Assembly (NCBI GenBank): GCA_005223185.1 | Contig: NJBN01000003.1 | Location: 1 to 64,000 of the forward strand | Length of the DNA stretch: 64,000 nucleotides | From: a candidate division LCP-89 bacterium B3_LCP | GTDB lineage: Bacteria > Electryoneota > B3-LCP | Reading direction: 5' to 3' | Shown here: positions 1-64,000 of the stretch, piece by piece | How the letters are laid out: every line of letters starts with the position of its first letter | Numbering within the stretch: the stretch's first letter is position 1 | Made by a program: the position numbers and the translations under genes | Notes under the pieces: model-generated | Told to the model about the DNA's origin: nothing | Database searches by the model: none | The model's input: only the letters and a program-made list of their open reading frames with translations

Positions 1-213
1 CCAACATCAGCTTCGCTCTGCCGTTAGATGCGAAGGTACTGCTTTCCGTCTATGACGTAAGCGGTCGTCTGGTGACAACTCTGGTTGACGGTTACCGCAA
101 CGCTGGTATCCACGACGTCACCTTCGATGCTTCTGATCTGGCGTCAGGTATCTACCTGTACCGCTTAGAAGCAGGTGAATTCAACGTTACCGGTAAGATG
201 GTTCTGATGAAAT
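1..213 (+). CDS. C-terminal end of a T9SS cargo protein (partial)
   Basis: The frame is open from base 2 and ends with TAG at 211-213. The roughly 70 residues carry the type A sorting domain pattern: YDVSGRLV, a GYRNAGIHDV turn, SGIYLYRL and the final GKMVLMK. In this family the domain directs export of the passenger through the outer membrane by the type IX system. The passenger lies beyond the left edge, so its function cannot be told. The DNA is almost identical, inverted, to the 3' end of the minus-strand gene at 35569-38388, so the missing gene may be a paralogue of that protein. Confidence 0.85.
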
Positions 214-254
214 AGTTACTCTAGTTACTAGTTTCTAGTTGCTAGTTTCGAGTT

Positions 255-285
255 AAGCGTCCCGCTACGGCGGGACGCTTTTTTT
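255..285 (+). terminator. Rho-independent terminator
   Basis: Perfect 11-bp arms AAGCGTCCCGC and GCGGGACGCTT around a TACG loop, followed by a run of seven T. It sits 40 bases after the stop codon of the partial cargo gene. Confidence 0.9.
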
Positions 286-588
286 AGTACCTGCTCGGAC
301 GGAAAGTGCCAGATGTGGCGGACAAAATCCAGTGTCGGACGATTATGGCGGTGATATCACGCACGATTGGAACCGTGCAGCGACATTATTGACGCTAAAG
401 TGAAATGGCCGCAAATGGATGTGGTACATTGTTATGATATGTTTGGGGGAAGTTTTCAGGGATGAAGAATTGGAGGGATATTAGGGCTCTTGTATATAAT
501 ATACAACAGATCGTGGGAAAATGCAAGGATTATTGGGGGGATTTTTTGGGGACATGAGAAATAAATGAGTTCAGGAAAATAGTTTTGC
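286..588. other. Intergenic stretch with an AT-rich palindrome
   Basis: No coding frame is convincing here. The only structure seen is a perfect palindrome TTGTATAtaaTATACAA at 490-506, about 100 bases upstream of the promoter at 589. It resembles an operator for a dimeric regulator and shares the TTGTATA core with the repeat in front of the frdB-like gene, but no binding protein can be assigned. Confidence 0.4.
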
Positions 589-617
589 TTGACTTTGATG
601 TCATATATTGGTATATT
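589..617 (+). promoter_or_regulatory. Sigma-70-type promoter for the gene at 643
   Basis: TTGACT (589-594), a 17-base spacer, TATATT (612-617). Transcription would start near 624, about 20 bases before the ATG. An AGAGG ribosome site lies at 632-636. Confidence 0.7.
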
Positions 618-642
618 AGGATAATACTATCAGAGGCGTATA

Positions 643-2151
643 ATGCGACTAAACACTATATTCCTGACTGTCTTCCTCATCCCCCTCCTCACATTCGCCG
701 AAGACGGAGCGGAACGCTTCTCCCAAGCCATCCAACTTGAACGCGGCTGGAACCTGGTCTCGTGGTATATTTGGCCGGTTGGCCAAGCAGGTGAAGATAT
801 CTATATGGATGACCTCTTCGCTGGTACCGACTGGTTCGAATGGAGTAATTACTCAAATCCTACTGATAAGGTTGGTAGATTTGATAGATCCCCATTTCCA
901 CCAAACGACATATTTTACCCAAAATACGGATCTGTAGGTGGGATAGGTGATCCTTGGGAATGGAAATTAACTGAAACGTACCCAATTTATATGGAAAGCC
1001 CCGCACATTTCTGGGAGTTCATCAACCGCCCGGAGTATGAGCCTCCAACCAGTGGTGATTTAACCCCAGATCCAGCCTGGGATGACTTCGAGCAGGTAGG
1101 CTTGACCACACCTCACATAACCCACTGGTACTTCATATCATATCCGCTCAGAAAGCAGATTGCTGTTGGCGCAAGCGAAACCATAAGTTGGCTGACCAGT
1201 ATAGGATCAAATCCTGAGAATCCATTAATGATAGTCAAGGATGATGCGGGCAATTGGTATGTGAGTGATGATTACTGGCAGCCTTCATCAGGACCTATGC
1301 GGGAATCAACCTTAAAGTATCTGATGCCTAGTAAAGGCTATTTCCTGGGTTTTGAAAATGGTAATACAATTACCGGTTGCGACTGGTTCTCGGATGAGGG
1401 TGCAACTCCTGCCAGCGTTCCGCCCGATCCCAAGGTGAACCAGAACACGACTTCTTGCGGTTCGCATTTCCAGTATAAATCAAGGACACACTGGTGGTAT
1501 CCCATCCAGATCGACACTATTGAAGTTGGAGACTCCAGTCCGCAACCCGGAGATGAAATTGCTGCTTATGATGGAAATATCTGCGTTGGTGCCCAAACCT
1601 TCGACGGTATATATCCCATTTTTCTGGCAGCCTGGATGGATGACATAGCCACACCTGATGTCACTGATGGCTATTATCCTGATAACGACATGACTTTCAT
1701 CTGGTACGATCTGTCCGAAAATCAGGAGATCACCTTTGCACAGCCGCCTCAGATCATGGCTAATCAGCCGGAAGTTGATCCCTACATCCCCACTCATTCG
1801 GGATTTGGTCAGGGATTCTATGCAAAGCGTAGTCTTACCGGTGGGATAGAATCGATCAATCAATTACCACAAGAATATAAATTATGTCAAAACTTCCCCA
1901 ATCCGTTTAATTCGTCAACTGTAATTCCGCTGGAATTGCCGCAGAGATCTAATGTAATACTTGACTTCTTCGATGCCTGCGGCAGGAAGGTATGGACAGT
2001 GAACGCCGGCACTTATGATGCCGGTTGGAAAAACGTACACATAAAACCGATGCATCTTGCTTCCGGCGTCTATTTCTACCGCATAAGCGCTGAAGGATTG
2101 GAACGAGGTGGTGAATTTGTGGATGTGGGTAAGATGCTTTTACTTAAATAG
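643..2151 (+). CDS. Secreted GWNLVS-type protein with T9SS sorting domain
   Basis: 502 residues. An N-terminal signal peptide (about residues 1-19, ending LTFAED) is followed by a GWNLVSW segment and, near residue 165, a second related HWYFISYP segment. Such GWNLVS modules are common in secreted proteins of candidate FCB phyla and have no known activity. A further beta-rich block (about 275-375) contains GDEIAAYDG and CVGA. The last roughly 90 residues form a T9SS type A sorting domain (NFPNPFNSST, SGVYFYRIS, GKMLLLK). No catalytic motif is visible, so a surface or matrix role is only a guess. The ATG follows AGAGG at 632-636. The next gene is only 51 bases away, so the two may be cotranscribed. 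Confidence 0.75.
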   Translation: MRLNTIFLTVFLIPLLTFAEDGAERFSQAIQLERGWNLVSWYIWPVGQAGEDIYMDDLFAGTDWFEWSNYSNPTDKVGRFDRSPFPPNDIFYPKYGSVGGIGDPWEWKLTETYPIYMESPAHFWEFINRPEYEPPTSGDLTPDPAWDDFEQVGLTTPHITHWYFISYPLRKQIAVGASETISWLTSIGSNPENPLMIVKDDAGNWYVSDDYWQPSSGPMRESTLKYLMPSKGYFLGFENGNTITGCDWFSDEGATPASVPPDPKVNQNTTSCGSHFQYKSRTHWWYPIQIDTIEVGDSSPQPGDEIAAYDGNICVGAQTFDGIYPIFLAAWMDDIATPDVTDGYYPDNDMTFIWYDLSENQEITFAQPPQIMANQPEVDPYIPTHSGFGQGFYAKRSLTGGIESINQLPQEYKLCQNFPNPFNSSTVIPLELPQRSNVILDFFDACGRKVWTVNAGTYDAGWKNVHIKPMHLASGVYFYRISAEGLERGGEFVDVGKMLLLK

Positions 2152-2160
2152 AACGTGTAT

Positions 2161-2188
2161 GTAGGGGCGGTTTGCGAACCGCCCCTAC
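2161..2188. repeat. Palindromic repeat between two cargo genes
   Basis: Perfect 12-bp arms GTAGGGGCGGTT and AACCGCCCCTAC around a TGCG loop, filling the gap between the genes at 643 and 2203. There is no T tract, so it looks like a REP-type interspersed hairpin rather than a terminator. Related G-rich hairpins occur near 4384 and 31947. Confidence 0.8.
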
Positions 2189-2202
2189 AAAAGGAAATAA
2201 CT

Positions 2203-4230
2203 ATGAGAAAAACATTCATTATCCTCCTTATCCCAGCACTCCTGTTTGCGCAGGAGTTCGAATGGTTTCAAGAACTAGATTCTATTAGGGTAGAAGTAGA
2301 AGGTTATGAAGTACCAGTACCTTGGATTGGGGGCTATTCTCGTACTGCACCTGAATTTGCGGATATAGATGCCGATGGTGATAAGGATATTTTCCTTGGA
2401 ATTCAAAGGGGTGATATTGCACATTACTTGAATGTTGGCAGTTGCACAAATCCAGAGTGGAACTATATTACTGGACAATTTGAAGGTATTTCCCTTCTTG
2501 TATATATGGGACAAGCTGATCCAGTTTTTGTTGATATAGATAATGACGGTGATCTGGATCTGTTTAGTAGTTGTGCAAGAGGTTTAGTCCATTATTGGGA
2601 GAACCAAGGATCGGCTTTAATTCCAAATTTCGTTTTGATAAATGATTCTCTAGAGTATATCGATGTACCAGGAGTAGCGCATCTAGATTTTCCAGATATA
2701 GATGATGATGACGACTTCGACTTAATAATTGGTGATAATACTGGTGTTTTATGGTATTATCAGAATATTGGAACCTCTGAATCATTCGATTTTGAATTTG
2801 TAACCTCCAATATGTCATCTATAGATGTAGGAGATGCAGCAAGTCCATGTTTTATTGATCTAGATAATGATAATGATTTAGATTTAACAATAGGAAACTC
2901 AGAAGGCGAAATCTGGTATTATTGCAATGAAGGGAGTTCTCAGCAATACGAATTTACATTAATTTCAAGTAACTGGCTGGGTGCCAATGTTGGTGAAAAT
3001 GCTTGCCCTGATTTCTGTGATATTGATTTTGATGGTGATTATGACTTTTTCATTGGTAAAGAAAATGATTATAGTTATAATGTCCCTGGAGATTTACATT
3101 TTTGGCGTAATACTGGAAGTCCTGATAACTACAATTTTATCCATGAAAATGAAATGTATTTAACTGTAGATTTTGGAATCGTTTCTGAACCCGGATTATT
3201 GGATATAAATTTGGATTCAAAGGGTGATCCTTTCGTACTTTCATATTATTTTGGCTGGCTTAAAAATATCGGCACTGTCTCAGAACCACAATATTCTCAT
3301 CAGAATTATAACACTACTGGATTAGGATTTTTAGCTTCGACATTCGGGTACGGTGACCTTAACGGTGACAATAGTGATGATCTAGTTATAGTGGAGGGTT
3401 GGACTGGAGAAGTACAATTTTGGCTTAATAACGGCGACACTCTAAATCCTGAGTTCTACTATGAGTCTTTCTTTGATGCAGGTGAAATGGCTGGTGAACC
3501 ATGCTTAGCAGATATGGATGGAGATGGAGATCAGGACTTAATTCTCGGTGTTGGAACCTATAACTTTGATTATTTTCTGCATTACTATGAGAACCAAGGG
3601 ACGCCACAACAATATTATTTCGTTTTGACGACTATTAATTACCAAGGTTGGGCAGGCGTTTACGCTGTCACAAATGTGTTGGACTTTGATGGCGATAATG
3701 ATAATGATATAATTTCTGCTGGCCCGCCAAATTTTAACACTATGACTTATTTTGAGAATCTGGGAACACCTCAGAATGCAATATTTGGTAATCCCTATCC
3801 TAATTTTATTATTCCAGATTCTTCAGACATAATGAGTTGCGATTTTAATGATGTTGATGGTGATGGTGACATGGATGTATTTTTCGGATCTATTTATGGC
3901 GGAATCCGTTTCTTCCGCAACGTTACCGGTCAGAATGAGGTCGGTCCCAAGAGACCGGACACACCTTTCCCCAGGTTAGATTTCAGCATAGGCCCCAATC
4001 CTGCTAATCCTGTTACCTGGATCAGCTTTACCCTGCCTTCCCCTCAAGAAGCCACTTTAGCCGTTTACAACATCTTAGGCGCCAAAGTCACTACCCTCAC
4101 CTCAGGCATCCAGCCCCCCGGCATTCATTCCTTTATCTGGAATGCGGCGGAGTATTCCAGTGGGGTGTATATTATTCAGCTTGAGACGCCGCAGTTGACG
4201 TCGGTGGAGAGGGTTACGGTGGTGAAGTAG
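2203..4230 (+). CDS. Secreted FG-GAP/VCBS beta-propeller protein with T9SS sorting domain
   Basis: 675 residues from the ATG at 2203, chosen because a signal peptide (MRKTFIILLIPALLFAQ) begins there after AAGGAAAT. The frame is open further upstream, but that part is the palindromic repeat. The body is built of repeated units with calcium-binding loops of the form DIDADGDKD, DIDNDGDLD, DLDNDNDLD and DVDGDGDMD, each followed by a strand ending WYYxNxG or similar. This is the FG-GAP/VCBS propeller pattern. The last roughly 80 residues are a T9SS sorting domain (GPNPANP, AVYNILGAKV, SGVYIIQL, final VTVVK). Likely a surface-displayed binding or adhesion protein; the ligand is unknown. Confidence 0.82.
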   Translation: MRKTFIILLIPALLFAQEFEWFQELDSIRVEVEGYEVPVPWIGGYSRTAPEFADIDADGDKDIFLGIQRGDIAHYLNVGSCTNPEWNYITGQFEGISLLVYMGQADPVFVDIDNDGDLDLFSSCARGLVHYWENQGSALIPNFVLINDSLEYIDVPGVAHLDFPDIDDDDDFDLIIGDNTGVLWYYQNIGTSESFDFEFVTSNMSSIDVGDAASPCFIDLDNDNDLDLTIGNSEGEIWYYCNEGSSQQYEFTLISSNWLGANVGENACPDFCDIDFDGDYDFFIGKENDYSYNVPGDLHFWRNTGSPDNYNFIHENEMYLTVDFGIVSEPGLLDINLDSKGDPFVLSYYFGWLKNIGTVSEPQYSHQNYNTTGLGFLASTFGYGDLNGDNSDDLVIVEGWTGEVQFWLNNGDTLNPEFYYESFFDAGEMAGEPCLADMDGDGDQDLILGVGTYNFDYFLHYYENQGTPQQYYFVLTTINYQGWAGVYAVTNVLDFDGDNDNDIISAGPPNFNTMTYFENLGTPQNAIFGNPYPNFIIPDSSDIMSCDFNDVDGDGDMDVFFGSIYGGIRFFRNVTGQNEVGPKRPDTPFPRLDFSIGPNPANPVTWISFTLPSPQEATLAVYNILGAKVTTLTSGIQPPGIHSFIWNAAEYSSGVYIIQLETPQLTSVERVTVVK

Positions 4231-4241
4231 GGGAAGTAAAC

Positions 4242-4382
4242 CGTCATTGCGAGGGGCAAAGCCCCGAAGCAATCCCATGCTATTACAAACTGATACTGTT
4301 AATCCTGAATGAGAATAATTATCTGAAGAGCTTTGAGATCGCTTCGTCATCCGTCAGCTGACGGATTCCTCGCGATGACGGA
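4242..4382. repeat. MITE-like element with CCGTCATTGCGAGG ends
   Basis: The left end CCGTCATTGCGAGG and right end CCTCGCGATGACGG are reverse complements with one mismatch. An inner inverted pair (CGAAGCAATC on the left, GATCGCTTCG on the right) nests inside. There is no coding capacity. It resembles the short non-autonomous repeats found in many environmental genomes. Confidence 0.7.
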
Positions 4383-4383
4383 A

Positions 4384-4422
4384 GCGGGGGCAAGCCCCCG
4401 CGCTACCTAAGAAACATCCTGC
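4384..4422. repeat. G-rich hairpin and dispersed repeat, copy 1
   Basis: Bases 4384-4401 form GCGGGGGC-AA-GCCCCCGC. Bases 4391-4422 recur inverted at 35425-35456 with two differences in 32 bases, so this is a dispersed repeat and not only a local hairpin. Confidence 0.65.
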
Positions 4423-4452
4423 GTTCGCCCCGTAGGGGCAGGCAGGGATGAC

Positions 4453-4509
4453 ATTCAGCTTGAGACGCTGCAGTTGATGTCGATGCAGAGGATTACGGTG
4501 GTGAAGTAA
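4453..4509 (+). pseudogene. Duplicated 3' tail of the cargo gene at 2203-4230
   Basis: These 57 bases match the last 57 bases of the upstream gene (4174-4230) with about six substitutions and still end in an in-frame stop. There is no start or upstream coding sequence. The two copies flank the repeat elements at 4242-4422, as if the tail had been duplicated during a repeat-mediated rearrangement. Confidence 0.7.
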
Positions 4510-4510
4510 T

Positions 4511-4534
4511 GTCGGGGTCAGGGGCGACCCCGAC
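4511..4534. repeat. Short palindromic repeat
   Basis: Perfect 9-bp arms GTCGGGGTC and GACCCCGAC with a six-base loop, directly after the duplicated gene tail. Confidence 0.6.
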
Positions 4535-4576
4535 TACGATGCACGGGAAGACTTATATGGCACTTTGAACACCTCT

Positions 4577-4602
4577 GGATTCCCGCGTTCGCGGGAATGA
4601 CA
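4577..4602. repeat. GGATTCC...GGAATGAC palindromic repeat, copy 1
   Basis: ATTCCCGC-GTTC-GCGGGAAT followed by GAC. The same boundary words (GGATTCC on one side, GGAATGAC on the other) recur at 14435, 29267 (inverted) and 32023, always in gaps beside cargo genes. Confidence 0.6.
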
Positions 4603-4658
4603 AAATGGTTAGAGTATTTGTTGTCCCGGAAAGGCTTAAACCTTATCCGGTACGTAGT

Positions 4659-4697
4659 ACTCTCCACTGGAGTCCTATGGACCTATAGAGAATCCAG
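4659..4697. repeat. ACTCTCC/GGAGTC/GGACC repeat, copy 1
   Basis: The block reads ACTCTCC, GGAGTCCTATGGACC, then AATCCAG. Related blocks occur at 29331-29371 and 31901-31938. The remaining bases between 4603 and 4769 show no gene. Confidence 0.5.
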
Positions 4698-4769
4698 TGA
4701 ATACACTAAAAGCGTCAGGTCGCACTTTCCCGCCCGGGCAGGATCCAGGACCTGAAGTAACATGTTAAA

Positions 4770-4798
4770 GGGGCATCCCGCTCAAGCGCAGATGCCCC
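4770..4798 (-). terminator. Terminator hairpin after the M1 aminopeptidase gene
   Basis: Arms GGGGCAT and ATGCCCC with a 15-base loop, 33 bases past the stop codon of the minus-strand gene and followed on that strand by a short T-rich stretch. The modest stem and tail make it a weaker call. Confidence 0.5.
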
Positions 4799-4830
4799 AA
4801 TCTTATACTTCATACTTCAGTTTTATCCTT

Positions 4831-7251
4831 TTACTTGACAAGCACCATCTTGCCACTAGCATTGTAATCACTCGTAGTCAGGTTGTAGATGTAGATTCCC
4901 GAAGCAAGATCAGAGCCATTAAAAGTCACTTCATGCACACCCGCGTCCCGCCAGCCGTTGACCAGATCTGCGACCTTGCGCCCTGATAAGTCATAGACCA
5001 CCAGATGAACCAGATTTGCATCATGCAACTGGTAGCTAATAACTGTAGTCGGGTTGAACGGATTGGGATAAGCACCTTTGCAGGCGAATTCGACAGGGAT
5101 TTCAACATCGGTATCGGCGATCCAGTTATCGAAGCTCTCACCACTATTGATCCATTCGTTAAAGGCTGATCCGTTATCGCCTGTGCTAAGTTTCTCGAAA
5201 GTAAAGGCGTCATCATCCCAGACATCGTCCGGATAAGTTCCGATGTAAGCATTGTAGCTGTAAGTGCCTGTAGGTGCTCCTACCGGGACATCCTGTGAGC
5301 GGTCGCGGTCCACACTCGAATTACCCGCTAAGTAAACATTGACAGGTCCCAAGACCGGACCGAAAGTGGAGCCATTCGGTAGAGTAACGTCGCACCAGAC
5401 ATCAAAGGAGGCACCTGATGACTGGTTGTTTGTGGCTTCGATGTTATAGTCGAAACTGCCACCAGACGCGGGAATGGTGATGGGTGGATTATACGGCCTC
5501 AGTGAAATCGTCTGCGGTGGGGGCGCGTAGGGCACTTCATCAGCAGTTTTTAATATCCATTCATCGGGATCGAATTCGACGTCCAGGGGAATGCCACCGA
5601 CGTCGAAGCTGTAGTATTGCACCTGTTCATCATTTTGAATGATGTGGATCTCTTCTCCTAAGGTGGTGGTAACCCAGATTTCCACCGGCATATCGAACAC
5701 GGGTGTCTGATTTATTAGTTCTTGAACCTGCATCACAGAGAGGTTCACCTGACTGCTATCGGGACTTAAAATTTCGAAATCCCATCCCCATTCGTATTCG
5801 GGATAACCCGCCATGTAAACCCATTGGTCGAAGAACCAGTCCAGATCCATTCCGGAGACGTCTTCGAAAGTCTGCTGGAGATCGGCAGTTACCGGTGACT
5901 GAAAGGCGTAACGGTCGCCCCATTCAAGGAAGAACGCCCAGAAATCGTCTTCACCGACGACATAGCGTAGCATGTTTAGTATCCAGGCACCTTTCTGATA
6001 AACGGTTCCTCCCCACATATTTTCGGGATTGTAAATGGGGAAGCGGTTAATGTTATCGTAGTAAAAATAGGTGCTCTTGAAAGAAGCCATCCGGTTTAGG
6101 AAAGCCTGCCAGCCCTGGTCATATTCGATCCACAGAGCATCCGAATAGGTGGCGAATCCTTCGTTCAGCCAGATGTCCATCCAGGTACCGCAGGTGACCA
6201 GATCACCCCACCACTGGTGCGCCAGCTCATGCACCATTATCCAGTGATAGTAATTGGTTCCGGTTATCAACCCTTCACCGTATGAGGTCAGGGTCTGATG
6301 TTCCATAGCTCCGCCCCACGGGAATTCAGCGTGGCCGTATTTCTCGTCCAGGAAGGGATATTCATCGAAAACGGAGGCGAAGAAGGTCATCACATCCGGC
6401 AGATCGGCGAAATCCACGTAGGAAGCTGACAGGTCTTCCGGATATACGTAGTGATCCAGAGGAACGGAATCTAAGGCTGCGGTTACATACCAGTCCTGCC
6501 AATGAATGAAATTAGTGGCGGTAACAGCTACCAGGTAGGTGGTGATGGGATAGTTTTCCACCCATTCGTAGGATTCCCATCCCGGTTCGGGAGTGGTTAT
6601 ACTCTGCAGGAGACCGTTACCGGTGGCGTACAGATTATCAGGCACAGTCCAGACCATTCTGATCGAATTAGCCTTATCCGAAGGCACATCCTTGCAGGGC
6701 CACCAGGTGCGGGAGCCTTCCGGTTCGGACAGTGAACTGATAATGGGGGTTCCCTGGTGTGTATCCCAGGAGAGCGCACCCAAGCCGCCACCGGAAACCG
6801 GGTAACCGTGATAATAAATGCTTAGGCCCGCAGTTTCTCCGGTAACAAGAGGCAGTGGAAGGTCGATCGTCAGGTTGTCTTCATAAGTATGAGAATATGA
6901 AGCCGTGGTTCCGTCAACCAGAATACTGTCTATGTCCATGTTGTAGTACAGGTGCAGATCGACGTCGTTCAGCGTTGGATCGGTACATTCGATCAGCATG
7001 TGGACGTGACCGTTAATGTATTCAATAGTTGGATCGAAGCGGATTTCGATGTCATATTCCAACGCGTCATAGCCGGAATCATCATCCAATTCATCTATGA
7101 CTTTGGCAGGCCCCCTGGCTTCTTTGGCATCAAAGAGTATCTGGTAGCCATCCGGATCGAGTATGGGGACTTCTCCGGAATGAGCTACTGCCGAAAGTAA
7201 AAGGATAGTCAACAGCAGTAAATATTGTATCAGTCGGATTGATTTACGCAT
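4831..7251 (-). CDS. Secreted M1 family aminopeptidase with T9SS sorting domain
   Basis: 806 residues. A signal peptide (about 1-25) leads into an M1 fold. The exopeptidase motif is GAMEH at 314-318, and the zinc site is HELAH at 341-345 with the third ligand Glu364 exactly 18 residues after the second His. TVYQKG further on probably carries the catalytic Tyr. These are the hallmarks of zinc aminopeptidases that trim N-terminal residues from peptides. After the peptidase comes an Ig-like module shared with other cargo in this window (about 620-735, NPPITIPASGGSFDY to DDAFTFEK), then the T9SS sorting domain (NPFNPTT ... GKMVLVK). Likely surface-bound or released peptide scavenging. AGAGGT precedes the ATG. 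Confidence 0.93.
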   Translation of the reverse strand: MRKSIRLIQYLLLLTILLLSAVAHSGEVPILDPDGYQILFDAKEARGPAKVIDELDDDSGYDALEYDIEIRFDPTIEYINGHVHMLIECTDPTLNDVDLHLYYNMDIDSILVDGTTASYSHTYEDNLTIDLPLPLVTGETAGLSIYYHGYPVSGGGLGALSWDTHQGTPIISSLSEPEGSRTWWPCKDVPSDKANSIRMVWTVPDNLYATGNGLLQSITTPEPGWESYEWVENYPITTYLVAVTATNFIHWQDWYVTAALDSVPLDHYVYPEDLSASYVDFADLPDVMTFFASVFDEYPFLDEKYGHAEFPWGGAMEHQTLTSYGEGLITGTNYYHWIMVHELAHQWWGDLVTCGTWMDIWLNEGFATYSDALWIEYDQGWQAFLNRMASFKSTYFYYDNINRFPIYNPENMWGGTVYQKGAWILNMLRYVVGEDDFWAFFLEWGDRYAFQSPVTADLQQTFEDVSGMDLDWFFDQWVYMAGYPEYEWGWDFEILSPDSSQVNLSVMQVQELINQTPVFDMPVEIWVTTTLGEEIHIIQNDEQVQYYSFDVGGIPLDVEFDPDEWILKTADEVPYAPPPQTISLRPYNPPITIPASGGSFDYNIEATNNQSSGASFDVWCDVTLPNGSTFGPVLGPVNVYLAGNSSVDRDRSQDVPVGAPTGTYSYNAYIGTYPDDVWDDDAFTFEKLSTGDNGSAFNEWINSGESFDNWIADTDVEIPVEFACKGAYPNPFNPTTVISYQLHDANLVHLVVYDLSGRKVADLVNGWRDAGVHEVTFNGSDLASGIYIYNLTTSDYNASGKMVLVK

Positions 7252-7286
7252 GTTTACCTCTTAAGGTTTATATCGAGCTTTCTATA

Positions 7287-7315
7287 AATATACGAAAATT
7301 TTCATTAAAAAGCAA
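7287..7315 (-). promoter_or_regulatory. Promoter for the M1 aminopeptidase gene
   Basis: Read on the minus strand: TTGCTT (7315-7310), a 17-base spacer, TATATT (7292-7287). The start site would be about 30 bases before the ATG at 7251. Confidence 0.55.
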
Positions 7316-7410
7316 GCAGGGAAAAAAATTGCGCTTGTAGCGTAGTGGTTTTTGTGGATGATGGAAGGACGGGAAAGCAGAGTAGCGTGATTGAGAATGA
7401 CCAGCTAAAA

Positions 7411-7436
7411 AAAAGGCACCACATAGGGTGCCTTTT
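7411..7436 (-). terminator. Terminator after the reeler-like cytochrome gene
   Basis: Perfect arms AAAAGGCACC and GGTGCCTTTT with flanking A and T runs on both sides. It lies just past the stop codon of the minus-strand gene at 7459. Confidence 0.88.
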
Positions 7437-7458
7437 TATATAGGACGTAGCGTATGAG

Positions 7459-8346
7459 CTATTTCAGGTAAATCAACTTACCGGTTGAGACTGCATTCTC
7501 AGTTTCAAGACGGTAAATGTACATTCCTGAAGCCAGATCTGCAGCGTTAAATTCCACAGAATTATCGCCTGCGGGTCGTGATCCTTCCACTAAGTTGGCT
7601 ACTAAATTCCCGGACAGATCATAAACTGACAGATTGATGTCTGAAGCAACCGGAAGCGAAAAGGAAATGGTCGTGGTGGAGTTGAAAGGATTAGGATATG
7701 CGTGCACAAGTTCGCTGGTTTTAGGTTTAGCGTTATGGTCGGTAATAACTCCCGTAGCACCTTCCTGGCTGGTAAAGGTCATAGTATAGATGTAATCTCC
7801 GGGTGTAGAACCGTCATAGTCGCCGGCGTTTGCTGCAAGGTAGAAAGTAATAGGTCCAAGACCTGGTGGTGGTGCTGTCCACTGGAAAGCCCATGCCGCA
7901 GCGTAGGGACTCCCGGGATATGATCCCATAGAAGTTTGCTTCAGGTAATCCAGAGCATCACCGGGATTTTCTGAAAGCTGCGTTGTAGGATCAAATGGTA
8001 TAGTTGCTAATACACCGCCCTGTTCGTTCCAACTGACCGCAGAAGTTAACTCAAACCCCCAAATGGTACTCGTTATAAAATCTATTACGTCAACATTGGC
8101 GTAATAGGTTTCATTGGGAGTGTAGGTGTCGGGAATTCCGGTGAGATCAATAGAGCCCCCGCCCGAATTGACGGGATAGGTTGAATGGCAGGCTGTACAA
8201 TCCAAATTGCCTGTAGGTTCACCTGCGTACCCATCCGGCGGTCCCGAAACGTTGCCCCAGGCGATTCCTGTGAAGAACACTATGGTTAAGGGTACACTCA
8301 AGAATCTCCAGAATTTAGTAGTAGTCCGTTCTGAATTGATAGCCAT
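7459..8346 (-). CDS. Secreted monoheme reeler-like (choice-of-anchor V) protein, T9SS
   Basis: 295 residues. A signal anchor (about 15-31) is followed by GPPDGYAGEPTG and one heme-binding motif, CTACH, at 50-54. The following roughly 150 residues (about 60-215) look like the reeler/choice-of-anchor V beta-sandwich that often pairs with this CxxCH motif in environmental FCB proteins. The end is a T9SS sorting domain (NPFNSTT, YDLSGNLV, SGMYIYRL, GKLIYLK). The role is unknown; one covalently bound heme at the surface is expected if c-type maturation occurs. AGGAGGT precedes the ATG by seven bases. It is divergent from the other c-heme genes at 8700-10767, so the two sets may be related in function. 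Confidence 0.75.
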   Translation of the reverse strand: MAINSERTTTKFWRFLSVPLTIVFFTGIAWGNVSGPPDGYAGEPTGNLDCTACHSTYPVNSGGGSIDLTGIPDTYTPNETYYANVDVIDFITSTIWGFELTSAVSWNEQGGVLATIPFDPTTQLSENPGDALDYLKQTSMGSYPGSPYAAAWAFQWTAPPPGLGPITFYLAANAGDYDGSTPGDYIYTMTFTSQEGATGVITDHNAKPKTSELVHAYPNPFNSTTTISFSLPVASDINLSVYDLSGNLVANLVEGSRPAGDNSVEFNAADLASGMYIYRLETENAVSTGKLIYLK

Positions 8347-8699
8347 TTGTAAACCTCCTGATCTTCAGATTGTTATTATGGATAGACATTTAGAGTTTTC
8401 GCATTAGTTAAAGATAGAAATCACAGGCATTACACACAAGTACTTATTCACGTATTTGATGTTTGCCATGAACATAATACAGCTACGAGGAGTATCCGTT
8501 ATCTGTTTATTCATCTTAAGAGAAATCAAAATTACTGAGAGCTTTTCGTCGTGTACAGAATGCAAACGTGTTCCCATTAAAAAGAATAAATAATAAACGT
8601 CAACAGAATCGGTAGATTGTGCGTATATTTGTAAATAATATCACAAAAGGCAATGAAACCGTATTTTCGCGTTGCCATAAACAAGAAGCAGGAGTAAGC
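8347..8699. other. Divergent intergenic region between two heme-protein genes
   Basis: It holds the upstream regions of the minus-strand gene at 7459-8346 and the plus-strand operon beginning at 8700. A TATATT at about 8625 could be a -10 box, but no convincing -35 box at the usual distance is seen. A frame open from 8619 adds 27 residues to the next gene, but the signal peptide and AGGAG favour the later start. No other gene is seen. Confidence 0.5.
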
Positions 8700-9752
8700 A
8701 TGCGCATCACGCTTTCAGCTTCAATATTAATTCTCATGGTCTTCAGCCAGTCCTATGGAATCCCGCGATATTCTGTAGAATACAATCAGTCTTGCGCGTT
8801 ATGCCATGTGGACCCTTCGGGTGGGGGAGCACGATCGCTGTATGGCGCTCAGTTCTTCGCCTATACGGACCTGGCAATGCAGGAAAAACCGTTTGAAGAG
8901 ATTGAGACCGTCAAGCCCATGCTGAATGACCAGATTCAGATCGGTTTGGATGGACGGACCATCTTCTTCGGACAGGATCAACCTGCGGTAAATTCGTTCA
9001 TGCAGATGCAGGGAGACCTGTACCTGATTTTCAACCTCTCCCCCACCTGGACGTTCTATCTGGACAAAGGACTGTACAGCGGCTTCGAAGCCTGGGGGAT
9101 GGGACATGTTCTCCCTTTTACCGGGTACGTTAAGTTTGGACAGTTTACTCCCCCTTACGGACTCAGACTTGCCGATCACAACTCTTTCACCAGGGAGAAG
9201 CTGGGGTTTGGAATAGGCTGGCGGGAAACGGGTGTAGAAGTAGGCTTTCATCCGGAAATGTTCAACCTGGCAATTGCAGTGACGAATGGCACCAGTTCAC
9301 TCATAGATACAGATGAGGGTAAGGCTGTAACTGGCAGATTCGACTTTAGATTTCCCATCGGCGATGCTAATTTCTGGATTGGCGCCACCGGCAGGCGTAA
9401 CCAGGTCGGCAGTGATGTGGATGTAATAGCCGGAGGTTTCGGGGGGATTTCTTTAGGCATCATAGATATCATGGGAGAAGTAGATTACAGGGATTTTGTC
9501 AATACGGAGTTGATCTCATTTGCAGAAGTTGCTCTGAAGTTGAGAAAGGGGCTGACCATCAGAGTTGAACACGATTTCTACGATCCGAATCTGGATCAGG
9601 AATCAGGAGCGGAGAACATGTACTTGATCGGACTGGAGATTGTACCTACGGGCTACCTGCAGTTGAGCCCCGATTTCAGGTTTCACGATCTACAACCGGG
9701 ATCTGAGGACGACTACATCGAAGGAAGTCTGCAGTGTCACGTTTTCTTTTAA
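8700..9752 (+). CDS. Monoheme outer-membrane beta-barrel protein
   Basis: 350 residues. The ATG at 8700 is chosen because AGGAG (8690-8694) lies five bases upstream and a clean signal peptide (about 1-20) begins there. Right after it comes one heme motif, CALCH, at 32-36. The rest is rich in alternating amphipathic strands and ends in HVFF, an aromatic end typical of outer-membrane barrels. This suggests a barrel or porin with an N-terminal periplasmic c-heme, possibly for electron passage, but no characterised family is recognised with confidence. It is the first gene of a tight operon with the YceI and cytochrome lipoprotein genes. Confidence 0.65.
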   Translation: MRITLSASILILMVFSQSYGIPRYSVEYNQSCALCHVDPSGGGARSLYGAQFFAYTDLAMQEKPFEEIETVKPMLNDQIQIGLDGRTIFFGQDQPAVNSFMQMQGDLYLIFNLSPTWTFYLDKGLYSGFEAWGMGHVLPFTGYVKFGQFTPPYGLRLADHNSFTREKLGFGIGWRETGVEVGFHPEMFNLAIAVTNGTSSLIDTDEGKAVTGRFDFRFPIGDANFWIGATGRRNQVGSDVDVIAGGFGGISLGIIDIMGEVDYRDFVNTELISFAEVALKLRKGLTIRVEHDFYDPNLDQESGAENMYLIGLEIVPTGYLQLSPDFRFHDLQPGSEDDYIEGSLQCHVFF

Positions 9753-9772
9753 CCAAACATAAAGGACAAATC

Positions 9773-10360
9773 ATGAATACTAAACTATCAATAATCGCCC
9801 TGTTATGTGCGACAACAATCGCCCAGGCAGATGTGTTGAATTTCTCCATAATGTCCGGTCAAGACAGCCGGATAGAGTTCGAATCGCATGCGCCATTGGA
9901 GACCATAATCGGTTCTACTGATCAGGTTTCCGGGTACATTAAAATTGATCCAAACGATTTAAACAGCGGGATTACGGCGTCCGTTATAGTGGAAGCTGCC
10001 TCACTCAATACAGGTAACAAGAAGCGCGATACGCACATGCGCAACAATCACTTACACACGGATGACCATCCTCAGATAACGTTCACAATTGATAATCTGG
10101 TGTTAGAGGGCAGCTTATCACCGGGTAGTACATATACATTTAACATCGATGGTGGATTCAACCTTCATGGTGTAACTCGCACGATTACGATTCCGGTGGA
10201 AGTCACATATGAAGAAGCTGCTGATGGGAAGAAACTTCATATAAAGGCCCAGTTTGAAGTGAAACTGTCGGACTATGAAATACCGCGCCCTCAGTTTCTG
10301 ATCATGAAATTGGATGAAATACAGAAAGTAACTGTAGATGTCAGGGGAATTGTAAAATGA
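9773..10360 (+). CDS. YceI family periplasmic protein
   Basis: 195 residues from the ATG at 9773, preceded by AAAGGA, with a signal peptide (about 1-19, ending TIAQAD). The body matches the YceI lipocalin-like barrel: a charged repeat near NTGNKKRDTHMRN, the HTDDHPQITF segment, and LHGVTRTITIPVEV. YceI proteins bind long isoprenoid chains and sit in the periplasm. In environmental genomes they often accompany cytochrome genes. Here it lies 20 bases after the monoheme barrel gene and overlaps the cytochrome lipoprotein gene by four bases (ATGA), so all three are probably cotranscribed. Confidence 0.88.
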   Translation: MNTKLSIIALLCATTIAQADVLNFSIMSGQDSRIEFESHAPLETIIGSTDQVSGYIKIDPNDLNSGITASVIVEAASLNTGNKKRDTHMRNNHLHTDDHPQITFTIDNLVLEGSLSPGSTYTFNIDGGFNLHGVTRTITIPVEVTYEEAADGKKLHIKAQFEVKLSDYEIPRPQFLIMKLDEIQKVTVDVRGIVK

Positions 10361-10767
10361 AGTATTTTAGAGGATTAACAGTAATTTTATTCATTTTCAC
10401 TTTAAGCATCAGTGGATGCACTGATATGGGCGATCCGTTATCAGGCGGCAGCCCAGGTGGAGGTAGTACGACCATCAGTTACAGCGGTGATGTGCAACCG
10501 ATTTTCGATAACGCCTGCGTATCGTGTCATGTGACGCCTCCATCGCCGGGAGCTGGGGATCTGGATTTGACGTCCTACGCAGGTCTAACCGATCCATCCG
10601 GACCGAATAACGCACCTGAGGTAATTCCAGGTGATGCGGACAATAGCTATTTCGTCAAGAGACTGGATGGCTCTATCCCACCCATCATGCCCGTTGGGGG
10701 AACGCTAACTCCTGCTGAAATTGACCTGATCAAGGAGTGGATAAACCAGGGTGCGCTGGATAATTAA
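10357..10767 (+). CDS. Cytochrome c-like lipoprotein
   Basis: 136 residues. The N-terminus is a lipoprotein signal with lipobox SISGC, so Cys21 is the likely lipidated residue. After a Gly/Ser-rich linker, a single heme motif CVSCH sits at 54-58. The remaining pattern (DVQPIFDNAC, a proline-rich loop with IPPIMPVGG that could supply the axial Met, and a final helix LTPAEIDLIKEWINQGA) is that of the planctomycete-type or class I cytochrome c domains. It is likely a membrane-tethered electron carrier. The start codon overlaps the yceI stop. Confidence 0.85.
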   Translation: MKYFRGLTVILFIFTLSISGCTDMGDPLSGGSPGGGSTTISYSGDVQPIFDNACVSCHVTPPSPGAGDLDLTSYAGLTDPSGPNNAPEVIPGDADNSYFVKRLDGSIPPIMPVGGTLTPAEIDLIKEWINQGALDN

Positions 10768-10784
10768 TAACTCGAAACTAGTAA

Positions 10785-12329
10785 TTACTTCATCAACACC
10801 ATCTTACCCGTATCCGTAAACTCACCAGCTGTCAACCGGTACAGATACACCCCCGATACCAGATCAGATCCATCGAAGGTCACCTCATGAACACCTGCAT
10901 CCCGCCAGCCATTGACCAGCGTTGTAACCAGACGACCCGAAATATCGTAAACCGTCAGGTTTATCCGGCTACTGACGGACAACTGGAAGCTGAGAACTGT
11001 TGTGGGATTAAAGGGATTGGGAAAGGCTGAGTATAATGTAAAGTGATTCGGGATATGCTTTTGATTATAACTGGATATACCAAGGGGTGTACCAAGGGCG
11101 CTCTCATAGGCTCCCATATCGGGATCCGATCCGACGGGATTCGGCCGTAGATTGCCTTCCAAGTCTTCATTTGGCGCATAATACCAAAAGCCTGCTATTT
11201 CTAAGGCTTCGATACCCGAACCAATGCAAGGGCTTCCATCTGATAGGTGAAAATCCCCTCCTCCGATGAACAAGGGATCCGCTTGTATGTTCCCAATACC
11301 AGACCAAAGGCTGTCACCGACAGAACAGTAATTAACATGAATTCCGGTTCCGCCGAAAATTTCTTCTGGATCATTCTCTGACAATATGCAATTGAGGACG
11401 ATAGGGGCATAAGTTCCTGACCACACACCGTTAAATATTCCGCCACCACCAGCGTATTCTCCAACTGCCGTGTTTTGTGCGATCGTGTTATTGATAATTC
11501 TTGCATCCGAATGCTTGCAGTAAATACCTCCACCGCGACCCCACCCGCCCGTTGAATCGGCTATATTGTTCGTAATTAAATTATTTATGATCCTCGGTTC
11601 GCCATAATAACAGTAAATTCCACCTCCTTCACGGCTGAAATTATCTTCTATGATGTTGTTTTCGATATATGGATGCTCATAGCCACTGTAGATTCCTCCT
11701 CCCAAATGTGAGTCGTTATTGATAATCAAATTTCCCCTTATTGTCGGATTACCAGAACTGCAGATTCCGCCCCCGTGGCTCCAACTGCCAACGATATTCT
11801 GTTCTATTGTGCAGTTTAAAATGTTTGCATTACTTAATGCATCGCAATAAATTCCACCTCCATGACCCGAGGCACTGCAATGGTTGATTAGACAATGCAC
11901 GATTGTTGGACTTGATTCTGAAAGGTAGATACCTCCTCCGTAATTCTCAACTCCTGATCCTTCCGCTTTTCCATAAGTTATGTGACAGTACTCTAACTTT
12001 GAACTGTCAGATGCAGCCACGAAGCGAATTCCACGCCAACCGGTAGGAGGATCTGATGCAGAGAAAAGAACAGTATCCAGCTCCGTTCCACTGGCTTTCA
12101 AAGTTGCATTGGGGAGAATGTCGAACTTGAAATGCCCTTCGAATATGATTTTAGTTCCTGGTTCTACGATGAGGGATTGGTCATCGGGTACCTGAATATC
12201 TGCAGTAACGAATACCGTGTCAACTGCCCAGGTCCCTGACACGTCACCGGATACATTGATGTGCTCCGCATATGCTCTAAAGCTTGTAAACAAAGCAAGG
12301 GCTGTGAAAAGTAAAATTCCCCTTTTCAT
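10785..12329 (-). CDS. Secreted right-handed beta-helix protein with T9SS sorting domain
   Basis: 514 residues. The signal peptide (about 1-21) is followed by a short beta domain (HINVSGDVSGTWAVDTVFV) that is also found in the other beta-helix proteins here. Then come many parallel beta-helix coils with the repeating words GGGIYC, IxNCxI and IxNNxI (about 85-410). Proteins of this fold are often polysaccharide lyases or hydrolases, but no catalytic pattern is recognised and the repeats may only be structural. The sorting domain ends in TGKMVLMK. A DVSG-type propeptide boundary cannot be set. GGAGG lies just before the ATG. The stop codon is only 17 bases from the end of the convergent cytochrome operon. 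Confidence 0.83.
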   Translation of the reverse strand: MKRGILLFTALALFTSFRAYAEHINVSGDVSGTWAVDTVFVTADIQVPDDQSLIVEPGTKIIFEGHFKFDILPNATLKASGTELDTVLFSASDPPTGWRGIRFVAASDSSKLEYCHITYGKAEGSGVENYGGGIYLSESSPTIVHCLINHCSASGHGGGIYCDALSNANILNCTIEQNIVGSWSHGGGICSSGNPTIRGNLIINNDSHLGGGIYSGYEHPYIENNIIEDNFSREGGGIYCYYGEPRIINNLITNNIADSTGGWGRGGGIYCKHSDARIINNTIAQNTAVGEYAGGGGIFNGVWSGTYAPIVLNCILSENDPEEIFGGTGIHVNYCSVGDSLWSGIGNIQADPLFIGGGDFHLSDGSPCIGSGIEALEIAGFWYYAPNEDLEGNLRPNPVGSDPDMGAYESALGTPLGISSYNQKHIPNHFTLYSAFPNPFNPTTVLSFQLSVSSRINLTVYDISGRLVTTLVNGWRDAGVHEVTFDGSDLVSGVYLYRLTAGEFTDTGKMVLMK

Positions 12330-12357
12330 TTTTTAACCTCCAGTTATACTATCAAAT

Positions 12358-12386
12358 AAAGTACAGTATATTCGAGTGAATGTCAA
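12358..12386 (-). promoter_or_regulatory. Promoter for the beta-helix gene at 10785-12329
   Basis: Minus strand TTGACA (12386-12381), a 17-base spacer, TACTTT (12363-12358). The ATG lies about 28 bases downstream of the -10 box. Confidence 0.55.
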
Positions 12387-12492
12387 TAGAAACCTATCTT
12401 TTTTCCTGAATTAGTTGATCATGCAAGTTAATTTCGTTGTTTCAGCGCAAGATCACTTGCAGAAGTGAATATTTTCCCAATGCCTATATATT

Positions 12493-12536
12493 AAAAGCCA
12501 TGTCATCAGCCAACCGATGGATCTGACATGGCTTTG
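12493..12536 (-). terminator. Terminator after the broken beta-helix gene
   Basis: Arms AAAGCCATGTCA and TGACATGGCTTT, perfect over 12 bp, followed on the minus strand by TTTTAATATA. It lies about 20 bases past the gene end. Confidence 0.8.
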
Positions 12537-12557
12537 ATATATTTTGAAAGTACCAGT

Positions 12558-14399
12558 TTACTTCATCAACACCATCTTCCCACTATCCGAAAACTCGCCA
12601 GCAGTCAGCCTGTACAAGTACACCCCCGAAGGCAAACCAGATGCATCGAATGTAACTTCATGAATCCCCGCATCTCTCCAGCCGTTGACCAGTGTCGTAA
12701 CCAAACGACCGGAAATATCGTAAACCGCCAGGTTCACAATACTTGCATCATGCAACTTGAAACTGAGAACTGTCAGAGGGTTGAAGGGGTTGGGATAAGC
12801 GCCAAGCAACGCAAACTCCTCCTGTAGTGCAGTGCTACTCCCCTCACCGATTTCTTCGAACGATTCCCCCGTATTAAACCAACCTGCCAAACCATCCAGA
12901 CCAGCTGATCCTAGCTTCTCGAAGGTGAAGCTATCAGTCGAAATATCTGTCCCCGCGGTTGCATAGGCGTTATACACGTATGTTCCTGCAGGTGCACCCC
13001 CAGGAACATTCTGTGTCCTCTCGCGTCCCAGGGTGATTTCACTCCCTACCTCAACGTTGACAGGCCCCAGAGTGGGCCCAAAAACGTTCCCATTCGGTAA
13101 AGTTACATCACACCATACATCAACACTCAGGCCTAACAAGCCACTGTTAGTTACCTGGATGTAATAATCGAAGCTGCCGCCGGTGGCCGGGATTTCGATG
13201 GGCATCTCAAACGGTGTCACCAGAACCCGCAATGGCACACTCTGATCGAAGTAAAAAGCGCCCATATCTGCTCTTGTACTATCCGGATCGTTGTACTGCG
13301 GATCGGGATCACCAGCATCGATGCAGGGAGAACCCCACTGCAGGCGGTAATCATTCCATTCAGGGCTAATAAACAGCGGATCAGCATCGATGTTGCCCTG
13401 TCCTGCATAACCGCCGAGTACGTCGCTGTAAGTCACCTGCGGGTTTCCGAATATTTCGCTGTTATCATTGTTCCATATGATGCAATTGATTACAGTAAGA
13501 TTGTCACCACATTTTATTCCGGCACCCGTATATGCTGAATTTCCGCTAATTGTGCAGTTGAATACGGCTGTTCTCGTATTGAAATAGCTGTAAATGCCAC
13601 CGCCATGGCCTGCCTCATTGCCGATGATATCACAATGTGAAATGAGCGCATCTGATGAGGATAGGTAAAGCCCTCCGCCATACTCCGCATACGAATTGTC
13701 AATGATAGTACAGTAGCTTACTGTTATGTCTGAATTGTTGCAGTGGATCCCACTGCCGCTGGTGTTTCAATAATAAGGGATAGTATTTTCAGCTATTATA
13801 CATCGTATGATAGTCGCGTGGGAATTATCTATAAAATATAGACCACCACCTTTAGTACTTGAATTCTTGCATATGATACAGTCACTTATTGACGGACTGG
13901 AATTATCGCAGTATACCCCCCCTCCAAAACCTTCGGGGAAATCCTGGGTACTGTTGCACTGAATTGTACACCAACTGATAACCGGATTGGAATTCAAACA
14001 ATATATCCCACCGCCGTGTTTATCGTCAGTAGCTCCTTCAGCGTGTCCGTATTGGATGACACAATACGATAGATGGCTGTTGTCCGGAGCATCGATAAAC
14101 CTGATGCCGTGCCAGGCGTGACTGGTGTCTGCCGCCGTAAACAGAATCAAGTCGTTTTCTGTACCTTCAGCGGATAGCCAGCCATTGACTATCAATTTGT
14201 AGTATCCACGAAAGACAACTTCCACTCCAGGTTCAATGGTCAACGTAGAATCCACCGGCACGCGCACGTCCCCTACCACCAGCACCGTATCCGCTGACCA
14301 GGTGCCGGAAACGTTCCCGGAAACGGTGATGGTTTCAGCGAAGGCGTTGCTGCAGTTGAGTAGAATTATCGATGAGAGTATTGAAAATGAATGTTTCAT
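12558..14399 (-). pseudogene. Beta-helix T9SS cargo gene interrupted by one in-frame TGA
   Basis: A 614-codon frame runs from the ATG at 14399 (GGAGA upstream, signal peptide MKHSFSILSSIILLNCSNAFA) to the stop at 12558 with one internal stop, TGA at 13767-13769. Both sides stay in the same frame. Upstream are beta-helix coils (GGGIYCLNSNPVIS, GGGVYCDNSSPSIS). Downstream the coils resume at once (GSGIHCNNSDITVS, GGGLYLSSSDALIS), then the shared Ig-like module and an intact sorting domain ending GKMVLMK. TGA is a normal stop elsewhere in the window, so this is most simply a nonsense mutation or sequencing error. If real, a 210-residue product without sorting domain would be made, and the rest has no good ribosome site. 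Confidence 0.85.
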
Positions 14400-14434
14400 G
14401 GTATTCTCCGAAATGTCTTTATGGAATAACCACT

Positions 14435-14467
14435 GGATTCCGGATCAGCTACGCTGTCCGGAATGAC
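14435..14467. repeat. GGATTCC...GGAATGAC palindromic repeat, copy 2
   Basis: ATTCCGGA and TCCGGAAT are perfect arms with a 12-base loop, followed by GAC. It lies between the broken beta-helix gene and its promoter, so it would be in the 5' leader. Confidence 0.6.
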
Positions 14468-14501
14468 AGTCTGCCTTGCTGCTGGGACAACGATTCATAT
14501 T

Positions 14502-14530
14502 AATATACACAATATTTTCGATTTTGTCAA
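14502..14530 (-). promoter_or_regulatory. Promoter for the broken beta-helix gene
   Basis: Minus strand TTGACA (14530-14525), a 17-base spacer, TATATT (14507-14502). It predicts a leader of about 95 bases that contains the palindromic repeat. Confidence 0.65.
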
Positions 14531-14565
14531 GTGATTTATTTTTTCGAGGGAGATTCCAACAGAAA

Positions 14566-14588
14566 GGGCAGGGGAATCACCCCTGCCC
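14566..14588 (-). terminator. Terminator hairpin after the gene at 14615-16768
   Basis: Perfect 9-bp arms GGGCAGGGG and CCCCTGCCC with a five-base loop, 27 bases past the stop codon. On the minus strand the tail begins TTTCTG, so the T tract is short. Confidence 0.6.
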
Positions 14589-14614
14589 TACGGTTTGCAA
14601 AGTTCCTTTTGCAA

Positions 14615-16768
14615 CTACTTCATCAGCACCATCTTGCCCGACGCTGTAAACTCTCCCGCCGTCAGACGGTAGATGTAGATGCCAGAAGCGATATCAGAAC
14701 CATCAAAGGTTACCTCATGCACACCTGCATCCCGCCAACCGTTGACCAGTTCTGTTACCAAGCGACCGGAAATGTCATAAGTTTTTAGATTAACCAGACT
14801 TGCGACTGGCAACTCGAAACTGAGAACTGTCGTGGGATTGAAGGGGTTGGGATAAGCGCTGTTCACGGAAAATTCAGCGGGAACTGCGATCACATCCGCA
14901 CTTATCAATTCGCTGAATTCCTCACCTGTGCAAGGCCAATCAAGCGGTGAACCGAGATGACCGGAGCTTTCACTGCCTTCTTTTATGAATGTGAATGAGT
15001 CACTATCCTCAATTACCCATCCATTATGCTCACCGACATAGGCTTCATAGGTGTAAGTTCCAGCTGGTGCTGTTCCAGGTACCTGCTGTGTACGATCTCG
15101 ATCTACGATTATCCCGCTTGGTAGAGTTACCCACATATCCAGGATATCCACCACTCCAACATTGGGTAGATGAACTACAATCCAAAGATCGAAGTCCTGT
15201 TGTACTTGGGTTAAATTCTCAAGCTCAATGTTAAAATCAAATGTACCACCACTGTCGGGTATAACTATAGGTGGATTATAGGGCGTAAGAGTGATATTTA
15301 CCGGTCCCCCCTGATGAAAGTAAAACGCACCCATGTCAACGATAGTGTTGTCAGGATCATATGGAAAGGTGGGGTCACCTGCGTCTATGCAATGAGATCT
15401 TGTCGAATCCCAGGCAGGCCAGTTATCCCAGGTGATCTGGAAATTGCCATTATCCGGATCCTCGAAAAGCGGATCGTCGAAGATATTATCGTAAATATCG
15501 CAGGAATCACCGTTGATATTTGTCCTTACTTTCCAACCCATTTCAGGAGGAGGTACTCCACCAAAATCGCCACCAATATTATTGAATAAATCGCAATACC
15601 AGACTTCCGAATTGCCTTCACCAAAATTGATAGCACCGCCATCGATAGTATAATTAGAGTCTACAATAGTGTTCTTAATTGATGCACCTGCTGATTGTAG
15701 ATATAAACATCCACCCTCTTGAGCAAAGTTGCCCTTAAATACGCAATGATAAATGGTTGGATCAGAATTATCCATATAAATAGCGCCACCTTCTGCAGTA
15801 GGGTTCCAGGCAGCATTGTCTGTGAAGACGTTGTACTCGACTGTAGGGGATGAATGAGTTAAGTACATTGCCCCACCTTTTGGTTGGTTATAGGAATCAG
15901 CCCAATTCTCATTGATAACGCAATGACTGATTAGTGGTGAGGAATTAGTACAGTGAATCCCGCCACCCTGTGCATGCCAATTGCCAGGCCCTGATGCACG
16001 ATTGCTGTCTATATAGCAGTAGGATATTGTAGGGTTAGAATTATCACAGTGAATGCCACCACCTATGGGACCACAATTGCCATAAATCACACAATGTGAA
16101 ATAATGGGATTACTGTCATGACACTCTATACCGGTAGAACTGCTCGAACACACAAAGCAATACTGCATAACGCTTGAATCGGGAGCGTTATGGAAGTTTA
16201 TTCCTTGCCAGTAATCATCTTCTTCGGGAAACGGCCTTAGCGGTCTGAAAGTGATCGTATCACCCTCTATTCCATTTGCAAATATGTGTCCGTAAACGTC
16301 TATGTTTGCACCATCCATGAGAAAATCCGCCCCTGATTCGATTATCAATGTATCACCTGCTTCGACGCGAGTATTACCAATTAGGACATAGGTAGTATCA
16401 GGAAAAACTCCGGATACCGGTCCCTCAATATATACCCCTGGTGGTAGCTGCATTAGAGTCGTATCCGGTAATGTAGTTGTATTGAAGATTGGTTGGTCTT
16501 CCATATCACCATGGAGAAATCCAATCTTAGTAAACCTGACATTATAAAAACCTTCGTGTATATTTTTGTCATAGTAACCGGAAGCATCTGTATATGTCGA
16601 ATCAGAAAGCGAATCCGGCGTAACAGATGTTGCTTCAAAGAGAACTTTTGTTCCCGAGTGATCAATTTGGTTTTCCAGATAACAATAACCGTCAACTAAA
16701 TAAGATTGACAGATTCCTAAAGATGTAATTATACACCATATGACTATCAGCGCAAACTTCCTGTCCAT
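14615..16768 (-). CDS. Secreted beta-helix protein with carboxypeptidase-regulatory-like N-domain, T9SS
   Basis: 717 residues, start ATG after GGAGGT. The signal peptide covers about residues 1-20. Residues about 22-100 look like a carboxypeptidase-regulatory-like (CarboxypepD_reg/SpaA-type) Ig domain (VLFEATSVTPDS, DASGYYDKNIHEGFYNVRF). A YVLIGNTRVEAGDTLIIESGA entry strand then leads into a long parallel beta-helix (about 190-440) with GGGIHCDNSNPTIS-type coils. Residues about 490-615 are the shared Ig-like pre-sorting module (YNPPIVIPDSGGTFDF, DRDRTQQVPGTAPAGTY, DSFTFIKEG). The sorting domain closes with GKMVLMK. No active site is recognised. Surface binding or polysaccharide interaction is possible. 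Confidence 0.83.
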   Translation of the reverse strand: MDRKFALIVIWCIITSLGICQSYLVDGYCYLENQIDHSGTKVLFEATSVTPDSLSDSTYTDASGYYDKNIHEGFYNVRFTKIGFLHGDMEDQPIFNTTTLPDTTLMQLPPGVYIEGPVSGVFPDTTYVLIGNTRVEAGDTLIIESGADFLMDGANIDVYGHIFANGIEGDTITFRPLRPFPEEDDYWQGINFHNAPDSSVMQYCFVCSSSSTGIECHDSNPIISHCVIYGNCGPIGGGIHCDNSNPTISYCYIDSNRASGPGNWHAQGGGIHCTNSSPLISHCVINENWADSYNQPKGGAMYLTHSSPTVEYNVFTDNAAWNPTAEGGAIYMDNSDPTIYHCVFKGNFAQEGGCLYLQSAGASIKNTIVDSNYTIDGGAINFGEGNSEVWYCDLFNNIGGDFGGVPPPEMGWKVRTNINGDSCDIYDNIFDDPLFEDPDNGNFQITWDNWPAWDSTRSHCIDAGDPTFPYDPDNTIVDMGAFYFHQGGPVNITLTPYNPPIVIPDSGGTFDFNIELENLTQVQQDFDLWIVVHLPNVGVVDILDMWVTLPSGIIVDRDRTQQVPGTAPAGTYTYEAYVGEHNGWVIEDSDSFTFIKEGSESSGHLGSPLDWPCTGEEFSELISADVIAVPAEFSVNSAYPNPFNPTTVLSFELPVASLVNLKTYDISGRLVTELVNGWRDAGVHEVTFDGSDIASGIYIYRLTAGEFTASGKMVLMK

Positions 16769-16813
16769 TTTTACCTCCCTTTATAACTGTAAACGGCGTT
16801 TCTATCTGATTAG

Positions 16814-16842
16814 AATATAATAAAGTTATCTGCTAATGTCAA
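16814..16842 (-). promoter_or_regulatory. Promoter for the beta-helix gene at 14615-16768
   Basis: Minus strand TTGACA (16842-16837), a 17-base spacer, TATATT (16819-16814). This is a consensus-quality promoter about 45 bases before the ATG. Bases 16843-17008 between it and the divergent promoter hold no visible gene. Confidence 0.75.
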
Positions 16843-17008
16843 GTATTATTTTATTTTTTTAAAAAATTCCTTAAAGCTTAGCTCTAACTCTTTGTAAAAT
16901 CAAGCATCTTGTTCATTACGCAACTCATCGACGGACTATTCTGCACCTACCTTTATGCCGCGGTTATCGCACAGCTTAGTGTAATCCCGCTCTTACCCCA
17001 CCCTTCAC

Positions 17009-17037
17009 TTGACAAAACCGTTTTTTTGTGTTATCTT
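17009..17037 (+). promoter_or_regulatory. Promoter for metVF and ecfA
   Basis: TTGACA (17009-17014), a 17-base spacer, TATCTT (17032-17037). The predicted leader of about 95 bases shows no riboswitch fold that I recognise. Confidence 0.7.
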
Positions 17038-17137
17038 TAAGTTTCAAAATTATGCAAACTTCGCCCCACTCTTATTTGGAAGTCATCGTATAATCTATCA
17101 CGATTGAATTAATGATTATCATGAGACGGTAACAAAC

Positions 17138-18778
17138 GTGATCATCACTGAGAAAAAACCACTGACAGAATTACTGGAAAACCTGGAAGGTTTCGAGAAG
17201 GTTTTCCTTATAGGCTGCAGCGACTGCGCGGCTTTAGCTCAAACCGGAGGAGACAAAGAACTTGAAGCGCTGACCATTAAGTTCACCCAGGCAGGCAAGG
17301 AAGTGGTGGGCACTCTTCTTTCGGACGGTCCCTGCCATAACCTGCGGGCCAAGCAGGAACTTCGCGGCGTTTCCGATGAAGTCTCTCAGGCAGATGCACT
17401 GGTGGTGCTCGCCTGTGGCGCTGGCGTGCAGGCTGTTGCTGACCTGGTATCTCAACCGGTAATGCCCGGATTAAATTCGCTGTTTCTCGGGAATGTCAAA
17501 CGTTATGGATGGTTCGAAGAGCGTTGTTCCACCTGCGGAGAATGTTTGATCGCTGATACCGGTGGCATCTGTCCCGTAACCCGTTGCGCCAAATCCCTGG
17601 TCAATGGTCCCTGCGGAGGATCGCAGGACGGTATGTGCGAGGTCGGCGGGGATCGCCCCTGTGTCTGGGCACAAATCATGGATAGGCTCAAAGAACAAGG
17701 TCGAACCGGTAAGCTGGATAAGTACCAACCCATGAAGGACTTCGAGAGATCTATTAAGCCCGGAGTCGTTGACCTGCGCATGGAAAATCAGGATGCCCGT
17801 TCTGAAAGACTGGCGATGGTCATCGACGGCAGGGAAGAGAAATACGCTCACAGTGAATTCGGAAAACGCAACTGGCAGATAATGCTGGATGACGTCAAGC
17901 CGGAAGGGTTAACGCGTCTCCAGCGGGATCTGGATGCGGGAAAATTTGTACAAACTGCCGAAATCGTTCCACCGAAAGGCGTCGCCATTGAGAAGGTTCT
18001 GCAATACGGCAAAGATATCAGGGATTACGTCATCGCCGTTAACGTCAATGAGAATCCCGCTTCAGTAATGCGTCTGAATTCTCTGTCGCTAAGTCACCTC
18101 TTCGCAAGAGAAGGCATAGAACCCATCTTCCATATCACCACGCGGGAACGCAACAGGTTAGCCTTGCAGAGCGAGCTTTTGGGCGCCTATGTCTTAGGCG
18201 TTCGCAACGTCTTAGTGTTGACCGGCGATCATCAATCCATGGGTGATCACAAGGAAGCCAAACCCGTTTACGATTTAGATTCAGTGCAGTTGTTGCGTCT
18301 GTGCACGGAAATGATGGGTGGAAAAGATTACAACGGACACGATCTGGATGGCGCTCCGGATTTCTACTTAGGTGCAGTTGTCAATCCGGGATCAGATCTC
18401 CTCGACCTGCAAATCATGAAGATGCGGAAGAAAGCTCTGGCTGGAGCGCGCTATTTCTTCACACAAGCGATTTATGATCTGAAAATATTCGAGAATTTCA
18501 TGGATCAGGTGAAGGACATGGACGTTAAAATCCTTGCCGGAATCATCCCGCTTAAGTCCGCTAAAATGGCTCGATTCATGAACAAAAACATCCCCGGTAT
18601 CACGGTGCCCGAAAAGTTGATCGGGAGGATGGAAAAAGCCCAGGATCGCACCGCCGAATCAATATCTATCTGTAAGGAGATCTCAGAAGGCTGTCGGGAT
18701 CTGTGCAACGGAGTACACATTATGCCTATCGGCTGGTACTCTATTATTCCCCAAATTTTCGATCCGGTGAAAGATTGA
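17138..18778 (+). CDS. MetV-MetF fusion: methylenetetrahydrofolate reductase
   Basis: 546 residues, GTG start. Residues about 1-215 match the MetV-type zinc/cysteine domain known as methylenetetrahydrofolate reductase C-terminal domain: CSDCAAL near the start, then a cysteine cluster (CSTCGEC, CPVTRCAKS, NGPCGG, MCEV, CVW) at about 135-180. Residues about 255-546 match the MetF barrel (FVQTAEIVPPKG, VNENPASVMR, LVLTGDH, FFTQAIYD, GIIPLKS). MetF reduces methylene-H4folate to methyl-H4folate for methionine synthesis or the Wood-Ljungdahl pathway. In acetogens MetV and MetF are separate partners in one complex. Here they are a single chain. The electron donor cannot be read from the neighbours. 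No other acetyl-CoA pathway gene is in the window. The stop overlaps the next start (TTGA). Confidence 0.88.
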   Translation: MIITEKKPLTELLENLEGFEKVFLIGCSDCAALAQTGGDKELEALTIKFTQAGKEVVGTLLSDGPCHNLRAKQELRGVSDEVSQADALVVLACGAGVQAVADLVSQPVMPGLNSLFLGNVKRYGWFEERCSTCGECLIADTGGICPVTRCAKSLVNGPCGGSQDGMCEVGGDRPCVWAQIMDRLKEQGRTGKLDKYQPMKDFERSIKPGVVDLRMENQDARSERLAMVIDGREEKYAHSEFGKRNWQIMLDDVKPEGLTRLQRDLDAGKFVQTAEIVPPKGVAIEKVLQYGKDIRDYVIAVNVNENPASVMRLNSLSLSHLFAREGIEPIFHITTRERNRLALQSELLGAYVLGVRNVLVLTGDHQSMGDHKEAKPVYDLDSVQLLRLCTEMMGGKDYNGHDLDGAPDFYLGAVVNPGSDLLDLQIMKMRKKALAGARYFFTQAIYDLKIFENFMDQVKDMDVKILAGIIPLKSAKMARFMNKNIPGITVPEKLIGRMEKAQDRTAESISICKEISEGCRDLCNGVHIMPIGWYSIIPQIFDPVKD

Positions 18779-19575
18779 TAAGTTCAACCGATTTACCTCC
18801 ACCGTGTATCCATGTGGAAAATCTTAAGTTTTCCTATCCAGATACAGATAAAGAAGCGCTTCAGGGAATCGACCTGCAGGTTCCAGAGGGTCAGTGTATG
18901 GCTGTTTTAGGGAGTAACGGCGGTGGTAAATCGACGCTAGCGAAATTGATAGCTGGACTACTTTTACCGACTGCAGGGCGAGTTTCGGTCTTCGGTAACG
19001 AGCTGTCGTCTTCACAGAACAGGGAAGCAGTTGCTGGTCGGATCGGTCTGGTGTTTCAATCACCGGATGAACAGATGGTCGCCACAACTGTGGAGAGAGA
19101 ATTGGCTTTCGGACCGGAAAACTTAGGACTTCCATCTGAAGAGATCAGGCGTCGCGTCGATCACCTAATGAACCGCTTCGATCTGACTGAGTATGCAAAT
19201 CGGTCACCTCATACCCTTTCCGGCGGTGAAAAACAGCGCCTGGCGCTGGCATCGGTGTTAGCCATGCAGCCGGAATTGCTGATTCTTGATGAAGTAACGT
19301 CACTATTAGATCCGGCAGGAAGGCAGGAAATCCGCAATATCATCAAGGAACTGAAGAGGGAATGTACACTGATTCTAATCACTCAATTCCCTCGAGAAGC
19401 CCTCTTTGCCGACCGCCTGATTGTAATAAACGATGGGCGTATCGTAGCGGATGATTCCCCCGTGCTGGTGTTTGAAAATCTGGATAAAGAAACGGCTTCC
19501 GGGATAGCTCCACCCTTAGCTTTCCAACTTTTAAATGCCCTAAACCCAGCGAATAACCCCACCGAAAACAATTGA
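18775..19575 (+). CDS. ECF-type (CbiO/EcfA) ABC transporter ATPase
   Basis: 266 residues from a TTG at 18775, chosen because GGTGA lies upstream and the codon overlaps the metVF stop. Longer frames run back into metVF. Walker A is GSNGGGKST, the Q-loop region is LVFQSPDEQMVATTV, the signature is LSGGEKQR and Walker B is LLILDE. The pattern EQMVATTVERELAFGPENLGL is typical of cobalt/energy-coupling-factor ATPases that power vitamin or metal uptake. The position that normally holds the switch His (ITH) reads ITQ here. No EcfT, second ATPase or substrate-binding gene is adjacent, so the transported substrate is unknown. Confidence 0.85.
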   Translation: MISSTDLPPPCIHVENLKFSYPDTDKEALQGIDLQVPEGQCMAVLGSNGGGKSTLAKLIAGLLLPTAGRVSVFGNELSSSQNREAVAGRIGLVFQSPDEQMVATTVERELAFGPENLGLPSEEIRRRVDHLMNRFDLTEYANRSPHTLSGGEKQRLALASVLAMQPELLILDEVTSLLDPAGRQEIRNIIKELKRECTLILITQFPREALFADRLIVINDGRIVADDSPVLVFENLDKETASGIAPPLAFQLLNALNPANNPTENN

Positions 19576-19600
19576 CATTTCGTCATCTTTTCATTATATT
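19572..19600 (+). promoter_or_regulatory. Promoter for the prenyltransferase gene
   Basis: TTGACA (19572-19577, overlapping the ecfA stop), a 17-base spacer, TATATT (19595-19600). Transcription would start near 19607, 17 bases before the ATG. Confidence 0.75.
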
Positions 19601-19623
19601 TCATTCCATAATAAGACAATAGC

Positions 19624-20490
19624 ATGATAAGTAATCCGGGTATGCTGTTCTCTATACGAGGATATTTGCGGATATCCCGTCCGGTGAATCTGGTTATTAC
19701 CGCGGTCTCTGTGTTTGTCGCGGGCGTCATCGCCACGAATTATTGGATGGATTTCGTTGACACTCTGCTTTTAGCTTCCTTATCGGCTGCACTGATCGCT
19801 GCAGGGGGTAACGTTCTTAACGATTATTGCGACCGGGATCTGGATCGACGCCAGAAACCACACCGTCCCATCCCTTCAGGGCATGTAACTGTTAAGGGGG
19901 CGTTGTTATGGGCTTGGATCTGTTTTACTGCTGGCTTGATCGTTGCGCTGACACTGGGCAAGGATATGTTCATTATTGCCATATCGGCAACTGTTCTGTT
20001 ATTGCTTTATAACCTGTATTGGAAAAGAGTGCCCCTAATCGGCAATCTTGCGGTTGCTTTAACGGCTTCTCTGGCTTTTATTTATGGCGGCATTGCCGTT
20101 CGATCAATCAGCACGGCTTTATGGGTAGCCTGCTTAGCATTCCTCTTCCATTTGGGTCGGGAAATCACCAAGGACATAGAAGATCAGCAGGGTGATGCTG
20201 AATGCAGGGTACAGACCCTGGTGGTAAGATATGGACTATCTGCAGGACAGATTGCAGCCACCATTGCCTTCTGCCTGTTAATTTTGTATCTCCCTTTCCC
20301 ACATTTGCTGGGACCTTTTAATGCTGTATATTTCTATATCACCGTTTTTGGCATTTTGCCGGTGCTGATTCTGGCGATCCTATGGACATGGTGCTGGAAC
20401 AGTCCCCGAATGATGCACAAATTGAATGTTATACTGAAAACAGATATGATCCTGGGATTAATTGCTCTTCTGTTAGGAAAAAGTGGTTGA
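19624..20490 (+). CDS. UbiA prenyltransferase, digeranylgeranylglyceryl-phosphate-synthase-like
   Basis: 288 residues with about eight hydrophobic segments. The first aspartate motif is NDYCDRDLD (66-74), followed by the RRQKPHRPIPSG stretch. The second is REITKDIEDQQGD, with Asp184 and Asp187. Both motifs resemble archaeal (S)-2,3-di-O-geranylgeranylglyceryl phosphate synthase, which adds the second prenyl chain in archaeal ether lipid synthesis, more than UbiA, MenA or chlorophyll synthase. Bacterial members are known from FCB genomes. Substrate and chain length cannot be fixed from sequence, and neither a PcrB/GGGP synthase nor a glycerol-1-phosphate dehydrogenase gene is in the window. 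An alternative ATG at 19642 is possible; neither start has a strong ribosome site. Confidence 0.82.
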   Translation: MISNPGMLFSIRGYLRISRPVNLVITAVSVFVAGVIATNYWMDFVDTLLLASLSAALIAAGGNVLNDYCDRDLDRRQKPHRPIPSGHVTVKGALLWAWICFTAGLIVALTLGKDMFIIAISATVLLLLYNLYWKRVPLIGNLAVALTASLAFIYGGIAVRSISTALWVACLAFLFHLGREITKDIEDQQGDAECRVQTLVVRYGLSAGQIAATIAFCLLILYLPFPHLLGPFNAVYFYITVFGILPVLILAILWTWCWNSPRMMHKLNVILKTDMILGLIALLLGKSG

Positions 20491-20520
20491 GATGGTTAAA
20501 TCTTTAAGTGGATCAAAGGG

Positions 20521-21111
20521 ATGAATCCTATCTGGCAGCTTTGCGAATTTAAGAAACCGCTGATACTGGCATCAACTTCGCCTCGCAGAGCGGCTATTCT
20601 TAAGGGAATTGACCTCCCCTTTGAAGTGGCTGCCCCTAAATACGACGAGGAACCCTATAGCCAATGGGACGCCGGGGAACTGTTGTTAAAAAAAGCTGTT
20701 CAAAAGGCAGAGAGCGTTAAAGGGGATTGGGCCGATCACGCAATTCTTAGCGCCGATACCATAGTTCTCTTGAACAGGAAAGTCTTCGGGAAACCACGCG
20801 ACGCAGAGGAAGCTGAAGAGATGCTGACTGCTCTTTCGGGAAGAACGCATCACGTATGGAGTTCTCTCTGTTATATCCCCGAATGGCACGGTGAGGTTCG
20901 CACGACCACATGTCGAACCAAAGTCAATTTCAGAAACTTCACGGATAAAGAGATCAAAGCGTATGTTAGTACCGGAGATCCCTTAGATAAAGCAGGCGGC
21001 TATGGTATCCAAAGTATTGGAGGTCTCTGGGTACAAAACATTCAGGGTTGTTACTTTAACGTTGTCGGGCTTCCCTTGTCTCAACTCTGGGATCTGATTA
21101 GGGCTTCATAA
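20521..21111 (+). CDS. maf: Maf family nucleoside triphosphate pyrophosphatase
   Basis: 196 residues. The N-terminal SxSPRR motif is present as LASTSPRRAAIL (about 17-28). Further family marks are the SADTIVLL segment, GKPRDAEEAEEML, LSGRTHHVWSS and the DKAGGYGIQSIGG block. Maf proteins hydrolyse dTTP, UTP or modified nucleotides to the monophosphates, which keeps them out of nucleic acids. The dTTP/UTP (YhdE-like) subgroup is most likely, but this is not certain. It follows the prenyltransferase gene by 30 bases and precedes the RodZ-like gene by ten, so it sits inside an operon. Confidence 0.92.
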   Translation: MNPIWQLCEFKKPLILASTSPRRAAILKGIDLPFEVAAPKYDEEPYSQWDAGELLLKKAVQKAESVKGDWADHAILSADTIVLLNRKVFGKPRDAEEAEEMLTALSGRTHHVWSSLCYIPEWHGEVRTTTCRTKVNFRNFTDKEIKAYVSTGDPLDKAGGYGIQSIGGLWVQNIQGCYFNVVGLPLSQLWDLIRAS

Positions 21112-21121
21112 AGGTGTGTTT

Positions 21122-22057
21122 ATGACCGAAAAGGAAAATACCATCCTTCAATTCGGGCAGGAACTGGTCAATGCTCGAAATTACAAGGGTCTTTCTCTGG
21201 AACAAATCGCTGAGATCACCAAGATAGCTCAGCGCTATCTTCTGGCGATGGAGGAAGGTCAATGGGACGCATTGCCTAAGCCCTATATGGAGGCGTTCCT
21301 GAAATCTTATGCCGAGTGCGTGGGCATGAACGTCCCCAAGGTGATGAAAAAATACCGGGAGATGGTTATAAAGGAACTGGTGATTTCCGGCGAAGCGGAA
21401 AAACCACCTGAAGGAGAAGAGGAAACTGTTTCTTATGATCGAGGAAGCAATGAACCCAACTTCATGCTAAATAACCTTAAATCCATCATCTTAGCTGCCG
21501 CCGGGATTGTCCTGATCATAATTTTCTTCGTTTTATTCAAATCCTGTGGGGATACTTCTACAACGGCCAATAACGGTACAACCTCTTCTCAGGAGGAGGC
21601 AACCGTCATCGAACCTGAACAAAATACCCTGGATTTGCATGAGAGTCTTCCATCTGAGAATGATACACAGGATCAACCCCGCAGTGATGAAGAACAGCAG
21701 GCACTTCCTCAGCGGATAACAACTGAAGTGAATTTTCGTGCAATAGCTCTGGAAAGATGCTGGCTGCGCGCCGTCATAGACCAGGATAGAGTGCGAGACG
21801 TCTTTTTATATCCTGATGAAACCATCACTCTGAAAGCAGAACAACTGCTCCATGTGGTTATCGGAAATGCAGGAGGACTTAAAATAGTACTTAGTGGCGA
21901 TTCTCTGGGTACTTTAGGTCCTAAAGGCGAACCGGTTACTCTGGTGATAAGTCCCGAAGGGATCCAATCCCAGAAGTTGGGCGCCTGGCAGCCCAATTAT
22001 GAATCCGAAATGCAGGAAGTGATACTGGATCTGAACCAACCGGAAGGTGATAATTAA
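21122..22057 (+). CDS. RodZ-like helix-turn-helix membrane protein
   Basis: 311 residues from the ATG at 21122, with AAAGG seven bases upstream. A GTG at 21116 is possible but overlaps the ribosome site. Residues about 8-75 form the HTH_25 domain (LVNARNYKGLSLEQIAEITKI, YLLAMEEGQW, YMEAFLKSYAECVGM). One membrane helix lies at about 122-142 (SIILAAAGIVLIIIFFVLF). A low-complexity linker rich in Thr, Ser, Glu and Gln is followed by a beta-rich extracytoplasmic domain (about 195-300) of the DUF4115 type. RodZ links MreB to the cell wall machinery and shapes rods. No mre genes are near, so the role is inferred from architecture. The ispG neighbour is a common association. Confidence 0.82.
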   Translation: MTEKENTILQFGQELVNARNYKGLSLEQIAEITKIAQRYLLAMEEGQWDALPKPYMEAFLKSYAECVGMNVPKVMKKYREMVIKELVISGEAEKPPEGEEETVSYDRGSNEPNFMLNNLKSIILAAAGIVLIIIFFVLFKSCGDTSTTANNGTTSSQEEATVIEPEQNTLDLHESLPSENDTQDQPRSDEEQQALPQRITTEVNFRAIALERCWLRAVIDQDRVRDVFLYPDETITLKAEQLLHVVIGNAGGLKIVLSGDSLGTLGPKGEPVTLVISPEGIQSQKLGAWQPNYESEMQEVILDLNQPEGDN

Positions 22058-22081
22058 TATATTAGAGTTTAACTGCCACAG

Positions 22082-23161
22082 ATGATACAGCGAAGAGTTA
22101 CTAAAAGGATTACGGTCAGAGGTCTTGGATTAGGTGGCGATGAACCTGTTCGCGTGCAATCCATGACTAGTACTCATACCACCGATATTCGTGCAACGAT
22201 CGATCAGATCAAGCAGATGGAAGCAGTCGGTTGTGAACTGGTGCGCCTTGCGGTTCCTGATAATCTGGCTGTGGAAGCTTTCGCTGAAATCCGCCAGCAG
22301 ACAGATTTACCACTGATTGCTGACATTCATTTCGACTATAGATTAGCGCTGGCAGTAATGGACGCTGGTGCAGATAAGATCAGGTTCAATCCCGGCAACA
22401 TCGGAGGACCTGACCGCGCCCTGATTATTGCTAAACAAGCAGCCCAGCACGGCATACCGCTTCGCATCGGAGTCAATTCCGGTTCGGTGGAGGACGCGCT
22501 TTTAGAAAAATACGGAGGTCCTACTCCTGAAGCTTTGGTCGAGAGCGCTTTACGCCATATTGAACTCCTCTCAACGGTTCACGATATTCAACTTGTATTA
22601 TCGTTGAAAGCTTCTGACGTTTTTACAGCGGTTATGGCTTACCGGTCAATATCCGAAAAGACCGACTGGCCCCTACACGTAGGAATCACCGAAGCTGGAA
22701 CCCCATTCTCCGGAGCGATTCGGTCTGCGGTGGGTATTGGAACCCTTCTGGCAGAAGGAATCGGTGATACTCTCCGCGTATCCTTAACGGGAAGTGTAAT
22801 CGAAGAGATCAGAGTTGCCTGGGAGATATTGCGCTGTCTGGGGCTGCGCCAACGCGGAGTCACCCTTATTAGCTGCCCCACTTGTGGTCGTACCGATGTG
22901 GATCTGATCCCTATTGCTTTGCAGGTAGAGGAGAAATTGAAATCAATACGCGAACCCATCAAAGTAGCAGTTATGGGCTGCGCCGTTAATGGACCTGGTG
23001 AGGCTCGCGAGGCTGACGTTGGCGTAGCCTGCGGCAAGGAAGAAGGCTTGATCTTTCGGGGCGGCGAAATCGTCAGGAAAGTGCCGGAAGCCAGCATCGT
23101 GAAAGAGCTTTTAAGTGAAATTGAACGGTTCAGACGAGAGCTTCAAGCTGCCGCAGGGTAA
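22082..23161 (+). CDS. ispG: 4-hydroxy-3-methylbut-2-enyl diphosphate synthase (flavodoxin/ferredoxin)
   Basis: 359 residues, the short bacterial form of IspG/GcpE. The N-terminal barrel has VRVQSMTSTHTTDI, MEAVGCELVRLAV and IADIHFDY. The iron-sulfur ligands are Cys265 and Cys268 (SCPTCGRTD) and Cys300 (GCAVNGPGEA), with a Glu from the same region expected as the fourth ligand. The enzyme makes HMBPP in the non-mevalonate pathway, using a [4Fe-4S] cluster. It is 24 bases from the RodZ-like gene. Its presence near a prenyltransferase gene fits isoprenoid lipid supply, but the two are not proven partners. Confidence 0.96.
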   Translation: MIQRRVTKRITVRGLGLGGDEPVRVQSMTSTHTTDIRATIDQIKQMEAVGCELVRLAVPDNLAVEAFAEIRQQTDLPLIADIHFDYRLALAVMDAGADKIRFNPGNIGGPDRALIIAKQAAQHGIPLRIGVNSGSVEDALLEKYGGPTPEALVESALRHIELLSTVHDIQLVLSLKASDVFTAVMAYRSISEKTDWPLHVGITEAGTPFSGAIRSAVGIGTLLAEGIGDTLRVSLTGSVIEEIRVAWEILRCLGLRQRGVTLISCPTCGRTDVDLIPIALQVEEKLKSIREPIKVAVMGCAVNGPGEAREADVGVACGKEEGLIFRGGEIVRKVPEASIVKELLSEIERFRRELQAAAG

Positions 23162-23242
23162 GAGACCGCAATAGCAGTAGTGTGAAATCCCACCTTTAAC
23201 TTATTTATCAAAATAATAAGAATACTGCGAGTAAAATAAACC

Positions 23243-23662
23243 ATGAAAGTGAAGAAACATTCAGGCGGCTATTTAGTCAGGTTAGAGCGCGGGGAAGAGG
23301 TAACAGAAACGCTGACTGGCTTCCTGAAAAAATATGACATTCAATCAGGAACAGTTTCAGGGATAGGCGGCATAGCGGATGCGGATTTGGGTTTTTACGA
23401 TCTTCCCAGCAAAACTTACCTGCATAAAACCATCCCCGGTAATTTAGAACTTATAATTTATAGCGGTAATATCACTTTGGTAGATGGTGAGCCGTTTATA
23501 CACGCCCACGCGGTGGTATCCGGTAAAGACTATAAAGCTTATGCTGGTCATTTTTTCAATGCAGAAGTTGCCATCACGGGTGAATTCACCATTCAACCAT
23601 CGGACTGGGTCGTTCATCGTCGTCTCGATGAGGTTACTGGTTTGAAACTGATGGGGATTTAA
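23243..23662 (+). CDS. PPC/DUF296 domain protein
   Basis: 139 residues. The sequence follows the PCC (plants and prokaryotes conserved, DUF296) domain throughout: a start resembling YLVRLERGEEV, SGTVSGIGGIADADLGFYD, SGNITLVDGEPFIHAHAVVS and a GHFFNAEVAITGEF segment with the conserved His residues that could bind a metal. In plants the domain is part of AT-hook DNA-binding proteins. The bacterial stand-alone form has no established function, and DNA binding is often written in annotations without proof. It lies 81 bases after ispG. The start has only a weak GAGTA upstream. Confidence 0.85.
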   Translation: MKVKKHSGGYLVRLERGEEVTETLTGFLKKYDIQSGTVSGIGGIADADLGFYDLPSKTYLHKTIPGNLELIIYSGNITLVDGEPFIHAHAVVSGKDYKAYAGHFFNAEVAITGEFTIQPSDWVVHRRLDEVTGLKLMGI

Positions 23663-23810
23663 CGTTAATCTGCCATTGAAACTGCCCGCTCTTTATCAGC
23701 TTCAGTAAAAGCTCTCAAATTCCAGTTGATTTTCGGTGTGAAAAACGGTAAATTAAAGCTTCTCCAGCAACGTTACTCTTAAACACTCATCCAATTAGAC
23801 GGAGGTGCAA

Positions 23811-24296
23811 TTGCAGCAGTATGAAAAACCTGTAAACGATCCTATAGATGGCGTTGTTATCAAAGATCTCAAAGTAATCCCCGATGAACGCGGGCGTTTA
23901 ATGGAAATTCTCCGCAGTGACGAGGAGCCTTTCGAAAAATTCGGTCAGGTGTATATGACGTCCAATTATCCTGATGTTGTCAAAGGTTGGCACTATCATA
24001 AAAAACAAAGTGATAACGTTGCCTGCGTTCGAGGCATGATCAAATTGGTGCTCTTCGACGGGCGCGATGATAGTCCCACCAAGGACAACTTGAAGGAACT
24101 GTTCATCGGTGAACATAATCCCAAATTAGTTCACATACCAGCTGGCGTCTGGCACGGCTGGAAGGGAATTGGTGAAGTAGAATCTCTGACAATTAACATC
24201 CCCACTGAAGTTTTTAACCGCGAAGAACCTGACGAATACCGGTTGCCCTTCGATACAGATGAAATCCCATATGACTGGAATATCAAGATGGGTTGA
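23811..24296 (+). CDS. dTDP-4-dehydrorhamnose 3,5-epimerase family cupin
   Basis: 161 residues. I take the TTG at 23811 as start because GGAGG (23801-23805) lies five bases before it. A GTG at 23805 would overlap that site. The RmlC-type cupin pattern is clear: DERGRLMEILRSDE, QVYMTSNYPDVVKGWHYH, an IKLVLFDGRDDSPT strand, PAGVWHGWKGIGEVESLTIN and the final DEYRLPFDTDEIPYDW. The conserved His in WHYHKKQ is a candidate catalytic base. Enzymes of this family epimerise dTDP-keto sugars for surface polysaccharides, but some members act on other sugar nucleotides. No rml neighbours are present, so the substrate is open. Confidence 0.85.
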   Translation: MQQYEKPVNDPIDGVVIKDLKVIPDERGRLMEILRSDEEPFEKFGQVYMTSNYPDVVKGWHYHKKQSDNVACVRGMIKLVLFDGRDDSPTKDNLKELFIGEHNPKLVHIPAGVWHGWKGIGEVESLTINIPTEVFNREEPDEYRLPFDTDEIPYDWNIKMG

Positions 24297-24340
24297 AGGT
24301 AAAAGTCTGCTTTTATGCAACCTACTAGACACGAAATGTT

Positions 24341-25798
24341 ATGTACGATAAACTAATCTTTGAAACCTCCAAAAAGGGGAAGAGAGGCGTGCGCTTACCT
24401 CGCCTTGATGTTCCCCGGAAGAATGACCTTATCCCCACAGATCTAAAGCGCAAAAACCCTGTCGGCTTACCTGAAGTGAGCGAACCGGAGGTGGTGCGTC
24501 ACTTCGTCAATTTATCCAATAAAAACCATCACATCGATCGCGGGTTTTATCCTCTGGGTTCGTGCACCATGAAGTACAATCCCAAGATAAATGAACAGAC
24601 CTGCAGGCTTTCAGGATTCACCGGACTGCACCCATTTCAGGATGAAAACCATGCGCAGGGCGCACTGAAACTGATGGTGGAATTAGGAGGGATGCTCACC
24701 GAAATCACCGGAATGGATGGCGTTACTCTCCAGCCTGCCGCCGGAGCACACGGTGAATTGACAGGTCTTTTAATCATGCGCGCCTATCATGAATCAAAGG
24801 GAGAACCCCGGCGTAAGGTAATTATTCCGGATAGCGCGCACGGCACCAATCCCGCGTCCATCATCACGGCTGGTTATGATGTGGTGCAGATTCCATCCGG
24901 TGAAGATGGGTTGATAGATTTGGATAGGTTGCGGAAAGCTTTAGATGAGCAGGTTGCCGCAATGATGATCACCAATCCCAATACTCTGGGATTGTTTGAA
25001 TCACAGGTTCTCGAAATAGCCGAAGCAGTGCACAAAGTCGGCGCTCTGTTGTACATGGATGGAGCCAACTTAAACGCTTTGCTGGGAATCGCCAAGCCGG
25101 GTGACATGAATTTTGACGTAGTGCATCTGAACCTCCACAAGACGTTCTCCACGCCTCACGGTGGGGGTGGTCCTGGTTCAGGTCCGGTGGTGGTTAAGAA
25201 ACATTTGGTGCCGTTTTTACCTGAACCTATCCCCCAGCGTAGTGGTGATGGTTTCCGCTGGGCTGATCATTCCCAACGCTCTATCGGCAGGATCGGGAGT
25301 TTTTACGGCAATTTCGGCGTTTTTGTACGTGCTTACACCTATATCTTAATGATGGGTGCCCAGGGGTTGCGCAAGGTGAGTGAAAACGCGCTGATCAATG
25401 CCAACTATTTGAAGAGACTACTGGAACCTCATTATGATCTTCCCTACAACCGAACTCCTCTGCACGAAGCTGTCTTTTCCGGGGATTGTCTTAAAGAATT
25501 CGGCGTGAAAACCACGGACGTCGCCAAGCGGCTTTTGGATTACGGATTTCACGCTCCTACGATTTATTTTCCTTTAATCGTGCATGAAGCCCTGATGATT
25601 GAACCGACTGAGACGGAATCGAAGGACGCTTTAGATGCTTTCGCCGATGCCATGATCATGATCATGGAAGAAGCCAGGGATAATTCCGATCTGTTGAAAG
25701 GCGCACCTTACACTACACCCGTCGGGCGGCTGAACGAAGCCGCCGCTGCAAGGGCTCTGGATGTGAATTATTATAATAGAAAAACCTCTACCGATTAA
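24341..25798 (+). CDS. gcvPB: Glycine dehydrogenase (decarboxylating) subunit 2
   Basis: 485 residues, typical for the separate second subunit of the glycine cleavage P-protein. The PLP-binding lysine is Lys267 in [19 protein letters not shown]. Other family marks are [22 protein letters not shown]-like [42 protein letters not shown] and the C-terminal [12 protein letters not shown]. With subunit 1, H, T and L proteins it splits glycine into CO2, ammonia and a methylene group on H4folate, which would feed the MetF step. None of gcvPA, gcvT or gcvH is in this window, so this gene stands alone. Confidence 0.96.
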
Positions 25799-25864
25799 CA
25801 GGTTCAGATCCTCAAATGAAGGATTTCTTTTATCTCCGGTTTTTGCTTCACAGCGACTACTGAA

Positions 25865-28819
25865 ATGAACTCACCAGCGATACCGAAACTTCCACCCGAT
25901 CTCTTCAAAGCCATGGGACTATCCAGTTTCGTGGCTTTTGATCTTGAAACCACTGGTCTTGACGCTTCTAAAGAGCGCATTATCGAGGTCGGCGCTGTCC
26001 GCTTTCAAGATGGATCAGAGACGGAACATTTCGGATCGTTGGTCTCCTGTCCCTTTCCTCTGCAACCCTTCATAACTGAATTGACCGGCATTTCCAGTGA
26101 CATGCTTACCGGTAAGCCGGCTGAGGGTGAAGTAGTAGCGGAACTCCTTGAATTTATCGGCGATGATCCGGTTGTGGGGCACAATGTTAATTTCGATCTC
26201 TCATTTCTTAAGGCTGCCTTTAAAAGAGCCAAAACCGGTAAACGTTCTCCCAAATTATTAGCTGTAGATACTGCTCTGATATCCCGCGTACTGCTGCCAA
26301 CATTGCCATCACGCAGTCTATCCGCATTGGGGAATCACTTTAACCTCGATACAAAAGTCAAACATAGAGCTACAGAAGATGCGCGCCGAACCGGTCAGCT
26401 TTTACGCCATCTTTTAGCTATGTTCAGCCAAGTGGATATTAAGCATGTCGATCTCCTCAGGCGCATATCCAAAGGGATGAATCATCCCTCCGACTGGATA
26501 TTTCCCGCATGGGCGGATTACCTGATGCAGACTTCCACAGTGGAGGGAGCTTTCCAACCACATCGTCTATCCTTTTTATCTGATAACATATTAGGCAAAC
26601 TGCCTGACCCTATATCTGCAGAAGCTGCAGAAGCCCAAACGGCGGATGAAGATACCTACTGCGAAATAGATAGTGATAATGTCTCCTCCTTCTTTCAACC
26701 TGACGGGCGTTTGCAGGAATCATTCCATAACTACGAATTCCGTCCTGAACAGGTGGATATGGCGTCATCTATTGCGGATATTCTGAATGGTTCGGGATAT
26801 TTAGCTGTCGAAGCGGGAACGGGCATTGGTAAATCTCTGGCTTACCTGGTCCCTTCCATCTACTGGGCACAGGCAAACCGGGACCTGGGGGAGAGGGTTA
26901 TCGTTTCCACCAACACCCGCAATCTGCAGGAACAGTTGTTCTTCAAGGATCTGCCAACCCTGACCGAAGCTCTGCCTGTGAAGTTCAGCGCGGTACTGTT
27001 GAAAGGGCGCTCCAACTACCTCTGCAAACGCCGCTGGGAAAACCTGACGACCGAGAACCCCATCCGCCTCTCCAGCAATGAACGTTTAGCTATGCTGCCA
27101 CTGGTACTCTGGGCTGATCAAACCAGAACCGGCGATGTCGCTGAAACCGGCGCATTCGGGCGCGAAGGCAGTGGTTCGCTCTGGGCGCGTATAGCTTCCG
27201 ACGGTGCTGCCTGCCGGGGTAGAAGATGCCGGCACAGGAATTTCTGCTTTCACACCAGAGTCAGATCTGCTGCTGGTCGCGCTCATGTGGTTGTGATCAA
27301 CCATGCCCTTTTAATGTCCGATCTGGCGGCGGAACACGTCCCCATCGGAGCTTATCGAACGCTGGTAATTGACGAAGCACATCATCTGGAAAGAGCTGCC
27401 TCTCAGCATCTCGGCCGAGAATTGAACCACTGGATGTTTCAGTCCTGGATCAGGAGAGTTTTTGATGCGGAGAACGTCCCTACAGGATTACTGGCTCAGA
27501 TCATCTTAGGCTTGGGAGCTGCCCGTTCGGATCATCCCCTGCTTCCAGGTTTTTCCACTGCTGTTGAAGCCGCAGCAGATAAAGTAAATGTTTTGAAATT
27601 TGCGGCAGCTTCCTTTTTCGATAACATTACGGAAGCCTTCCGCAAATCAACTTCTCAAAATAATAACAGTTATAATGAGAAAATACGCTTGCGTCAACCG
27701 GATGAGAAATTAGCTGAAATCTTTTCCGGCGAACCGCAATTGTTAGGAACGTTGCGAGATTTGGATAAGTTGTTCAAGATTCTGTTGGAAACACTGCAGG
27801 ACATCCCCATGGTGGTACTGCAGCGTGGGGAAGATTGGATGGATGATCTGCGCGGTGTTCAGGAGGAATTGCAGGTCTTCAAAGCCAACCTGGATTTCTT
27901 TCTGCAGCCTGCAGATGCCAACTGGGTTTACTGGGCGGAATTACCGCGCAAGTCTGATTTTACTGCCACCCTCTATGCCGCTCCTTTAAACGCAGGCGAA
28001 ATTCTGAAAACTCAGCTTTTCTCAGCTTTGCGCTGCGTCATGATGACTTCAGCCACTCTGACAGTAGCAGACCGTTTCCACTATTTCTTGCGAAAAGTGG
28101 GCTTAAGCGATGAAGAAAATGCAGTAACTCTGAAGTTGGGCAGCCCCTTTGATTTGCCAACTCAGATGCTTATCGGTTTGCCTGCTTATCTCCCGCAACC
28201 TAAAAAGGCAGAATATGAAGCTGCTATCACTTCCCTAATACAGAGTTCGATCAAAAAGTTAAAGAGAGGCACCCTGGGGCTCTTCACTTCTCATCGTACT
28301 TTAAGGTCTGTGGGGCAAGCGTTGGAAAGCCAGAAAATAACCGGTCAACTGTTGATCCAAGGTAAGAACGGAACGCGCGATCAACTTTTACGCCGCTTTC
28401 GTAATGAACCGGGATCGGTACTACTGGGAACCGACAGCTTCTGGGAAGGTATAGACGTGGTGGGAAAGGCGTTGGAGCTGCTGATTGTAGCCAAACTTCC
28501 CTTTGAAGTTCCTTCCGAACCGCTGGTGGAAGCTAAGCTGGAGAAGATAAAAGCGGAAGGTAAGGATCCTTTTATGTATTACACCGTCCCTGAAGCGATC
28601 ATCCGCTTGCGCCAGGGGATAGGGCGCTTGATTCGTTCCAAAACCGATCGTGGCGCTGTGCTTATCTGCGATTCCCGTTTGGCTACCACGCGCTACGGCG
28701 AAGCATTCATGAAGTCATTGCCGGTGCGGGCTTTAGTTTTCGATTCCCAGGAAGAGACCATTCGAGCGCTGGATGATTTTTTTACAGAAGGCAGAAAAGA
28801 GATACAGGAGAACTTATGA
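25865..28819 (+). CDS. dinG: Exonuclease-DinG family Fe-S helicase
   Basis: 984 residues in two parts. Residues about 18-185 are a DnaQ/epsilon-type 3'-5' exonuclease with DLETTGLD (Exo I), GHNVNFDLSF (Exo II) and HRATEDA (Exo III). Residues about 290-984 are an XPD/DinG-type superfamily 2 helicase: Walker A GTGIGKS with Lys323, DEAH at 503-506, and four cysteines for the Fe-S cluster at 387, 450, 455 and 461. The C-terminal motifs are GLFTSHRTL, GTDSFWEGIDV and RLRQGIGRLIRS. The fused form is known in Firmicutes and other phyla. It acts on DNA structures in repair or replication. The stop overlaps the next start by four bases (ATGA). Confidence 0.94.
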   Translation: MNSPAIPKLPPDLFKAMGLSSFVAFDLETTGLDASKERIIEVGAVRFQDGSETEHFGSLVSCPFPLQPFITELTGISSDMLTGKPAEGEVVAELLEFIGDDPVVGHNVNFDLSFLKAAFKRAKTGKRSPKLLAVDTALISRVLLPTLPSRSLSALGNHFNLDTKVKHRATEDARRTGQLLRHLLAMFSQVDIKHVDLLRRISKGMNHPSDWIFPAWADYLMQTSTVEGAFQPHRLSFLSDNILGKLPDPISAEAAEAQTADEDTYCEIDSDNVSSFFQPDGRLQESFHNYEFRPEQVDMASSIADILNGSGYLAVEAGTGIGKSLAYLVPSIYWAQANRDLGERVIVSTNTRNLQEQLFFKDLPTLTEALPVKFSAVLLKGRSNYLCKRRWENLTTENPIRLSSNERLAMLPLVLWADQTRTGDVAETGAFGREGSGSLWARIASDGAACRGRRCRHRNFCFHTRVRSAAGRAHVVVINHALLMSDLAAEHVPIGAYRTLVIDEAHHLERAASQHLGRELNHWMFQSWIRRVFDAENVPTGLLAQIILGLGAARSDHPLLPGFSTAVEAAADKVNVLKFAAASFFDNITEAFRKSTSQNNNSYNEKIRLRQPDEKLAEIFSGEPQLLGTLRDLDKLFKILLETLQDIPMVVLQRGEDWMDDLRGVQEELQVFKANLDFFLQPADANWVYWAELPRKSDFTATLYAAPLNAGEILKTQLFSALRCVMMTSATLTVADRFHYFLRKVGLSDEENAVTLKLGSPFDLPTQMLIGLPAYLPQPKKAEYEAAITSLIQSSIKKLKRGTLGLFTSHRTLRSVGQALESQKITGQLLIQGKNGTRDQLLRRFRNEPGSVLLGTDSFWEGIDVVGKALELLIVAKLPFEVPSEPLVEAKLEKIKAEGKDPFMYYTVPEAIIRLRQGIGRLIRSKTDRGAVLICDSRLATTRYGEAFMKSLPVRALVFDSQEETIRALDDFFTEGRKEIQENL

Positions 28820-29214
28820 AAAGAATAGATCATATTGCCATTGCCGTAGCTGATCTGGATGCGGCTGAAGTGGTTTACAGGGATACCTTGAATCTGGAAT
28901 GGGGCGGTCGTGAGGAAGTTGCAACACAGAAGGTACTGACGAGTATTTTTAAAGTGGGGGAGAGCCGCCTGGAACTGGTTTCACCGACTGCTGGTGATTC
29001 CCCTATCGCAGCATTCTTGCGTAAAAAGGGTGGGGGATTGCATCATATCTGTTTTGAAGTGGATGACATAGAAGCTGAAATGAAAAACTTGAAAGATAAA
29101 GGCATGCGGCTCCTGAATTCTACTCCCACCCCCGGAGTCGGTGGTTCCCGTGTGGTTTTTCTGCATCCTAAAGATTCTTCCGGCGTGCTGGTGGAATTGG
29201 TGGAGAAGGGGTAG
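28816..29214 (+). CDS. mce: Methylmalonyl-CoA epimerase
   Basis: 132 residues, the size of this vicinal oxygen chelate enzyme. The metal ligands fit the family pattern: His in RIDHIAIAV near the start, a Glu in RLELVSP, His in GLHHICFEV and a final Glu in VLVELVE. It interconverts the R and S forms of methylmalonyl-CoA in propionate metabolism. The mutase, decarboxylase and carboxylase genes are not in this window, but the fumarate reductase-like operon at 48.4-52.3 kb would fit a succinate-propionate route. The start overlaps the dinG stop, so the two are cotranscribed. Confidence 0.9.
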   Translation: MKRIDHIAIAVADLDAAEVVYRDTLNLEWGGREEVATQKVLTSIFKVGESRLELVSPTAGDSPIAAFLRKKGGGLHHICFEVDDIEAEMKNLKDKGMRLLNSTPTPGVGGSRVVFLHPKDSSGVLVELVEKG

Positions 29215-29266
29215 CTGATTGATCAATATTACTGTCGTCTGGAGGTGTAAGTTTAGTATAAAGATT

Positions 29267-29302
29267 GTCATTCCGGGAGGGCTTTAGCACTACCTGGAAT
29301 CC
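29267..29302. repeat. GGATTCC...GGAATGAC repeat, copy 3 (inverted)
   Basis: It reads GTCATTCCGGG on the left and TACCTGGAATCC on the right, so the boundary words are those of copies 1 and 2 in the opposite direction. The loop is longer and the inner arms are imperfect. Confidence 0.5.
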
Positions 29303-29330
29303 AGATTACACCCAGCGCTGCTCCAAAGGA

Positions 29331-29371
29331 GTTCTCCCTAGGAGTGCTACGGACCTATGGGAAAGCACTGG
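29331..29371. repeat. ACTCTCC/GGAGTC/GGACC repeat, copy 2
   Basis: Contains TTCTCCCTAGGAG, then GGACCTATGGG and AAAGCACTGG, matching the layout of copies at 4659 and 31901. Confidence 0.5.
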
Positions 29372-29388
29372 GCTACGGACGATAAAAC

Positions 29389-29519
29389 GGGGCTGTCTTA
29401 AAAGAGTCACTCTGTGCGAAGCGAAGAGTCTCGAAAGAATCATAAAATTAAGATAAACAAGAGATTCTTCGCTACGCCTTTGGTTTGCTCAGAATGACAA
29501 TTACTCTTTAGAACAGCCG
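29389..29519 (-). repeat. MITE-like element with GGGGCTGTC ends, copy 1
   Basis: The left end GGGGCTGTCTTAA and right end TTTAGAACAGCC are imperfect terminal inverted repeats. Read on the minus strand, the body aligns with 59093-59198: CATTCTGA, GAAGAATCTCTTG and GAGACTCTTCGCTTCG occur in the same order in both. It has no coding potential and about 131 bases. Orientation is assigned relative to the 59-kb copy. Confidence 0.75.
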
Positions 29520-29530
29520 CTATTTTTTTT

Positions 29531-29556
29531 AACACCGGTACAGCACCGGTGTTTTT
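29531..29556. terminator. Hairpin terminator
   Basis: Perfect 9-bp arms AACACCGGT and ACCGGTGTT with a five-base loop and flanking T/A runs on both sides. It could end transcripts from the dinG-mce operon. The 230 bases from here to 29848 hold only an N-terminal in-frame extension of the next gene. Confidence 0.8.
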
Positions 29557-29848
29557 ATTTTATTTGCGCAATTTTTGGCAGTAATTTTTGGCGCTTGTTT
29601 CAGTGATAAAGATATCCTATCTTGTAGTTGAGAGCGGGATTATCGAACCCCGTAGAACGCCTCAACTAACAAGAAGGAGGAAGCTCATGGACGAGAAACT
29701 GTTTGCACTAAACATGATTGCAGGAGCAAGAATGCTACCTGGAACAGAAGTGAAGTTAAAGAGGAGAAAAAAAATGTTAACCGTAACTAATCCATCAAAG
29801 AAGTTGAACAGTTTCGTATCACCAATTCAAAAAATAAGGAGGATTACT

Positions 29849-31882
29849 ATGAAATCCTGGATAACAGGCATAATCATCCTGGCGATGGCTTTCATTACGA
29901 CAGCATCGATAGTGATGAGAGACTCAGATCCTTATCAGGAATGGGTAAAGAGGTTTGGTAGTACAGGTGACGATGAAGGTATCGCCATAGCTCTGGACTC
30001 ATATGGAAACATCTACGTCGGTGGCTATACTCAAAGCGCCGGTGTTAACGGAATGGATTACATCATCACCAAGTATGATATCAGTGGCAATGAATTATGG
30101 AGTGTGATTATTGAAAATGAGGGTGATGATCTTCCCAGAGGCATGGTCGTTTACGGTGATGCGGTGTACATGACCGGCGAAGGGCATGATAATTCATCCT
30201 GGCTTGAATACTACACTGTCAAAGTCAATGCAGTAACCGGTGATGTCGAATGGGATGAATTCTATCGTATAAACGAAAATGACTTCAAGGCGTTTGGCAT
30301 CGCTGCTAACAGTCACGGAGTCTACGTTACCGGCGAAGGATGGACAAATGCCTTAGCATCAGAAGCTGACATTCACACGGTCAAGTACAACCATTCTGGA
30401 AATTACCTATGGGCGAGGACTTATGACCATCATCCTTCCGTGGCCAACAACGACTTCGCGGTGGCAATATGTGTCGACGGTACGGGTATATACATTTGTG
30501 GCGGTGTTTTTAGACTCTCCACGATGAGCACGGATTTCTTCGTGTTCAAGTATACTCACGATGGTGACGAAGCGTGGCCCGAGCCCTATTTCCACAATGG
30601 ACCTGGACCGGCAAACAGCATGGACTTTGCTTGGGATTTCGAAGTGGCTGGGAACCACCTTTACGTTACTGGTGAACGGGGCGGCTTCCTGTTCAAGCAA
30701 GAATACTGGACAGTCAAGTTGAACAAGAATAATGGAAGTGAAATTTGGGGTACGCCCTGCCCTGGGCCAGATGATCATATCGCACAAGCTCTAAGTGTTT
30801 TTGCTGGAGAAACCTATGTGACTGGCAGAGGCTCGGATGGAAGTGATTGGGATTATGTAACAGTGAAATATGACGCAAATGGCAACCAAGTCTGGGTGCG
30901 TAATTATGATTATGCCGGCGGAGATGATAAAGGCAATGACATCGTCGTCAATGACTACGGCGTCTTTGTTACCGGCGAAAGCGAAGCCACACCGAGCGGT
31001 AATCTGGATTATGCAACCGTCGCCTATGAACATGCCGATGGAGCAGATTTGTGGGATACGATTGACAGACGCTACGGCCCTGTTGGCAATCACCCGGATC
31101 GGGCGAATGCTATTGCTGTGGATACCTGGAACGTGTACATCACCGGCGGCAGCAAGATTTCTAATACCAACGGGATGGATATCGCTACGATACGGTACAA
31201 TCACGGTCCTTGGGTCGATCTGCCCAACATGATCTATGTAGTTCCAGCGGAAGGTGATACGCTATCATACGATATCACAGTTAGTAATCGATATGATGAA
31301 AATATCACTCTGTTCTTCTGGATGGAGGCTATGTTGCCAGACGGCTCTGTTTATGGTCCATTTGTGGGTCCAGTTGAGTTCTCTATAGCGCCGGGCGATA
31401 CTATTACCCGACTGCGCGAGTTGATCATCCCACCCGGTGCACCACCCGGCATCTATAAAATATATGGACGCCTGGGAGTCCCCTACATAATTCCTCCAAC
31501 CATCTTTGACGAGGATTACTTCACAGTTCAAAAAATGGGTGTTGAACCTTCCGCGGGCAATTGCTGGCCAGTCGATACCGGGACTATCGTCGAAATTGAT
31601 GGTACTATCCAAGTACTTCCGGAAGGATACTCGCTATGGAACCACCCTAACCCCTTCAACCCGTCAACCACATTAAGCTTCGCTTTGCCGGAGGCGAGCA
31701 AAGTCCAACTGACCGTTTATGATATCAGTGGTCGGGTTGTGGCTGAACTGGTCAACGGCTGGCGGGATGCGGGAATTCACGATGTCACTTTCGATGGGTC
31801 AGAATTGGCTTCAGGTATGTATATCTACCGTCTAAAAGCGGGAGAATATACTGCTTGCGGTAAGATGATGCTAATGAAGTAG
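29849..31882 (+). CDS. Secreted SBBP beta-propeller protein with T9SS sorting domain
   Basis: 677 residues from the ATG at 29849, which follows AAGGAGG by six bases and begins a signal peptide (MKSWITGIIILAMAFITTASI). The frame is open further upstream, and a second AAGGAGG-ATG pair at 29674-29689 could give a product 54 residues longer whose extension precedes the signal peptide. The body has repeats of SBBP propeller type: WVKRFGSTGDDEGIAIALD, GNIYVGGYT, DYIITKYDISGNELW and later DYVTVKYDANGNQVW. A version of the shared Ig-like module follows (about 450-560), and the sorting domain ends CGKMMLMK. No enzymatic motif is seen. Confidence 0.82.
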   Translation: MKSWITGIIILAMAFITTASIVMRDSDPYQEWVKRFGSTGDDEGIAIALDSYGNIYVGGYTQSAGVNGMDYIITKYDISGNELWSVIIENEGDDLPRGMVVYGDAVYMTGEGHDNSSWLEYYTVKVNAVTGDVEWDEFYRINENDFKAFGIAANSHGVYVTGEGWTNALASEADIHTVKYNHSGNYLWARTYDHHPSVANNDFAVAICVDGTGIYICGGVFRLSTMSTDFFVFKYTHDGDEAWPEPYFHNGPGPANSMDFAWDFEVAGNHLYVTGERGGFLFKQEYWTVKLNKNNGSEIWGTPCPGPDDHIAQALSVFAGETYVTGRGSDGSDWDYVTVKYDANGNQVWVRNYDYAGGDDKGNDIVVNDYGVFVTGESEATPSGNLDYATVAYEHADGADLWDTIDRRYGPVGNHPDRANAIAVDTWNVYITGGSKISNTNGMDIATIRYNHGPWVDLPNMIYVVPAEGDTLSYDITVSNRYDENITLFFWMEAMLPDGSVYGPFVGPVEFSIAPGDTITRLRELIIPPGAPPGIYKIYGRLGVPYIIPPTIFDEDYFTVQKMGVEPSAGNCWPVDTGTIVEIDGTIQVLPEGYSLWNHPNPFNPSTTLSFALPEASKVQLTVYDISGRVVAELVNGWRDAGIHDVTFDGSELASGMYIYRLKAGEYTACGKMMLMK

Positions 31883-31900
31883 ATGCAAGCTGTCCCGAAG

Positions 31901-31938
31901 GGACTCTCCATAGGAGTCTTTCGGACCTTCGGAGCAAG
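31901..31938. repeat. ACTCTCC/GGAGTC/GGACC repeat, copy 3
   Basis: GGACTCTCCATAGGAGTC, then TTTCGGACC and GGAGCAAG, directly after the SBBP cargo gene. Confidence 0.5.
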
Positions 31939-31946
31939 TTACATAT

Positions 31947-31999
31947 CGTAGGGCGGGGGTGTCTGTAAGGACTCCTTTGGAGCTTCCCCCGCCCCTACG
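31947..31999. repeat. G-rich imperfect hairpin
   Basis: CGTAGGGCGGGGG pairs with CCCCCGCCCCTACG, with one base unpaired, around a roughly 25-base loop. It is close in sequence to the palindrome at 2161-2188. Confidence 0.55.
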
Positions 32000-32022
32000 G
32001 GGGAACCTGCCCCTACAATACT

Positions 32023-32049
32023 GGATTCCTGATCGGGGTCGGGAATGAC
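32023..32049. repeat. GGATTCC...GGAATGAC repeat, copy 4
   Basis: GGATTCCTGATCGG followed by GGTCGGGAATGAC. It ends seven bases before the stop codon of the next minus-strand gene. Confidence 0.5.
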
Positions 32050-32056
32050 AGGTAGG

Positions 32057-35000
32057 TTACTTCACCAACACCATCTTACCAACCGCACTAAACTCTCCGG
32101 CAGTCAAGCGGTAGAAATAAATCCCCGACGCCAGATGCGATGCGCCTGCCCCAATAGGGTCAAACACCACCTCATGCGCACCCGCATCCCGCCAGCCGTT
32201 AACTAACTCAGTAACCAAACGTCCGGAAATGTCATAAACCGACAGCTTCACTAAACTCGCATCCTGCAACTGGTATCTGAGAACTGTGGTCGGGTTGAAC
32301 GGGTTGGGATAGGGAGGGTACATCATGAAGTCTTCTGGTGCTGCATTCTCCCCTGCAAGCAATTCTTCAAACGGTTCGCCGTAGTTATGCCAGCCATCCA
32401 AGCCGTTGTCGCCGCCGTCCGTACCCTCTTTCTCAAATTCGAAACTGTCCTGGTGAAACACGCTATCTGGATAATCACCGACCATAGCAACGTAAGAATA
32501 GGTACCAGACGGTGCGTTTTGGGGTACTTCCTGCACGCGGTCTCTATCCAATGAAGTATTGCCGGGAAGTGTCAGATCCAGTACAGGACCAAGTACTGGG
32601 CCGTAGGGCGTTCCATTGGGAAGAATCACATCGCACCAGATGTCACCGCTTGCCGGGGATAACCCGGTATTGGTAAGTTCTATGTTAAAATCGAAACTCC
32701 CGCCCGCAGCCGGTATAATGATGGAAGAACTTTCCGGGATCAGGGAAATCATCAAGGTGGAGGTATTGCCGCCGGTCATATCCATCTGCAGGTCGTCTAT
32801 GTACCACCCTTCCTGCTGAACGCCGCCATCGGAACCGAAGCGGAAACGGAACTTGGCGAAAGCTCCCATCATGGATATATCGAACTCCGCTTCCGACCAG
32901 TCCATCTGCCCGTTATAGGCGGGACCTCCGGGGAACGATCCGTTGGAAACTGAAGTACCCGGATATCCTCCCACCGGAGTGATCGCTTCCCAGTTACCGC
33001 CTGTATTGATTTCCACGATGCCGCCATCAAAAGCGGCTTCCGCTTCCATCCAGTGTTGGAAGTGTAGCGTAGTGTTGTTACCCAAACGGAAGAGCGGCGT
33101 TTCCAGTGCTCCATCTGAATGAGCGGCATAGTTGTACGAAGAGGTGTGACCGAATTTCATGGAATAGGGCGCAGAAACGCTGCGGTCATCGGAAACGTGC
33201 CACTGGTTGTGAAAACCTTCGTCAACCGCGTAGTTGATCAGGTCTGCTACCGGGTTGTCTATTGAATTTGTCCAGGTATGGTTTTCACCCACCGGAAAGG
33301 CAATGTATCTATCCTTGGGTTGTGCGCCCGATTCTAATATGGTAACGAGGATAGCTTCCACGTAAGATCCCGGGCATTCGGGAGCGATCTGCACCGTGAT
33401 AGGTGGATCGTGCGTACCTATTTCCCCTGGCAACAGCGGCGCTATACCGCCAACTGCCGTCCCAGGCATCAGGTACGGTCCCACAGATGAGAATGCCAGC
33501 ATCGCTTCTGAAGATTCATCACCACCCTGATTGATTACTCCGACCTGAAGTCCCCAGGTTTCACCCGGATCAGCGAAAGGATCGCCATTGCCGGTGATTT
33601 CATCCATATCGAAGCTCACCAGCACGAGATCCGGCGCTCTCAATTCCAGGCTGAAAGTGTCACCCCACAAACCGGAGGCGTTGTCGTGAATTTCCGCTAC
33701 GACGTTGAATGTAGTAGCATCCGGCGTCCCTGAATTTATGGATAAGAGGAACCCTTCGGCTGTCGTGGTAGCAGAACCGGTCAGCGTTCCCACATAGACG
33801 GAATCAACCACCCAGGTAACAAATCCACTGTATCCCGACAATATCACCCAAACACCTTCAAAATTCTGCGTTTCGTGATTCTCTATATCCAGGCTGAGCG
33901 CTACAGTTTCACCCGCATCAGGAATGCCGTCACCATCACCGATGCTGCCCAGTGTCCCATCATCGATAACCTCAACTTGAGTAATCTCAACGCCCACACT
34001 CATGAACAGAGTTGGGTCGCCCAAATGCGTCATCCCATAAAACCATGACATCGCCCACATGACCGAACCTGGTTCCTGACCGTGCTGAGCTAACCAGAGT
34101 CGTAGCGCTTCACCCTTGCATTCACCGTCCTCTATATGGGTGTAGTAATCTTCAAAATAGAGCATGGAACCGGTTTTAGTCGATCCCACCGCTCCTTGCC
34201 CATAAGAATCGGCGAATATGTATTGTCCACCTAAATAATTGGGCGCAACGTAAGAACATCCCGAACAGCAAAACAGGTTGTAGAAGAAACTCTGCGGATC
34301 GGCCTGGGCTACCTGCCAGTAATAAACTTCATTCCAGACAGTTCCGCTCTGCTCGCACAGTGTGTGATATTCAGGGCAGGAGTGAGCCGCCAGCAGGATA
34401 GCGTAGTAAGGATCATTGTTAAGACGATCCAGATAATCTGATGCGATAGTGGCATTGGGTTCGAAAATGGTCTCAACCATGCCGGTCGCTTGGGCTAAAG
34501 CCGCTCCCCATGATTCACCGCTGCCTGACCAATCATCGTCAATGTAGGCTAATCCCAATCCGGGAAGCTGAAGTTGATTCTGACGGAAAGCGTGGTTTTT
34601 ATCGAAGTAGTTGGAGATCAGATCTATCTCATTTCCGATAGTCGATGCTATGATTTGACCTATGAATATATCTGGCTCCCAGGAACCTAAATGGGTATCC
34701 AGGATGCCGTCTAAATCACCATCGTACCAATATCCGTCCAGGTCCATGTAGTACAGATCGCAGGTAAATTGCACCTGCCAGGGATTGTCCGGTATGCCGT
34801 CATTATCGAAGTCTTCGTAAAGTTCAAACCAGGGAACGGGTAGATCTCCGACCAGCGTAGCACCCATAATGCTGTCACTCGCCCAGTATTGCTGCAGGAT
34901 GCCCCGCAGCTCTTCCGGCGTTCCTCCCGTCATAGTCAACTGAATGGGGTCCCAGCCGTCCGCAGTGAGGTCGTCTAAATAGCGGTCTATCTCCGTTTGC

Positions 35001-35242
35001 AGCCAGGTGGACAAAACCCAATCCACCACGACCAACATCGAACCGGTCTGATCCAGGTTTGAATAACGGCGGTCAACCTCCTGCCACCGTAGAGGTTCTA
35101 AGGGGTGTGAAGCGATGTACTCAGCATAAGTCATCGGTTTGCCGGATCCCGCCCAGCGGGTAACCTCAACTTTGTGGTAATCAACTTGCGCCAATGCAGG
35201 CAGTGAAAAGGCAAAAATGAGTAATAAAGCTAACTTGCGCAT
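32057..35242 (-). CDS. Secreted C25 (gingipain-like) cysteine peptidase with T9SS sorting domain
   Basis: 1061 residues with a signal peptide (about 1-18). Residues about 60-430 resemble the C25 caspase-like fold: ATLVGDLPVPW, DIFIGQI, a catalytic-type His at 287 (ILLAAHSCPEYH), Cys325/Cys326 in FYNLFCCSGCSY, then GAVGSTKTGSM and THLGDPTLFM. The His-Cys distance and the GST and LGDP words fit gingipain relatives, though the usual GHG around the His is not kept. A CARDB-like region (about 440-640), a MAM-like sandwich (about 670-800), the shared Ig-like module (about 830-950) and the T9SS sorting domain follow. Likely a surface or released protease. RBS is GAGGTTG upstream of the ATG. Confidence 0.78.
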   Translation of the reverse strand: MRKLALLLIFAFSLPALAQVDYHKVEVTRWAGSGKPMTYAEYIASHPLEPLRWQEVDRRYSNLDQTGSMLVVVDWVLSTWLQTEIDRYLDDLTADGWDPIQLTMTGGTPEELRGILQQYWASDSIMGATLVGDLPVPWFELYEDFDNDGIPDNPWQVQFTCDLYYMDLDGYWYDGDLDGILDTHLGSWEPDIFIGQIIASTIGNEIDLISNYFDKNHAFRQNQLQLPGLGLAYIDDDWSGSGESWGAALAQATGMVETIFEPNATIASDYLDRLNNDPYYAILLAAHSCPEYHTLCEQSGTVWNEVYYWQVAQADPQSFFYNLFCCSGCSYVAPNYLGGQYIFADSYGQGAVGSTKTGSMLYFEDYYTHIEDGECKGEALRLWLAQHGQEPGSVMWAMSWFYGMTHLGDPTLFMSVGVEITQVEVIDDGTLGSIGDGDGIPDAGETVALSLDIENHETQNFEGVWVILSGYSGFVTWVVDSVYVGTLTGSATTTAEGFLLSINSGTPDATTFNVVAEIHDNASGLWGDTFSLELRAPDLVLVSFDMDEITGNGDPFADPGETWGLQVGVINQGGDESSEAMLAFSSVGPYLMPGTAVGGIAPLLPGEIGTHDPPITVQIAPECPGSYVEAILVTILESGAQPKDRYIAFPVGENHTWTNSIDNPVADLINYAVDEGFHNQWHVSDDRSVSAPYSMKFGHTSSYNYAAHSDGALETPLFRLGNNTTLHFQHWMEAEAAFDGGIVEINTGGNWEAITPVGGYPGTSVSNGSFPGGPAYNGQMDWSEAEFDISMMGAFAKFRFRFGSDGGVQQEGWYIDDLQMDMTGGNTSTLMISLIPESSSIIIPAAGGSFDFNIELTNTGLSPASGDIWCDVILPNGTPYGPVLGPVLDLTLPGNTSLDRDRVQEVPQNAPSGTYSYVAMVGDYPDSVFHQDSFEFEKEGTDGGDNGLDGWHNYGEPFEELLAGENAAPEDFMMYPPYPNPFNPTTVLRYQLQDASLVKLSVYDISGRLVTELVNGWRDAGAHEVVFDPIGAGASHLASGIYFYRLTAGEFSAVGKMVLVK

Positions 35243-35349
35243 AGTACAACCTCTTGGTAAGATTTTTTTTAGATGAATGATTCATTAAGCCTCACAGCAG
35301 ACGTGCGATTTTAAAATGCCAGTAGCAAGACTATCGAAGTATCTATATT

Positions 35350-35378
35350 AATTTAAGCAATTTTTCTCTAAAAAGCAA
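35350..35378 (-). promoter_or_regulatory. Promoter for the C25 peptidase gene
   Basis: Minus strand TTGCTT (35378-35373), a 17-base spacer, TAAATT (35355-35350). It would give a leader of about 100 bases. The rest of 35243-35568 holds only the repeat and terminator listed separately. Confidence 0.4.
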
Positions 35379-35424
35379 GAGGTGCATTTTTTTTCGGTGA
35401 TTTTTATATGAAAGGATGAAGGAT

Positions 35425-35456
35425 GCAGGATGTTTCTTGGGTAGCGCGGGAGCTTG
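35425..35456 (-). repeat. Dispersed repeat, copy 2 (inverted relative to 4391-4422)
   Basis: Thirty-two bases beginning GCAGGATGTTTCTTGGG, identical but for two positions to the reverse complement of 4391-4422. Confidence 0.6.
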
Positions 35457-35500
35457 TGGCGAAGCCACCCCTTTGGGGATGTCCCGGTCCTTCCGAATAA

Positions 35501-35530
35501 AAAAAGCGCCCCACCGAAGTGGAGCGCTTA
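35501..35530 (-). terminator. Terminator after the gene at 35569-38388
   Basis: On the minus strand, AAGCGCTCCAC, a TTCG loop and GTGGGGCGCTT (one mismatch) are followed by a T run. It sits about 40 bases past the stop codon. Confidence 0.85.
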
Positions 35531-35783
35531 ACTCGAAACTAGCAACTAGAAACTAGTAACTAGAGTAACTATTTCATCAGAACCATCTTACCGGTAACGT
35601 TGAATTCACCTGCTTCTAAGCGGTACAGGTAGATACCTGATGCTAAGTCAGAAGCATCAAAGGTGACGTCGTGGATACCAGCGTTGCGGTAACCGTCAAC
35701 CAGAGTTGTCACCAGACGACCGCTTACGTCATAGACGGAAAGCAGTACCTTCGCATCTGCGGGCAGAGCGAAGCTGATGTTGG
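35525..35783 (-). repeat. Near-identical inverted copy of bases 1-259
   Basis: All 259 bases align without gaps to the reverse complement of 1-259, with only about eight substitutions in three small patches. The match covers the sorting-domain coding sequence, the stop codon and the AACTAG-rich trailer (35528-35568), and stops just inside the terminator stem. The other copy runs off the left edge, so the true repeat may be longer. Confidence 0.9.
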
Positions 35784-38388
35784 TGGTCGGGTTGAACGGG
35801 TTCGGGTATGTACCCATGACTGCGTACTCAGTCGGCACGGTGTAGTCGACCTGGGTCATGGCTAGATCGCCGAAGGGATCCGGTGCGTTCAGAGGCATAT
35901 TAGCTTCGAAGTCGAAGTCAAGATCCACTGCGCCAGCCTTTGACCAGTCGAAATAATCCTCTTCCCAAATTACACTGGGAAGTACACCAGTACGCACAAA
36001 CCACTCATAGTTACCACCAGGCCAGCCTGCCGGTACCGGATACCAGTTATCAGGACGGTTGATCGTCCAGCCTGGCTGGTAGTTAACCAGAGCACGTTCG
36101 ATAACCTGGATAGTCGTAGTACCTTCGTAAACTGCGTCGATCCAGACGTCACCATTTAACACCTGGCCACTTGTGTTTTCAGCTAAGACACCCCAGTCGA
36201 GGTTGCCACCACCGGATGGAACTGGTGAGCCACCGATTAACCAGGTATCTATCATCCAGCTTGGATAGGCAGTTTCCACGCCGCAAACCAGACGGCCGAA
36301 GAAGTCATAGTCGCTCTGAACCATGCCTGTACCAAAGTCGGCGAACATGTGATCCGTGCCGAAGTTGCTGTAATCCGAACCATAAATGTGCGGGATACCA
36401 GCATCGTTCAGGAGTTCATAGAAGACCCAAACTTCGTGGTTGAATCCCTGCAGTTCGGGGATAGTCGAAAGATCGATTTCTTCCCAGGCGGGATAGATTG
36501 TGGTGATAAGGTGGTCGAACTGAGTGATTTGAGGACCTGGTGTAGTAGTGGTACCTTCACCATAGATGTGGATGCGGATGGTACCGCCTTCACGCCAGTA
36601 TCCTTTCAAGCTCACTGCATCCATATTGTCGGTCACGCCGTCAGCAGCAGGGGAGTAGCGGATCATGGGGCCTTCGCCAGTCTCGAAGTTGAAGTAGTAG
36701 ATGGACGCTTCGTAGCTGTACTGGCGAGAATCGTAACCGAATTCCAGTACGTCAGCGGCAGTTACGTCCACCAGACCGGCTTTGGAAGTATCGTTGGTGA
36801 GATCTTCGTCACCGGTCAGCATGGTGTAGGCATCCATGAAGTAGGAACCTACGCCACCAGGCATGCCCCAATTCCAGGTCTTCAATTCCATGCCGCCCGC
36901 GGGGATAGCAGCCCAGGGGATCAGCGGGTTGGGCACGAAGTTTTCACGCCAGAATGCCGGAATCATGCCCTGATCGTTGAGGCCATAGTTGTGCAGCTCG
37001 ACCGAACAGCCGATATCGGCAAAATACAACGAAGTCGGCATGGGAACGTGCATCAATTCCGTACCGCAGTCGTTGTTAAGACCTGCGATGGTGTACACTT
37101 CTACATCATCGATGTAGAGTCCATCTGTTGGACCTGCGCCACCGTTATCATCCCAATCGGTGATTACGCGCCAGCGCAGTTTGACGGTTTGGCCTTCATA
37201 GATCTCCAGAGTTAAGTTACCATTGAACTGCATACCTTCCAGGTACTGCTGCCAACCGACACCCCAGCCACCAGGACGGGTGTTGTCGCCGTAATCGTAG
37301 AAGAGTTCATTCCAGATTATACCGTCCGTAGAGATTTCTACGTGGTAGTAATCCTCAAGACTGGTACCACCACTACCTGTGAAGTCCATCATGTTGCACC
37401 ACAGCCAGAACGAGAGATAGGGAGTCCCAAGAGGATCAATTGGAATGATGATCCAGGGGCTCTCTAAAGCATCCGACAAACCATAATGCGTGTAGGTATC
37501 ACAACGCATACTGGTAACAGGGCTCGGTGGTGCAGAAGAACTTGTGGTCAGAGCCCAGTAGTCACCTGTGGCGCTGCCGTTGTCCGTGCTGAATTCAGCC
37601 GGTGTGGCAGTGCCATCTGCATCGTTATAGAGCATGTTGAGGGCGCCGTCATCGATTGAAACGTTATCCACGAAGTAACCGTACAAAAGCGGGTCGTCGA
37701 TCGTACAGTAAGCCGGATCGCTGGCAAACGCGAAACGGACCATGACGTCGGCTTGACCGTTATATGCAGACAGGTCAAATTGTGCGTCAACCCAGCCGCC
37801 GGAGAATCCACCCCAGCCTGCGATGCCGGGACCCATACCCCATTCCAAACCGAAGCTGTAGAGATTGGCGCAGTTGTAAACCGGGAAATCGGGGTTAATG
37901 ACTGACCAGTTCGTTCCGCCGTCAGTGGATACCCAGACGTTGCAGCCGTCCCATCCATCATAGGGTGGGGGTTCGCCGCCGGGTGCTTCAACATCGTAGC
38001 GCAGCTTGTAGGTTAACACCGGGTTTGTAGCATCGGTGAAGTCAAGGGACGGGGTCAGCAGATACTGCAGCCAGTGGTTATCATAACCGCCAAGTAGGGG
38101 ATCGCCCATCCACCAGGAGTTACCGGCGTAGGCATTGAACAAGTCAGTGTGCCATTTGTCGCCAACGTTTCCTGCATCATAGGACGTCCAGCCAACCGCA
38201 CCAGACTCGAAATCCTCAAAGTAGAGGGTCAAGTCGGTCAGGTTGCCTTGTGTTTGTACTGCCGGAACTTCGGCGTTCTGAATCGACACGACGTTTGCTT
38301 CGACATCGTTCGAACCAGCCGCTTGTGTTCCAACCTGTAATCCGAAGATCAAGGCTGTGGACAGTAGAATCCATACCATTTTTCGCAT
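35569..38388 (-). CDS. Large secreted MAM-like multi-domain protein with T9SS sorting domain
   Basis: 939 residues. The signal peptide (about 1-23) is followed by two concanavalin/MAM-like beta-sandwich regions of the immune-inhibitor-A kind (DFESGAVGWTSYDAG..., WVSTDGGTNWSVI, YFVDNVSIDDG, and again LPYLSFWLW-like and LYIDDVEVYT). A middle region of unknown fold and a diverged form of the shared Ig-like module (about 745-860) come next, then the sorting domain with NPFNPTTN and GKMVLMK. No catalytic residues are recognised. Likely an adhesive or carbohydrate-binding surface protein. A GAGGAG ribosome site precedes the ATG. Its tail is the partner of the inverted copy at the left edge. Confidence 0.78.
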   Translation of the reverse strand: MRKMVWILLSTALIFGLQVGTQAAGSNDVEANVVSIQNAEVPAVQTQGNLTDLTLYFEDFESGAVGWTSYDAGNVGDKWHTDLFNAYAGNSWWMGDPLLGGYDNHWLQYLLTPSLDFTDATNPVLTYKLRYDVEAPGGEPPPYDGWDGCNVWVSTDGGTNWSVINPDFPVYNCANLYSFGLEWGMGPGIAGWGGFSGGWVDAQFDLSAYNGQADVMVRFAFASDPAYCTIDDPLLYGYFVDNVSIDDGALNMLYNDADGTATPAEFSTDNGSATGDYWALTTSSSAPPSPVTSMRCDTYTHYGLSDALESPWIIIPIDPLGTPYLSFWLWCNMMDFTGSGGTSLEDYYHVEISTDGIIWNELFYDYGDNTRPGGWGVGWQQYLEGMQFNGNLTLEIYEGQTVKLRWRVITDWDDNGGAGPTDGLYIDDVEVYTIAGLNNDCGTELMHVPMPTSLYFADIGCSVELHNYGLNDQGMIPAFWRENFVPNPLIPWAAIPAGGMELKTWNWGMPGGVGSYFMDAYTMLTGDEDLTNDTSKAGLVDVTAADVLEFGYDSRQYSYEASIYYFNFETGEGPMIRYSPAADGVTDNMDAVSLKGYWREGGTIRIHIYGEGTTTTPGPQITQFDHLITTIYPAWEEIDLSTIPELQGFNHEVWVFYELLNDAGIPHIYGSDYSNFGTDHMFADFGTGMVQSDYDFFGRLVCGVETAYPSWMIDTWLIGGSPVPSGGGNLDWGVLAENTSGQVLNGDVWIDAVYEGTTTIQVIERALVNYQPGWTINRPDNWYPVPAGWPGGNYEWFVRTGVLPSVIWEEDYFDWSKAGAVDLDFDFEANMPLNAPDPFGDLAMTQVDYTVPTEYAVMGTYPNPFNPTTNISFALPADAKVLLSVYDVSGRLVTTLVDGYRNAGIHDVTFDASDLASGIYLYRLEAGEFNVTGKMVLMK

Positions 38389-38555
38389 CTTTGCACTCCT
38401 CTTTTTTAACTTGGATTGTGTGTGTTGGGTAGATATCGACAGAGCACTGGAACTGTATCCAGGCCCTTATTAAGTTGCCGTTACTTTGCCATTAACTTAA
38501 AATGCGAGTATCCACAGAGATGTACTTTTAAGGTTTAAGTTTTTTGGCGTCCTTA

Positions 38556-38584
38556 AATATAATAATTTTAAACCCGCTTGTCAA
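38556..38584 (-). promoter_or_regulatory. Promoter for the large MAM-like cargo gene
   Basis: Minus strand TTGACA (38584-38579), a 17-base spacer, TATATT (38561-38556). Confidence 0.7.
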
Positions 38585-38847
38585 GTAAAATCTCAAAATG
38601 TGTTAGATATTTTACACTTGTTAATGAGCTCGCGGCAATTATCACCATTATGCCTGTAAATATGAGCGATATTTCAGATAAATCCTAAATGTATGTGCGG
38701 AGTTCAGATATTATGCCGCCAATATAATAAATCAAGAATGCTAAATCAAGCGCAATGAATTGCATAGATTCTTTCATCCAACAAATAAAGTTAATCCTTT
38801 TCTGTAGTATCAGGGTATTTTCCATAACCGCCTGGTGAAAATTGACC

Positions 38848-38876
38848 TTGACAACCTCAGATGTTTTTCTTATCTT
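38848..38876 (+). promoter_or_regulatory. Promoter for cvpA and mutS2
   Basis: TTGACA (38848-38853), a 17-base spacer, TATCTT (38871-38876), with a leader of about 65 bases to the ATG at 38948. Confidence 0.72.
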
Positions 38877-38947
38877 TCAACGTTGTACGAGAGCATTAAC
38901 TGCAGTTGTTGGCGGGGATATCATATCAACTAGAATGGATCATAGCG

Positions 38948-39445
38948 ATGCATTATCTTGATATCATCATTCTAATTATAGTAGTTGCTTCAGCCATAGA
39001 GGGCACAGTACAGGGTTTCGTCTATGAAGTCTGTAGTTTACTGGGGCTTATTGCCGGTTTTTTCCTGGCCGTTGAATTTTTCAGCCTGCTGGCAGGGCAC
39101 TTAGGATTCATTCCGATTCCTGATTGGCTCATAAAAGCTATCGCCTTTTTATTGATCCTGGTTGCAGCAAATATTATCTTCCGACTGGTGGGTAAAAGCT
39201 TAAGATTAGTATTACGAAAAATCTTCATGGGCTGGCTGGATAGAATAGCCGGAGCGGTTTTCGGTTTGGTTCGAGGAATTGTAATCGTTCTGCTGATTAC
39301 CCTCATCCTGCTTTTTACGCCAATTTCTTCCATCCTGGAAAAAGAAGCACCCACTACCAGGTTCATGACCCCGAGTATCGAAACCGTACAGCCCTTCTTG
39401 AAGATGCTGGTTGGCAAGAAACTGGACCTCCCGGATGTAATTTAA
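38948..39445 (+). CDS. CvpA family membrane protein
   Basis: 165 residues from the ATG at 38948 (MHYLDIIILIIVVASAIEG). Four hydrophobic segments lie at about 3-20, 25-45, 60-82 and 105-130. The pattern DIIILIIVVASAIEGTVQGFVYEVCSLLG and the later RIAGAVFGLVRGIV segment match the CvpA/colicin V production family. In enterobacteria CvpA is needed for colicin V export and for envelope stress resistance. Its biochemical role is unknown. CvpA next to mutS2 is a common arrangement in other phyla, which supports the call. The ribosome site is weak. Confidence 0.85.
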   Translation: MHYLDIIILIIVVASAIEGTVQGFVYEVCSLLGLIAGFFLAVEFFSLLAGHLGFIPIPDWLIKAIAFLLILVAANIIFRLVGKSLRLVLRKIFMGWLDRIAGAVFGLVRGIVIVLLITLILLFTPISSILEKEAPTTRFMTPSIETVQPFLKMLVGKKLDLPDVI

Positions 39446-39471
39446 ATGTGAGCAAGCCTTAGTGAAGATTG

Positions 39472-39489
39472 ATCCGCCGCAGGGCGGAT
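39472..39489. repeat. Hairpin between cvpA and mutS2
   Basis: Perfect 7-bp arms ATCCGCC and GGCGGAT with a four-base loop, 24 bases before the mutS2 start. It could be a weak attenuator or a REP-like repeat. There is no T run. Confidence 0.45.
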
Positions 39490-39512
39490 TTGATGTTTTA
39501 TGATTTGTAATC

Positions 39513-41885
39513 ATGTTGGGAACATATAAATCACTGGAATTTGACCGCCTGCTGGAGATATGCGCTGCTGAAGCTGCATCGGAACTGGGCAGGGAAAGGG
39601 TCCTACAGTCTTCACCATTGCAAGATATTGAGGACGTCCGTACGGAGCTGCATTTGGTCAAAGAGATGGCGCGGCTCCTGGCATTAGGATCGTTGCCGGT
39701 GCAAGGTCTAGCTGACATATCACCAATCCTGAAAAAGATAACTCCCCAGGGCGCGTTGTTAGACTTAGATGAATACCCAATTCTTAAAGACGTATTGGAC
39801 GTATCCGGCAGAATTGCTAAATTCATCGGTACTCAGGATGAGGATTTCTCTGAATTGAATTCGCTGGCTGATGAATTGGGTGATTTCAGCGGATTGTGTA
39901 ACGGCATTGATAAGATATTCGACCCTGCCGGTGGAATTCGTGATGACGCCAGTGCGGAACTTCGCCGCATCCGCAGGCAGTTGGATTCCGAGCAGAGGAT
40001 TCTGCGCAAGACTGTAGAGAAGATCTTCAAGCAGTGGAACCAGGCAAAGTTCACGCAAACCGATGATGCTTTGGCATTCAGAGAGGGTAAGCTATTAATT
40101 CCCATTAAGAGTGAACACCGGGGCAGGGTTTCCGGAGTGATTCAGGATGAATCGGCTTCCGGTGCGACCGTGTATATCGAACCGTTGGAAGCTATTGAAG
40201 CCAGCAATGCCATTCGCAAGCTGGAAAATGAGGAACGGAGGGAAATCCATCGGCTTTTAATGGCTTTATGCGACCAGATTCGTTCCAGACTGCCGGAAAT
40301 TACCAGCTCTCTGGAAATATTGAGGAGAATAGACCATATATACGCCCGCGGCCGTTTCTCCTTGAGATTAAACTGTGTAGCCCCGCAGGTCACCGGTGAT
40401 CCCCAAATTATTCTAAGAAGTGCGCGGCATCCCCTATTGGCATTGAAAGAGGGTGCGGAAGTCGTACCGCTAACCCTTTCTTTGGGACTCGATGAAGGGT
40501 CCGTATTGGTTATCACAGGACCGAATGCGGGCGGGAAGACTGTGGCGCTTAAGACTGTAGGACTCCTCTGCCTCATGGCAGTATGCGGTCTGCATGTACC
40601 CGCGGAAGAAGGTACTACAATCCCAATATTAGCCTCTCTGCATTGTGATATCGGAGATACTCAATCACTTGAAGAAGATCTATCCACATTCACTTCGCAC
40701 CTGCGTAACCTAAAAAACGCGCTCACCGATAAGCTTCAGCCAAAATTAGTGCTACTTGATGAAATCGGTTCCGGCACAGACCCAGCTGAAGGTTCAGCGA
40801 TTGCCCGCGCGGCGTTACTGGAATTTTTAAGGCAGGATACATTAGTAATTGGTACAACCCATCATGGAACGCTGAAAGTCTTCGCGCATGATACGCCGGG
40901 TATCTTCAACGGCAGCATGGAATTCGATCAGGATACTCTGCAGCCTACCTTCAAATTCAATCCGGGAATACCGGGCAGTTCTTACGCCTTAGAGATAAGT
41001 GCGCGTGTGGGGTTTCCTAAGAAGATTGTGAACAAAGCCCGCAAACTGTTAGGGGAACAGACCAGCCGCATGGAGGACTTACTGGCGAAACTGAACGCCT
41101 CGCTCCGTGATTCGGAGAGGAACCGTAGAGATGCTGAACTTAAAAAGACTGAGCTTGAAGGTTTGAAGAAACTTTATACACAACGTCTGACGATATTGAA
41201 AGAAAATGAGAAAGAGAGACTGCAAAAGGCTGCTTTACAAGCAAAAGAGATCATCAACGATGCTAACCGGCAGGTTGAAGGGGCGGTTAAAGCAATCAAG
41301 GAGGAGCAGGCTTCAAAATCAGCGATAAAAAAGGCGCATTCCAACATCAGAGAACAGAAGAAACACTTGGATCGCATCATTAAAGAAGGCAAGGATGACG
41401 GGCGCCGGGAAGAATCCCCCGGCATAAGCATCAAAGCAGACGATTGGGTAAAGATTGAAGAGTTGCAAGAACCTGTCAGAGTTCTGGCGGTTCGTAAGGA
41501 TGGCGGGGAAGTCAAGTTGGAAGTCGGCGGCGTGCATATCTGGATGAGAAGCGAACGAGTCAGTATTACTGATATGCCTGCCGAAGAGTCGAAGAGAGCC
41601 GGTTTTTCCCTTAAAATGGCAAATGAAGATGATATTGACAGCGTAGGATATGAATTGGACTTAAGGGGTATGCTGGGCGATGAAGCAGTGTTCACTCTGG
41701 AGAAGTACCTTTCCGATTGTGCTGTATCAGGTTGGAAGACACTGCGAATCATCCACGGCAAGGGGACCGGAGTCCTGCGATCCCGCGTTCAGGAAGTGCT
41801 AAAATCCTATCCCGGAGTCAAGTCCTTCCGCTATGGCAGACCTGAAGAGGGGGAATATGGCGTTACCATCGTGGCAATGGAATGA
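39513..41885 (+). CDS. mutS2: Endonuclease MutS2
   Basis: 790 residues, usual for the family. The N-terminal part starts with TYKSLEFDRLLEICA, and the core and clamp lack the mismatch-recognition domain of MutS1. The ATPase has Walker A GPNAGGKT with Lys342, then LHCDIGDTQSLEEDLSTFTSH and LLDEIGSGTDPAEG (Walker B). A long coiled coil (about 520-640, Glu/Lys-rich) leads to a C-terminal Smr nuclease domain with ELDLRGMLGDEA and the IIHGKGTGVLR motif. MutS2 acts on branched DNA or collided ribosomes depending on the species and limits recombination. In this repeat-rich genome that activity is relevant, but no direct link can be shown. Confidence 0.96.
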   Translation: MLGTYKSLEFDRLLEICAAEAASELGRERVLQSSPLQDIEDVRTELHLVKEMARLLALGSLPVQGLADISPILKKITPQGALLDLDEYPILKDVLDVSGRIAKFIGTQDEDFSELNSLADELGDFSGLCNGIDKIFDPAGGIRDDASAELRRIRRQLDSEQRILRKTVEKIFKQWNQAKFTQTDDALAFREGKLLIPIKSEHRGRVSGVIQDESASGATVYIEPLEAIEASNAIRKLENEERREIHRLLMALCDQIRSRLPEITSSLEILRRIDHIYARGRFSLRLNCVAPQVTGDPQIILRSARHPLLALKEGAEVVPLTLSLGLDEGSVLVITGPNAGGKTVALKTVGLLCLMAVCGLHVPAEEGTTIPILASLHCDIGDTQSLEEDLSTFTSHLRNLKNALTDKLQPKLVLLDEIGSGTDPAEGSAIARAALLEFLRQDTLVIGTTHHGTLKVFAHDTPGIFNGSMEFDQDTLQPTFKFNPGIPGSSYALEISARVGFPKKIVNKARKLLGEQTSRMEDLLAKLNASLRDSERNRRDAELKKTELEGLKKLYTQRLTILKENEKERLQKAALQAKEIINDANRQVEGAVKAIKEEQASKSAIKKAHSNIREQKKHLDRIIKEGKDDGRREESPGISIKADDWVKIEELQEPVRVLAVRKDGGEVKLEVGGVHIWMRSERVSITDMPAEESKRAGFSLKMANEDDIDSVGYELDLRGMLGDEAVFTLEKYLSDCAVSGWKTLRIIHGKGTGVLRSRVQEVLKSYPGVKSFRYGRPEEGEYGVTIVAME

Positions 41886-41940
41886 ATCTACACTTTTATA
41901 TCCACCTTAATATTTTAACAAACTCTGCAAAAAGTTTCAG

Positions 41941-41969
41941 TTGACTTTACCCCGATAAAAAACTATCTT
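41941..41969 (+). promoter_or_regulatory. Promoter for dnaG-hslV-hslU
   Basis: TTGACT (41941-41946), a 17-base spacer, TATCTT (41964-41969). The ATG of dnaG is about 40 bases downstream. Confidence 0.7.
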
Positions 41970-42009
41970 ACCTTAAGACAAAATCGCTGAATATTACCTT
42001 AACCCTTCG

Positions 42010-43896
42010 ATGGCAGGCAGAATCCCTCCGGAAATAATAGATCGAATAAGAGAGTCAACCGATATCGTTGATTTGATATCCGGTTACGTCCAATTAGAGA
42101 AGAAAGGCGGAAACTATTTCGGTCTCTGTCCTTTTCATCCTGAGAAGACTCCCTCGTTTTCGGTGCACCCCGGCAAGGGGATTTTTCACTGCTTCGGATG
42201 CGGGCTGGGCGGCAACGTGTTCACATTTCTTATGGAACATGATAAGCTCAGCTTTAGCGAAGCGGCAAGAGAACTGGCACAACATCTGGGCATCGAAATT
42301 AAGGAAGATAGTCCGGTTAAGGCGGAGAAATATGACGCCCTTTACCAGGCTAATGATTTCGCCTGTGAATTCTACTCGCGGTGCCTGTGGGAGGGTAAGT
42401 ATGAAGAATTCGGCCTGGCGCGCCAATACCTTGATCAGCGGGAAATCAGCAGCGATCTTGCGAAGAATTTTCGCGTCGGGTACGCACCCGATAAATGGGA
42501 TGGGCTCATCAAAGGCGCCAAGACTCTATATAAGGATAAATTCAACCAGCGCGATTTTGTCGATGCAGGATTGTTATTATCGAAGGATAAACGCGTTTAT
42601 GATCGTTTTCGGGGGAGATTGATATTCCCCATCCTGAACCTGTCGGGAAAGCCGGTGGGGTTCGGTGGGCGTGCATTGAAAGAGGCAGATGAGAGCGCCA
42701 AGTACATAAACACCCCACAGACGGCGATCTATAACAAGGGCGCGCTCCTGTACGGCTTGCACTTAGGGCGCGACCAGATAAGAAAGCGCGGCGAATGCCT
42801 GGTTGTCGAGGGTTACACCGATCTGATGCGCTTGCATGAGGCTGGGTTTACCCATTCAGTGGCGACCTCAGGGACGGCTTTGACCCAAGATCAAGCCCGG
42901 CTATTGCGGCGGTTTTGCAGAAAGGTCATCCTGATATTCGATGGAGATTCCGCCGGATCACATGCAGCTCTGCGAGGCGGTGACGTTCTTTTAAGCTCAG
43001 GGATAGAAGTGAAGGTGGTGGGACTGCCTGAAGGGTACGATCCCAACGACTTTATCCTAAAGGAAGGCGTCAGCGCCTTTGGTGAAATCGTGGAAAAGGC
43101 AACAGACGTGTTTTCCTATCGCATAGAGCTTTACCGTAAAGAGAATCGTCTGTCAGACGTCCCTTCCAGGTCGGAGGTTGCCCGGGATATAATAACCAGC
43201 CTGGCAGTGATTCCTGACTCCATTCGCAGAGAGATGACCGCTCAGGAAGCAGCTCGCCAGATTGGCTTGTCACAGGAGACGATTTTAAGAGAGCTGAACC
43301 GTGCTATCAGGAGAACAGGATCAAGACAGCAACAAATAGAGAAAAAGGACAGCTATGCGAACCTGCCCGATTATGAACGGGGACTTTTGGAAGCATTGAT
43401 CCGTTGGCCCGAACTACGTTCCGCTGCCTTCGCTGAGGTTTCAGCGCAATCGTTTCAAAATCCCATGCTGCAACGGATATTAAGCAGATTGAACGAATAC
43501 TGGCTAAACGGCGAAGAACCTGCTGGTGAAGAATTAATTGAAGAAGAAACCGAAATGGAAGATGCCAGGTTTATATCATATACGGTTTCCCAGACGGAAT
43601 CTCTGACGGATCCCCATGTAGATCCGATAGTCAAGAAACGTTATGACGACTACGTCTATGCTAATGACTGTTTACGAAAGATTAAAATATCACAACAACA
43701 GTCCCAAGAACAGAGATTAAAAGCGGAATTGTCGAAAAAACCTCCAATAGAGAGGGTAATGGAGATACAAAAGGAGATAAAAACTTTAAAGGACGTCGAA
43801 CTCAAAATCCTGAATGAGGAATATTGGGAGATACCTCCGCATCCGAGTATGAATTTCGAAGAGCAGCAGGCACAACTGAACAAGAAGAAGCCTTAA
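42010..43896 (+). CDS. dnaG: DNA primase
   Basis: 628 residues. The zinc ribbon has Cys40 and His43 (CPFH) and Cys61 and Cys64 (CFGC). The primase core includes the KFRVGYAPD-like FRVGYAPDKWDG stretch, RFRGRLIFPI and GFGGRAL. The TOPRIM part carries the acidic residues in VVEGYTDLMRL, IFDGDSAG and YDPNDFI. The C-terminal part (about 430-628) is a DnaB-binding-type helical domain, less conserved and ending in charged repeats. It makes RNA primers at replication forks. It stands before hslVU, not in the common rpsU-dnaG-rpoD arrangement. Confidence 0.97.
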   Translation: MAGRIPPEIIDRIRESTDIVDLISGYVQLEKKGGNYFGLCPFHPEKTPSFSVHPGKGIFHCFGCGLGGNVFTFLMEHDKLSFSEAARELAQHLGIEIKEDSPVKAEKYDALYQANDFACEFYSRCLWEGKYEEFGLARQYLDQREISSDLAKNFRVGYAPDKWDGLIKGAKTLYKDKFNQRDFVDAGLLLSKDKRVYDRFRGRLIFPILNLSGKPVGFGGRALKEADESAKYINTPQTAIYNKGALLYGLHLGRDQIRKRGECLVVEGYTDLMRLHEAGFTHSVATSGTALTQDQARLLRRFCRKVILIFDGDSAGSHAALRGGDVLLSSGIEVKVVGLPEGYDPNDFILKEGVSAFGEIVEKATDVFSYRIELYRKENRLSDVPSRSEVARDIITSLAVIPDSIRREMTAQEAARQIGLSQETILRELNRAIRRTGSRQQQIEKKDSYANLPDYERGLLEALIRWPELRSAAFAEVSAQSFQNPMLQRILSRLNEYWLNGEEPAGEELIEEETEMEDARFISYTVSQTESLTDPHVDPIVKKRYDDYVYANDCLRKIKISQQQSQEQRLKAELSKKPPIERVMEIQKEIKTLKDVELKILNEEYWEIPPHPSMNFEEQQAQLNKKKP

Positions 43897-43923
43897 CCTA
43901 AGTATATTAAACAGTAGGAATCC

Positions 43924-44463
43924 ATGAAACCAATAAAAATCCGCAGTACCACCATAGTCGCCGTACGCCTTCGTGGTAAAGCAGCCATCGCCGGCGACGG
44001 TCAATTGACTTATGGTGAGATTATATTGAAACACGGGGGCAATAAAATTCGCAGATTAAAAGAAGGAAATGTGCTGATCGGTTTTGCCGGAGCTGCCGCA
44101 GATGCGTTGGCACTCTTCGAAAAGCTTGAGGGTTACATAGAAGCTCACCCTGATGACCTGCGCCGAGCTTCGGTGGAATTAGCTAAGGAGTGGCGTACGG
44201 ATAAATATCTGCGGAACCTCGAGGCAGTGCTGGCAGTAGTTGACAAGAAGTGCCTGCTTATGATAAGCGGCACTGGCGAAGTCATCGAACCTGATGACGG
44301 CATACTAGCGATAGGATCCGGCGCTCCTGAAGCATTAGGCGCTGCACGAGCACTGGTGAAATACAGTAAACTAACCCCGAAAGAGATTGTCACCGAAGCG
44401 TTGAAAATCGCTTCTTCCATCTGCATCTACACCAACGATCAAATAACGGTCGAGGAGCTATAA
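43924..44463 (+). CDS. hslV: ATP-dependent protease peptidase subunit HslV
   Basis: 179 residues. The active-site threonine is expected at Thr9 (RSTTIVAV), after removal of an eight-residue leader. The motifs [20 protein letters not shown] and [14 protein letters not shown] match the family, with [16 protein letters not shown] near the end. HslV forms the two-ring proteolytic core that degrades proteins unfolded by HslU. The leader is longer than in E. coli, where only the Met precedes the Thr; similar short propeptides occur in other bacteria. The next gene starts two bases after the stop. Confidence 0.96.
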
Positions 44464-44464
44464 C

Positions 44465-45856
44465 TTGAATAACAACAAGTCATTAACGCCAAAACAGATA
44501 GTCAAACAGCTTGATAAATACATAGTCAGCCAGGGTAAGGCAAAGCGAGCGGTGGCAATTGCTCTGCGCAACCGTTGGCGACGTCAACAGGTGGAAGGTG
44601 AACTTAAAGATGAGATACTGCCCAATAATATAATTATGATCGGCCCAACGGGTGTGGGTAAAACTGAAATCGCCAGACGTTTAGCAGGGCTGGCGAATGC
44701 TCCTTTCATCAAGGTAGAAGCTTCCAAGTTCACCGAAGTGGGTTATGTCGGCAGGGACGTCGAATCCATAATACGCGATCTGGTTGACATCGCTGTGTCG
44801 AAAGTGAAAGCTGATGCAGCGATTGACATTCAACCATCAGCAGAGGCAACGGCTGAAGAGAAACTGTTGGATCTGCTATTACCATTCTCAGGTCTGGATG
44901 ATGAGGATTCCCCACCAACTCTGGCAGACAACACACCAGCCGTAATACACGCCAGAAAGGAACTGCGGCAAAAGCGCGAACGTTCCCGGCAAAAGATTCG
45001 TGAAAAACTGAGATCGGGTAAATTAGAAGATAAGATGGTGGAGTTGGACGTTTCCGAAGATCATTTCAGCATGATGCAGATATTCAGCCCTGTTGGTATG
45101 GAAGAAATGGGCTTGAATATACAGGATATCTTCGGTGGTATGATGCCCAAGAAGCGCAAAAAACGCAAGACGACCGTTGCAGAAGCACGAACGCTTCTCA
45201 CGCAGGAAGAAATATCCAAGCTGATAGATATGGATAAGGTCATTGCTGAAGCGGTTGACCGCACGGAAAACTTAGGTATCGTATTTTTGGATGAAATAGA
45301 CAAGATCGTCGGTGATGGTGGCGGCAGCGGCCCGGACGTCAGCCGTGAAGGAGTACAGCGTGACATTCTTCCGGTTGTAGAAGGTACCAGCGTAGTAACT
45401 AAATACGGAATTGTGAAGACTGACCACGTCCTCTTCGTTGCAGCAGGAGCTTTTCACGCGAATAAACCCTCCGACCTGATCCCTGAACTTCAGGGGCGTT
45501 TCCCCATACGTGTGGAATTAGAAGCACTGGGGGTCAAGGAATTCGTGCGCATCTTAACGGAACCGAAAAACGCCCTGGTTAAACAGTACACGGAACTTTT
45601 AAAATCCGAAGGGGTAGCTCTGCGCTTCACCAAAGATTCCATCAAGGAAATAGCGGTAATTGCGGATCGTGTAAACCGTCGCATGGAGAACATCGGCGCG
45701 CGCAGGCTGCACACGGTCATCACCACCCTACTGGAAGACCTGCTCTTCATGCTGCCCAAAAAGGGAATCGGCGAAGCGGAGATAGATCGCAAACAGGTGA
45801 AGGAGACGCTCGAGAAGATACTGGAAGATGAGGATTTGTCGAGGTATATACTTTGA
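44465..45856 (+). CDS. hslU: ATP-dependent protease ATPase subunit HslU
   Basis: 463 residues with a TTG start, GAGGAG upstream. Walker A is [14 protein letters not shown], the pore loop region is [18 protein letters not shown], Walker B is IVFLDEIDK, and the C-terminus DLSRYIL is the tail that inserts into HslV. The I-domain between them (about 110-245) is present. HslU unfolds substrates and feeds them to HslV. The two are cotranscribed. Confidence 0.97.
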
Positions 45857-45880
45857 TCCGTTGACCGTGAACTGAGATAG

Positions 45881-45908
45881 AAATCCGAACGTTAGTCACG
45901 GGTTTTTT
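45881..45908 (+). terminator. Terminator after hslU
   Basis: AAATCCG pairs with CGGGTTT (one G-T pair) and is followed by a T run, 25 bases past the hslU stop. Bases 45909-46097 hold the leader of the next gene with no clear promoter. Confidence 0.55.
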
Positions 45909-46097
45909 GTATGATTTCTGATATATTCAATTAAGATTAAGCACACGATATAAGCTTTAAGTGAAAAGAAATTCCAGAATATTGATTTCTGATCTGTATC
46001 GGAAACTTTTCCAAATATCACTTGCTTAACCAACTAATTAATATTAAGAACTACGGCGAAACGTTCAAAACCAGTTAACTCGAGGAAGGATATTATA

Positions 46098-48302
46098 ATG
46101 AAGTATACTGGCGCTATCCTAATTCTACTCATACCTGCCATCCTATTAGCGAATAGTATCTCAGGTATTATATATGATTCAGATTCAAAAGAACCTCTTC
46201 TCGGCGCGAATATCACGCTGGTTGGAACCAGATTGGGGGCGGCAACAGATCTGAATGGGATTTTTAAAATCAAGGATGTGCCCCCAGGCAGTTACGATCT
46301 CGAAGTCAGTATGATAGGGTATGAAACCCATGTATTTAATATAGATATATCCCAGATCAGAGAGTCTAAATTAAACATTGAATTAGTAAAGACGTTCATA
46401 ACTATACCTGATGTAGTCATATCAGCGGAGCGTCTTATTGAGGGTGCATCCGTAAGTGATGTATCTTTTTCCCACCGCCAAATTCAATCGAAGCATGGTT
46501 TAATGGAAGATCCTGTACGTGTGATGGCCACAATGCCGGGTGTCATCACGCAAGGTGATCTATTCTCACCGTCGCAGATGTACGTGCGGGGAGGTGATCC
46601 GGCCGAGAATCTGTTCTTACTGGATTGGATCCAGGTTCATTGGCCCTGGTATATGGGTGGCATCAAGTCAATCTTTAATAGTCAAATCGTAGACAAAATC
46701 GAGTTGCTCACCGGTGGCTTTCCCCCTAAATATGGTCAAGCGCTCTCATCTGTGTTATCTGTAACTACCCGTGATGGACGCCAAGATCGCGTTGGCGGAA
46801 GCTTTTCATTTGGCATCATGAATACACAAGGCCTCCTTGAAGGACCGATTAACGATCGCAGTTCATTTCTGGTTACAGCCCGGCGTACATACTTAGACTT
46901 GGTTGTCGGTGAAGATGCTGAGTTCCCGGTGCCCGAGTGGTATGATTTGAACTTCAAACTGCGCTATGAATTATCACCCAAACATGACGTAGATATTAAC
47001 GGTTTCATATCATATGAGGGTACCAGTTTCTTCTCTGAAGATGCCGATCCGGGTGTACCGGAAAAGGTAATTACTTCAGACGAATTGAATACTCAGAGTG
47101 TTGTATTCAGCAGCATTTTCAAGGACAATTTGTATAACAAATTGTCCTTGACACGTACCTGGGGTGATTATGACGTTGTTGTCGGTACCGGTTTCGACAT
47201 GAAGATCAAAGCGGAATCCTACGGCTTGCGGGAGGACCTCACCTGGAGGCCACATAACCGGCATGAATTGAAAACCGGTTTTGACGTCAATTACACCGAT
47301 TATCATCTGAACAGCACCATGCCACTGGATCCATCAGACCTCTATACAAAATGGGATTCTACCGGTGTCCCTATGGCATATTACGATATCGCTACAACGT
47401 TTTATCGTGGAGGGGCTTACGTCCAGGATTCGTATAACATGTTCGATCCTTTAACACTGACTGGCGGCTTCAGAATGGATTACCATTTTTGGACTGAGGA
47501 TTTTGATGCCATGCCACGTCTATCTATGCGCTATGATCTGAACGAGAAGACTGCTTTGCGAGCGGCCTGGGGTGAATACCAAATGTATAATGATCCGATG
47601 TACCTTTTCCTCAATTCGGAATTAAAATCGGATCAATCAACACACTTTATCATTGGTATTAGCCAAGACTTTAATTCCACCTACACAGGCTGGATAGAAG
47701 CATATTATAAAGATTACGACCGACTTACAGTTGTCGATTCTACCGGTTTTCCCACTTCTGATGGTACTGGCCATTCGAAGGGTATCGAGCTGTTTCTGCA
47801 GAAACGAATGGGAGCCTTGAACGGATGGATCAGTTATTCATTATCTGAAGCTAAAAGGCGTGAGTACTTAGATGATAAGGAGTATGTTTTCGATTATAAT
47901 CAAACTCACATGGCGACATTGGTTCTGGAATACCAATTCCCCAAGCCTAACGGTTTACTACCGGCGCTGATTGGAATCAACTTCCGTTATTCGACCGGTA
48001 GACCGCATACACCAATTGTGAGTGCTTACCAGGATTCAATCGGGAACTGGATAGGAGTCCCGGGAGAGACCAACTCATTACGGTATGATGATTATCATGC
48101 GATGAATCTGCGGATAGAATGGCGCTTCCCAGTATTCGGTGCGAAGGGTAAATCTTACATCGAACTCTGGAACCTATACAATCACAAGAATCCCAATGGG
48201 ATTGAATATGTCTTTGAAGCGGGTTATCCGGATAACGTTAAATCGGAATTGTACTACTTTACACCCTTCATGTTCGGTGGTGGATTTGCTGTAGAATTCT
48301 GA
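46098..48302 (+). CDS. TonB-dependent receptor with carboxypeptidase-like N-domain
   Basis: 734 residues. The signal peptide (about 1-18) is followed by a carboxypeptidase-regulatory-like domain (about 20-100: SGIIYDSDSKEPLLGANITLVGT, GSYDLEVSMIGYE). Then comes a plug domain (about 120-220; DPVRVMATMPGVI, QMYVRGGDPAENLFLLDWIQV, VDKIELLTGGFPPKYG) and a 22-strand-type barrel ending in FAVEF. This is the layout of Bacteroidota-type outer-membrane receptors that import siderophores, vitamins or oligosaccharides with TonB energy. No SusD-like gene is adjacent, so a glycan-specific role is not supported. GAGGAAGGAT precedes the ATG. Confidence 0.92.
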   Translation: MKYTGAILILLIPAILLANSISGIIYDSDSKEPLLGANITLVGTRLGAATDLNGIFKIKDVPPGSYDLEVSMIGYETHVFNIDISQIRESKLNIELVKTFITIPDVVISAERLIEGASVSDVSFSHRQIQSKHGLMEDPVRVMATMPGVITQGDLFSPSQMYVRGGDPAENLFLLDWIQVHWPWYMGGIKSIFNSQIVDKIELLTGGFPPKYGQALSSVLSVTTRDGRQDRVGGSFSFGIMNTQGLLEGPINDRSSFLVTARRTYLDLVVGEDAEFPVPEWYDLNFKLRYELSPKHDVDINGFISYEGTSFFSEDADPGVPEKVITSDELNTQSVVFSSIFKDNLYNKLSLTRTWGDYDVVVGTGFDMKIKAESYGLREDLTWRPHNRHELKTGFDVNYTDYHLNSTMPLDPSDLYTKWDSTGVPMAYYDIATTFYRGGAYVQDSYNMFDPLTLTGGFRMDYHFWTEDFDAMPRLSMRYDLNEKTALRAAWGEYQMYNDPMYLFLNSELKSDQSTHFIIGISQDFNSTYTGWIEAYYKDYDRLTVVDSTGFPTSDGTGHSKGIELFLQKRMGALNGWISYSLSEAKRREYLDDKEYVFDYNQTHMATLVLEYQFPKPNGLLPALIGINFRYSTGRPHTPIVSAYQDSIGNWIGVPGETNSLRYDDYHAMNLRIEWRFPVFGAKGKSYIELWNLYNHKNPNGIEYVFEAGYPDNVKSELYYFTPFMFGGGFAVEF

Positions 48303-48329
48303 TCAAGAGATGTGAGACTACGAGAAGTA

Positions 48330-48357
48330 AAAACCCGAATCAATTGACCCGGGTTTT
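48330..48357. terminator. Bidirectional terminator between convergent genes
   Basis: Perfect 8-bp arms AAAACCCG and CGGGTTTT with a 12-base loop, between the TonB receptor gene (+) and the frdA-like gene (-). Confidence 0.8.
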
Positions 48358-48379
48358 CTATTTGCATATAGGAAATTGC

Positions 48380-50053
48380 CTATCTCATAGTACCTTCATA
48401 CTGTGCGGTGAGCTGTTTGGCTTTGACGTGTTCTAAGGTGTAATCAGGTAACAGCATGGGTGCTATCCGGTCGGTTTTAACTCCGGCATCGTCCATCTCT
48501 TTATGGTATTTGGTGACATGTTCGAGGGTTAGTTTGCCACCCTTGTATCCGTTTGTTGCATAAGTCGCTGCACTTTTCCCAGCAATGCGCCCATAGACCA
48601 TAATATCTAAGAGGGAATTACCCATCAGCCGGTTCTCACCATGAGTACCACCGCCGACTTCACCGCCTAAGAACAGACCGGGAATACAGGTGGAACCATC
48701 AGATTGGAATTCCAATCCGCCGTTCTGGTAGTGCAGAGTGGGATAGATCAGCATCGGTTCCTTGCCGATGTCAATATCGAAGCGCTTATAGAGGATATGC
48801 TTGCCGGGGAACTCCTTCTTGACATAACCTTCACCGAACATGACGTCCAACATGGGACTATCCAGCCAGATACCGAACTTACCGGTTGGCGTGGGAACGC
48901 CTTTGCTAACGTCCACACATTCACGGATGATGCATGCTGCCTCTATGTCGCGCGGCTCACGTTCGAATACAAACTGGTTCCCTTCGATGTTCACCAGGTT
49001 AGCTCCCGCACCACGGAATTTCTCCGTGATTAAAATGCCTTCGGCTTGTTCCGGGAAGATAACTCCAGTGGGATGGTACTGAATGGTATGCAGAAAGCAG
49101 ATCGGTACTCCAGCACGGTATCCTAAAACGATGCCGTCAAAAGTAGCGCCGTAATGGTTAGTGGTCATGAAATTCTGCACGTGCAGCCGCCCACTGCCAC
49201 CCGTTGCCATTATCACGGCCTTGGCTTTTACAACCAAATACTCGGCAGTCTCCATATTGTAGAGGACGGCCCCAGCGCAATGACCTTTATCGTTCAGAAT
49301 CAGTTCGACTGCAGGTGAAAATTCAAGGACGGTTATATCATCCAAGCGATTGCGGGCTTCATCGCGAACGGTACGCATCATCTCCGCGCCCGTGATATCC
49401 GCGGCAAAATGCATCCGCTTGCGTGACGTTCCACCACCGTGAAGAGTCTTCAGCGAGCCGTCTTCATGCTTGCTGAAGTTGCAGCCCAGCTCTAAAAGCC
49501 AGCGGATGACGTCCGGAGCTTCATTGACCAGAGTTTCCGCCAGTTTCGGATTGTTGGTGAAATGACCGCCACCCATGACATCCAGATAGTGATAGTAAGG
49601 CGAATCCTTCCACCCCTTGGTGGCAGCCTGAATTCCCCCTTCTGCCATCATAGTATTAGCATCACCGTGGCGCAATTTGGTGGAAATTATTACCTTAGCG
49701 CCCTGTTCCTGAGCTAACAAAGCTGCAGCCGTACCTGCACCTCCGCCTCCAATGACCAGCACGTCGGTTTCATAGTCGACACTATCCAAGTTCACTTTTT
49801 CCGGATTAACGCGGCTTTTGGCTTCCAGGATATCCACATATTCATGAGCTATGCGGTAACCTTTATTGGGACCGACCCCTATTTCGCGTCGTCCTTCTTC
49901 CTTGACGTCGGGATGAAACGCTTTTAGGACTTTATCTCTATCTTCAAGGCTGAGCGCCGGGAATTCTTTTCCTGCCTCCTTGAACTTGATCCTTTCCGAA
50001 CGGGTGGCTTCAACTTTTTTTATCAATTTTTTTAGACTATCTGGATAAGGCAT
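48380..50053 (-). CDS. Fumarate reductase/succinate dehydrogenase-type flavoprotein
   Basis: 557 residues, last gene of a four-gene operon. An N-terminal extension of about 95 residues precedes the FAD-binding motif DVLVIGGGGAGTAAAL. The flavin-site loop reads ANTMMAEGGIQAA. Where SdhA/FrdA have the flavin-linked His, Asn133 is found, so FAD is probably not covalently bound. Catalytic-type residues are seen in HTIQYHPTG, the EPRDIEAACI arginine and HYQNGGLE; the GEVGGGTHGENRLMGNSLLD motif closes the FAD site. It likely interconverts fumarate and succinate. L-aspartate oxidase is a weaker alternative because of the Fe-S partner genes. GAGGT precedes the ATG. Confidence 0.85.
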   Translation of the reverse strand: MPYPDSLKKLIKKVEATRSERIKFKEAGKEFPALSLEDRDKVLKAFHPDVKEEGRREIGVGPNKGYRIAHEYVDILEAKSRVNPEKVNLDSVDYETDVLVIGGGGAGTAAALLAQEQGAKVIISTKLRHGDANTMMAEGGIQAATKGWKDSPYYHYLDVMGGGHFTNNPKLAETLVNEAPDVIRWLLELGCNFSKHEDGSLKTLHGGGTSRKRMHFAADITGAEMMRTVRDEARNRLDDITVLEFSPAVELILNDKGHCAGAVLYNMETAEYLVVKAKAVIMATGGSGRLHVQNFMTTNHYGATFDGIVLGYRAGVPICFLHTIQYHPTGVIFPEQAEGILITEKFRGAGANLVNIEGNQFVFEREPRDIEAACIIRECVDVSKGVPTPTGKFGIWLDSPMLDVMFGEGYVKKEFPGKHILYKRFDIDIGKEPMLIYPTLHYQNGGLEFQSDGSTCIPGLFLGGEVGGGTHGENRLMGNSLLDIMVYGRIAGKSAATYATNGYKGGKLTLEHVTKYHKEMDDAGVKTDRIAPMLLPDYTLEHVKAKQLTAQYEGTMR

Positions 50054-50112
50054 CTTTTACCTCGTATTATCGGTGTAGGTAATTTCTTGGGTTGAATTTA
50101 GAATAATTCTAT

Positions 50113-50901
50113 CTACTTTAAGAGAGCGTGATCGCTATCCGGGGTCCATTCATTCTCAGACGTTCCCGGTTCCATTTGGCGCTGGTTGTACAGATCCTTC
50201 AATTTTTTTATGTCATCGGTTACCTGGTCCTGCTGCATGGGGTCCAGAGTCCCTAAACCCATAACTTCTTGAAGGAATTTATCATAGTAACCAGATATGA
50301 TCGCTTCGACCTGTTTATCGCAATGTTCGGAAGGAACGGCGATGAATTTACCTCTTATCCTGCGCACCATCTGCGCTATGTGATACTGAGACATCTCAGC
50401 CATGCAGCGGGTGGCGCAGAGACCGCACTGAATGCAGTCGAAAGAGATCTCGGCAGCTTTATCCAGATCGCCCCGCTTGATGGCGGCTACGTAATCCATT
50501 ACCTGGATATCCATGGGACACACCTTCGAGCAGGCATTGCAGGCCAAGCAACGGAACAGCTCCGGGTAAACTTTAAACACTTCTTCCGCTTCACCCTTGA
50601 GGTCATCCCATGTAAAAACCGCTCGGTTTGCGGGATAAAAAGGTATCTGTGTCAGGTACATTTCGGGTTGGACTACCGTCTGGCAGGCTAAACCCACGCG
50701 GATGTGGTAATCACCCGGGAGACGATAAACCGTGCCGCACGCTCCGCAGATGCCGCCGCGGCAGCCACAGCCGCGAATGAATTTAAAACCCGCGTATTCC
50801 ATCGCCTTCATGATGGTCAACGACTCAGGCACGTCATACCGCTTGCCCATAATATATACAGGGATTAAATTAGCCTGGATTTCAGCAGTTTTTGCGCTCA
50901 T
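50113..50901 (-). CDS. FrdB/SdhB-like iron-sulfur subunit
   Basis: 262 residues. The N-terminal 2Fe-2S domain has the four cysteines in CRGGIC, GAC and GLACQ. Two ferredoxin-type sets follow: CLACNACSKVCP (about 118-129) and CIQCGLCATRC (about 157-167). Classic SdhB has a 3Fe-4S centre in the last position; here the third set is a full CxxCxxCxxxC, so three clusters of 2Fe-2S, 4Fe-4S and 4Fe-4S are expected. It should carry electrons between the flavoprotein and the HdrB-like subunit. It lies 59 bases before the flavoprotein gene. The short gap upstream of it holds a tandem palindrome. Confidence 0.85.
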   Translation of the reverse strand: MSAKTAEIQANLIPVYIMGKRYDVPESLTIMKAMEYAGFKFIRGCGCRGGICGACGTVYRLPGDYHIRVGLACQTVVQPEMYLTQIPFYPANRAVFTWDDLKGEAEEVFKVYPELFRCLACNACSKVCPMDIQVMDYVAAIKRGDLDKAAEISFDCIQCGLCATRCMAEMSQYHIAQMVRRIRGKFIAVPSEHCDKQVEAIISGYYDKFLQEVMGLGTLDPMQQDQVTDDIKKLKDLYNQRQMEPGTSENEWTPDSDHALLK

Positions 50902-50919
50902 CTAAACCTCGTTATTTTT

Positions 50920-50955
50920 CATGTATACAAGTATACATGTGTACAAGTATACAAG
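50920..50955. promoter_or_regulatory. Tandem palindrome upstream of the frdB-like gene
   Basis: A perfect palindrome CATGTATACaaGTATACATG covers 50920-50939 and is followed by two more half-site words (GTGTACAAG, TATACAAG). It fills the 77-base gap between the hdrB-like stop and the frdB-like start. It could be an operator, an internal promoter element or a recombination remnant. The regulator is unknown. Confidence 0.55.
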
Positions 50956-50978
50956 TTATCTATTAATATATGCGGTAA

Positions 50979-51857
50979 CTATTGTACCAGTTCTTTCTCT
51001 TTCAGTAATTCGCGAGACGCTGGCAGATTAAGGTCAAAACCGCAGGAATTATCGTCAACACCTAAAGCTAACGCCAGCAGTTGGGTGAAATAAAACACCG
51101 GTAGTGGTTTCAACGCTTCGTTTTTCGCTATGATGTCGTTCTGGCGGCGTCCCAAATTGTATTCACACAGCGGGCAGCTCATGATTAAAGCATCCACCTC
51201 CCTGCTTTCCGCCGAAGCGATTATACCAGCAGCAGTCTGTATTCCTGCATCAGGATTGGAGATCATCTGGTAAGAACTGCAGCACTCCTCGGCATGATCA
51301 AAGTCAACGCAGGATGCACCCAGAGCTTCCACCAAATCACCGAAGATGGAAGGACTCACCCCATTATCTATGGTTACTTCATGGGGACGTGTCAGCGTAC
51401 AGCCGTAATAGGGCGCTAATTTTAAGCTATCCAGAGGTTTCTTAACCGCCTTCTTCACTTCATCCCACCCGATGTCATCACGCAGGAAATTCAGTAAGTG
51501 GACCACTTCAACTTCGCCTTCGTAATCGGTTTCTTCTTCCATGAAGGTGTTTATTGTGTAGCGTTTCTCTTCATCCTCCCGCATCAGCAGATTGGCTCTG
51601 GCTAAAGTATTGTAGCACATCGAACAGAGCGTCATCAATTTGTCGAATCCCATGTCCTTGGCGCGGATGAGATCACGTACCGGAGCCAACAGATGAATCA
51701 GATCGTCATCCGCCAGCGAATAGACAGCCCCGCAGCAGTTCCAGCGTTCCAGCTCTATAACCTCAACTCCAAAAACCGATAGAGCACCGATGGCGGCATC
51801 TTCCAGATTCCTGGCATGGGATTTAAGCGTACAACCGGGATAATATCCTAATTTCAT
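50979..51857 (-). CDS. HdrB-like CCG-domain protein
   Basis: 292 residues with two complete cysteine-rich CCG motifs. The first has Cys9 (YYPGCTLK), CC in ERWNCCGAVYS and CSMC. The second has GCTLTRPHE, CC in HAEECCSSYQ and CPLCEYN. In methanogen heterodisulfide reductase this subunit holds the noncubane 4Fe-4S cluster pair that reduces the disulfide. The same domain is in thiol:fumarate reductase (TfrB) and in methylmenaquinol:fumarate reductase (MfrE). Here it is a separate gene between hdrC-like and frdB-like genes, so it probably provides the site where electrons enter or leave the fumarate module. Confidence 0.88.
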   Translation of the reverse strand: MKLGYYPGCTLKSHARNLEDAAIGALSVFGVEVIELERWNCCGAVYSLADDDLIHLLAPVRDLIRAKDMGFDKLMTLCSMCYNTLARANLLMREDEEKRYTINTFMEEETDYEGEVEVVHLLNFLRDDIGWDEVKKAVKKPLDSLKLAPYYGCTLTRPHEVTIDNGVSPSIFGDLVEALGASCVDFDHAEECCSSYQMISNPDAGIQTAAGIIASAESREVDALIMSCPLCEYNLGRRQNDIIAKNEALKPLPVFYFTQLLALALGVDDNSCGFDLNLPASRELLKEKELVQ

Positions 51858-51870
51858 TGTATGTAATCCT

Positions 51871-52278
51871 TCAGGCGGTGTGTTTACGGAAGCAGCTTAC
51901 CATGGCTATCGGAGGCAGTTCTTCCAGGATTTCTTCATCGATTTTAAATGGTTCGACGTAATTCTCATTCATGCGCAGGCTTATCTGTCTTATCGCTTCC
52001 ATTAATTTGGCGATGTCAATTCCGCGCGGGCAGCGAACCATACACGAATGACAGGAAGCGCATATCCAGGCAGTGTTATCTCCGATTACCTGCTCTTCCT
52101 GTCCAAAATTAGCGCGCAGGATCATCATTCTGGGACCAAAGGTCATATTTTCCATCATAGGACACGATCCTGAACAGGTACCGCACTGCATGCATTTAGA
52201 GAAATTCTCACCGCTTATTTCTTCAACTTTACGCACAAAATCTGATATGATAGTGCGATCCGATATGATGATCGGCAT
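51871..52278 (-). CDS. HdrC-like ferredoxin protein
   Basis: 135 residues, first gene of the operon. Two 4Fe-4S motifs are visible: CMQCGTCSGSCPM (about 34-46) and CASCHSCMVRCPRGID (about 75-90). The rest is short and helical, as in HdrC subunits that connect HdrB to an electron donor. No HdrA flavoprotein gene is present. GAGGATAAATC precedes the ATG, and the next gene begins 13 bases after the stop. Confidence 0.85.
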   Translation of the reverse strand: MPIIISDRTIISDFVRKVEEISGENFSKCMQCGTCSGSCPMMENMTFGPRMMILRANFGQEEQVIGDNTAWICASCHSCMVRCPRGIDIAKLMEAIRQISLRMNENYVEPFKIDEEILEELPPIAMVSCFRKHTA

Positions 52279-52726
52279 GATTTATCCTCAGAGCTTTAGG
52301 GACACTCATCCCGGTTATACCCTCAGAACGGGCTGGCTATTACTTTGACGAACAGGATGATAAGATTCTTGACTAAGGAAAATCCGCAGGTGAGTCTGTT
52401 TTCCTGCGGAGAGATGGTTCCCGAACCGCGTTAGGAATTGCACTTTATATAACGGTGGGCGAATAGAATTTAATAAATCAGACGGAAGAAATCAAGGACT
52501 TAGAGGAAAAAAATTTGAGGGGTGAAAAATATAATACCTTAAATGAAAACTCTTCGGTAAGTTGTAACTTCAAGAAGAATAATTATCATTTTTTTATTGC
52601 ATTACTTAAAATTAGCCTTATATTTCATATTGATGAATTTTCCTGATAAATATGTCATATCAGGGCTCGGAACAGGCAGTCTTTAGATTTTCCATCGAAC
52701 CGGAAATTAATAAGAAGTATATCGGA
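52279..52726. other. Intergenic region with hairpin, start of duplicated segment
   Basis: It is the leader region between the hdrC-like gene (-) and the SGNH gene (+). An inverted pair CCGCAGG/CCTGCGG lies at 52384-52409. From about 52402 on the sequence is homologous to 55073 onwards. A TTGCAT, 16 bases, TATATT set near 52597-52624 may be the SGNH promoter; its counterpart lies near 55267-55294. A frame from the ATG at 52652 is open, but the paralogue has stops there. Confidence 0.5.
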
Positions 52727-54230
52727 ATGGGCAAGACTGGAATAGGCTATATACTTATAGGGATTCTGTTAATTGTTGTTGGTATAATTGGTAATGAATG
52801 GGTTCTCGCTCATAAAGTGAATCACTTTTCGTTCGATTTTGCGCGGTTATCGCGAATCGCAATACGATGCTGCCAATTGCTTTTCCTGGCAATTGGATTA
52901 TACTTAATATTCAGGAGCAGAGAAAAACTTGGCAATGACCTGAAGAATTTCGGTCTTCTCATTAGCTCGATGTTGTTATCTTTGATCCTCCTCGAAATTG
53001 CCTTAAGATTAATCACACCAAATACCGTTTTCCATCCCATTTTTGAACTGATCCCCTACCAGAAGGACATCATCCTCGTCGAGTTGCCGGGTGTGGCTGA
53101 TACAGTATATGCAAGCACCAATAAATGGGGTTTGCGAGGTGATCCCATCCCAGGTAATTGGGAAAATCTGACGAGCATCCTCATGATTGGTGGCAGCACC
53201 ACATATTGTATGTATTTATCGGATAATAAGACCTGGCCATATCTGTTACAGGATTTTCTTCGCCAGGACGATCCATCGGTGATTGTTCAGAACAGTGGGC
53301 ATGATGGTCACACAACTTACGCTCACCTGATCATGATGGAAGAAGTTGTCCCGGTAATCAAACCTAAAGTTGTAATTATGTTAGTGGGTGTAAACGATAT
53401 GCGAAAGGCCCTGCGCCAGGGTCGTCATAGGATTGTTAATCGATTGGAAGAATCCAGATCAATCTTTCGGCTGTACTCCTATTCGCGCACAGTTCAACTA
53501 GCATTAAAATGGTATCAGGTAATTATTAATAAAGTCCCTCTTGTTGACAAAATAGAATACACATTCACTATCAATCACCAACCTATACCAGTAGATGACA
53601 ATAAATCTGAACAGGATATTCTCGGAAGAGCAGAGTCCCTTACTGATGAGTTTCAAGTTCACCTCATCGAGATTATAAAGTGCGCACAAGCTTCTGGGAT
53701 AAAATTATTGTTCATAACTCAGCCAGGAATATACGATGATACCGAGTACTGGCAGGGTATAAGAGCTCAGTGGTCTTATGCGGAAAAAAATCAAGTCTTC
53801 AACTCAGCTGCAACTGAATCGAAAATACTTAATATTTTTAATCAAAAACTCATGAATATCTGTGAAAGTGAAGGTATCGCTTGTTTCGATTTAGCGTCCG
53901 CCGTTCCGCACAGCTCGGAATATTTCTATGACGATTACCACTTTAATGAATCCGGTGCAGAGTTTGTTGCTGAACAGATATATTCGTATATCAGAGAAAG
54001 CAATTTTATCAAAACAGCAAACCACTGAACTTAAGATTACTATATAATTTAAAAAGAATTAATCCACCTGTATAAGCCTTCGAAGTGTGGCTTTCATCCC
54101 CTATAACAACAAGGGTTACGAAATTATTCGCAATCCTTATTTATTTGCACTCTTTTCGGGTGACTGTTACTTCATCAGCACCATCTTGCCACTGATTTTG
54201 AAGTCACCGGCCTCAAGCAGGTAAACATAT
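52402..54230. repeat. Tandem duplicated segment, copy A
   Basis: Homologous along its whole length to 55073-56884 at an offset of about 2670 bases. It covers the upstream region, the SGNH gene, the downstream gap and the tail of a minus-strand cargo gene. Many substitutions and small indels show that the duplication is not recent. Confidence 0.85.
52727..54028 (+). CDS. Membrane-anchored SGNH/GDSL-like hydrolase, paralogue A
   Basis: 433 residues from the ATG at 52727. I chose this start because the paralogue at 55397 has the same length from the matching ATG and stops upstream of it. Three hydrophobic segments lie at about 6-25, 45-63 and 73-95. The rest is an SGNH hydrolase: the nucleophile motif reads IGGSTTYC with Ser157 (GGST instead of GDS), the Asn block is MLVGVNDM, and the Asp-His pair is Asp402 and His405 in DDYHFNESG. 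Such enzymes deacylate or acylate surface glycans or lipids. No polysaccharide genes are near, so the substrate is unknown. Confidence 0.83.
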   Translation: MGKTGIGYILIGILLIVVGIIGNEWVLAHKVNHFSFDFARLSRIAIRCCQLLFLAIGLYLIFRSREKLGNDLKNFGLLISSMLLSLILLEIALRLITPNTVFHPIFELIPYQKDIILVELPGVADTVYASTNKWGLRGDPIPGNWENLTSILMIGGSTTYCMYLSDNKTWPYLLQDFLRQDDPSVIVQNSGHDGHTTYAHLIMMEEVVPVIKPKVVIMLVGVNDMRKALRQGRHRIVNRLEESRSIFRLYSYSRTVQLALKWYQVIINKVPLVDKIEYTFTINHQPIPVDDNKSEQDILGRAESLTDEFQVHLIEIIKCAQASGIKLLFITQPGIYDDTEYWQGIRAQWSYAEKNQVFNSAATESKILNIFNQKLMNICESEGIACFDLASAVPHSSEYFYDDYHFNESGAEFVAEQIYSYIRESNFIKTANH

Positions 54231-55050
54231 ACACCTGAAGATAAATCCCTGCCGTCAAATGTTACTTCATTTATTCCAGCTCCCCGCCAACCGTTCACAA
54301 GAGTAGTGACCATCTTCCCGCTGATATCGTAGATTGACAGGTTTACGAGACCAGTTGAAGGCAATTCGAAACTGAGAGTCGTCCTGGGATTAAAAGGATT
54401 AGGCGTACTGTTTAGAAGTATCTCTGCAGATTTCATGGATTTGCTGTGTGAAGCATCACTGTATGCACTTAGCTTGTCGAATAGATCATGCTCTAATTGC
54501 GACGATAATGCGGACGACCAGACAGTGAGCCACCAATGGAAACCCATGTCTACTATACCAACGTCCGGGAATTGATCCGTCCGGGTTGTGCCCTGGATCA
54601 AGGGCGAATTCGGGTCACCCGCATCCATACAGGGGCTGTCCTGCGGCTGACCGGCGGCAATCTGGCAGAGATAAGAGAAACCCAAAGGGGGATTATGCAC
54701 AAATAGTGGATCACTGCTGATATTCCCTATTCCAGACATACCACCCTGTATACATGAGTAAATGAATGAGGTCGTACCGTAGATGTTTGGATTGTTCGTG
54801 GCAAAGTTATCGTAAACTATGTTGTTTCTACCTGTTACTGAAGCACCGGAATAGACGTAAATTACAGCTCCGCTGGAATTATAACCTACGTAAGTTGAAC
54901 GGTTTCTGACAATTGTATTGTTGATAAGCGTGGGTGAGCAGCTATAAGCAAAAAAACCGCCTCCACGGCAATATGCCCGATTCACGGCTAATAAATTATT
55001 GGTGAAAACTGCATCTGTGTATTGACAGCGGATCCCGCCACCACCACAGC
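54167..55050 (-). pseudogene. 5'-truncated beta-helix T9SS cargo gene
   Basis: The open frame gives beta-helix coils (GGGGIRCQYTDAVFTNN, RGGGFFAYSCSPTLINN) followed by a sorting domain that ends ISGKMVLMK. It has no signal peptide. Going upstream the frame meets a TGA at 55055-55057 just where the duplicated segment B begins, so the 5' part was cut off at the duplication junction. A GTG at 54985 would give 272 residues, but no export signal would be present. It is most likely non-functional. Confidence 0.75.
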
Positions 55051-55396
55051 TCCCTCACGTGAAGGTGAATGATCCTGCAGAGGGATGTGTCCCAAACCGT
55101 GCGAGCAGATGCACTTGTTACGGTGGGATGGTAAAGTTAATGAATCTCAGGTGTAAAATCAAGCGCTTCTAATAAAAATATTTGCGGGATGAACAAAATA
55201 ATTCCTTGAATGAAGGACTTTTCGGTAAGCTGTAGATTTAAAAAAGAAAAAACTAATATTTATAAATTGCAATCACTCGAAAAGACCTTATATTATACAT
55301 AGATGAACATTCCTGGCAAATGATTAATATAAGGATCGGTCGGGGCAGCTCTTAGATTTTCCATCAAACCAAATATTAATTAGGAAGTATAACGGG

Positions 55397-56698
55397 ATGC
55401 ACGGGACAAAAACAGACTATAGACTTATAGGAATTCTGTTCATCGCTGTTGCTGTAATCTGCAACGAATGGATTCTCACGAATTTTCTGAATAACCCTTC
55501 GTTTGATACCGCACGGCTATTTCAAATCGTAATACGATGCTGCCAATTACTATTCCTGGTAATCGGATTGTGGCTAATATTCAGGAGGAAAGACAAACGT
55601 GGCAATGACCTGAAAAATTTCGGTCTTCTTATAGCCTCGATGTTGTTATCTTTGGTCCTCCTTGAAATTGCCTTAAGATTAATCACGCCAAACTCCGTTT
55701 TCCATCCCCTCTTTGAACTGATCCCCCATCAGAAGAACACCATTCACACCGATTTACCGGGTGTGGCTGATACAGTATATACAAGCACCAATAAATGGGG
55801 TTTGCGAGGTGATCCCATCCCAGATAATTGGGAGAGCCTGACAAGCATCCTCACGATTGGCGGTAGCACAACACATTGTATGTATTTATCGGATGATAAA
55901 ACCTGGTCATATCAATTACAAAAATTTCTTCGCCTGGACGATCAAACGGCGATTGTTCAGAACGGAGGGCGTGACGGTCACACAACTCATGCTCACCTGA
56001 TCATGATGGAAGAAGTCGTCCCGGTAATCAAGCCTAAAATTGTAATTATGTTAGTGGGTGTTAATGATCTGAATATCGCCGTACGCCGGGGCTATCAAGA
56101 GGTTGATAACCCATTTAAAAAATCTAAATTAATCTTTCAGCTGTACTCCTGTTCTCGAACAGTTCAATTAGCATTTAAATGGTATCAAATATTGGTTAAT
56201 AAGGTCCCTATTGTTGAAAATATAGACTACACCCACACTGTCAATTACCAGCCTATACCTATGGACGACAATAAACCTGAACAGGATTTTCTCAGTAGAG
56301 CAGAGTCTCTTACTAATGAGTTTCAGAATCACCTTATCGAAATTATAAAGATCGCAAAAGCTTCCGGGATAAAATTATTGTTCATGACGCAGCCGGCGCT
56401 ATACGATGATACCGATTACTGGAAGGGTATAAGAGCTCAGTGGTTTTATCCGGAAAAACATTCAATTGTCTTCTCAGCCGCAACCGAGTGGAAATTACTG
56501 GATATTTTAAATCGAAAGCTCATAAATATTTGCGAAAGTGAAGGCATCGCCTGTTTCGATTTAGCCTCCGCCATTCCGCATAGCTCGGAATATTTCTATG
56601 ACGATTACCACTTTAATGAACTCGGCGCAAAGTTTACTGCTGAACAGGTATATTCGTATATAAGAGAAAGTAATTTTATCAAATCAGCAACCCCATAA
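55397..56698 (+). CDS. Membrane-anchored SGNH/GDSL-like hydrolase, paralogue B
   Basis: 433 residues, same length as paralogue A, with AGGAAG upstream of the ATG. The three membrane segments, Ser157 (IGGSTTH), the MLVGVND block and Asp402/His405 (DDYHFNELG) are all kept, so the copy is likely active. Differences are spread along the gene and densest near the N-terminus and between residues about 225 and 290. The pair may have split substrates. Nearest homologues by pattern are GDSL-like lipases/acylhydrolases with N-terminal membrane anchors. Confidence 0.83.
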   Translation: MHGTKTDYRLIGILFIAVAVICNEWILTNFLNNPSFDTARLFQIVIRCCQLLFLVIGLWLIFRRKDKRGNDLKNFGLLIASMLLSLVLLEIALRLITPNSVFHPLFELIPHQKNTIHTDLPGVADTVYTSTNKWGLRGDPIPDNWESLTSILTIGGSTTHCMYLSDDKTWSYQLQKFLRLDDQTAIVQNGGRDGHTTHAHLIMMEEVVPVIKPKIVIMLVGVNDLNIAVRRGYQEVDNPFKKSKLIFQLYSCSRTVQLAFKWYQILVNKVPIVENIDYTHTVNYQPIPMDDNKPEQDFLSRAESLTNEFQNHLIEIIKIAKASGIKLLFMTQPALYDDTDYWKGIRAQWFYPEKHSIVFSAATEWKLLDILNRKLINICESEGIACFDLASAIPHSSEYFYDDYHFNELGAKFTAEQVYSYIRESNFIKSATP

Positions 56699-56834
56699 GC
56701 TTCACATGCTACATAATTAAGAAGGAATTACTCCACCTGTATCAGCCTTTGAACTGTGGTTTACATCCCCTATAGCAAAAAGGATCACGACATTATTCGC
56801 AATCCTTTTTATTTGCATTTTTTTAGGGTGACTG

Positions 56835-56884
56835 CTATTTCATTAGAACCATCTTGCCACTTGTTTTGAAGTCACCTGCTTCAT
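56835..56884 (-). pseudogene. Remnant of a T9SS cargo gene tail
   Basis: The minus strand reads EAGDFKTSGKMVLMK and a TAG stop, with nothing coding upstream. It is the copy-B equivalent of the tail of the beta-helix gene at 54167. The ImmA gene begins right beside it, so this is the second junction of the rearrangement. Confidence 0.75.
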
Positions 56885-56897
56885 CGACCTATCCGTT

Positions 56898-57494
56898 TCA
56901 CAACTGACTTTCCAGGAATAGAAGCACGCGAACCACACCCTGCCCTTCATCTACATAGGTTGCTTCTAAGGAATATTCCCCCATGTTGATTAGGACTTCA
57001 GACTTGCTTTCCAAGCATTTTTGCATTACTTCCGATTCTATGGGGAGAAGTTGGGCGGGATGGTTCCAGCCATCAGGAGACAGACGCGCTGTCAGTTGAT
57101 CGTTGTCGAAGATAGTCAACACACCCTGACGGTAGTTTAATCTGCGGCGAGCGATCACTTCATGGCTGGCATGAGCGAAGCGCTGCTTTAGTACCAGCAG
57201 CGTTTCGTGCACTAAGGGCTTGAATTCTATTTCAGGTAAGATAAGCTCTGCGGCTAAATTATTAGCGTCAGTTTCCTGCTGTCTCTCCTCGGTGTCATCA
57301 ACAGGTGGACATTGATGATGCTGCAATTGCAGGTGAGCTAATTCGTGACAGTAAGCCCAGTGCAACCGTTCGATTCGAAGTGATCGATCCAGGACGATAA
57401 CGTCCCCTATCAAATAAGATCGGCGACCATCTGGCACATCGGTTAGACGGTAGGGCGCGTTGTACTGCTTAGCTAAATCATCAAGAAAACTCAC
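56898..57494 (-). CDS. ImmA/IrrE family metallopeptidase
   Basis: 198 residues from a GTG at 57494 with GGAG six bases upstream; a TTG at 57569 is an alternative with 89 bases of overlap. The zinc motif HELAH is at 50-54, followed by the downstream acidic ligand in QETDANNLAAELILP. The family cleaves partner XRE repressors in response to DNA damage or mobile element signals (ImmA of ICEBs1, IrrE of Deinococcus). The C-terminal part (about 120-198) is a further domain of unknown role. The gene overlaps its XRE partner by 14 bases. The pair could control a nearby integrated element or a stress regulon. Confidence 0.88.
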   Translation of the reverse strand: MSFLDDLAKQYNAPYRLTDVPDGRRSYLIGDVIVLDRSLRIERLHWAYCHELAHLQLQHHQCPPVDDTEERQQETDANNLAAELILPEIEFKPLVHETLLVLKQRFAHASHEVIARRRLNYRQGVLTIFDNDQLTARLSPDGWNHPAQLLPIESEVMQKCLESKSEVLINMGEYSLEATYVDEGQGVVRVLLFLESQL

Positions 57495-57948
57495 CCTCGT
57501 CTCCGGAATTCGCCTTCTCCTCTCCCCTATTCTCTCCACTATTTCTGCGGTACTCAAAGAGGGCTTCAACGAAAAACTGCTTGGACGGCTTGAACCGATC
57601 CAGGAAACGGATGCTCTTTAACAGCTCGATCTCTTCCGGGGTGGGTTTCATCAGAAGCCTGGTTCGTTCATCATCCAGCATTGCCTGCAATCCCGGATAC
57701 ATAACGGAATCTGCCGTCACTTCGTAGTAAGGATCCGGTTCACGGGCTGCGGTTGTTTCCGGAATCAACGAAGCAGGATCCATGCCCAAAGCATGTGCGA
57801 TTCTGTTTAAAACTTCCAGAGTGGGACTGCTGTGTCCGTTTTCTAACTGCGACAGATAAGTACGGTTAATACTTGCCGATGCAGCGAGTTCTTCCTGGCT
57901 TAATTGCGCCTTGACTCTGGCTTGACGGATATGAGGACCGATATTCAT
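57481..57948 (-). CDS. XRE family transcriptional regulator
   Basis: 155 residues. The helix-turn-helix is at about 5-62 (IRQARVKAQLSQEELAASA, INRTYLSQLENG, SPTLEVLNRIAHALGM). The C-terminal half (about 95-150) is helical and charged, likely for dimerisation and for cleavage by the ImmA partner. It is the first gene of the pair. A consensus promoter lies 45 bases upstream and faces away from another promoter, so the protein probably represses both, as in CI/Cro-like switches. RBS: AGAGGTG. Confidence 0.9.
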   Translation of the reverse strand: MNIGPHIRQARVKAQLSQEELAASASINRTYLSQLENGHSSPTLEVLNRIAHALGMDPASLIPETTAAREPDPYYEVTADSVMYPGLQAMLDDERTRLLMKPTPEEIELLKSIRFLDRFKPSKQFFVEALFEYRRNSGENRGEEKANSGDEGEFS

Positions 57949-57992
57949 TTTATCACCTCTTCATAGAAAGTGGTGGCTGTTGATAATAGCAT

Positions 57993-58021
57993 AATATAAA
58001 CAAGATATTCGCATAAGTCAA
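57993..58021 (-). promoter_or_regulatory. Promoter for the xre-immA pair
   Basis: Minus strand TTGACT (58021-58016), a 17-base spacer, TATATT (57998-57993). Confidence 0.7.
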
Positions 58022-58050
58022 GTGGAATCTCAAAATAATGCAAAAAAGAG

Positions 58051-58080
58051 TTGACATTAGGGGTCTGGCTGTTGTATATT
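58051..58080 (+). promoter_or_regulatory. Divergent promoter for the small Cys-containing protein
   Basis: TTGACA (58051-58056), an 18-base spacer, TATATT (58075-58080). Its -35 box is 30 bases from that of the xre promoter. An AT-rich TTGTATATTATATATA overlaps the -10 region and may be an operator. Confidence 0.6.
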
Positions 58081-58125
58081 ATATATATGACGTTGTATTT
58101 TTACTGCAATACGAGGACTCACCCT

Positions 58126-58377
58126 ATGCCCACCAAAATGAATCAGAAGAAATTGAACGGAGTTACCCCCTGCCGGCGACCAGTTGAAGAATGGCCCACC
58201 TGCTTCGATAATGGATGTTACCTTAATAACCAGTGCCCCGTTTACAATGGCAAATACCCCAGCCCCATTCGGGATTACATCCCCCACCCCCCTGTCTTCA
58301 TCCTCATAGGTACCTTTGAAGCCATCCCTTTCTCCTACAAAATCAAGATCGAAGAACCGGAAGATAATCCCTATTAA
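58126..58377 (+). CDS. Small cysteine-containing hypothetical protein
   Basis: 83 residues from the ATG at 58126, with GAGGA upstream. It follows a good promoter and is followed by a hairpin, which makes it a real transcript. Four cysteines (PCRRP, TCFDNGC, NQCP) occur within about 24 residues, and the rest is rich in Pro, Tyr and Ile. They could bind a metal. I do not recognise the family. It is divergent from the xre-immA pair and may be under its control. Confidence 0.55.
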   Translation: MPTKMNQKKLNGVTPCRRPVEEWPTCFDNGCYLNNQCPVYNGKYPSPIRDYIPHPPVFILIGTFEAIPFSYKIKIEEPEDNPY

Positions 58378-58424
58378 AAAGAAAGCCCCACTACCTTGGG
58401 GGGAACAGCAGCGGGGCGAAGGAG

Positions 58425-58448
58425 CCAACCCCTGGGGGGAAGGGTTGG
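58425..58448 (+). terminator. Terminator hairpin after the small gene
   Basis: Perfect 7-bp arms CCAACCC and GGGTTGG with a ten-base loop. No T run follows, so it may be a processing or weak terminator structure. A second G-rich/C-rich pair lies just upstream (58385-58415). Bases 58449-58637 hold nothing else. Confidence 0.5.
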
Positions 58449-58664
58449 CAAAAGACCTATTTTCACTTATTAATATAACACAATAAAATTAGTAAGTCAA
58501 GTAGAATAATAAAAAATTGCTTTTTGTAAAGTATTGTAATAACTAATAATACAAAACGGTCATGATAACTGTCAATAATAAGTTCGCAGATTGTTGAAGA
58601 AAAACTGGAAGATTTTCACAAGAATAAGGGAGACCAAATGGATAACCAAACAACAGGAGGAAGC

Positions 58665-59075
58665 ATGAGTAAACTGGCAACGGCTGAAGTTGTACGAAAG
58701 ATCGGATTGGGCGACGTCGATCTGGATGAAATTTCGGAAGTACTGCGGACTTCGGAACTGGCAATCAAGTCCTACCGCAACGAAGTGGAGAGCTTGCGCC
58801 GGAATGAAGAGGATCTAAAGCGAAGCTATGAAGAGGAGCAGAAGGCGGTGGATGATCTAACCAAACGGTTAGCAACTATCCACGAAGATAACCGCTTAGC
58901 CCGGGAAGTGTTCTGCGCGGAGATCGAAGGGAGAAAAGAAATCCTGGGCGTGCCATCCAGCCTGGATCTTGAGGCGCTCGATATGTGCTCACTTATCAAC
59001 GAACGCGAGAACGTACAACGCCTGGTGAACAAGACTTTCAAAGGAAACAGAGGGGAAGCGGGATCGCATCCTTAG
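58665..59075 (+). CDS. Coiled-coil hypothetical protein
   Basis: 136 residues from the ATG at 58665, which follows AGGAGGA. An ATG at 58638 in the same frame has its own GGGAG, so a form nine residues longer is possible. Residues about 30-85 predict a coiled coil (RNEVESLRRNEEDLKRSYEEEQKAVDDLTKRLATI). The rest is charged, with two Cys. No known family is recognised. It could belong to the accessory segment that begins with the xre-immA pair. A MITE-like element lies 18 bases after its stop. Confidence 0.6.
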   Translation: MSKLATAEVVRKIGLGDVDLDEISEVLRTSELAIKSYRNEVESLRRNEEDLKRSYEEEQKAVDDLTKRLATIHEDNRLAREVFCAEIEGRKEILGVPSSLDLEALDMCSLINERENVQRLVNKTFKGNRGEAGSHP

Positions 59076-59092
59076 GAATGCTTTAAAGAGAA

Positions 59093-59198
59093 GGGGCTGT
59101 CCCGCAAGTCATTCTGAACGTAATGAAGAATCTCTTGCCATTCGGTTTCTTTTGAGACTCTTCGCTTCGTTCAAAGTAACAACCTTTAGGACAGCCCC
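59093..59198 (+). repeat. MITE-like element with GGGGCTGTCC ends, copy 2
   Basis: Perfect 10-bp terminal inverted repeats GGGGCTGTCC and GGACAGCCCC enclose 86 bases with the words CATTCTGA, GAAGAATCTCTTG and GAGACTCTTCGCTTCG. A copy in the other orientation lies at 29389-29519. No coding potential. Confidence 0.8.
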
Positions 59199-59222
59199 TG
59201 ACTTTAAATACTTACCTGACTA

Positions 59223-59789
59223 TCATTCCCCGAAACGGTAAAGAACGCCCACAAAGATACCCACATAGTCTGCATCACCAGTTGAGTACTTAAATTCAGC
59301 AAGCCCGTCTAATTTTGGTGAAAGAGGCATCTCTATACCTCCGACTACGTGCAAAGCGATGTTGGAACCGGAGGCATCGTAAGTTGTAGGATACCCTAAA
59401 CCGGTAGGTCCGGTGTAATCCCACTTGGAACTCCACATGTTAAGTCCTAATCCGGCTCCACTGTAGGGAAGCAGATTGGAAGAATTCAGCGGGAAATAGT
59501 ATTTCACCAGAGCACCGAAAGACATCATTGACCAGGACCAGTCATAGACACCTTCGCCATAGCTCTTGCTCCAATAGTCGAAAAATGCGTCTAAATGAAA
59601 GTCCTTGGTGATTGTACCCAGATCAACCATTGCACCGAAACCGAGGGTATTATCTATGCCACCCGGCATAACGTATCCGACCTTAACTCCTGCCTTCTTA
59701 AATCCAATATCAGTCTGGGCTTGAGCAACTTGCATACTAAGTGCAATTCCAATTACTAAACAGACTAACAGTGCTTTTCTGAGATTCAT
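59223..59789 (-). CDS. Outer-membrane beta-barrel protein
   Basis: 188 residues from the ATG at 59789, where a signal peptide (MNLRKALLVCLVIGIALSMQVAQAQ) starts after GGGAG. A longer frame to 59822 lacks support. The mature part alternates hydrophobic and polar residues in about eight strands, with Gly-rich turns and a final strand VGVLYRFGE, as in OmpA/OmpX-like or porin_OmpL barrels. It has no sorting domain and probably assembles by the BAM pathway. The function is unknown. Glycine and Tyr content are high. Confidence 0.72.
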   Translation of the reverse strand: MNLRKALLVCLVIGIALSMQVAQAQTDIGFKKAGVKVGYVMPGGIDNTLGFGAMVDLGTITKDFHLDAFFDYWSKSYGEGVYDWSWSMMSFGALVKYYFPLNSSNLLPYSGAGLGLNMWSSKWDYTGPTGLGYPTTYDASGSNIALHVVGGIEMPLSPKLDGLAEFKYSTGDADYVGIFVGVLYRFGE

Positions 59790-59877
59790 AGTGTACTCCC
59801 TAATTGATATGATTATTTGCATAGATCACCTTACTAATAAAGATGATCTCTTCTCTATTGCGGTTTTGATTTTGCTT

Positions 59878-59906
59878 AATTTAAATAGAATTCTTTTCAA
59901 TGTCAA
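59878..59906 (-). promoter_or_regulatory. Promoter for the outer-membrane barrel gene
   Basis: Minus strand TTGACA (59906-59901), a 17-base spacer, TAAATT (59883-59878), with a leader of about 80 bases. Confidence 0.6.
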
Positions 59907-59961
59907 GCTGTAAATGGATTCTCTGGACTTGGGAGGGTCAGGAATTAATCTATCGGAATCA

Positions 59962-61836
59962 TCACTTCACCAGCAGCATCTGCTGGGAAACAACGCCGCC
60001 ATCATATTCCAGAACAGCGAAATAGACTCCCGAACTATGATTCGAACCGTCAAAACGGAAACTGTAGGAACCCGGTTGGTATTTTCCATTAATCACTGTG
60101 GCAACCTTTTGCCCAGAGACGTTGAAAATAGTTAGAGACAGGTCTGTGGATTCGCTTAGGCTCAAAGAGATTTCTGTGGAAGGATTGAAGGGATTGGGAT
60201 AAATCTGAAGCAGTTGATAATCATCAGGAACTGAATCTTCAGTTAACAGGGTTGGCGTTCCAGCAAACAACCCGGAAGCTGATTTGGTAAAAATCAAGCT
60301 ATCCGATGTGATAATGGTATTTGGGTAGGATCCTAAGTATAAAATCATGTAGTAGTCTCCGGCTGGAGCGCCTGCAGGTATCGTCTGCGAAAGACCATCA
60401 CGCTGCACCGATCCCCCTGGAGCTAGAATCAGGTCTTCGCGTAATATAGTGGGACCGAAGAGACTGCCATCCGGCAGCCTGATCATTATCCAGCCATCGA
60501 CGGTGACGCTCGATCCACCGGAGTTCTCAATCAGGACGTCATAGAGGAAGTTCCCGCCAGCAGCGGGTATGACGATAGGCGGATTTTGCGCTGAAATCGA
60601 TGCCGAAACTGAAGGCGCGCCCTGATCGAAATAAAAAGCGCCAATATCGGCAATTGTGGCATCAGGATCAAGGGGACTCCCAGGATCACCGGCGTCAATG
60701 CAGGGTGAGCCAGCGGTCAAATAGTAATCTCGAAGGGGCTGATCGGCATATTGAGGATCCAGAAAGATGTTGAAGTAATCATCACAGGGATCATTGTTGG
60801 CATTCACCGCGGTGATCTGACCTGCTCCCGGAGGCGTGTTGCCGGCGAAATTATCGCCTTCATTATTCCAGAGATCATTATAGCTTATAGAATTGTTTGA
60901 GGTCGAGCCAACGAAAATTGCGTTGGGCCCGTGATTGTTAGTCACTGCACAGTTCTTAAGATCCAGGAAAGAATCACGGGAAATATGGATTGCACCACCT
61001 GAATTTGAGGTGTTATTATCATCCAAGGTGCAGTTTTGCACCAACCCGCTGGTCCATTTAAGCATGATAGCGCCGCCCTGGTTGGACGTGGAGTTATCAT
61101 AGCAGACACAACGACTGACAACGCTTCCGCTGGAACTCACCAAACCGATAGCGCCACCAGATAAACCTGCGTAGTTTTGCGTGAAGATACAACCTTCCAC
61201 AGTGACAACAGCAGTCTGAGTTGAGACACCTCCGCCTTTTCCGCGAATCGTATTTTCTGCACGATTACCTTCGAAATAAGAGTCAACCACATTGCCAGAA
61301 GCATTTTCAAAGTAGATTCCACCGCCATGTTGTTCCGCCAAATTGTTCAGAAATTCGCACTCGCTGATTTCAACTGAAGCGCCGTCCAGCGCGTGAATTC
61401 CGGCGCCCATCATTGCTTCGTTATCGGTAATCGTAGAATTTTCGACGACCAATTCAGGCGCCGAGCATTCTATTCCACTGGAACTACTGCTGGTGATAAG
61501 ACAGAACCCAAGTTCACATGAACCTGAGACCGCTATATCGATCCCTTCCCAGGCGGTAACTCCGGAATTAGGTAAAAATTTGATGCTGTCCCCTTCTGTG
61601 CCAATGCTTAAGAGTGTTCCGAAGATATCGAACCGAAACGGTCCATCGAAGAAAAATTCAGCGCCTGGTTCGATCAATAGTGTATCTCCAACCGAGACGG
61701 ATAGATTGCCGGTTACGATGTAGGTATCTAGGGAAAGCGTGCCACTCTGAGGTCCGGAGATAAAAGTTTGCGCGGATAGATTACCAACTGCAGTAGTTAT
61801 GAAGATAATTAATATTAATGTATTTGTGATTCGCAT
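59962..61836 (-). CDS. Secreted beta-helix protein with T9SS sorting domain
   Basis: 624 residues from the ATG at 61836, chosen because TGGAGT lies upstream and the signal peptide (MRITNTLILIIFITTAVGNLSAQ) starts there. The body has an entry domain (SGPQSGTLSLDTYIVTGNLSVSVGDTLLIEPGA), parallel beta-helix coils (GGGIYF, GGGVSTQ, GGAIGLVSS, GGAIMLKWTS) at about 130-340, and the shared Ig-like module (about 415-525; NPPIVIPAAGGNF, PAGAPAGDYYMI). The sorting domain is of a slightly different kind, ending QQMLLVK. No catalytic motif is seen. It stands back to back with the capsid gene. Confidence 0.82.
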   Translation of the reverse strand: MRITNTLILIIFITTAVGNLSAQTFISGPQSGTLSLDTYIVTGNLSVSVGDTLLIEPGAEFFFDGPFRFDIFGTLLSIGTEGDSIKFLPNSGVTAWEGIDIAVSGSCELGFCLITSSSSSGIECSAPELVVENSTITDNEAMMGAGIHALDGASVEISECEFLNNLAEQHGGGIYFENASGNVVDSYFEGNRAENTIRGKGGGVSTQTAVVTVEGCIFTQNYAGLSGGAIGLVSSSGSVVSRCVCYDNSTSNQGGAIMLKWTSGLVQNCTLDDNNTSNSGGAIHISRDSFLDLKNCAVTNNHGPNAIFVGSTSNNSISYNDLWNNEGDNFAGNTPPGAGQITAVNANNDPCDDYFNIFLDPQYADQPLRDYYLTAGSPCIDAGDPGSPLDPDATIADIGAFYFDQGAPSVSASISAQNPPIVIPAAGGNFLYDVLIENSGGSSVTVDGWIMIRLPDGSLFGPTILREDLILAPGGSVQRDGLSQTIPAGAPAGDYYMILYLGSYPNTIITSDSLIFTKSASGLFAGTPTLLTEDSVPDDYQLLQIYPNPFNPSTEISLSLSESTDLSLTIFNVSGQKVATVINGKYQPGSYSFRFDGSNHSSGVYFAVLEYDGGVVSQQMLLVK

Positions 61837-61892
61837 GATAAACTCCATTAATAGCTGTTTTATACCATAATTACGCAAACAACGACCGGTTG

Positions 61893-61921
61893 TTGGTTAC
61901 TCTTAAGATACAAAATATACC
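61893..61921 (+). promoter_or_regulatory. Possible promoter for the capsid module
   Basis: TTGGTT (61893-61898), a 17-base spacer, TATACC (61916-61921). The match to the local pattern is weaker than for the others. Confidence 0.4.
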
Positions 61922-61999
61922 GGTTATTTTCAAACACTAACCACAGATTGGCAGAGTACCCCAGAAGGGTACTTATAAACTTAATAACAGGAGGTACAA

Positions 62000-63076
62000 A
62001 TGAGTTTGGATTACTCACAGGCTGAAAGCCTGAAACAAACCATCGTACGGCATTCGAGAGCCGGGGATCTTTCGCTCTATTCAGAAGCACAGGAACGCGA
62101 TCTGACGCTTTCGGAACTACTGGAAGAACTGGACCCGACGCCTCGAAGCGCCAACGGCAACCCGGCAGGGCAGTTTGACGCTTTCGAGCGCCAGATGCTG
62201 GTTATGGGACTCAACGGAAGCGGGCGCAGATCCATCACTGTCGAGGACTTCTACTTGGGCGGCGGACTGATTCTCCTGCCGGAATATATCCAGCGTGAAA
62301 TCCAGCGCGGTTATCGCCTGGTGCAGGATCCGCAGGAACTACTGGCTGCGTCAGTAGCAGTTAACGTACCGTCGGTCAAGCCTATCTACATCAAGATGGA
62401 TGGCGCCAAGGAGAGCTTCGCCAAGCGTTCTGATGGAGCCGCCTACCCCACGGTTCAGCTTCTTTACAGAGAGAAGGAAGCCGATATCGTTGACAAGGGA
62501 CGCAGCTTCGATTTCTCCTACAAGGTGATCAGAGGACAGAGGTTAGATGAATTCAAGGTATTCCTCTGGTGGATCGGAGCGCAATTGGCGTATGATGAAA
62601 TCGATGACATCTACGACGTAATCATCAACGGTGATGGTACCAGTCCCGGCGCTGCTGACGTTTTCAACGGTGCTGGAGGAACCTGGGCTTATTCCGATAT
62701 GGTACACCTGGCGATGTCCTTCGACGTACCATCGCAGATGACGCATGTCCTGGGCACCAGAGATGACATCGAGACCATCCTGAACCTGACTCAATACCAG
62801 GATCCGGATACCTGGCATGCTGCGGAACTGTTCAGCAAGCAGGGACGCTATCAGGGTCTGCTGCCCATGAATGCCAAACTGGTAGTTGCACCCAACGCAA
62901 CTGCAACCGAATTCGCAGCGTTGGACAGCCGCTTCGCCATCCGTGAATCGGTAGCGCAGCCACTGATGATCGAAGCGGAAAAAGTCATTTCACAGAAACT
63001 TGAAACTGCGGTGATTTCCAAAGAATCAGTTTACACCATCATGGTGGATGACGCCATGAAATCTTCGGATTACTAA
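62000..63076 (+). CDS. Phage-like major capsid protein (HK97 fold type)
   Basis: 358 residues, ATG after AGGAGG. The order of features fits HK97-type capsid proteins: a charged N-terminal arm (about 1-75), an E-loop-like beta region (about 120-165; KPIYIKMDGAKESFAKRSDGA), a long spine-like helix (about 175-205; RLDEFKVFLWWIGAQLAYDEIDD) followed by INGDG, and a beta-rich A-domain (LVVAPNATATEFAAL, MIEAEKVISQKLETAVIS). No protease, portal or terminase gene precedes it in the window. It could belong to a prophage, a gene-transfer-agent-like particle or an encapsulin-type shell. The first two are favoured because of the following genes. Confidence 0.72.
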   Translation: MSLDYSQAESLKQTIVRHSRAGDLSLYSEAQERDLTLSELLEELDPTPRSANGNPAGQFDAFERQMLVMGLNGSGRRSITVEDFYLGGGLILLPEYIQREIQRGYRLVQDPQELLAASVAVNVPSVKPIYIKMDGAKESFAKRSDGAAYPTVQLLYREKEADIVDKGRSFDFSYKVIRGQRLDEFKVFLWWIGAQLAYDEIDDIYDVIINGDGTSPGAADVFNGAGGTWAYSDMVHLAMSFDVPSQMTHVLGTRDDIETILNLTQYQDPDTWHAAELFSKQGRYQGLLPMNAKLVVAPNATATEFAALDSRFAIRESVAQPLMIEAEKVISQKLETAVISKESVYTIMVDDAMKSSDY

Positions 63077-63126
63077 TAGTGAATCATCACCACACCAAAG
63101 TATATCACATTGGAAAGAGGTAGCTT

Positions 63127-63498
63127 ATGCCTTTAAATCCAACAGAAAATTACCTGCGTGAAAGACGCAACTGCACACTGATGAATTTCGCTGAAGTCGT
63201 AACGACCAATAACCGTTATCTCAAAGGACCGGGCGGGTATTCCGGTGATGGTTACCCCATGCCTGCGCCCGGGAAGATACTCCGGCTGAAGGTTTATGAC
63301 GACACTTCTGTGCAAAGTTCATCCGCAGAATCCAGTTTTAATGCTGGAGACCGGATTTCAGTGATAGCGGAATATGACCAGCCCTGGTTCGACGTTACCG
63401 TTCAGATTAACGGCGTCAATTCCGCTACCTATTGTAACATGGTGCAGGTGAACTGCACCTTGCGGGCTTCAGTGTTGTTGCGGCTGGACGTTTATTAA
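63127..63498 (+). CDS. Unknown protein in the capsid module
   Basis: 123 residues, ATG after AGAGG. It is beta-rich with no signal peptide and three cysteines (one near residue 16, then TYCNM and VNCTL). I do not recognise the family. It lies 50 bases after the capsid gene and 107 before the DUF2190-like gene, so it is probably a minor head or decoration protein. Confidence 0.6.
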   Translation: MPLNPTENYLRERRNCTLMNFAEVVTTNNRYLKGPGGYSGDGYPMPAPGKILRLKVYDDTSVQSSSAESSFNAGDRISVIAEYDQPWFDVTVQINGVNSATYCNMVQVNCTLRASVLLRLDVY

Positions 63499-63541
63499 GC
63501 GTGCATTTGCAGTCAGGTAAACAACTAAACAAAAGTCAAAT

Positions 63542-63577
63542 GGCAGCCTGTCCCAAAGGCACTTTGAACGGGCTGCC
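63542..63577 (+). promoter_or_regulatory. Hairpin between capsid-module genes
   Basis: GGCAGCC and GGCTGCC form a 7-bp stem around a loop of about 22 bases, before the strong AGGAGG at 63594. It may act as a partial terminator or processing site that sets expression between head genes. Confidence 0.45.
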
Positions 63578-63605
63578 GCCCCTTGATACATAAAGGAGGA
63601 AAACA

Positions 63606-64000
63606 ATGTCAAGTCAATTCATAGTAGATAACCAGGGAGTGGGCATGCACCCCACCCTGACCATGAAGGTCGATACCAGCACCAACAAGGATTTCTCTCA
63701 AGTCGATATCGACAACAACCTCACCGCCTGCATCATATCAGATGACAACGAGGTAGGTATGGGCACCAACGGTAGTAAGCTTTTCGGTAAAGTCGTTGCC
63801 GTTTCTTCTGAGGTTGACGGCAATGGAATTCCGGCCACTTGTACTGTACAAGCCGGCGGCGTCGCTCGCTTCAAGTACAACACCGGTGCAGCTCCATCCG
63901 TGAACCAGATGGTGGAGGTTGACGGCGCTGGCAAAGTGCGCCAAGCTTCTGCTGCTGCCAGCATCCCCGCCGGTGGTCACGTCTGCCGTGGCCAGGTCAT
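63606..64000 (+). CDS. DUF2190-like capsid cement protein (partial)
   Basis: 131 residues are visible, running off the right edge. The ATG follows AGGAGG by six bases. The sequence is small-residue rich with repeating beta turns (GSKLFGKVVAVSSEVDGNGIPATCTVQAGGVARFKY, VDGAGKVRQASAAASIPAGG), which resembles the DUF2190 family of phage capsid cement or decoration proteins. This supports a head-assembly role for the module. Confidence 0.6.
   Translation, partial: MSSQFIVDNQGVGMHPTLTMKVDTSTNKDFSQVDIDNNLTACIISDDNEVGMGTNGSKLFGKVVAVSSEVDGNGIPATCTVQAGGVARFKYNTGAAPSVNQMVEVDGAGKVRQASAAASIPAGGHVCRGQV

Follow-up and report, generated by a model that had tools for sequence, protein, structure and literature searches.

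Analysis of a 64,000-nt stretch of DNA (the window; GCA_005223185.1, contig NJBN01000003.1, positions 1-64,000) from candidate division LCP-89 bacterium B3_LCP indicated that it very probably contains a truncated copy of a gene from a new family of predicted cell-surface selenoproteins. The family consists of right-handed beta-helix proteins, most of them ending in a T9SS sorting tail, whose genes share a single internal UGA at a constant position; this codon is most likely read as selenocysteine (Sec). The original prediction for this DNA described a tandem duplication that split a cargo gene and doubled an SGNH hydrolase gene; it overlooked that the cargo gene has family members which all conserve an internal UGA. 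The features of the window are as follows.

52402..54217, + strand: duplicate copy A, with the hydrolase gene, its flanking sequence and the final 51 nt of the cargo tail (gapped alignment)
52727..54028, + strand: predicted hydrolase A; 433 aa when started at the ATG that aligns with that of B, 458 aa when started at 52652; passes the Pfam cut-off for Lipase_GDSL_2
54167..55057, - strand: 3' half of a truncated beta-helix/T9SS gene with internal UGA; it comprises the UGA, 295 codons and a stop, and passes the cut-off for Por_Secre_tail
55025..55041, - strand: SECIS-like hairpin of the fragment, element positions 17-33, the weakest of 33 folds (-6.1 kcal/mol)
55055..55057, - strand: in-frame UGA, at the position where the intact paralogs have their putative selenocysteine codon
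55058..55072, no strand: junction linking the cargo fragment to copy B; its GGTGA also occurs in the sequence left of copy A
55073..56886, + strand: duplicate copy B, 81% identical to copy A (gapped alignment)
55397..56698, + strand: predicted hydrolase B; 433 aa; passes the Pfam cut-off for Lipase_GDSL_2
56835..56884, - strand: cargo-tail remnant (~50 nt) in copy B

The cargo fragment of the window corresponds to the 3' side of the conserved UGA, with the breakpoint within ~15 nt of that codon. The 3' element was found eight times in the B3_LCP genome, always with UGA, and seven of the eight copies were open for at least ~210 codons before the UGA and for 257-787 after it. Using a strict motif that allowed TGA, TGC and TGT at the site, 31 matches were obtained in 8 of the 39 genomes of the phylum; all 31 had TGA and no Cys form (TGC/TGT) was recovered among them. 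Reversed controls gave no match in either search. Two further matches came from G139, the only genome searched from another phylum, and all 33 sequences read U-x-x-C-G-G-[GCS]-G-I-R. An ATG was located 198-279 codons upstream of the UGA in 28 of the 31 phylum copies. Three copies are not clean full-length frames, which counts against the Sec reading: the frame of L087 closes 73 codons upstream of the UGA, L101 is without an ATG, and L102 is the window fragment.

An alignment of 29 proteins, drawn from nine genomes, showed the reading frame to be conserved on both sides of the UGA, with dN/dS values of 0.09-0.26 before and 0.19-0.25 after the codon (unsaturated pairs only). An in-frame UGA within coding sequence that appears conserved on both sides is what is expected of a bacterial selenoprotein gene. 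The downstream half was ruled out as a separate gene, since the family alignment has no conserved start codon 3' of the UGA. Genome-wide reassignment of UGA was also ruled out, because 4 of the 21 complete family genes terminate in TGA and UGA is therefore a true stop as well. The three non-UGA beta-helix paralogs have no counterpart of the UGA site.

Analyses of the nucleotide sequences downstream of the UGA indicated that a hairpin is conserved there as RNA. It has a 7-bp stem and a 3-nt loop with G as its first base, 20 nt from the UGA. At this fixed distance 99.1% of the cells were paired, against 36-70% in slid controls, and the covariation score was reached by none of 500 shuffles. Pair 18-32 occurs as CG, UG, AU and UA (20, 6, 5 and 2 sequences), while GGG occupies positions 22-24 in 33/33 although it makes up 16% of Gly codons. 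According to PMC13188914, bacterial SECIS elements have a loop of 3-9 nt with G within its first two positions, a stem of 4-16 bp, a spacing of 16-37 nt and an MFE <= -7.5; the family hairpin falls within these limits, with the MFE value reached in 31 of the 33 elements (exceptions L076, -6.7, and the window fragment), and is thus a candidate bSECIS. Three observations count against the Sec reading: only one stem pair has changed on both sides, single-sequence folds clearly beat shuffles in only two of the eight B3_LCP elements, and the apical loop is GAU, although PMC13188914 gives loops with G or U after the G as commoner.

SelD, an enzyme of selenium metabolism, served as the positive control. 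The SelD sequences of B3_LCP (TIGR00476, 375.8 bits, cut-off 125) and of genome G001 carry a UGA in VSCAG-U-ASKLG and, like the family, a 7-bp triloop hairpin in the register 17-23/27-33. Unlike the family, the SelD of B3_LCP has a GGA loop and is without a sorting tail. The B3_LCP genome further encodes two SelA, two SelB and two tRNA-Sec with a UCA anticodon, so that SelA, SelB, tRNA-Sec and SelD are all present. SelA was doubled in exactly the eight phylum genomes that contain the UGA family and in none of the 31 others. The second SelA/SelB/tRNA-Sec set of B3_LCP is divergent.

The sorting domain model TIGR04183 was above cut-off in all seven full-length B3_LCP proteins; this C-terminal domain places these proteins, and the Pfam tail places the window fragment, among T9SS type A cargo, and export is predicted. 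The beta-helix was above the Pfam cut-off in only four of the seven, which counts against the Sec reading. The AF2 model was a beta-helix (pLDDT 93.8) in which the UGA corresponds to residue 219, located in a loop. The best Foldseek matches in the PDB, PL6 alginate lyase and Rhombotarget A (7o7a, 9cdv), share the parallel beta-helix with the family, at a similarity too weak for functional inference (TM-score 0.33-0.38, identity 14-15%).

A DNA search of the genome of B3_LCP, a sediment bacterium, revealed exactly two long copies of the duplicated segment, 52402-54230 and 55073-56883, which were 81% identical, while the remaining 19 matches were 23-65 nt pieces of sorting-tail code. Gapped alignment confirmed both ends and an offset of ~2669-2670 nt, in agreement with the predicted recurrence of 52402-54230 at 55073-56884 (offset about 2.67 kb), and the predicted minus-strand cargo tails of about 880 nt in copy A and 50 in copy B were likewise recovered, as 296 open codons (UGA counted) and ~50 nt. 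The alignment shows that the hydrolase gene and the 3' part of the neighbouring gene were duplicated in tandem. No convincing direct repeats flanking the prophage-like region were found at the end of copy B. Relocation of the other half of the copy B cargo was also rejected, as the genome holds no second near-identical 3' half (best other match 63%).

Hydrolases A and B were 315/433 identical and, by Lipase_GDSL_2 and the retained residues S182, N248, D427 and H430 (458-aa A numbering), belong to the SGNH/GDSL family with predicted activity; these four residues, assigned by the SGNH block names, are the putative catalytic positions. Their retention in both copies had been predicted; the length of 433 residues predicted for both holds from the aligned ATGs (52727 and 55397), whereas the upstream in-frame ATG of A gives 458. 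The pairwise dN/dS was 0.43 by NG86 (bootstrap 0.31-0.60) and 0.60 by GY94, with omega = 1 rejected (2dlnL 9.8), but a value of 0.60 also fits one free and one tight copy. Since the pairwise ratio cannot separate the two copies, it was dropped as the only test and indel and outgroup tests were used instead. The hydrolase gene showed no indels in 1302 nt, where 11.5 were expected with one copy free (P ~1e-5), whereas the 507 nt of flanking sequence contained nine. Close relatives of the hydrolase were absent from the 61 genomes and the viral collection searched; against the nearest outgroup, the only one found (genome_contigs, 35% identity), the rates were not lopsided (20 and 12 unique changes, p=0.22). 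These comparisons indicate that both hydrolases remain constrained while the parts outside them drifted, as originally proposed.

The splitting of the cargo gene by the duplication was borne out in part: a truncated 3' half and intact paralogs exist, but no undivided hydrolase-cargo arrangement was seen, because none of the 61 genomes searched has a close hydrolase relative. The window fragment had no indels in 885 nt where ~7.9 were expected if it had been free since the duplication (P 4e-4), and the truncation may therefore be younger than the duplication. Lacking its first ~210 codons, this cargo copy is probably dead or dying. Duplication with constrained hydrolases is by itself ordinary, and one may hold that the locus is only a tandem duplication in which a cargo gene was broken, the UGA family being incidental to it. 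Such an account, which we consider improbable, explains the duplication and both hydrolases without the UGA and stands for the duplication alone, but is refuted as a complete account, since it leaves unexplained why the fragment and its paralogs share the conserved UGA.

Recoding of the UGA to another residue (e.g. Cys, Ser or Trp), perhaps through the divergent second SelA/SelB/tRNA-Sec set, appears quite unlikely. Both B3_LCP SelA proteins score above the SelA cut-off and keep SGDKxLGGPQ, a motif with a functional lysine; the family hairpin shares the register of the SelD hairpin, and U-x-x-C is a context in which Sec is typically found in selenoproteins (PMC13188914). Least likely by a small step, and highly improbable, is that UGA is a genuine stop or subject to low-level readthrough with the halves being separate or decayed frames, as the TGA-terminated family genes and the truncated window copy might suggest, given two halves in frame under purifying selection, no conserved start codon after the UGA, and a UGA with its RNA hairpin in 33/33.

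Decoding as selenocysteine by SelA, SelB, tRNA-Sec and SelD thus being preferred, it would place a U-x-x-C motif within a beta-helix loop, and the finished protein would be exported by the T9SS to the cell surface. There the selenol/thiol pair could take part in redox or metal(loid) chemistry, which we propose as a working hypothesis for the function. In the event that Sec is not inserted, translation would stop ahead of the sorting tail, so that surface display would depend on selenium. Whether a second Sec system is dedicated to the family is more speculative. Two systems may operate side by side, SelA2, SelB2 and tRNA-Sec2 having evolved for the surface beta-helix family with its GAU-loop SECIS and SelD and the rest being of the GGA type, the family being the first without Cys homologs; we regard this combination as doubtful. 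G139 contains the family with a single SelA outside the SelA2 clade, which contradicts a strict one-to-one dependence on the second SelA, and the second set is possibly common to all selenoproteins.

Comparison with known selenoproteins was made through Table 1 of PMC13188914. The UGSC-containing protein (NF041046) has the Sec motif UGSC found in several family members, and its model matched none of seven B3_LCP family proteins at E <= 0.01. The UxxC thioredoxin-like selenoproteins (Trx, Grx, Prx-like) share U-x-x-C and a likely redox role with the family, which differs in its beta-helix fold, T9SS sorting tail and the lack of a Cys homolog at the site in our searches. The beta-helix fold is missing from the 119 families inventoried in that table. 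In PMC12013277, the deep-Sep authors state that Cys homologs seem to exist for every known selenoprotein, and report four known selenoproteins and none new from seemingly the same genome. Both points count against the Sec reading, although Cys homologs are a usual and not a defining trait of selenoproteins. No report of beta-helix or T9SS-linked selenoproteins, or of doubled SelA/SelB, was found in the open-licence literature, judged largely by title.

If the Sec reading is true, selenocysteine would be used in secreted, T9SS-sorted beta-helix proteins, and a genome reported to have no new selenoproteins would hold seven full-length new selenoprotein genes. Methods that depend on Cys homologs would miss a family that has none, and the selenoproteomes of uncultured lineages would consequently be undercounted. 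The doubled SelA, SelB and tRNA-Sec would allow the operation of two Sec-decoding systems in one cell to be put to the test.

A search of the genome's own DNA confirmed both copies: the only long matches in its 3,794,239 bases are 52402-54230 versus 55073-56883 (81% identity). Alignment placed the copy ends at about 54217 and 56886, an offset of about 2669 nt, in agreement with the segment recurring at about 2.67 kb in the original prediction. The elements beside the copies are:

54167-55057, minus strand, cargo fragment frame, opening with UGA
Window 62000-63076 and L050:15133-16485 (L050, a locus), phage genes for capsid and terminase, lying after copy B and before PEP carboxykinase

The junction between the cargo fragment and copy B lies at most about 15 nt upstream of the fragment's UGA; GGTGA is common to it and to the sequence left of copy A, which would be as in microhomology-mediated duplication. 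The capsid and terminase stretch past copy B is a prophage-like remnant and may have removed the rest of the copy B cargo gene. The boundary of copy B is 14 nt away from the end of an XRE regulator and ImmA/IrrE-like peptidase pair (window 56898-57948), and L050:8283-8913 probably encodes a toxin-antitoxin unit, made up of a nucleotidyltransferase and a HepT-like partner.

The two hydrolases are identical at 315 of 433 residues in a gap-free alignment. Their dN/dS, the check proposed with the original prediction of selection on both genes, favoured constraint: NG86 gave dS 0.36, dN 0.16 and omega 0.43 (bootstrap 0.31-0.60), and GY94 gave omega 0.60, with 1 rejected (2dlnL 9.8) and 0.5 not rejected, a pairwise omega being a mean over two branches that cannot clear either gene singly. 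No indel separates the copies in the 1302 nt gene versus nine in 507 aligned flank nucleotides; were one copy free, 11.5 would be expected (P ~1e-5, at a flank rate based on nine events). Changes unique with respect to the nearest outgroup, L032 (35-37% identity), numbered 20 in A and 12 in B (p=0.22). With two of 20 outgroups (L015 and L018) p fell just below 0.05, uncorrected for 20 tests, and in each case B had the excess of changes.

A protein search of the same genome with the cargo fragment found a contig 13 paralog (63% identity) whose open frame began at the fragment's own first residue, because the intact genes carry a UGA there. Seven complete paralogs (contigs 2, 4, 7, 13, 16 twice and 18; 467-999 codons) have one UGA each, at the same site, as sole interruption. 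The 3' element pattern occurred at eight sites in this genome (reversed control, 0). The fragment had 158 matches genome-wide, a very large T9SS cargo set with near-repeated tail code.

The family pattern, degenerate at the amino-acid level and accepting TGA, TGC or TGT at the site, found 31 sites, all TGA, in eight of 39 Electryoneota genomes: all six of the window's taxonomic family plus G010 and G015. A search of 386 genomes, in three of which the reversed control pattern matched, added G139 (two sites, TGA), sole genome of its phylum in the comparison, and G209 (one site, TGT), taken as chance since in-frame stops lie upstream. An ATG lies 198-279 codons upstream of the UGA in 28 of the 31 phylum members, the exceptions being L087, L101 and the window copy; at L087 (G001:C38:51140-51168) a stop interrupts the frame 73 codons upstream of the UGA, a broken gene or an assembly error. 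The UGA and a Cys at +3 from it are invariant across 29 aligned proteins (28 phylum members and L116 of G139; left out were L087, L101, the window fragment L102, and L115, which has a cut locus).

Alignment of 33 sequences revealed a hairpin with a GAU loop, its stem formed by columns 17-23 and 27-33, in which 229 of 231 cells are paired. Both sides changed in seven cells, all within one pair; the covariation score was reached by none of 500 shuffles, and RNAalifold predicted the same helix unprompted. The varying pair falls in the codon after IR, and since pairing holds while Cys becomes Leu, His or Tyr, the RNA rather than the residue seems to be kept there. Against the hairpin, single-sequence folds of 57 nt were clearly better than shuffles (z < -2) in only two of eight elements of this genome, with z near 0 in three. 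The SelD genes of this genome and of G001 carry a hairpin in the same register, with a GGA loop whereas the family has GAU. The former (L070:1583-2641, contig 18, minus strand) adjoins tRNA-Sec1 and is itself a UGA gene (VSCAG-U-ASKLG).

Two divergent sets of selenocysteine (Sec) genes are dispersed across contigs in this genome, not in one operon:

C16:189863-191713 and C18:232578-234473, SelB, two copies
C6:6896-8254 and C7:557388-558758, SelA, two copies
C13:102551-102642 and C18:55476-55568, tRNA-Sec, two copies

Two SelA above cut-off occurred in exactly the eight family-bearing phylum genomes; the other 31 have at most one, and none of 61 genomes from other phyla, among them G139, has two. 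Two SelB exceeded the cut-off in seven of the eight; the second SelB of G003 is a fragment at the edge of a contig, closest to SelB2. Each of the six genomes in the window's taxonomic family has two tRNA-Sec above 60 bits, and one is listed for each of G010 and G015; the genes are of two sequence types. Trees built from 20 of the rows found split SelB1 from SelB2 and SelA1 from SelA2. The eight genomes may share a single gain, so the SelA match is not eight independent events. G139 (89% complete) carries the family but only one SelA, which falls outside the SelA2 clade; this argues against the second set being strictly required. Two tRNA-Sec genes in one genome have been published before, including eight bacterial cases (PMC5330540).

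Table 2 of the deep-Sep paper gives B3_LCP (GCA_005223185.1) four known selenoproteins and none new; its authors state that selenoproteins lacking Cys homologs may be lost by their approach, and that such homologs seem to exist for all known selenoproteins (PMC12013277). Judged by name, none of the 119 families listed in a 2026 review is a beta-helix or T9SS protein (PMC13188914).

The UGA, reading frame and hairpin are conserved and the machinery is present; Sec would be inserted at the UGA. In an AF2 model (pLDDT 93.8, pTM 0.89) the site lies on a beta-helix loop between strands 209-211 and 227-230. On the cell surface the U-x-x-C motif would carry out redox or metal(loid) chemistry, and surface display would be selenium-dependent, because stopping at the UGA would lose the sorting tail.

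Follow-up and report, generated by a model that had tools for sequence, protein, structure and literature searches.

Capsid genes at the edge of the window and head genes beyond it

The window, that is, the whole 64,000-nucleotide stretch of DNA analysed here, is the left end of a 432,658-bp contig (C16) and shares its numbering. The contig belongs to a genome of 3.79 Mb that is 96% complete (G000) and the data are MAGs throughout. The host phylum, Ca. Electryoneota/LCP-89 in the FCB group, is represented by 39 genomes and has eight families with the genes described below; NCBI places Hatepunaea within Candidatus Electryoneota and keeps LCP-89 as a separate phylum, both in the FCB group, and the classification used here merges them. 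Towards its right edge the window holds the following genes:

56898-57569, minus strand: IrrE/ImmA-type metallopeptidase (M78), a candidate regulator (Peptidase_M78, E 7e-8) whose membership is suggested by its neighbourhood
57481-57948, minus strand: XRE-type, repressor-like candidate regulator (Pfam HTH_3, E 2e-15), its role being putative
58638-59075, plus strand: 145-aa coiled-coil protein, scaffold candidate
59962-61878, minus strand: gene with a T9SS sorting domain (Por_Secre_tail, E 1e-9), left of the capsid gene
62000-63076, plus strand: major head (capsid) protein of 358 aa, HK97-type by family
63127-63498, plus strand: beta-rich 123-aa protein adjoining the capsid gene
63606-64046, plus strand: cement/decoration protein (phrog_4588), the last 46 bases of its gene lying outside the window

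The initial annotation saw a major capsid-like gene at 62000, and profile searches agree, with a match to the PHROG 3922 'major head protein' at E 1e-46 and one to Pfam Phage_capsid_4 at E 4e-8, which exceeds the cut-off of that model. The AlphaFold model of the protein, made from a seven-row alignment, has a pLDDT of 39, too low to be of use, and a sequence-level comparison of the capsid and portal profiles with solved structures gave no credible match. The gene that follows, described earlier as beta-rich and unfamiliar, is both conserved (32 genomes have it beside the capsid gene) and without a credible family match in Pfam and PHROG profile searches. For the third gene, which had been called a DUF2190-like cement gene, the second half of the name holds (PHROG 4588 virion structural protein, E 4e-6; present in 32 genomes), whereas for the first the DUF2190-type Pfam model Phage_cement_2 gives a match below threshold at E 0.13. 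The strong ribosome sites noticed at the outset are there as well, in the form of purine-rich motifs (AGGAGG, AGAGG, AAAGGAGG) ahead of the start codons of the three genes, and the group does start after the T9SS gene on the opposite strand. The scaffold candidate was assigned from its position and size alone; its homologs lie upstream of the capsid gene in three relatives (L031, L033, L034), in which the M78 gene also adjoins the scaffold-like gene, and families f1 and f5 have homologs of the XRE gene adjacent to their head clusters. A profile comparison of the scaffold candidates of different families gave no sequence link among them. Further to the left, at 52652-54028 and 55397-56698 on the plus strand, lie tandem paralogs for membrane-anchored, SGNH-hydrolase-like proteins with a GGSTT motif.

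The capsid genes had been described as beginning without terminase, portal or protease. This is correct for the window and incorrect for the contig, which carries the remaining head and packaging genes to the right, all of them intact:

66625-67479, plus strand: connector-like gene
70698-71135, plus strand: small terminase (TerS) candidate
71132-72484, plus strand: terminase large subunit (TerL; phrog_2, E 4e-29; T4 gp17, E 3e-18), with its catalytic residues
110235-111509, plus strand: portal (profile E 1e-175)
115932-116675, plus strand: maturation protease (profile E 3e-94; phage head maturation protease, E 5e-8), with invariant GH and S

The head-assembly and packaging gene set is complete and the catalytic residues of TerL are intact, its Walker and nuclease residues being invariant from G000 through distant families. 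A relative of the portal in L040 matches phrog_3753 with E 1e-29, and a Foldseek search with the connector model returned weak matches to phage baseplate and tail proteins, all with TM below 0.25. Such a gene set bears directly on the suggestion, also made in the initial annotation, that the capsid could form a compartment shell of the encapsulin type. Shells of this kind need no portal, terminase, protease or cement, and all four are conserved here alongside the capsid; with portal, terminase and maturation protease intact, a compartment shell does not fit, and we find it barely credible in spite of the HK97-type capsid kept by the host, which is what would speak for it.

The head genes of G000 stand one by one among host genes, spread across 58 kb, and the genes that intervene are mostly host genes on the minus strand, among them T9SS cargo, PEPCK, dCTP deaminase and an MFS transporter, so that there is no contiguous mobile unit. 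Reading the contig beyond 64000 yielded the portal and terminase genes but no recognisable tail genes, and dispersed genes instead of a complete ordinary prophage starting just to the right. No integrase or replication gene was noticed among the ORFs read near the head genes, and no gene for a tail tube, tape measure, injection or receptor binding was recognised in the phylum. The intervals contain other elements too: an MNT/HepT toxin-antitoxin pair at 64282-64912 of the contig, between the cement and connector genes, and at 69150-70339, between connector and terminase, a methyltransferase fragment and an HNH protein that look like a broken restriction system. A 14-mer found upstream of both portal and protease, AAAAGTCAATACCC, was considered as an operator of the module and rejected as module-specific because it has near copies elsewhere (at 95067 and 97703, in a stretch that holds almost only minus-strand genes) and reads as a minus-strand TTGACT -35 box.

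Gene order and inheritance within the phylum

Other families of the phylum keep all head genes together in a compact cluster (L040, L041, L045, L046), with the order small coiled-coil or other short protein, cement, capsid, 123-aa protein, connector, TerL, portal and protease, and behind them genes for secreted and for membrane proteins; amidase and holin-like genes are present in some of these clusters. The family of the window has nearly the same order over its 58 kb, the sole difference being that the cement gene comes after the capsid and 123-aa genes. Since compact clusters with this order exist in other families, the arrangement in the window's family can be read as an exploded version of them. 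The proposal that the capsid genes are the right part of a rearranged prophage is wrong in the form in which it was made, the remaining head genes lying rightward, scattered but on the strand and in nearly the order of compact relatives. The portal-MFS-protease neighbourhood is syntenic between G000 and its relative G001; in G005 the capsid, portal, TerL and protease genes are each on a separate contig, the head genes of G001 and G004 are likewise on different contigs, and families f3 and f4 are stretched as well, to lesser degrees. With regard to the genes behind the head set, the protease is directly followed in L040, L045, L046 and L128-L131 by at least one protein with a signal-peptide-like start, and one such protein has LamG and apparent beta-helix parts. 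Signal-peptide-like starts are unusual among phage virion genes, and these secreted proteins may have surface or release functions.

The head genes are present in nearly every genome of the phylum and always as single copies: capsid in 34 of 39, portal in 33, protease in 35 and TerL in 33. In each of the gene trees (capsid, portal, protease, connector and TerL) every host family with several members forms a split, and the distances follow those of RpoB, with Mantel r of 0.94, 0.85, 0.83, 0.88 and 0.81, respectively, a correlation reached in 0 of 999 permutations for each of the five genes and in 0-1 of 999 when permuting was done within families. Median within-family dN/dS ranges from 0.07 to 0.41, compared with 0.05 to 0.07 for RpoB, values that are rough because dS is near saturation. 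The head genes thus show vertical descent, purifying selection, conserved order and single copy number, and of the readings first offered for this locus it is the domesticated particle that near-universal presence, congruence with the RpoB tree and low dN/dS bear out. Ordinary prophages behave differently in the same genomes, the tape-measure family PF10145 being sporadic (8 of 39 genomes, and absent from G000) as against the 33-35 of 39 for the head genes. Another tape-measure profile, phrog_167, was uninformative: it matched every genome and 14 of 14 controls, for the most part through a single stretch of about 80 model positions.

The exceptions are few. G017, which is 97% complete, has no capsid, portal, protease or TerL gene, in what looks like a true loss, whereas the partial absences in G016, G034 and G035 may be assembly gaps. 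The capsid gene of G001 (L034) contains a single nonsense codon, from an assembly error or a recent loss. Both the empty G017 and this codon were counted against the GTA-like reading developed below, as was the lack of recognised tail, injection or receptor-binding genes in the phylum. The codon, together with the scattering of the genes among host genes, could also be taken as a sign of an ancient prophage in decay whose genes persist by chance, yet near-universal intact single copies in eight families, invariant catalytic residues, dN/dS well below 1 and orthologous synteny leave this explanation with hardly any probability.

Relatives in a second phylum and among phages

The module has relatives outside the phylum. 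Our first survey included 22 genomes of other phyla, and one of them (G046) has a capsid that is 37% identical. In the phylum of G046, referred to here as the second phylum, 102 of 119 genomes have a single capsid gene (74 of the 79 good ones), with distances that again follow RpoB (Mantel r 0.82, 0/999). The second-phylum cluster is compact and conserved (L224-L237), and consists of portal, a different TerL, protease, a membrane coiled-coil protein, a scaffold-like protein, cement and capsid, and then of a 470-aa propeller-like protein, connector, 123-aa protein, secreted proteins, an endopeptidase-like protein and a small membrane protein. The terminases belong to distinct lineages, with a GNRWGKS Walker A motif in L224-L237 and KSRQMM in L002, whereas the two phyla share homologous genes for portal, capsid, connector and protease; a replacement of the terminase between the phyla is possible, judging from these motifs. 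The profile of the second-phylum neck protein, run against the window's phylum, found no conserved counterpart there. Among 386 genomes surveyed, the capsid was detected in no more than 13 that lie outside the window's phylum, three of these being second-phylum genomes, which indicates that it is not a general bacterial gene. Distant capsid homologs from other phyla were observed in G184, G330, G464 (f54), G210, G299, G435, G352, G295, G423 and G431.

By comparison, phages are distant. The nearest records from phages reach only 21-31% identity to the capsid, portal and protease, and a scan of the 2.9 million contigs of IMG/VR gave only two close relatives, L238 and L239, which have most of the head set between bacterial-looking flanks and, filed as viral, look like pieces of chromosome that carry the module. 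Enterococcus phage fHoEfm07 resembles the module in having a homologous portal and maturation protease and a head protein that also falls into phrog_3922; it differs in being a free siphovirus-type phage with tape measure and Dit, and its identity to the module is only 23-26%. The occurrence of these homologs in a siphovirus genome supports the names given to the genes. Could the module then be an active phage or prophage lineage that co-diversifies with its hosts? All of its genes derive from tailed phages, and related siphoviruses exist. However, head genes that are spread between host genes across 58 kb (G000) or sit on different contigs (G001, G004 and G005) cannot be excised as a unit, the nearest phage records are as distant as stated above, and the only two close IMG/VR relatives are both chromosome-like, which makes such a lineage very improbable.

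A gene transfer agent-like reading

These genes, we think, probably constitute a phage head-and-packaging module that was domesticated and is inherited vertically, that is, a GTA-like viriform. GTAs are recognized by proteins of caudoviricete origin, full endogenization, often at several loci, and mostly vertical inheritance, and further by the packaging of mostly random host DNA, a head smaller than the GTA genome and delivery to other cells (PMC9662315). In the module, capsid, portal, protease, TerL and cement match phage families; the genes are chromosomal, whether spread out as in G000 or divided among contigs as in the three relatives; and host families are recovered with Mantel r of 0.81-0.94. 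As the properties present are the three that sequence can show, we use the term GTA-like and do not speak of a proven GTA.

A system of this type would operate as follows. Scaffold, capsid, cement and maturation protease would build a procapsid on the portal, the terminase would pump DNA into the head, and the connector-like protein would close the neck. Because the separate loci of the window's family cannot move as one unit, the packaged DNA would be host chromosome, and packaging of the module itself as a unit is implausible given this dispersed layout. The XRE/ImmA-type pair at 56898-57948, which adjoins the scaffold-like gene and is conserved in the family, would be a plausible switch; release would take place by lysis, as the amidase and holin-like genes of some compact clusters suggest; and the DNA could then reach other cells. 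More tentatively, one may envisage a functional GTA in FCB-group phyla that has a very short tail or none and whose domestication preceded the diversification of the window's phylum and possibly its split from the second one. In one family its head genes would have become dispersed as host-like singles and yet work as a regulon. We lean against this fuller scenario while taking it as a serious possibility. The head might also have been domesticated to package DNA with no transfer at all, for example as an inhibitory particle, or as one without a tail that serves to store or release extracellular DNA. The retention of the packaging enzymes would be in keeping with this, and so would the lack of recognised tail or receptor genes in the window's phylum, but the amidase, holin-like and secreted LamG-type genes of compact clusters are harder to accommodate, as is the 470-aa propeller-like gene that occupies the neck position of second-phylum clusters and would suit a short tail. 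We regard a particle of this kind as unlikely.

Dispersal as such has a parallel in Rickettsiales, where Lang and Beatty reportedly described in 2007 GTA homologs dispersed in the chromosome; these scattered genes are like those of the window's family in their layout and belong to a different gene lineage. RcGTA-like GTAs (Rhodogtaviriformidae) share with the module, as far as their description goes, head genes of caudoviricete origin, inheritance with the host and a distribution over several loci, five in the case of RcGTA (PMC9662315), but they are found in Alphaproteobacteria, and in the module no long-tail genes were recognised and the head genes are singly dispersed in the window's family. 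FpGTA of Faecalibacterium is podovirus-like, has two loci about 125 kb apart and lysis genes, and is near-ubiquitous in its genus (PMC12946183). Going by the published description, it appears nearest in spirit among known systems, both having head and packaging genes with no obvious long tail at more than one locus (PMC12946183); FpGTA belongs to one genus of Bacillota, whereas the module extends to a whole phylum and, in related form, to a second one. The GTA gene sets known from groups other than Alphaproteobacteria are few (PMC12946183), and searches of open-access literature turned up none described from these phyla. The module would add another lineage of GTA-like viriforms, one whose genes stand singly in the window's family and which spans nearly all genomes of one candidate phylum. 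It would allow one to test for how long domesticated particles are retained and whether they owe this to gene exchange. Systems of this sort may escape notice: at least two 'viral' contigs of IMG/VR appear to be fragments of the module, and a prophage finder that seeks clusters would probably overlook genes scattered singly as they are in the window's family.

A minor observation concerns the protease of the second phylum. The L225 gene (6983-9187) joins a prohead protease to a domain of ATP-dependent DNA ligases (PF01068, E 4e-30), behind which lies a stretch resembling a LigD-type phosphoesterase, and several further second-phylum loci also have a long protease gene. This odd pairing of ligase and protease might act on packaged or delivered DNA.
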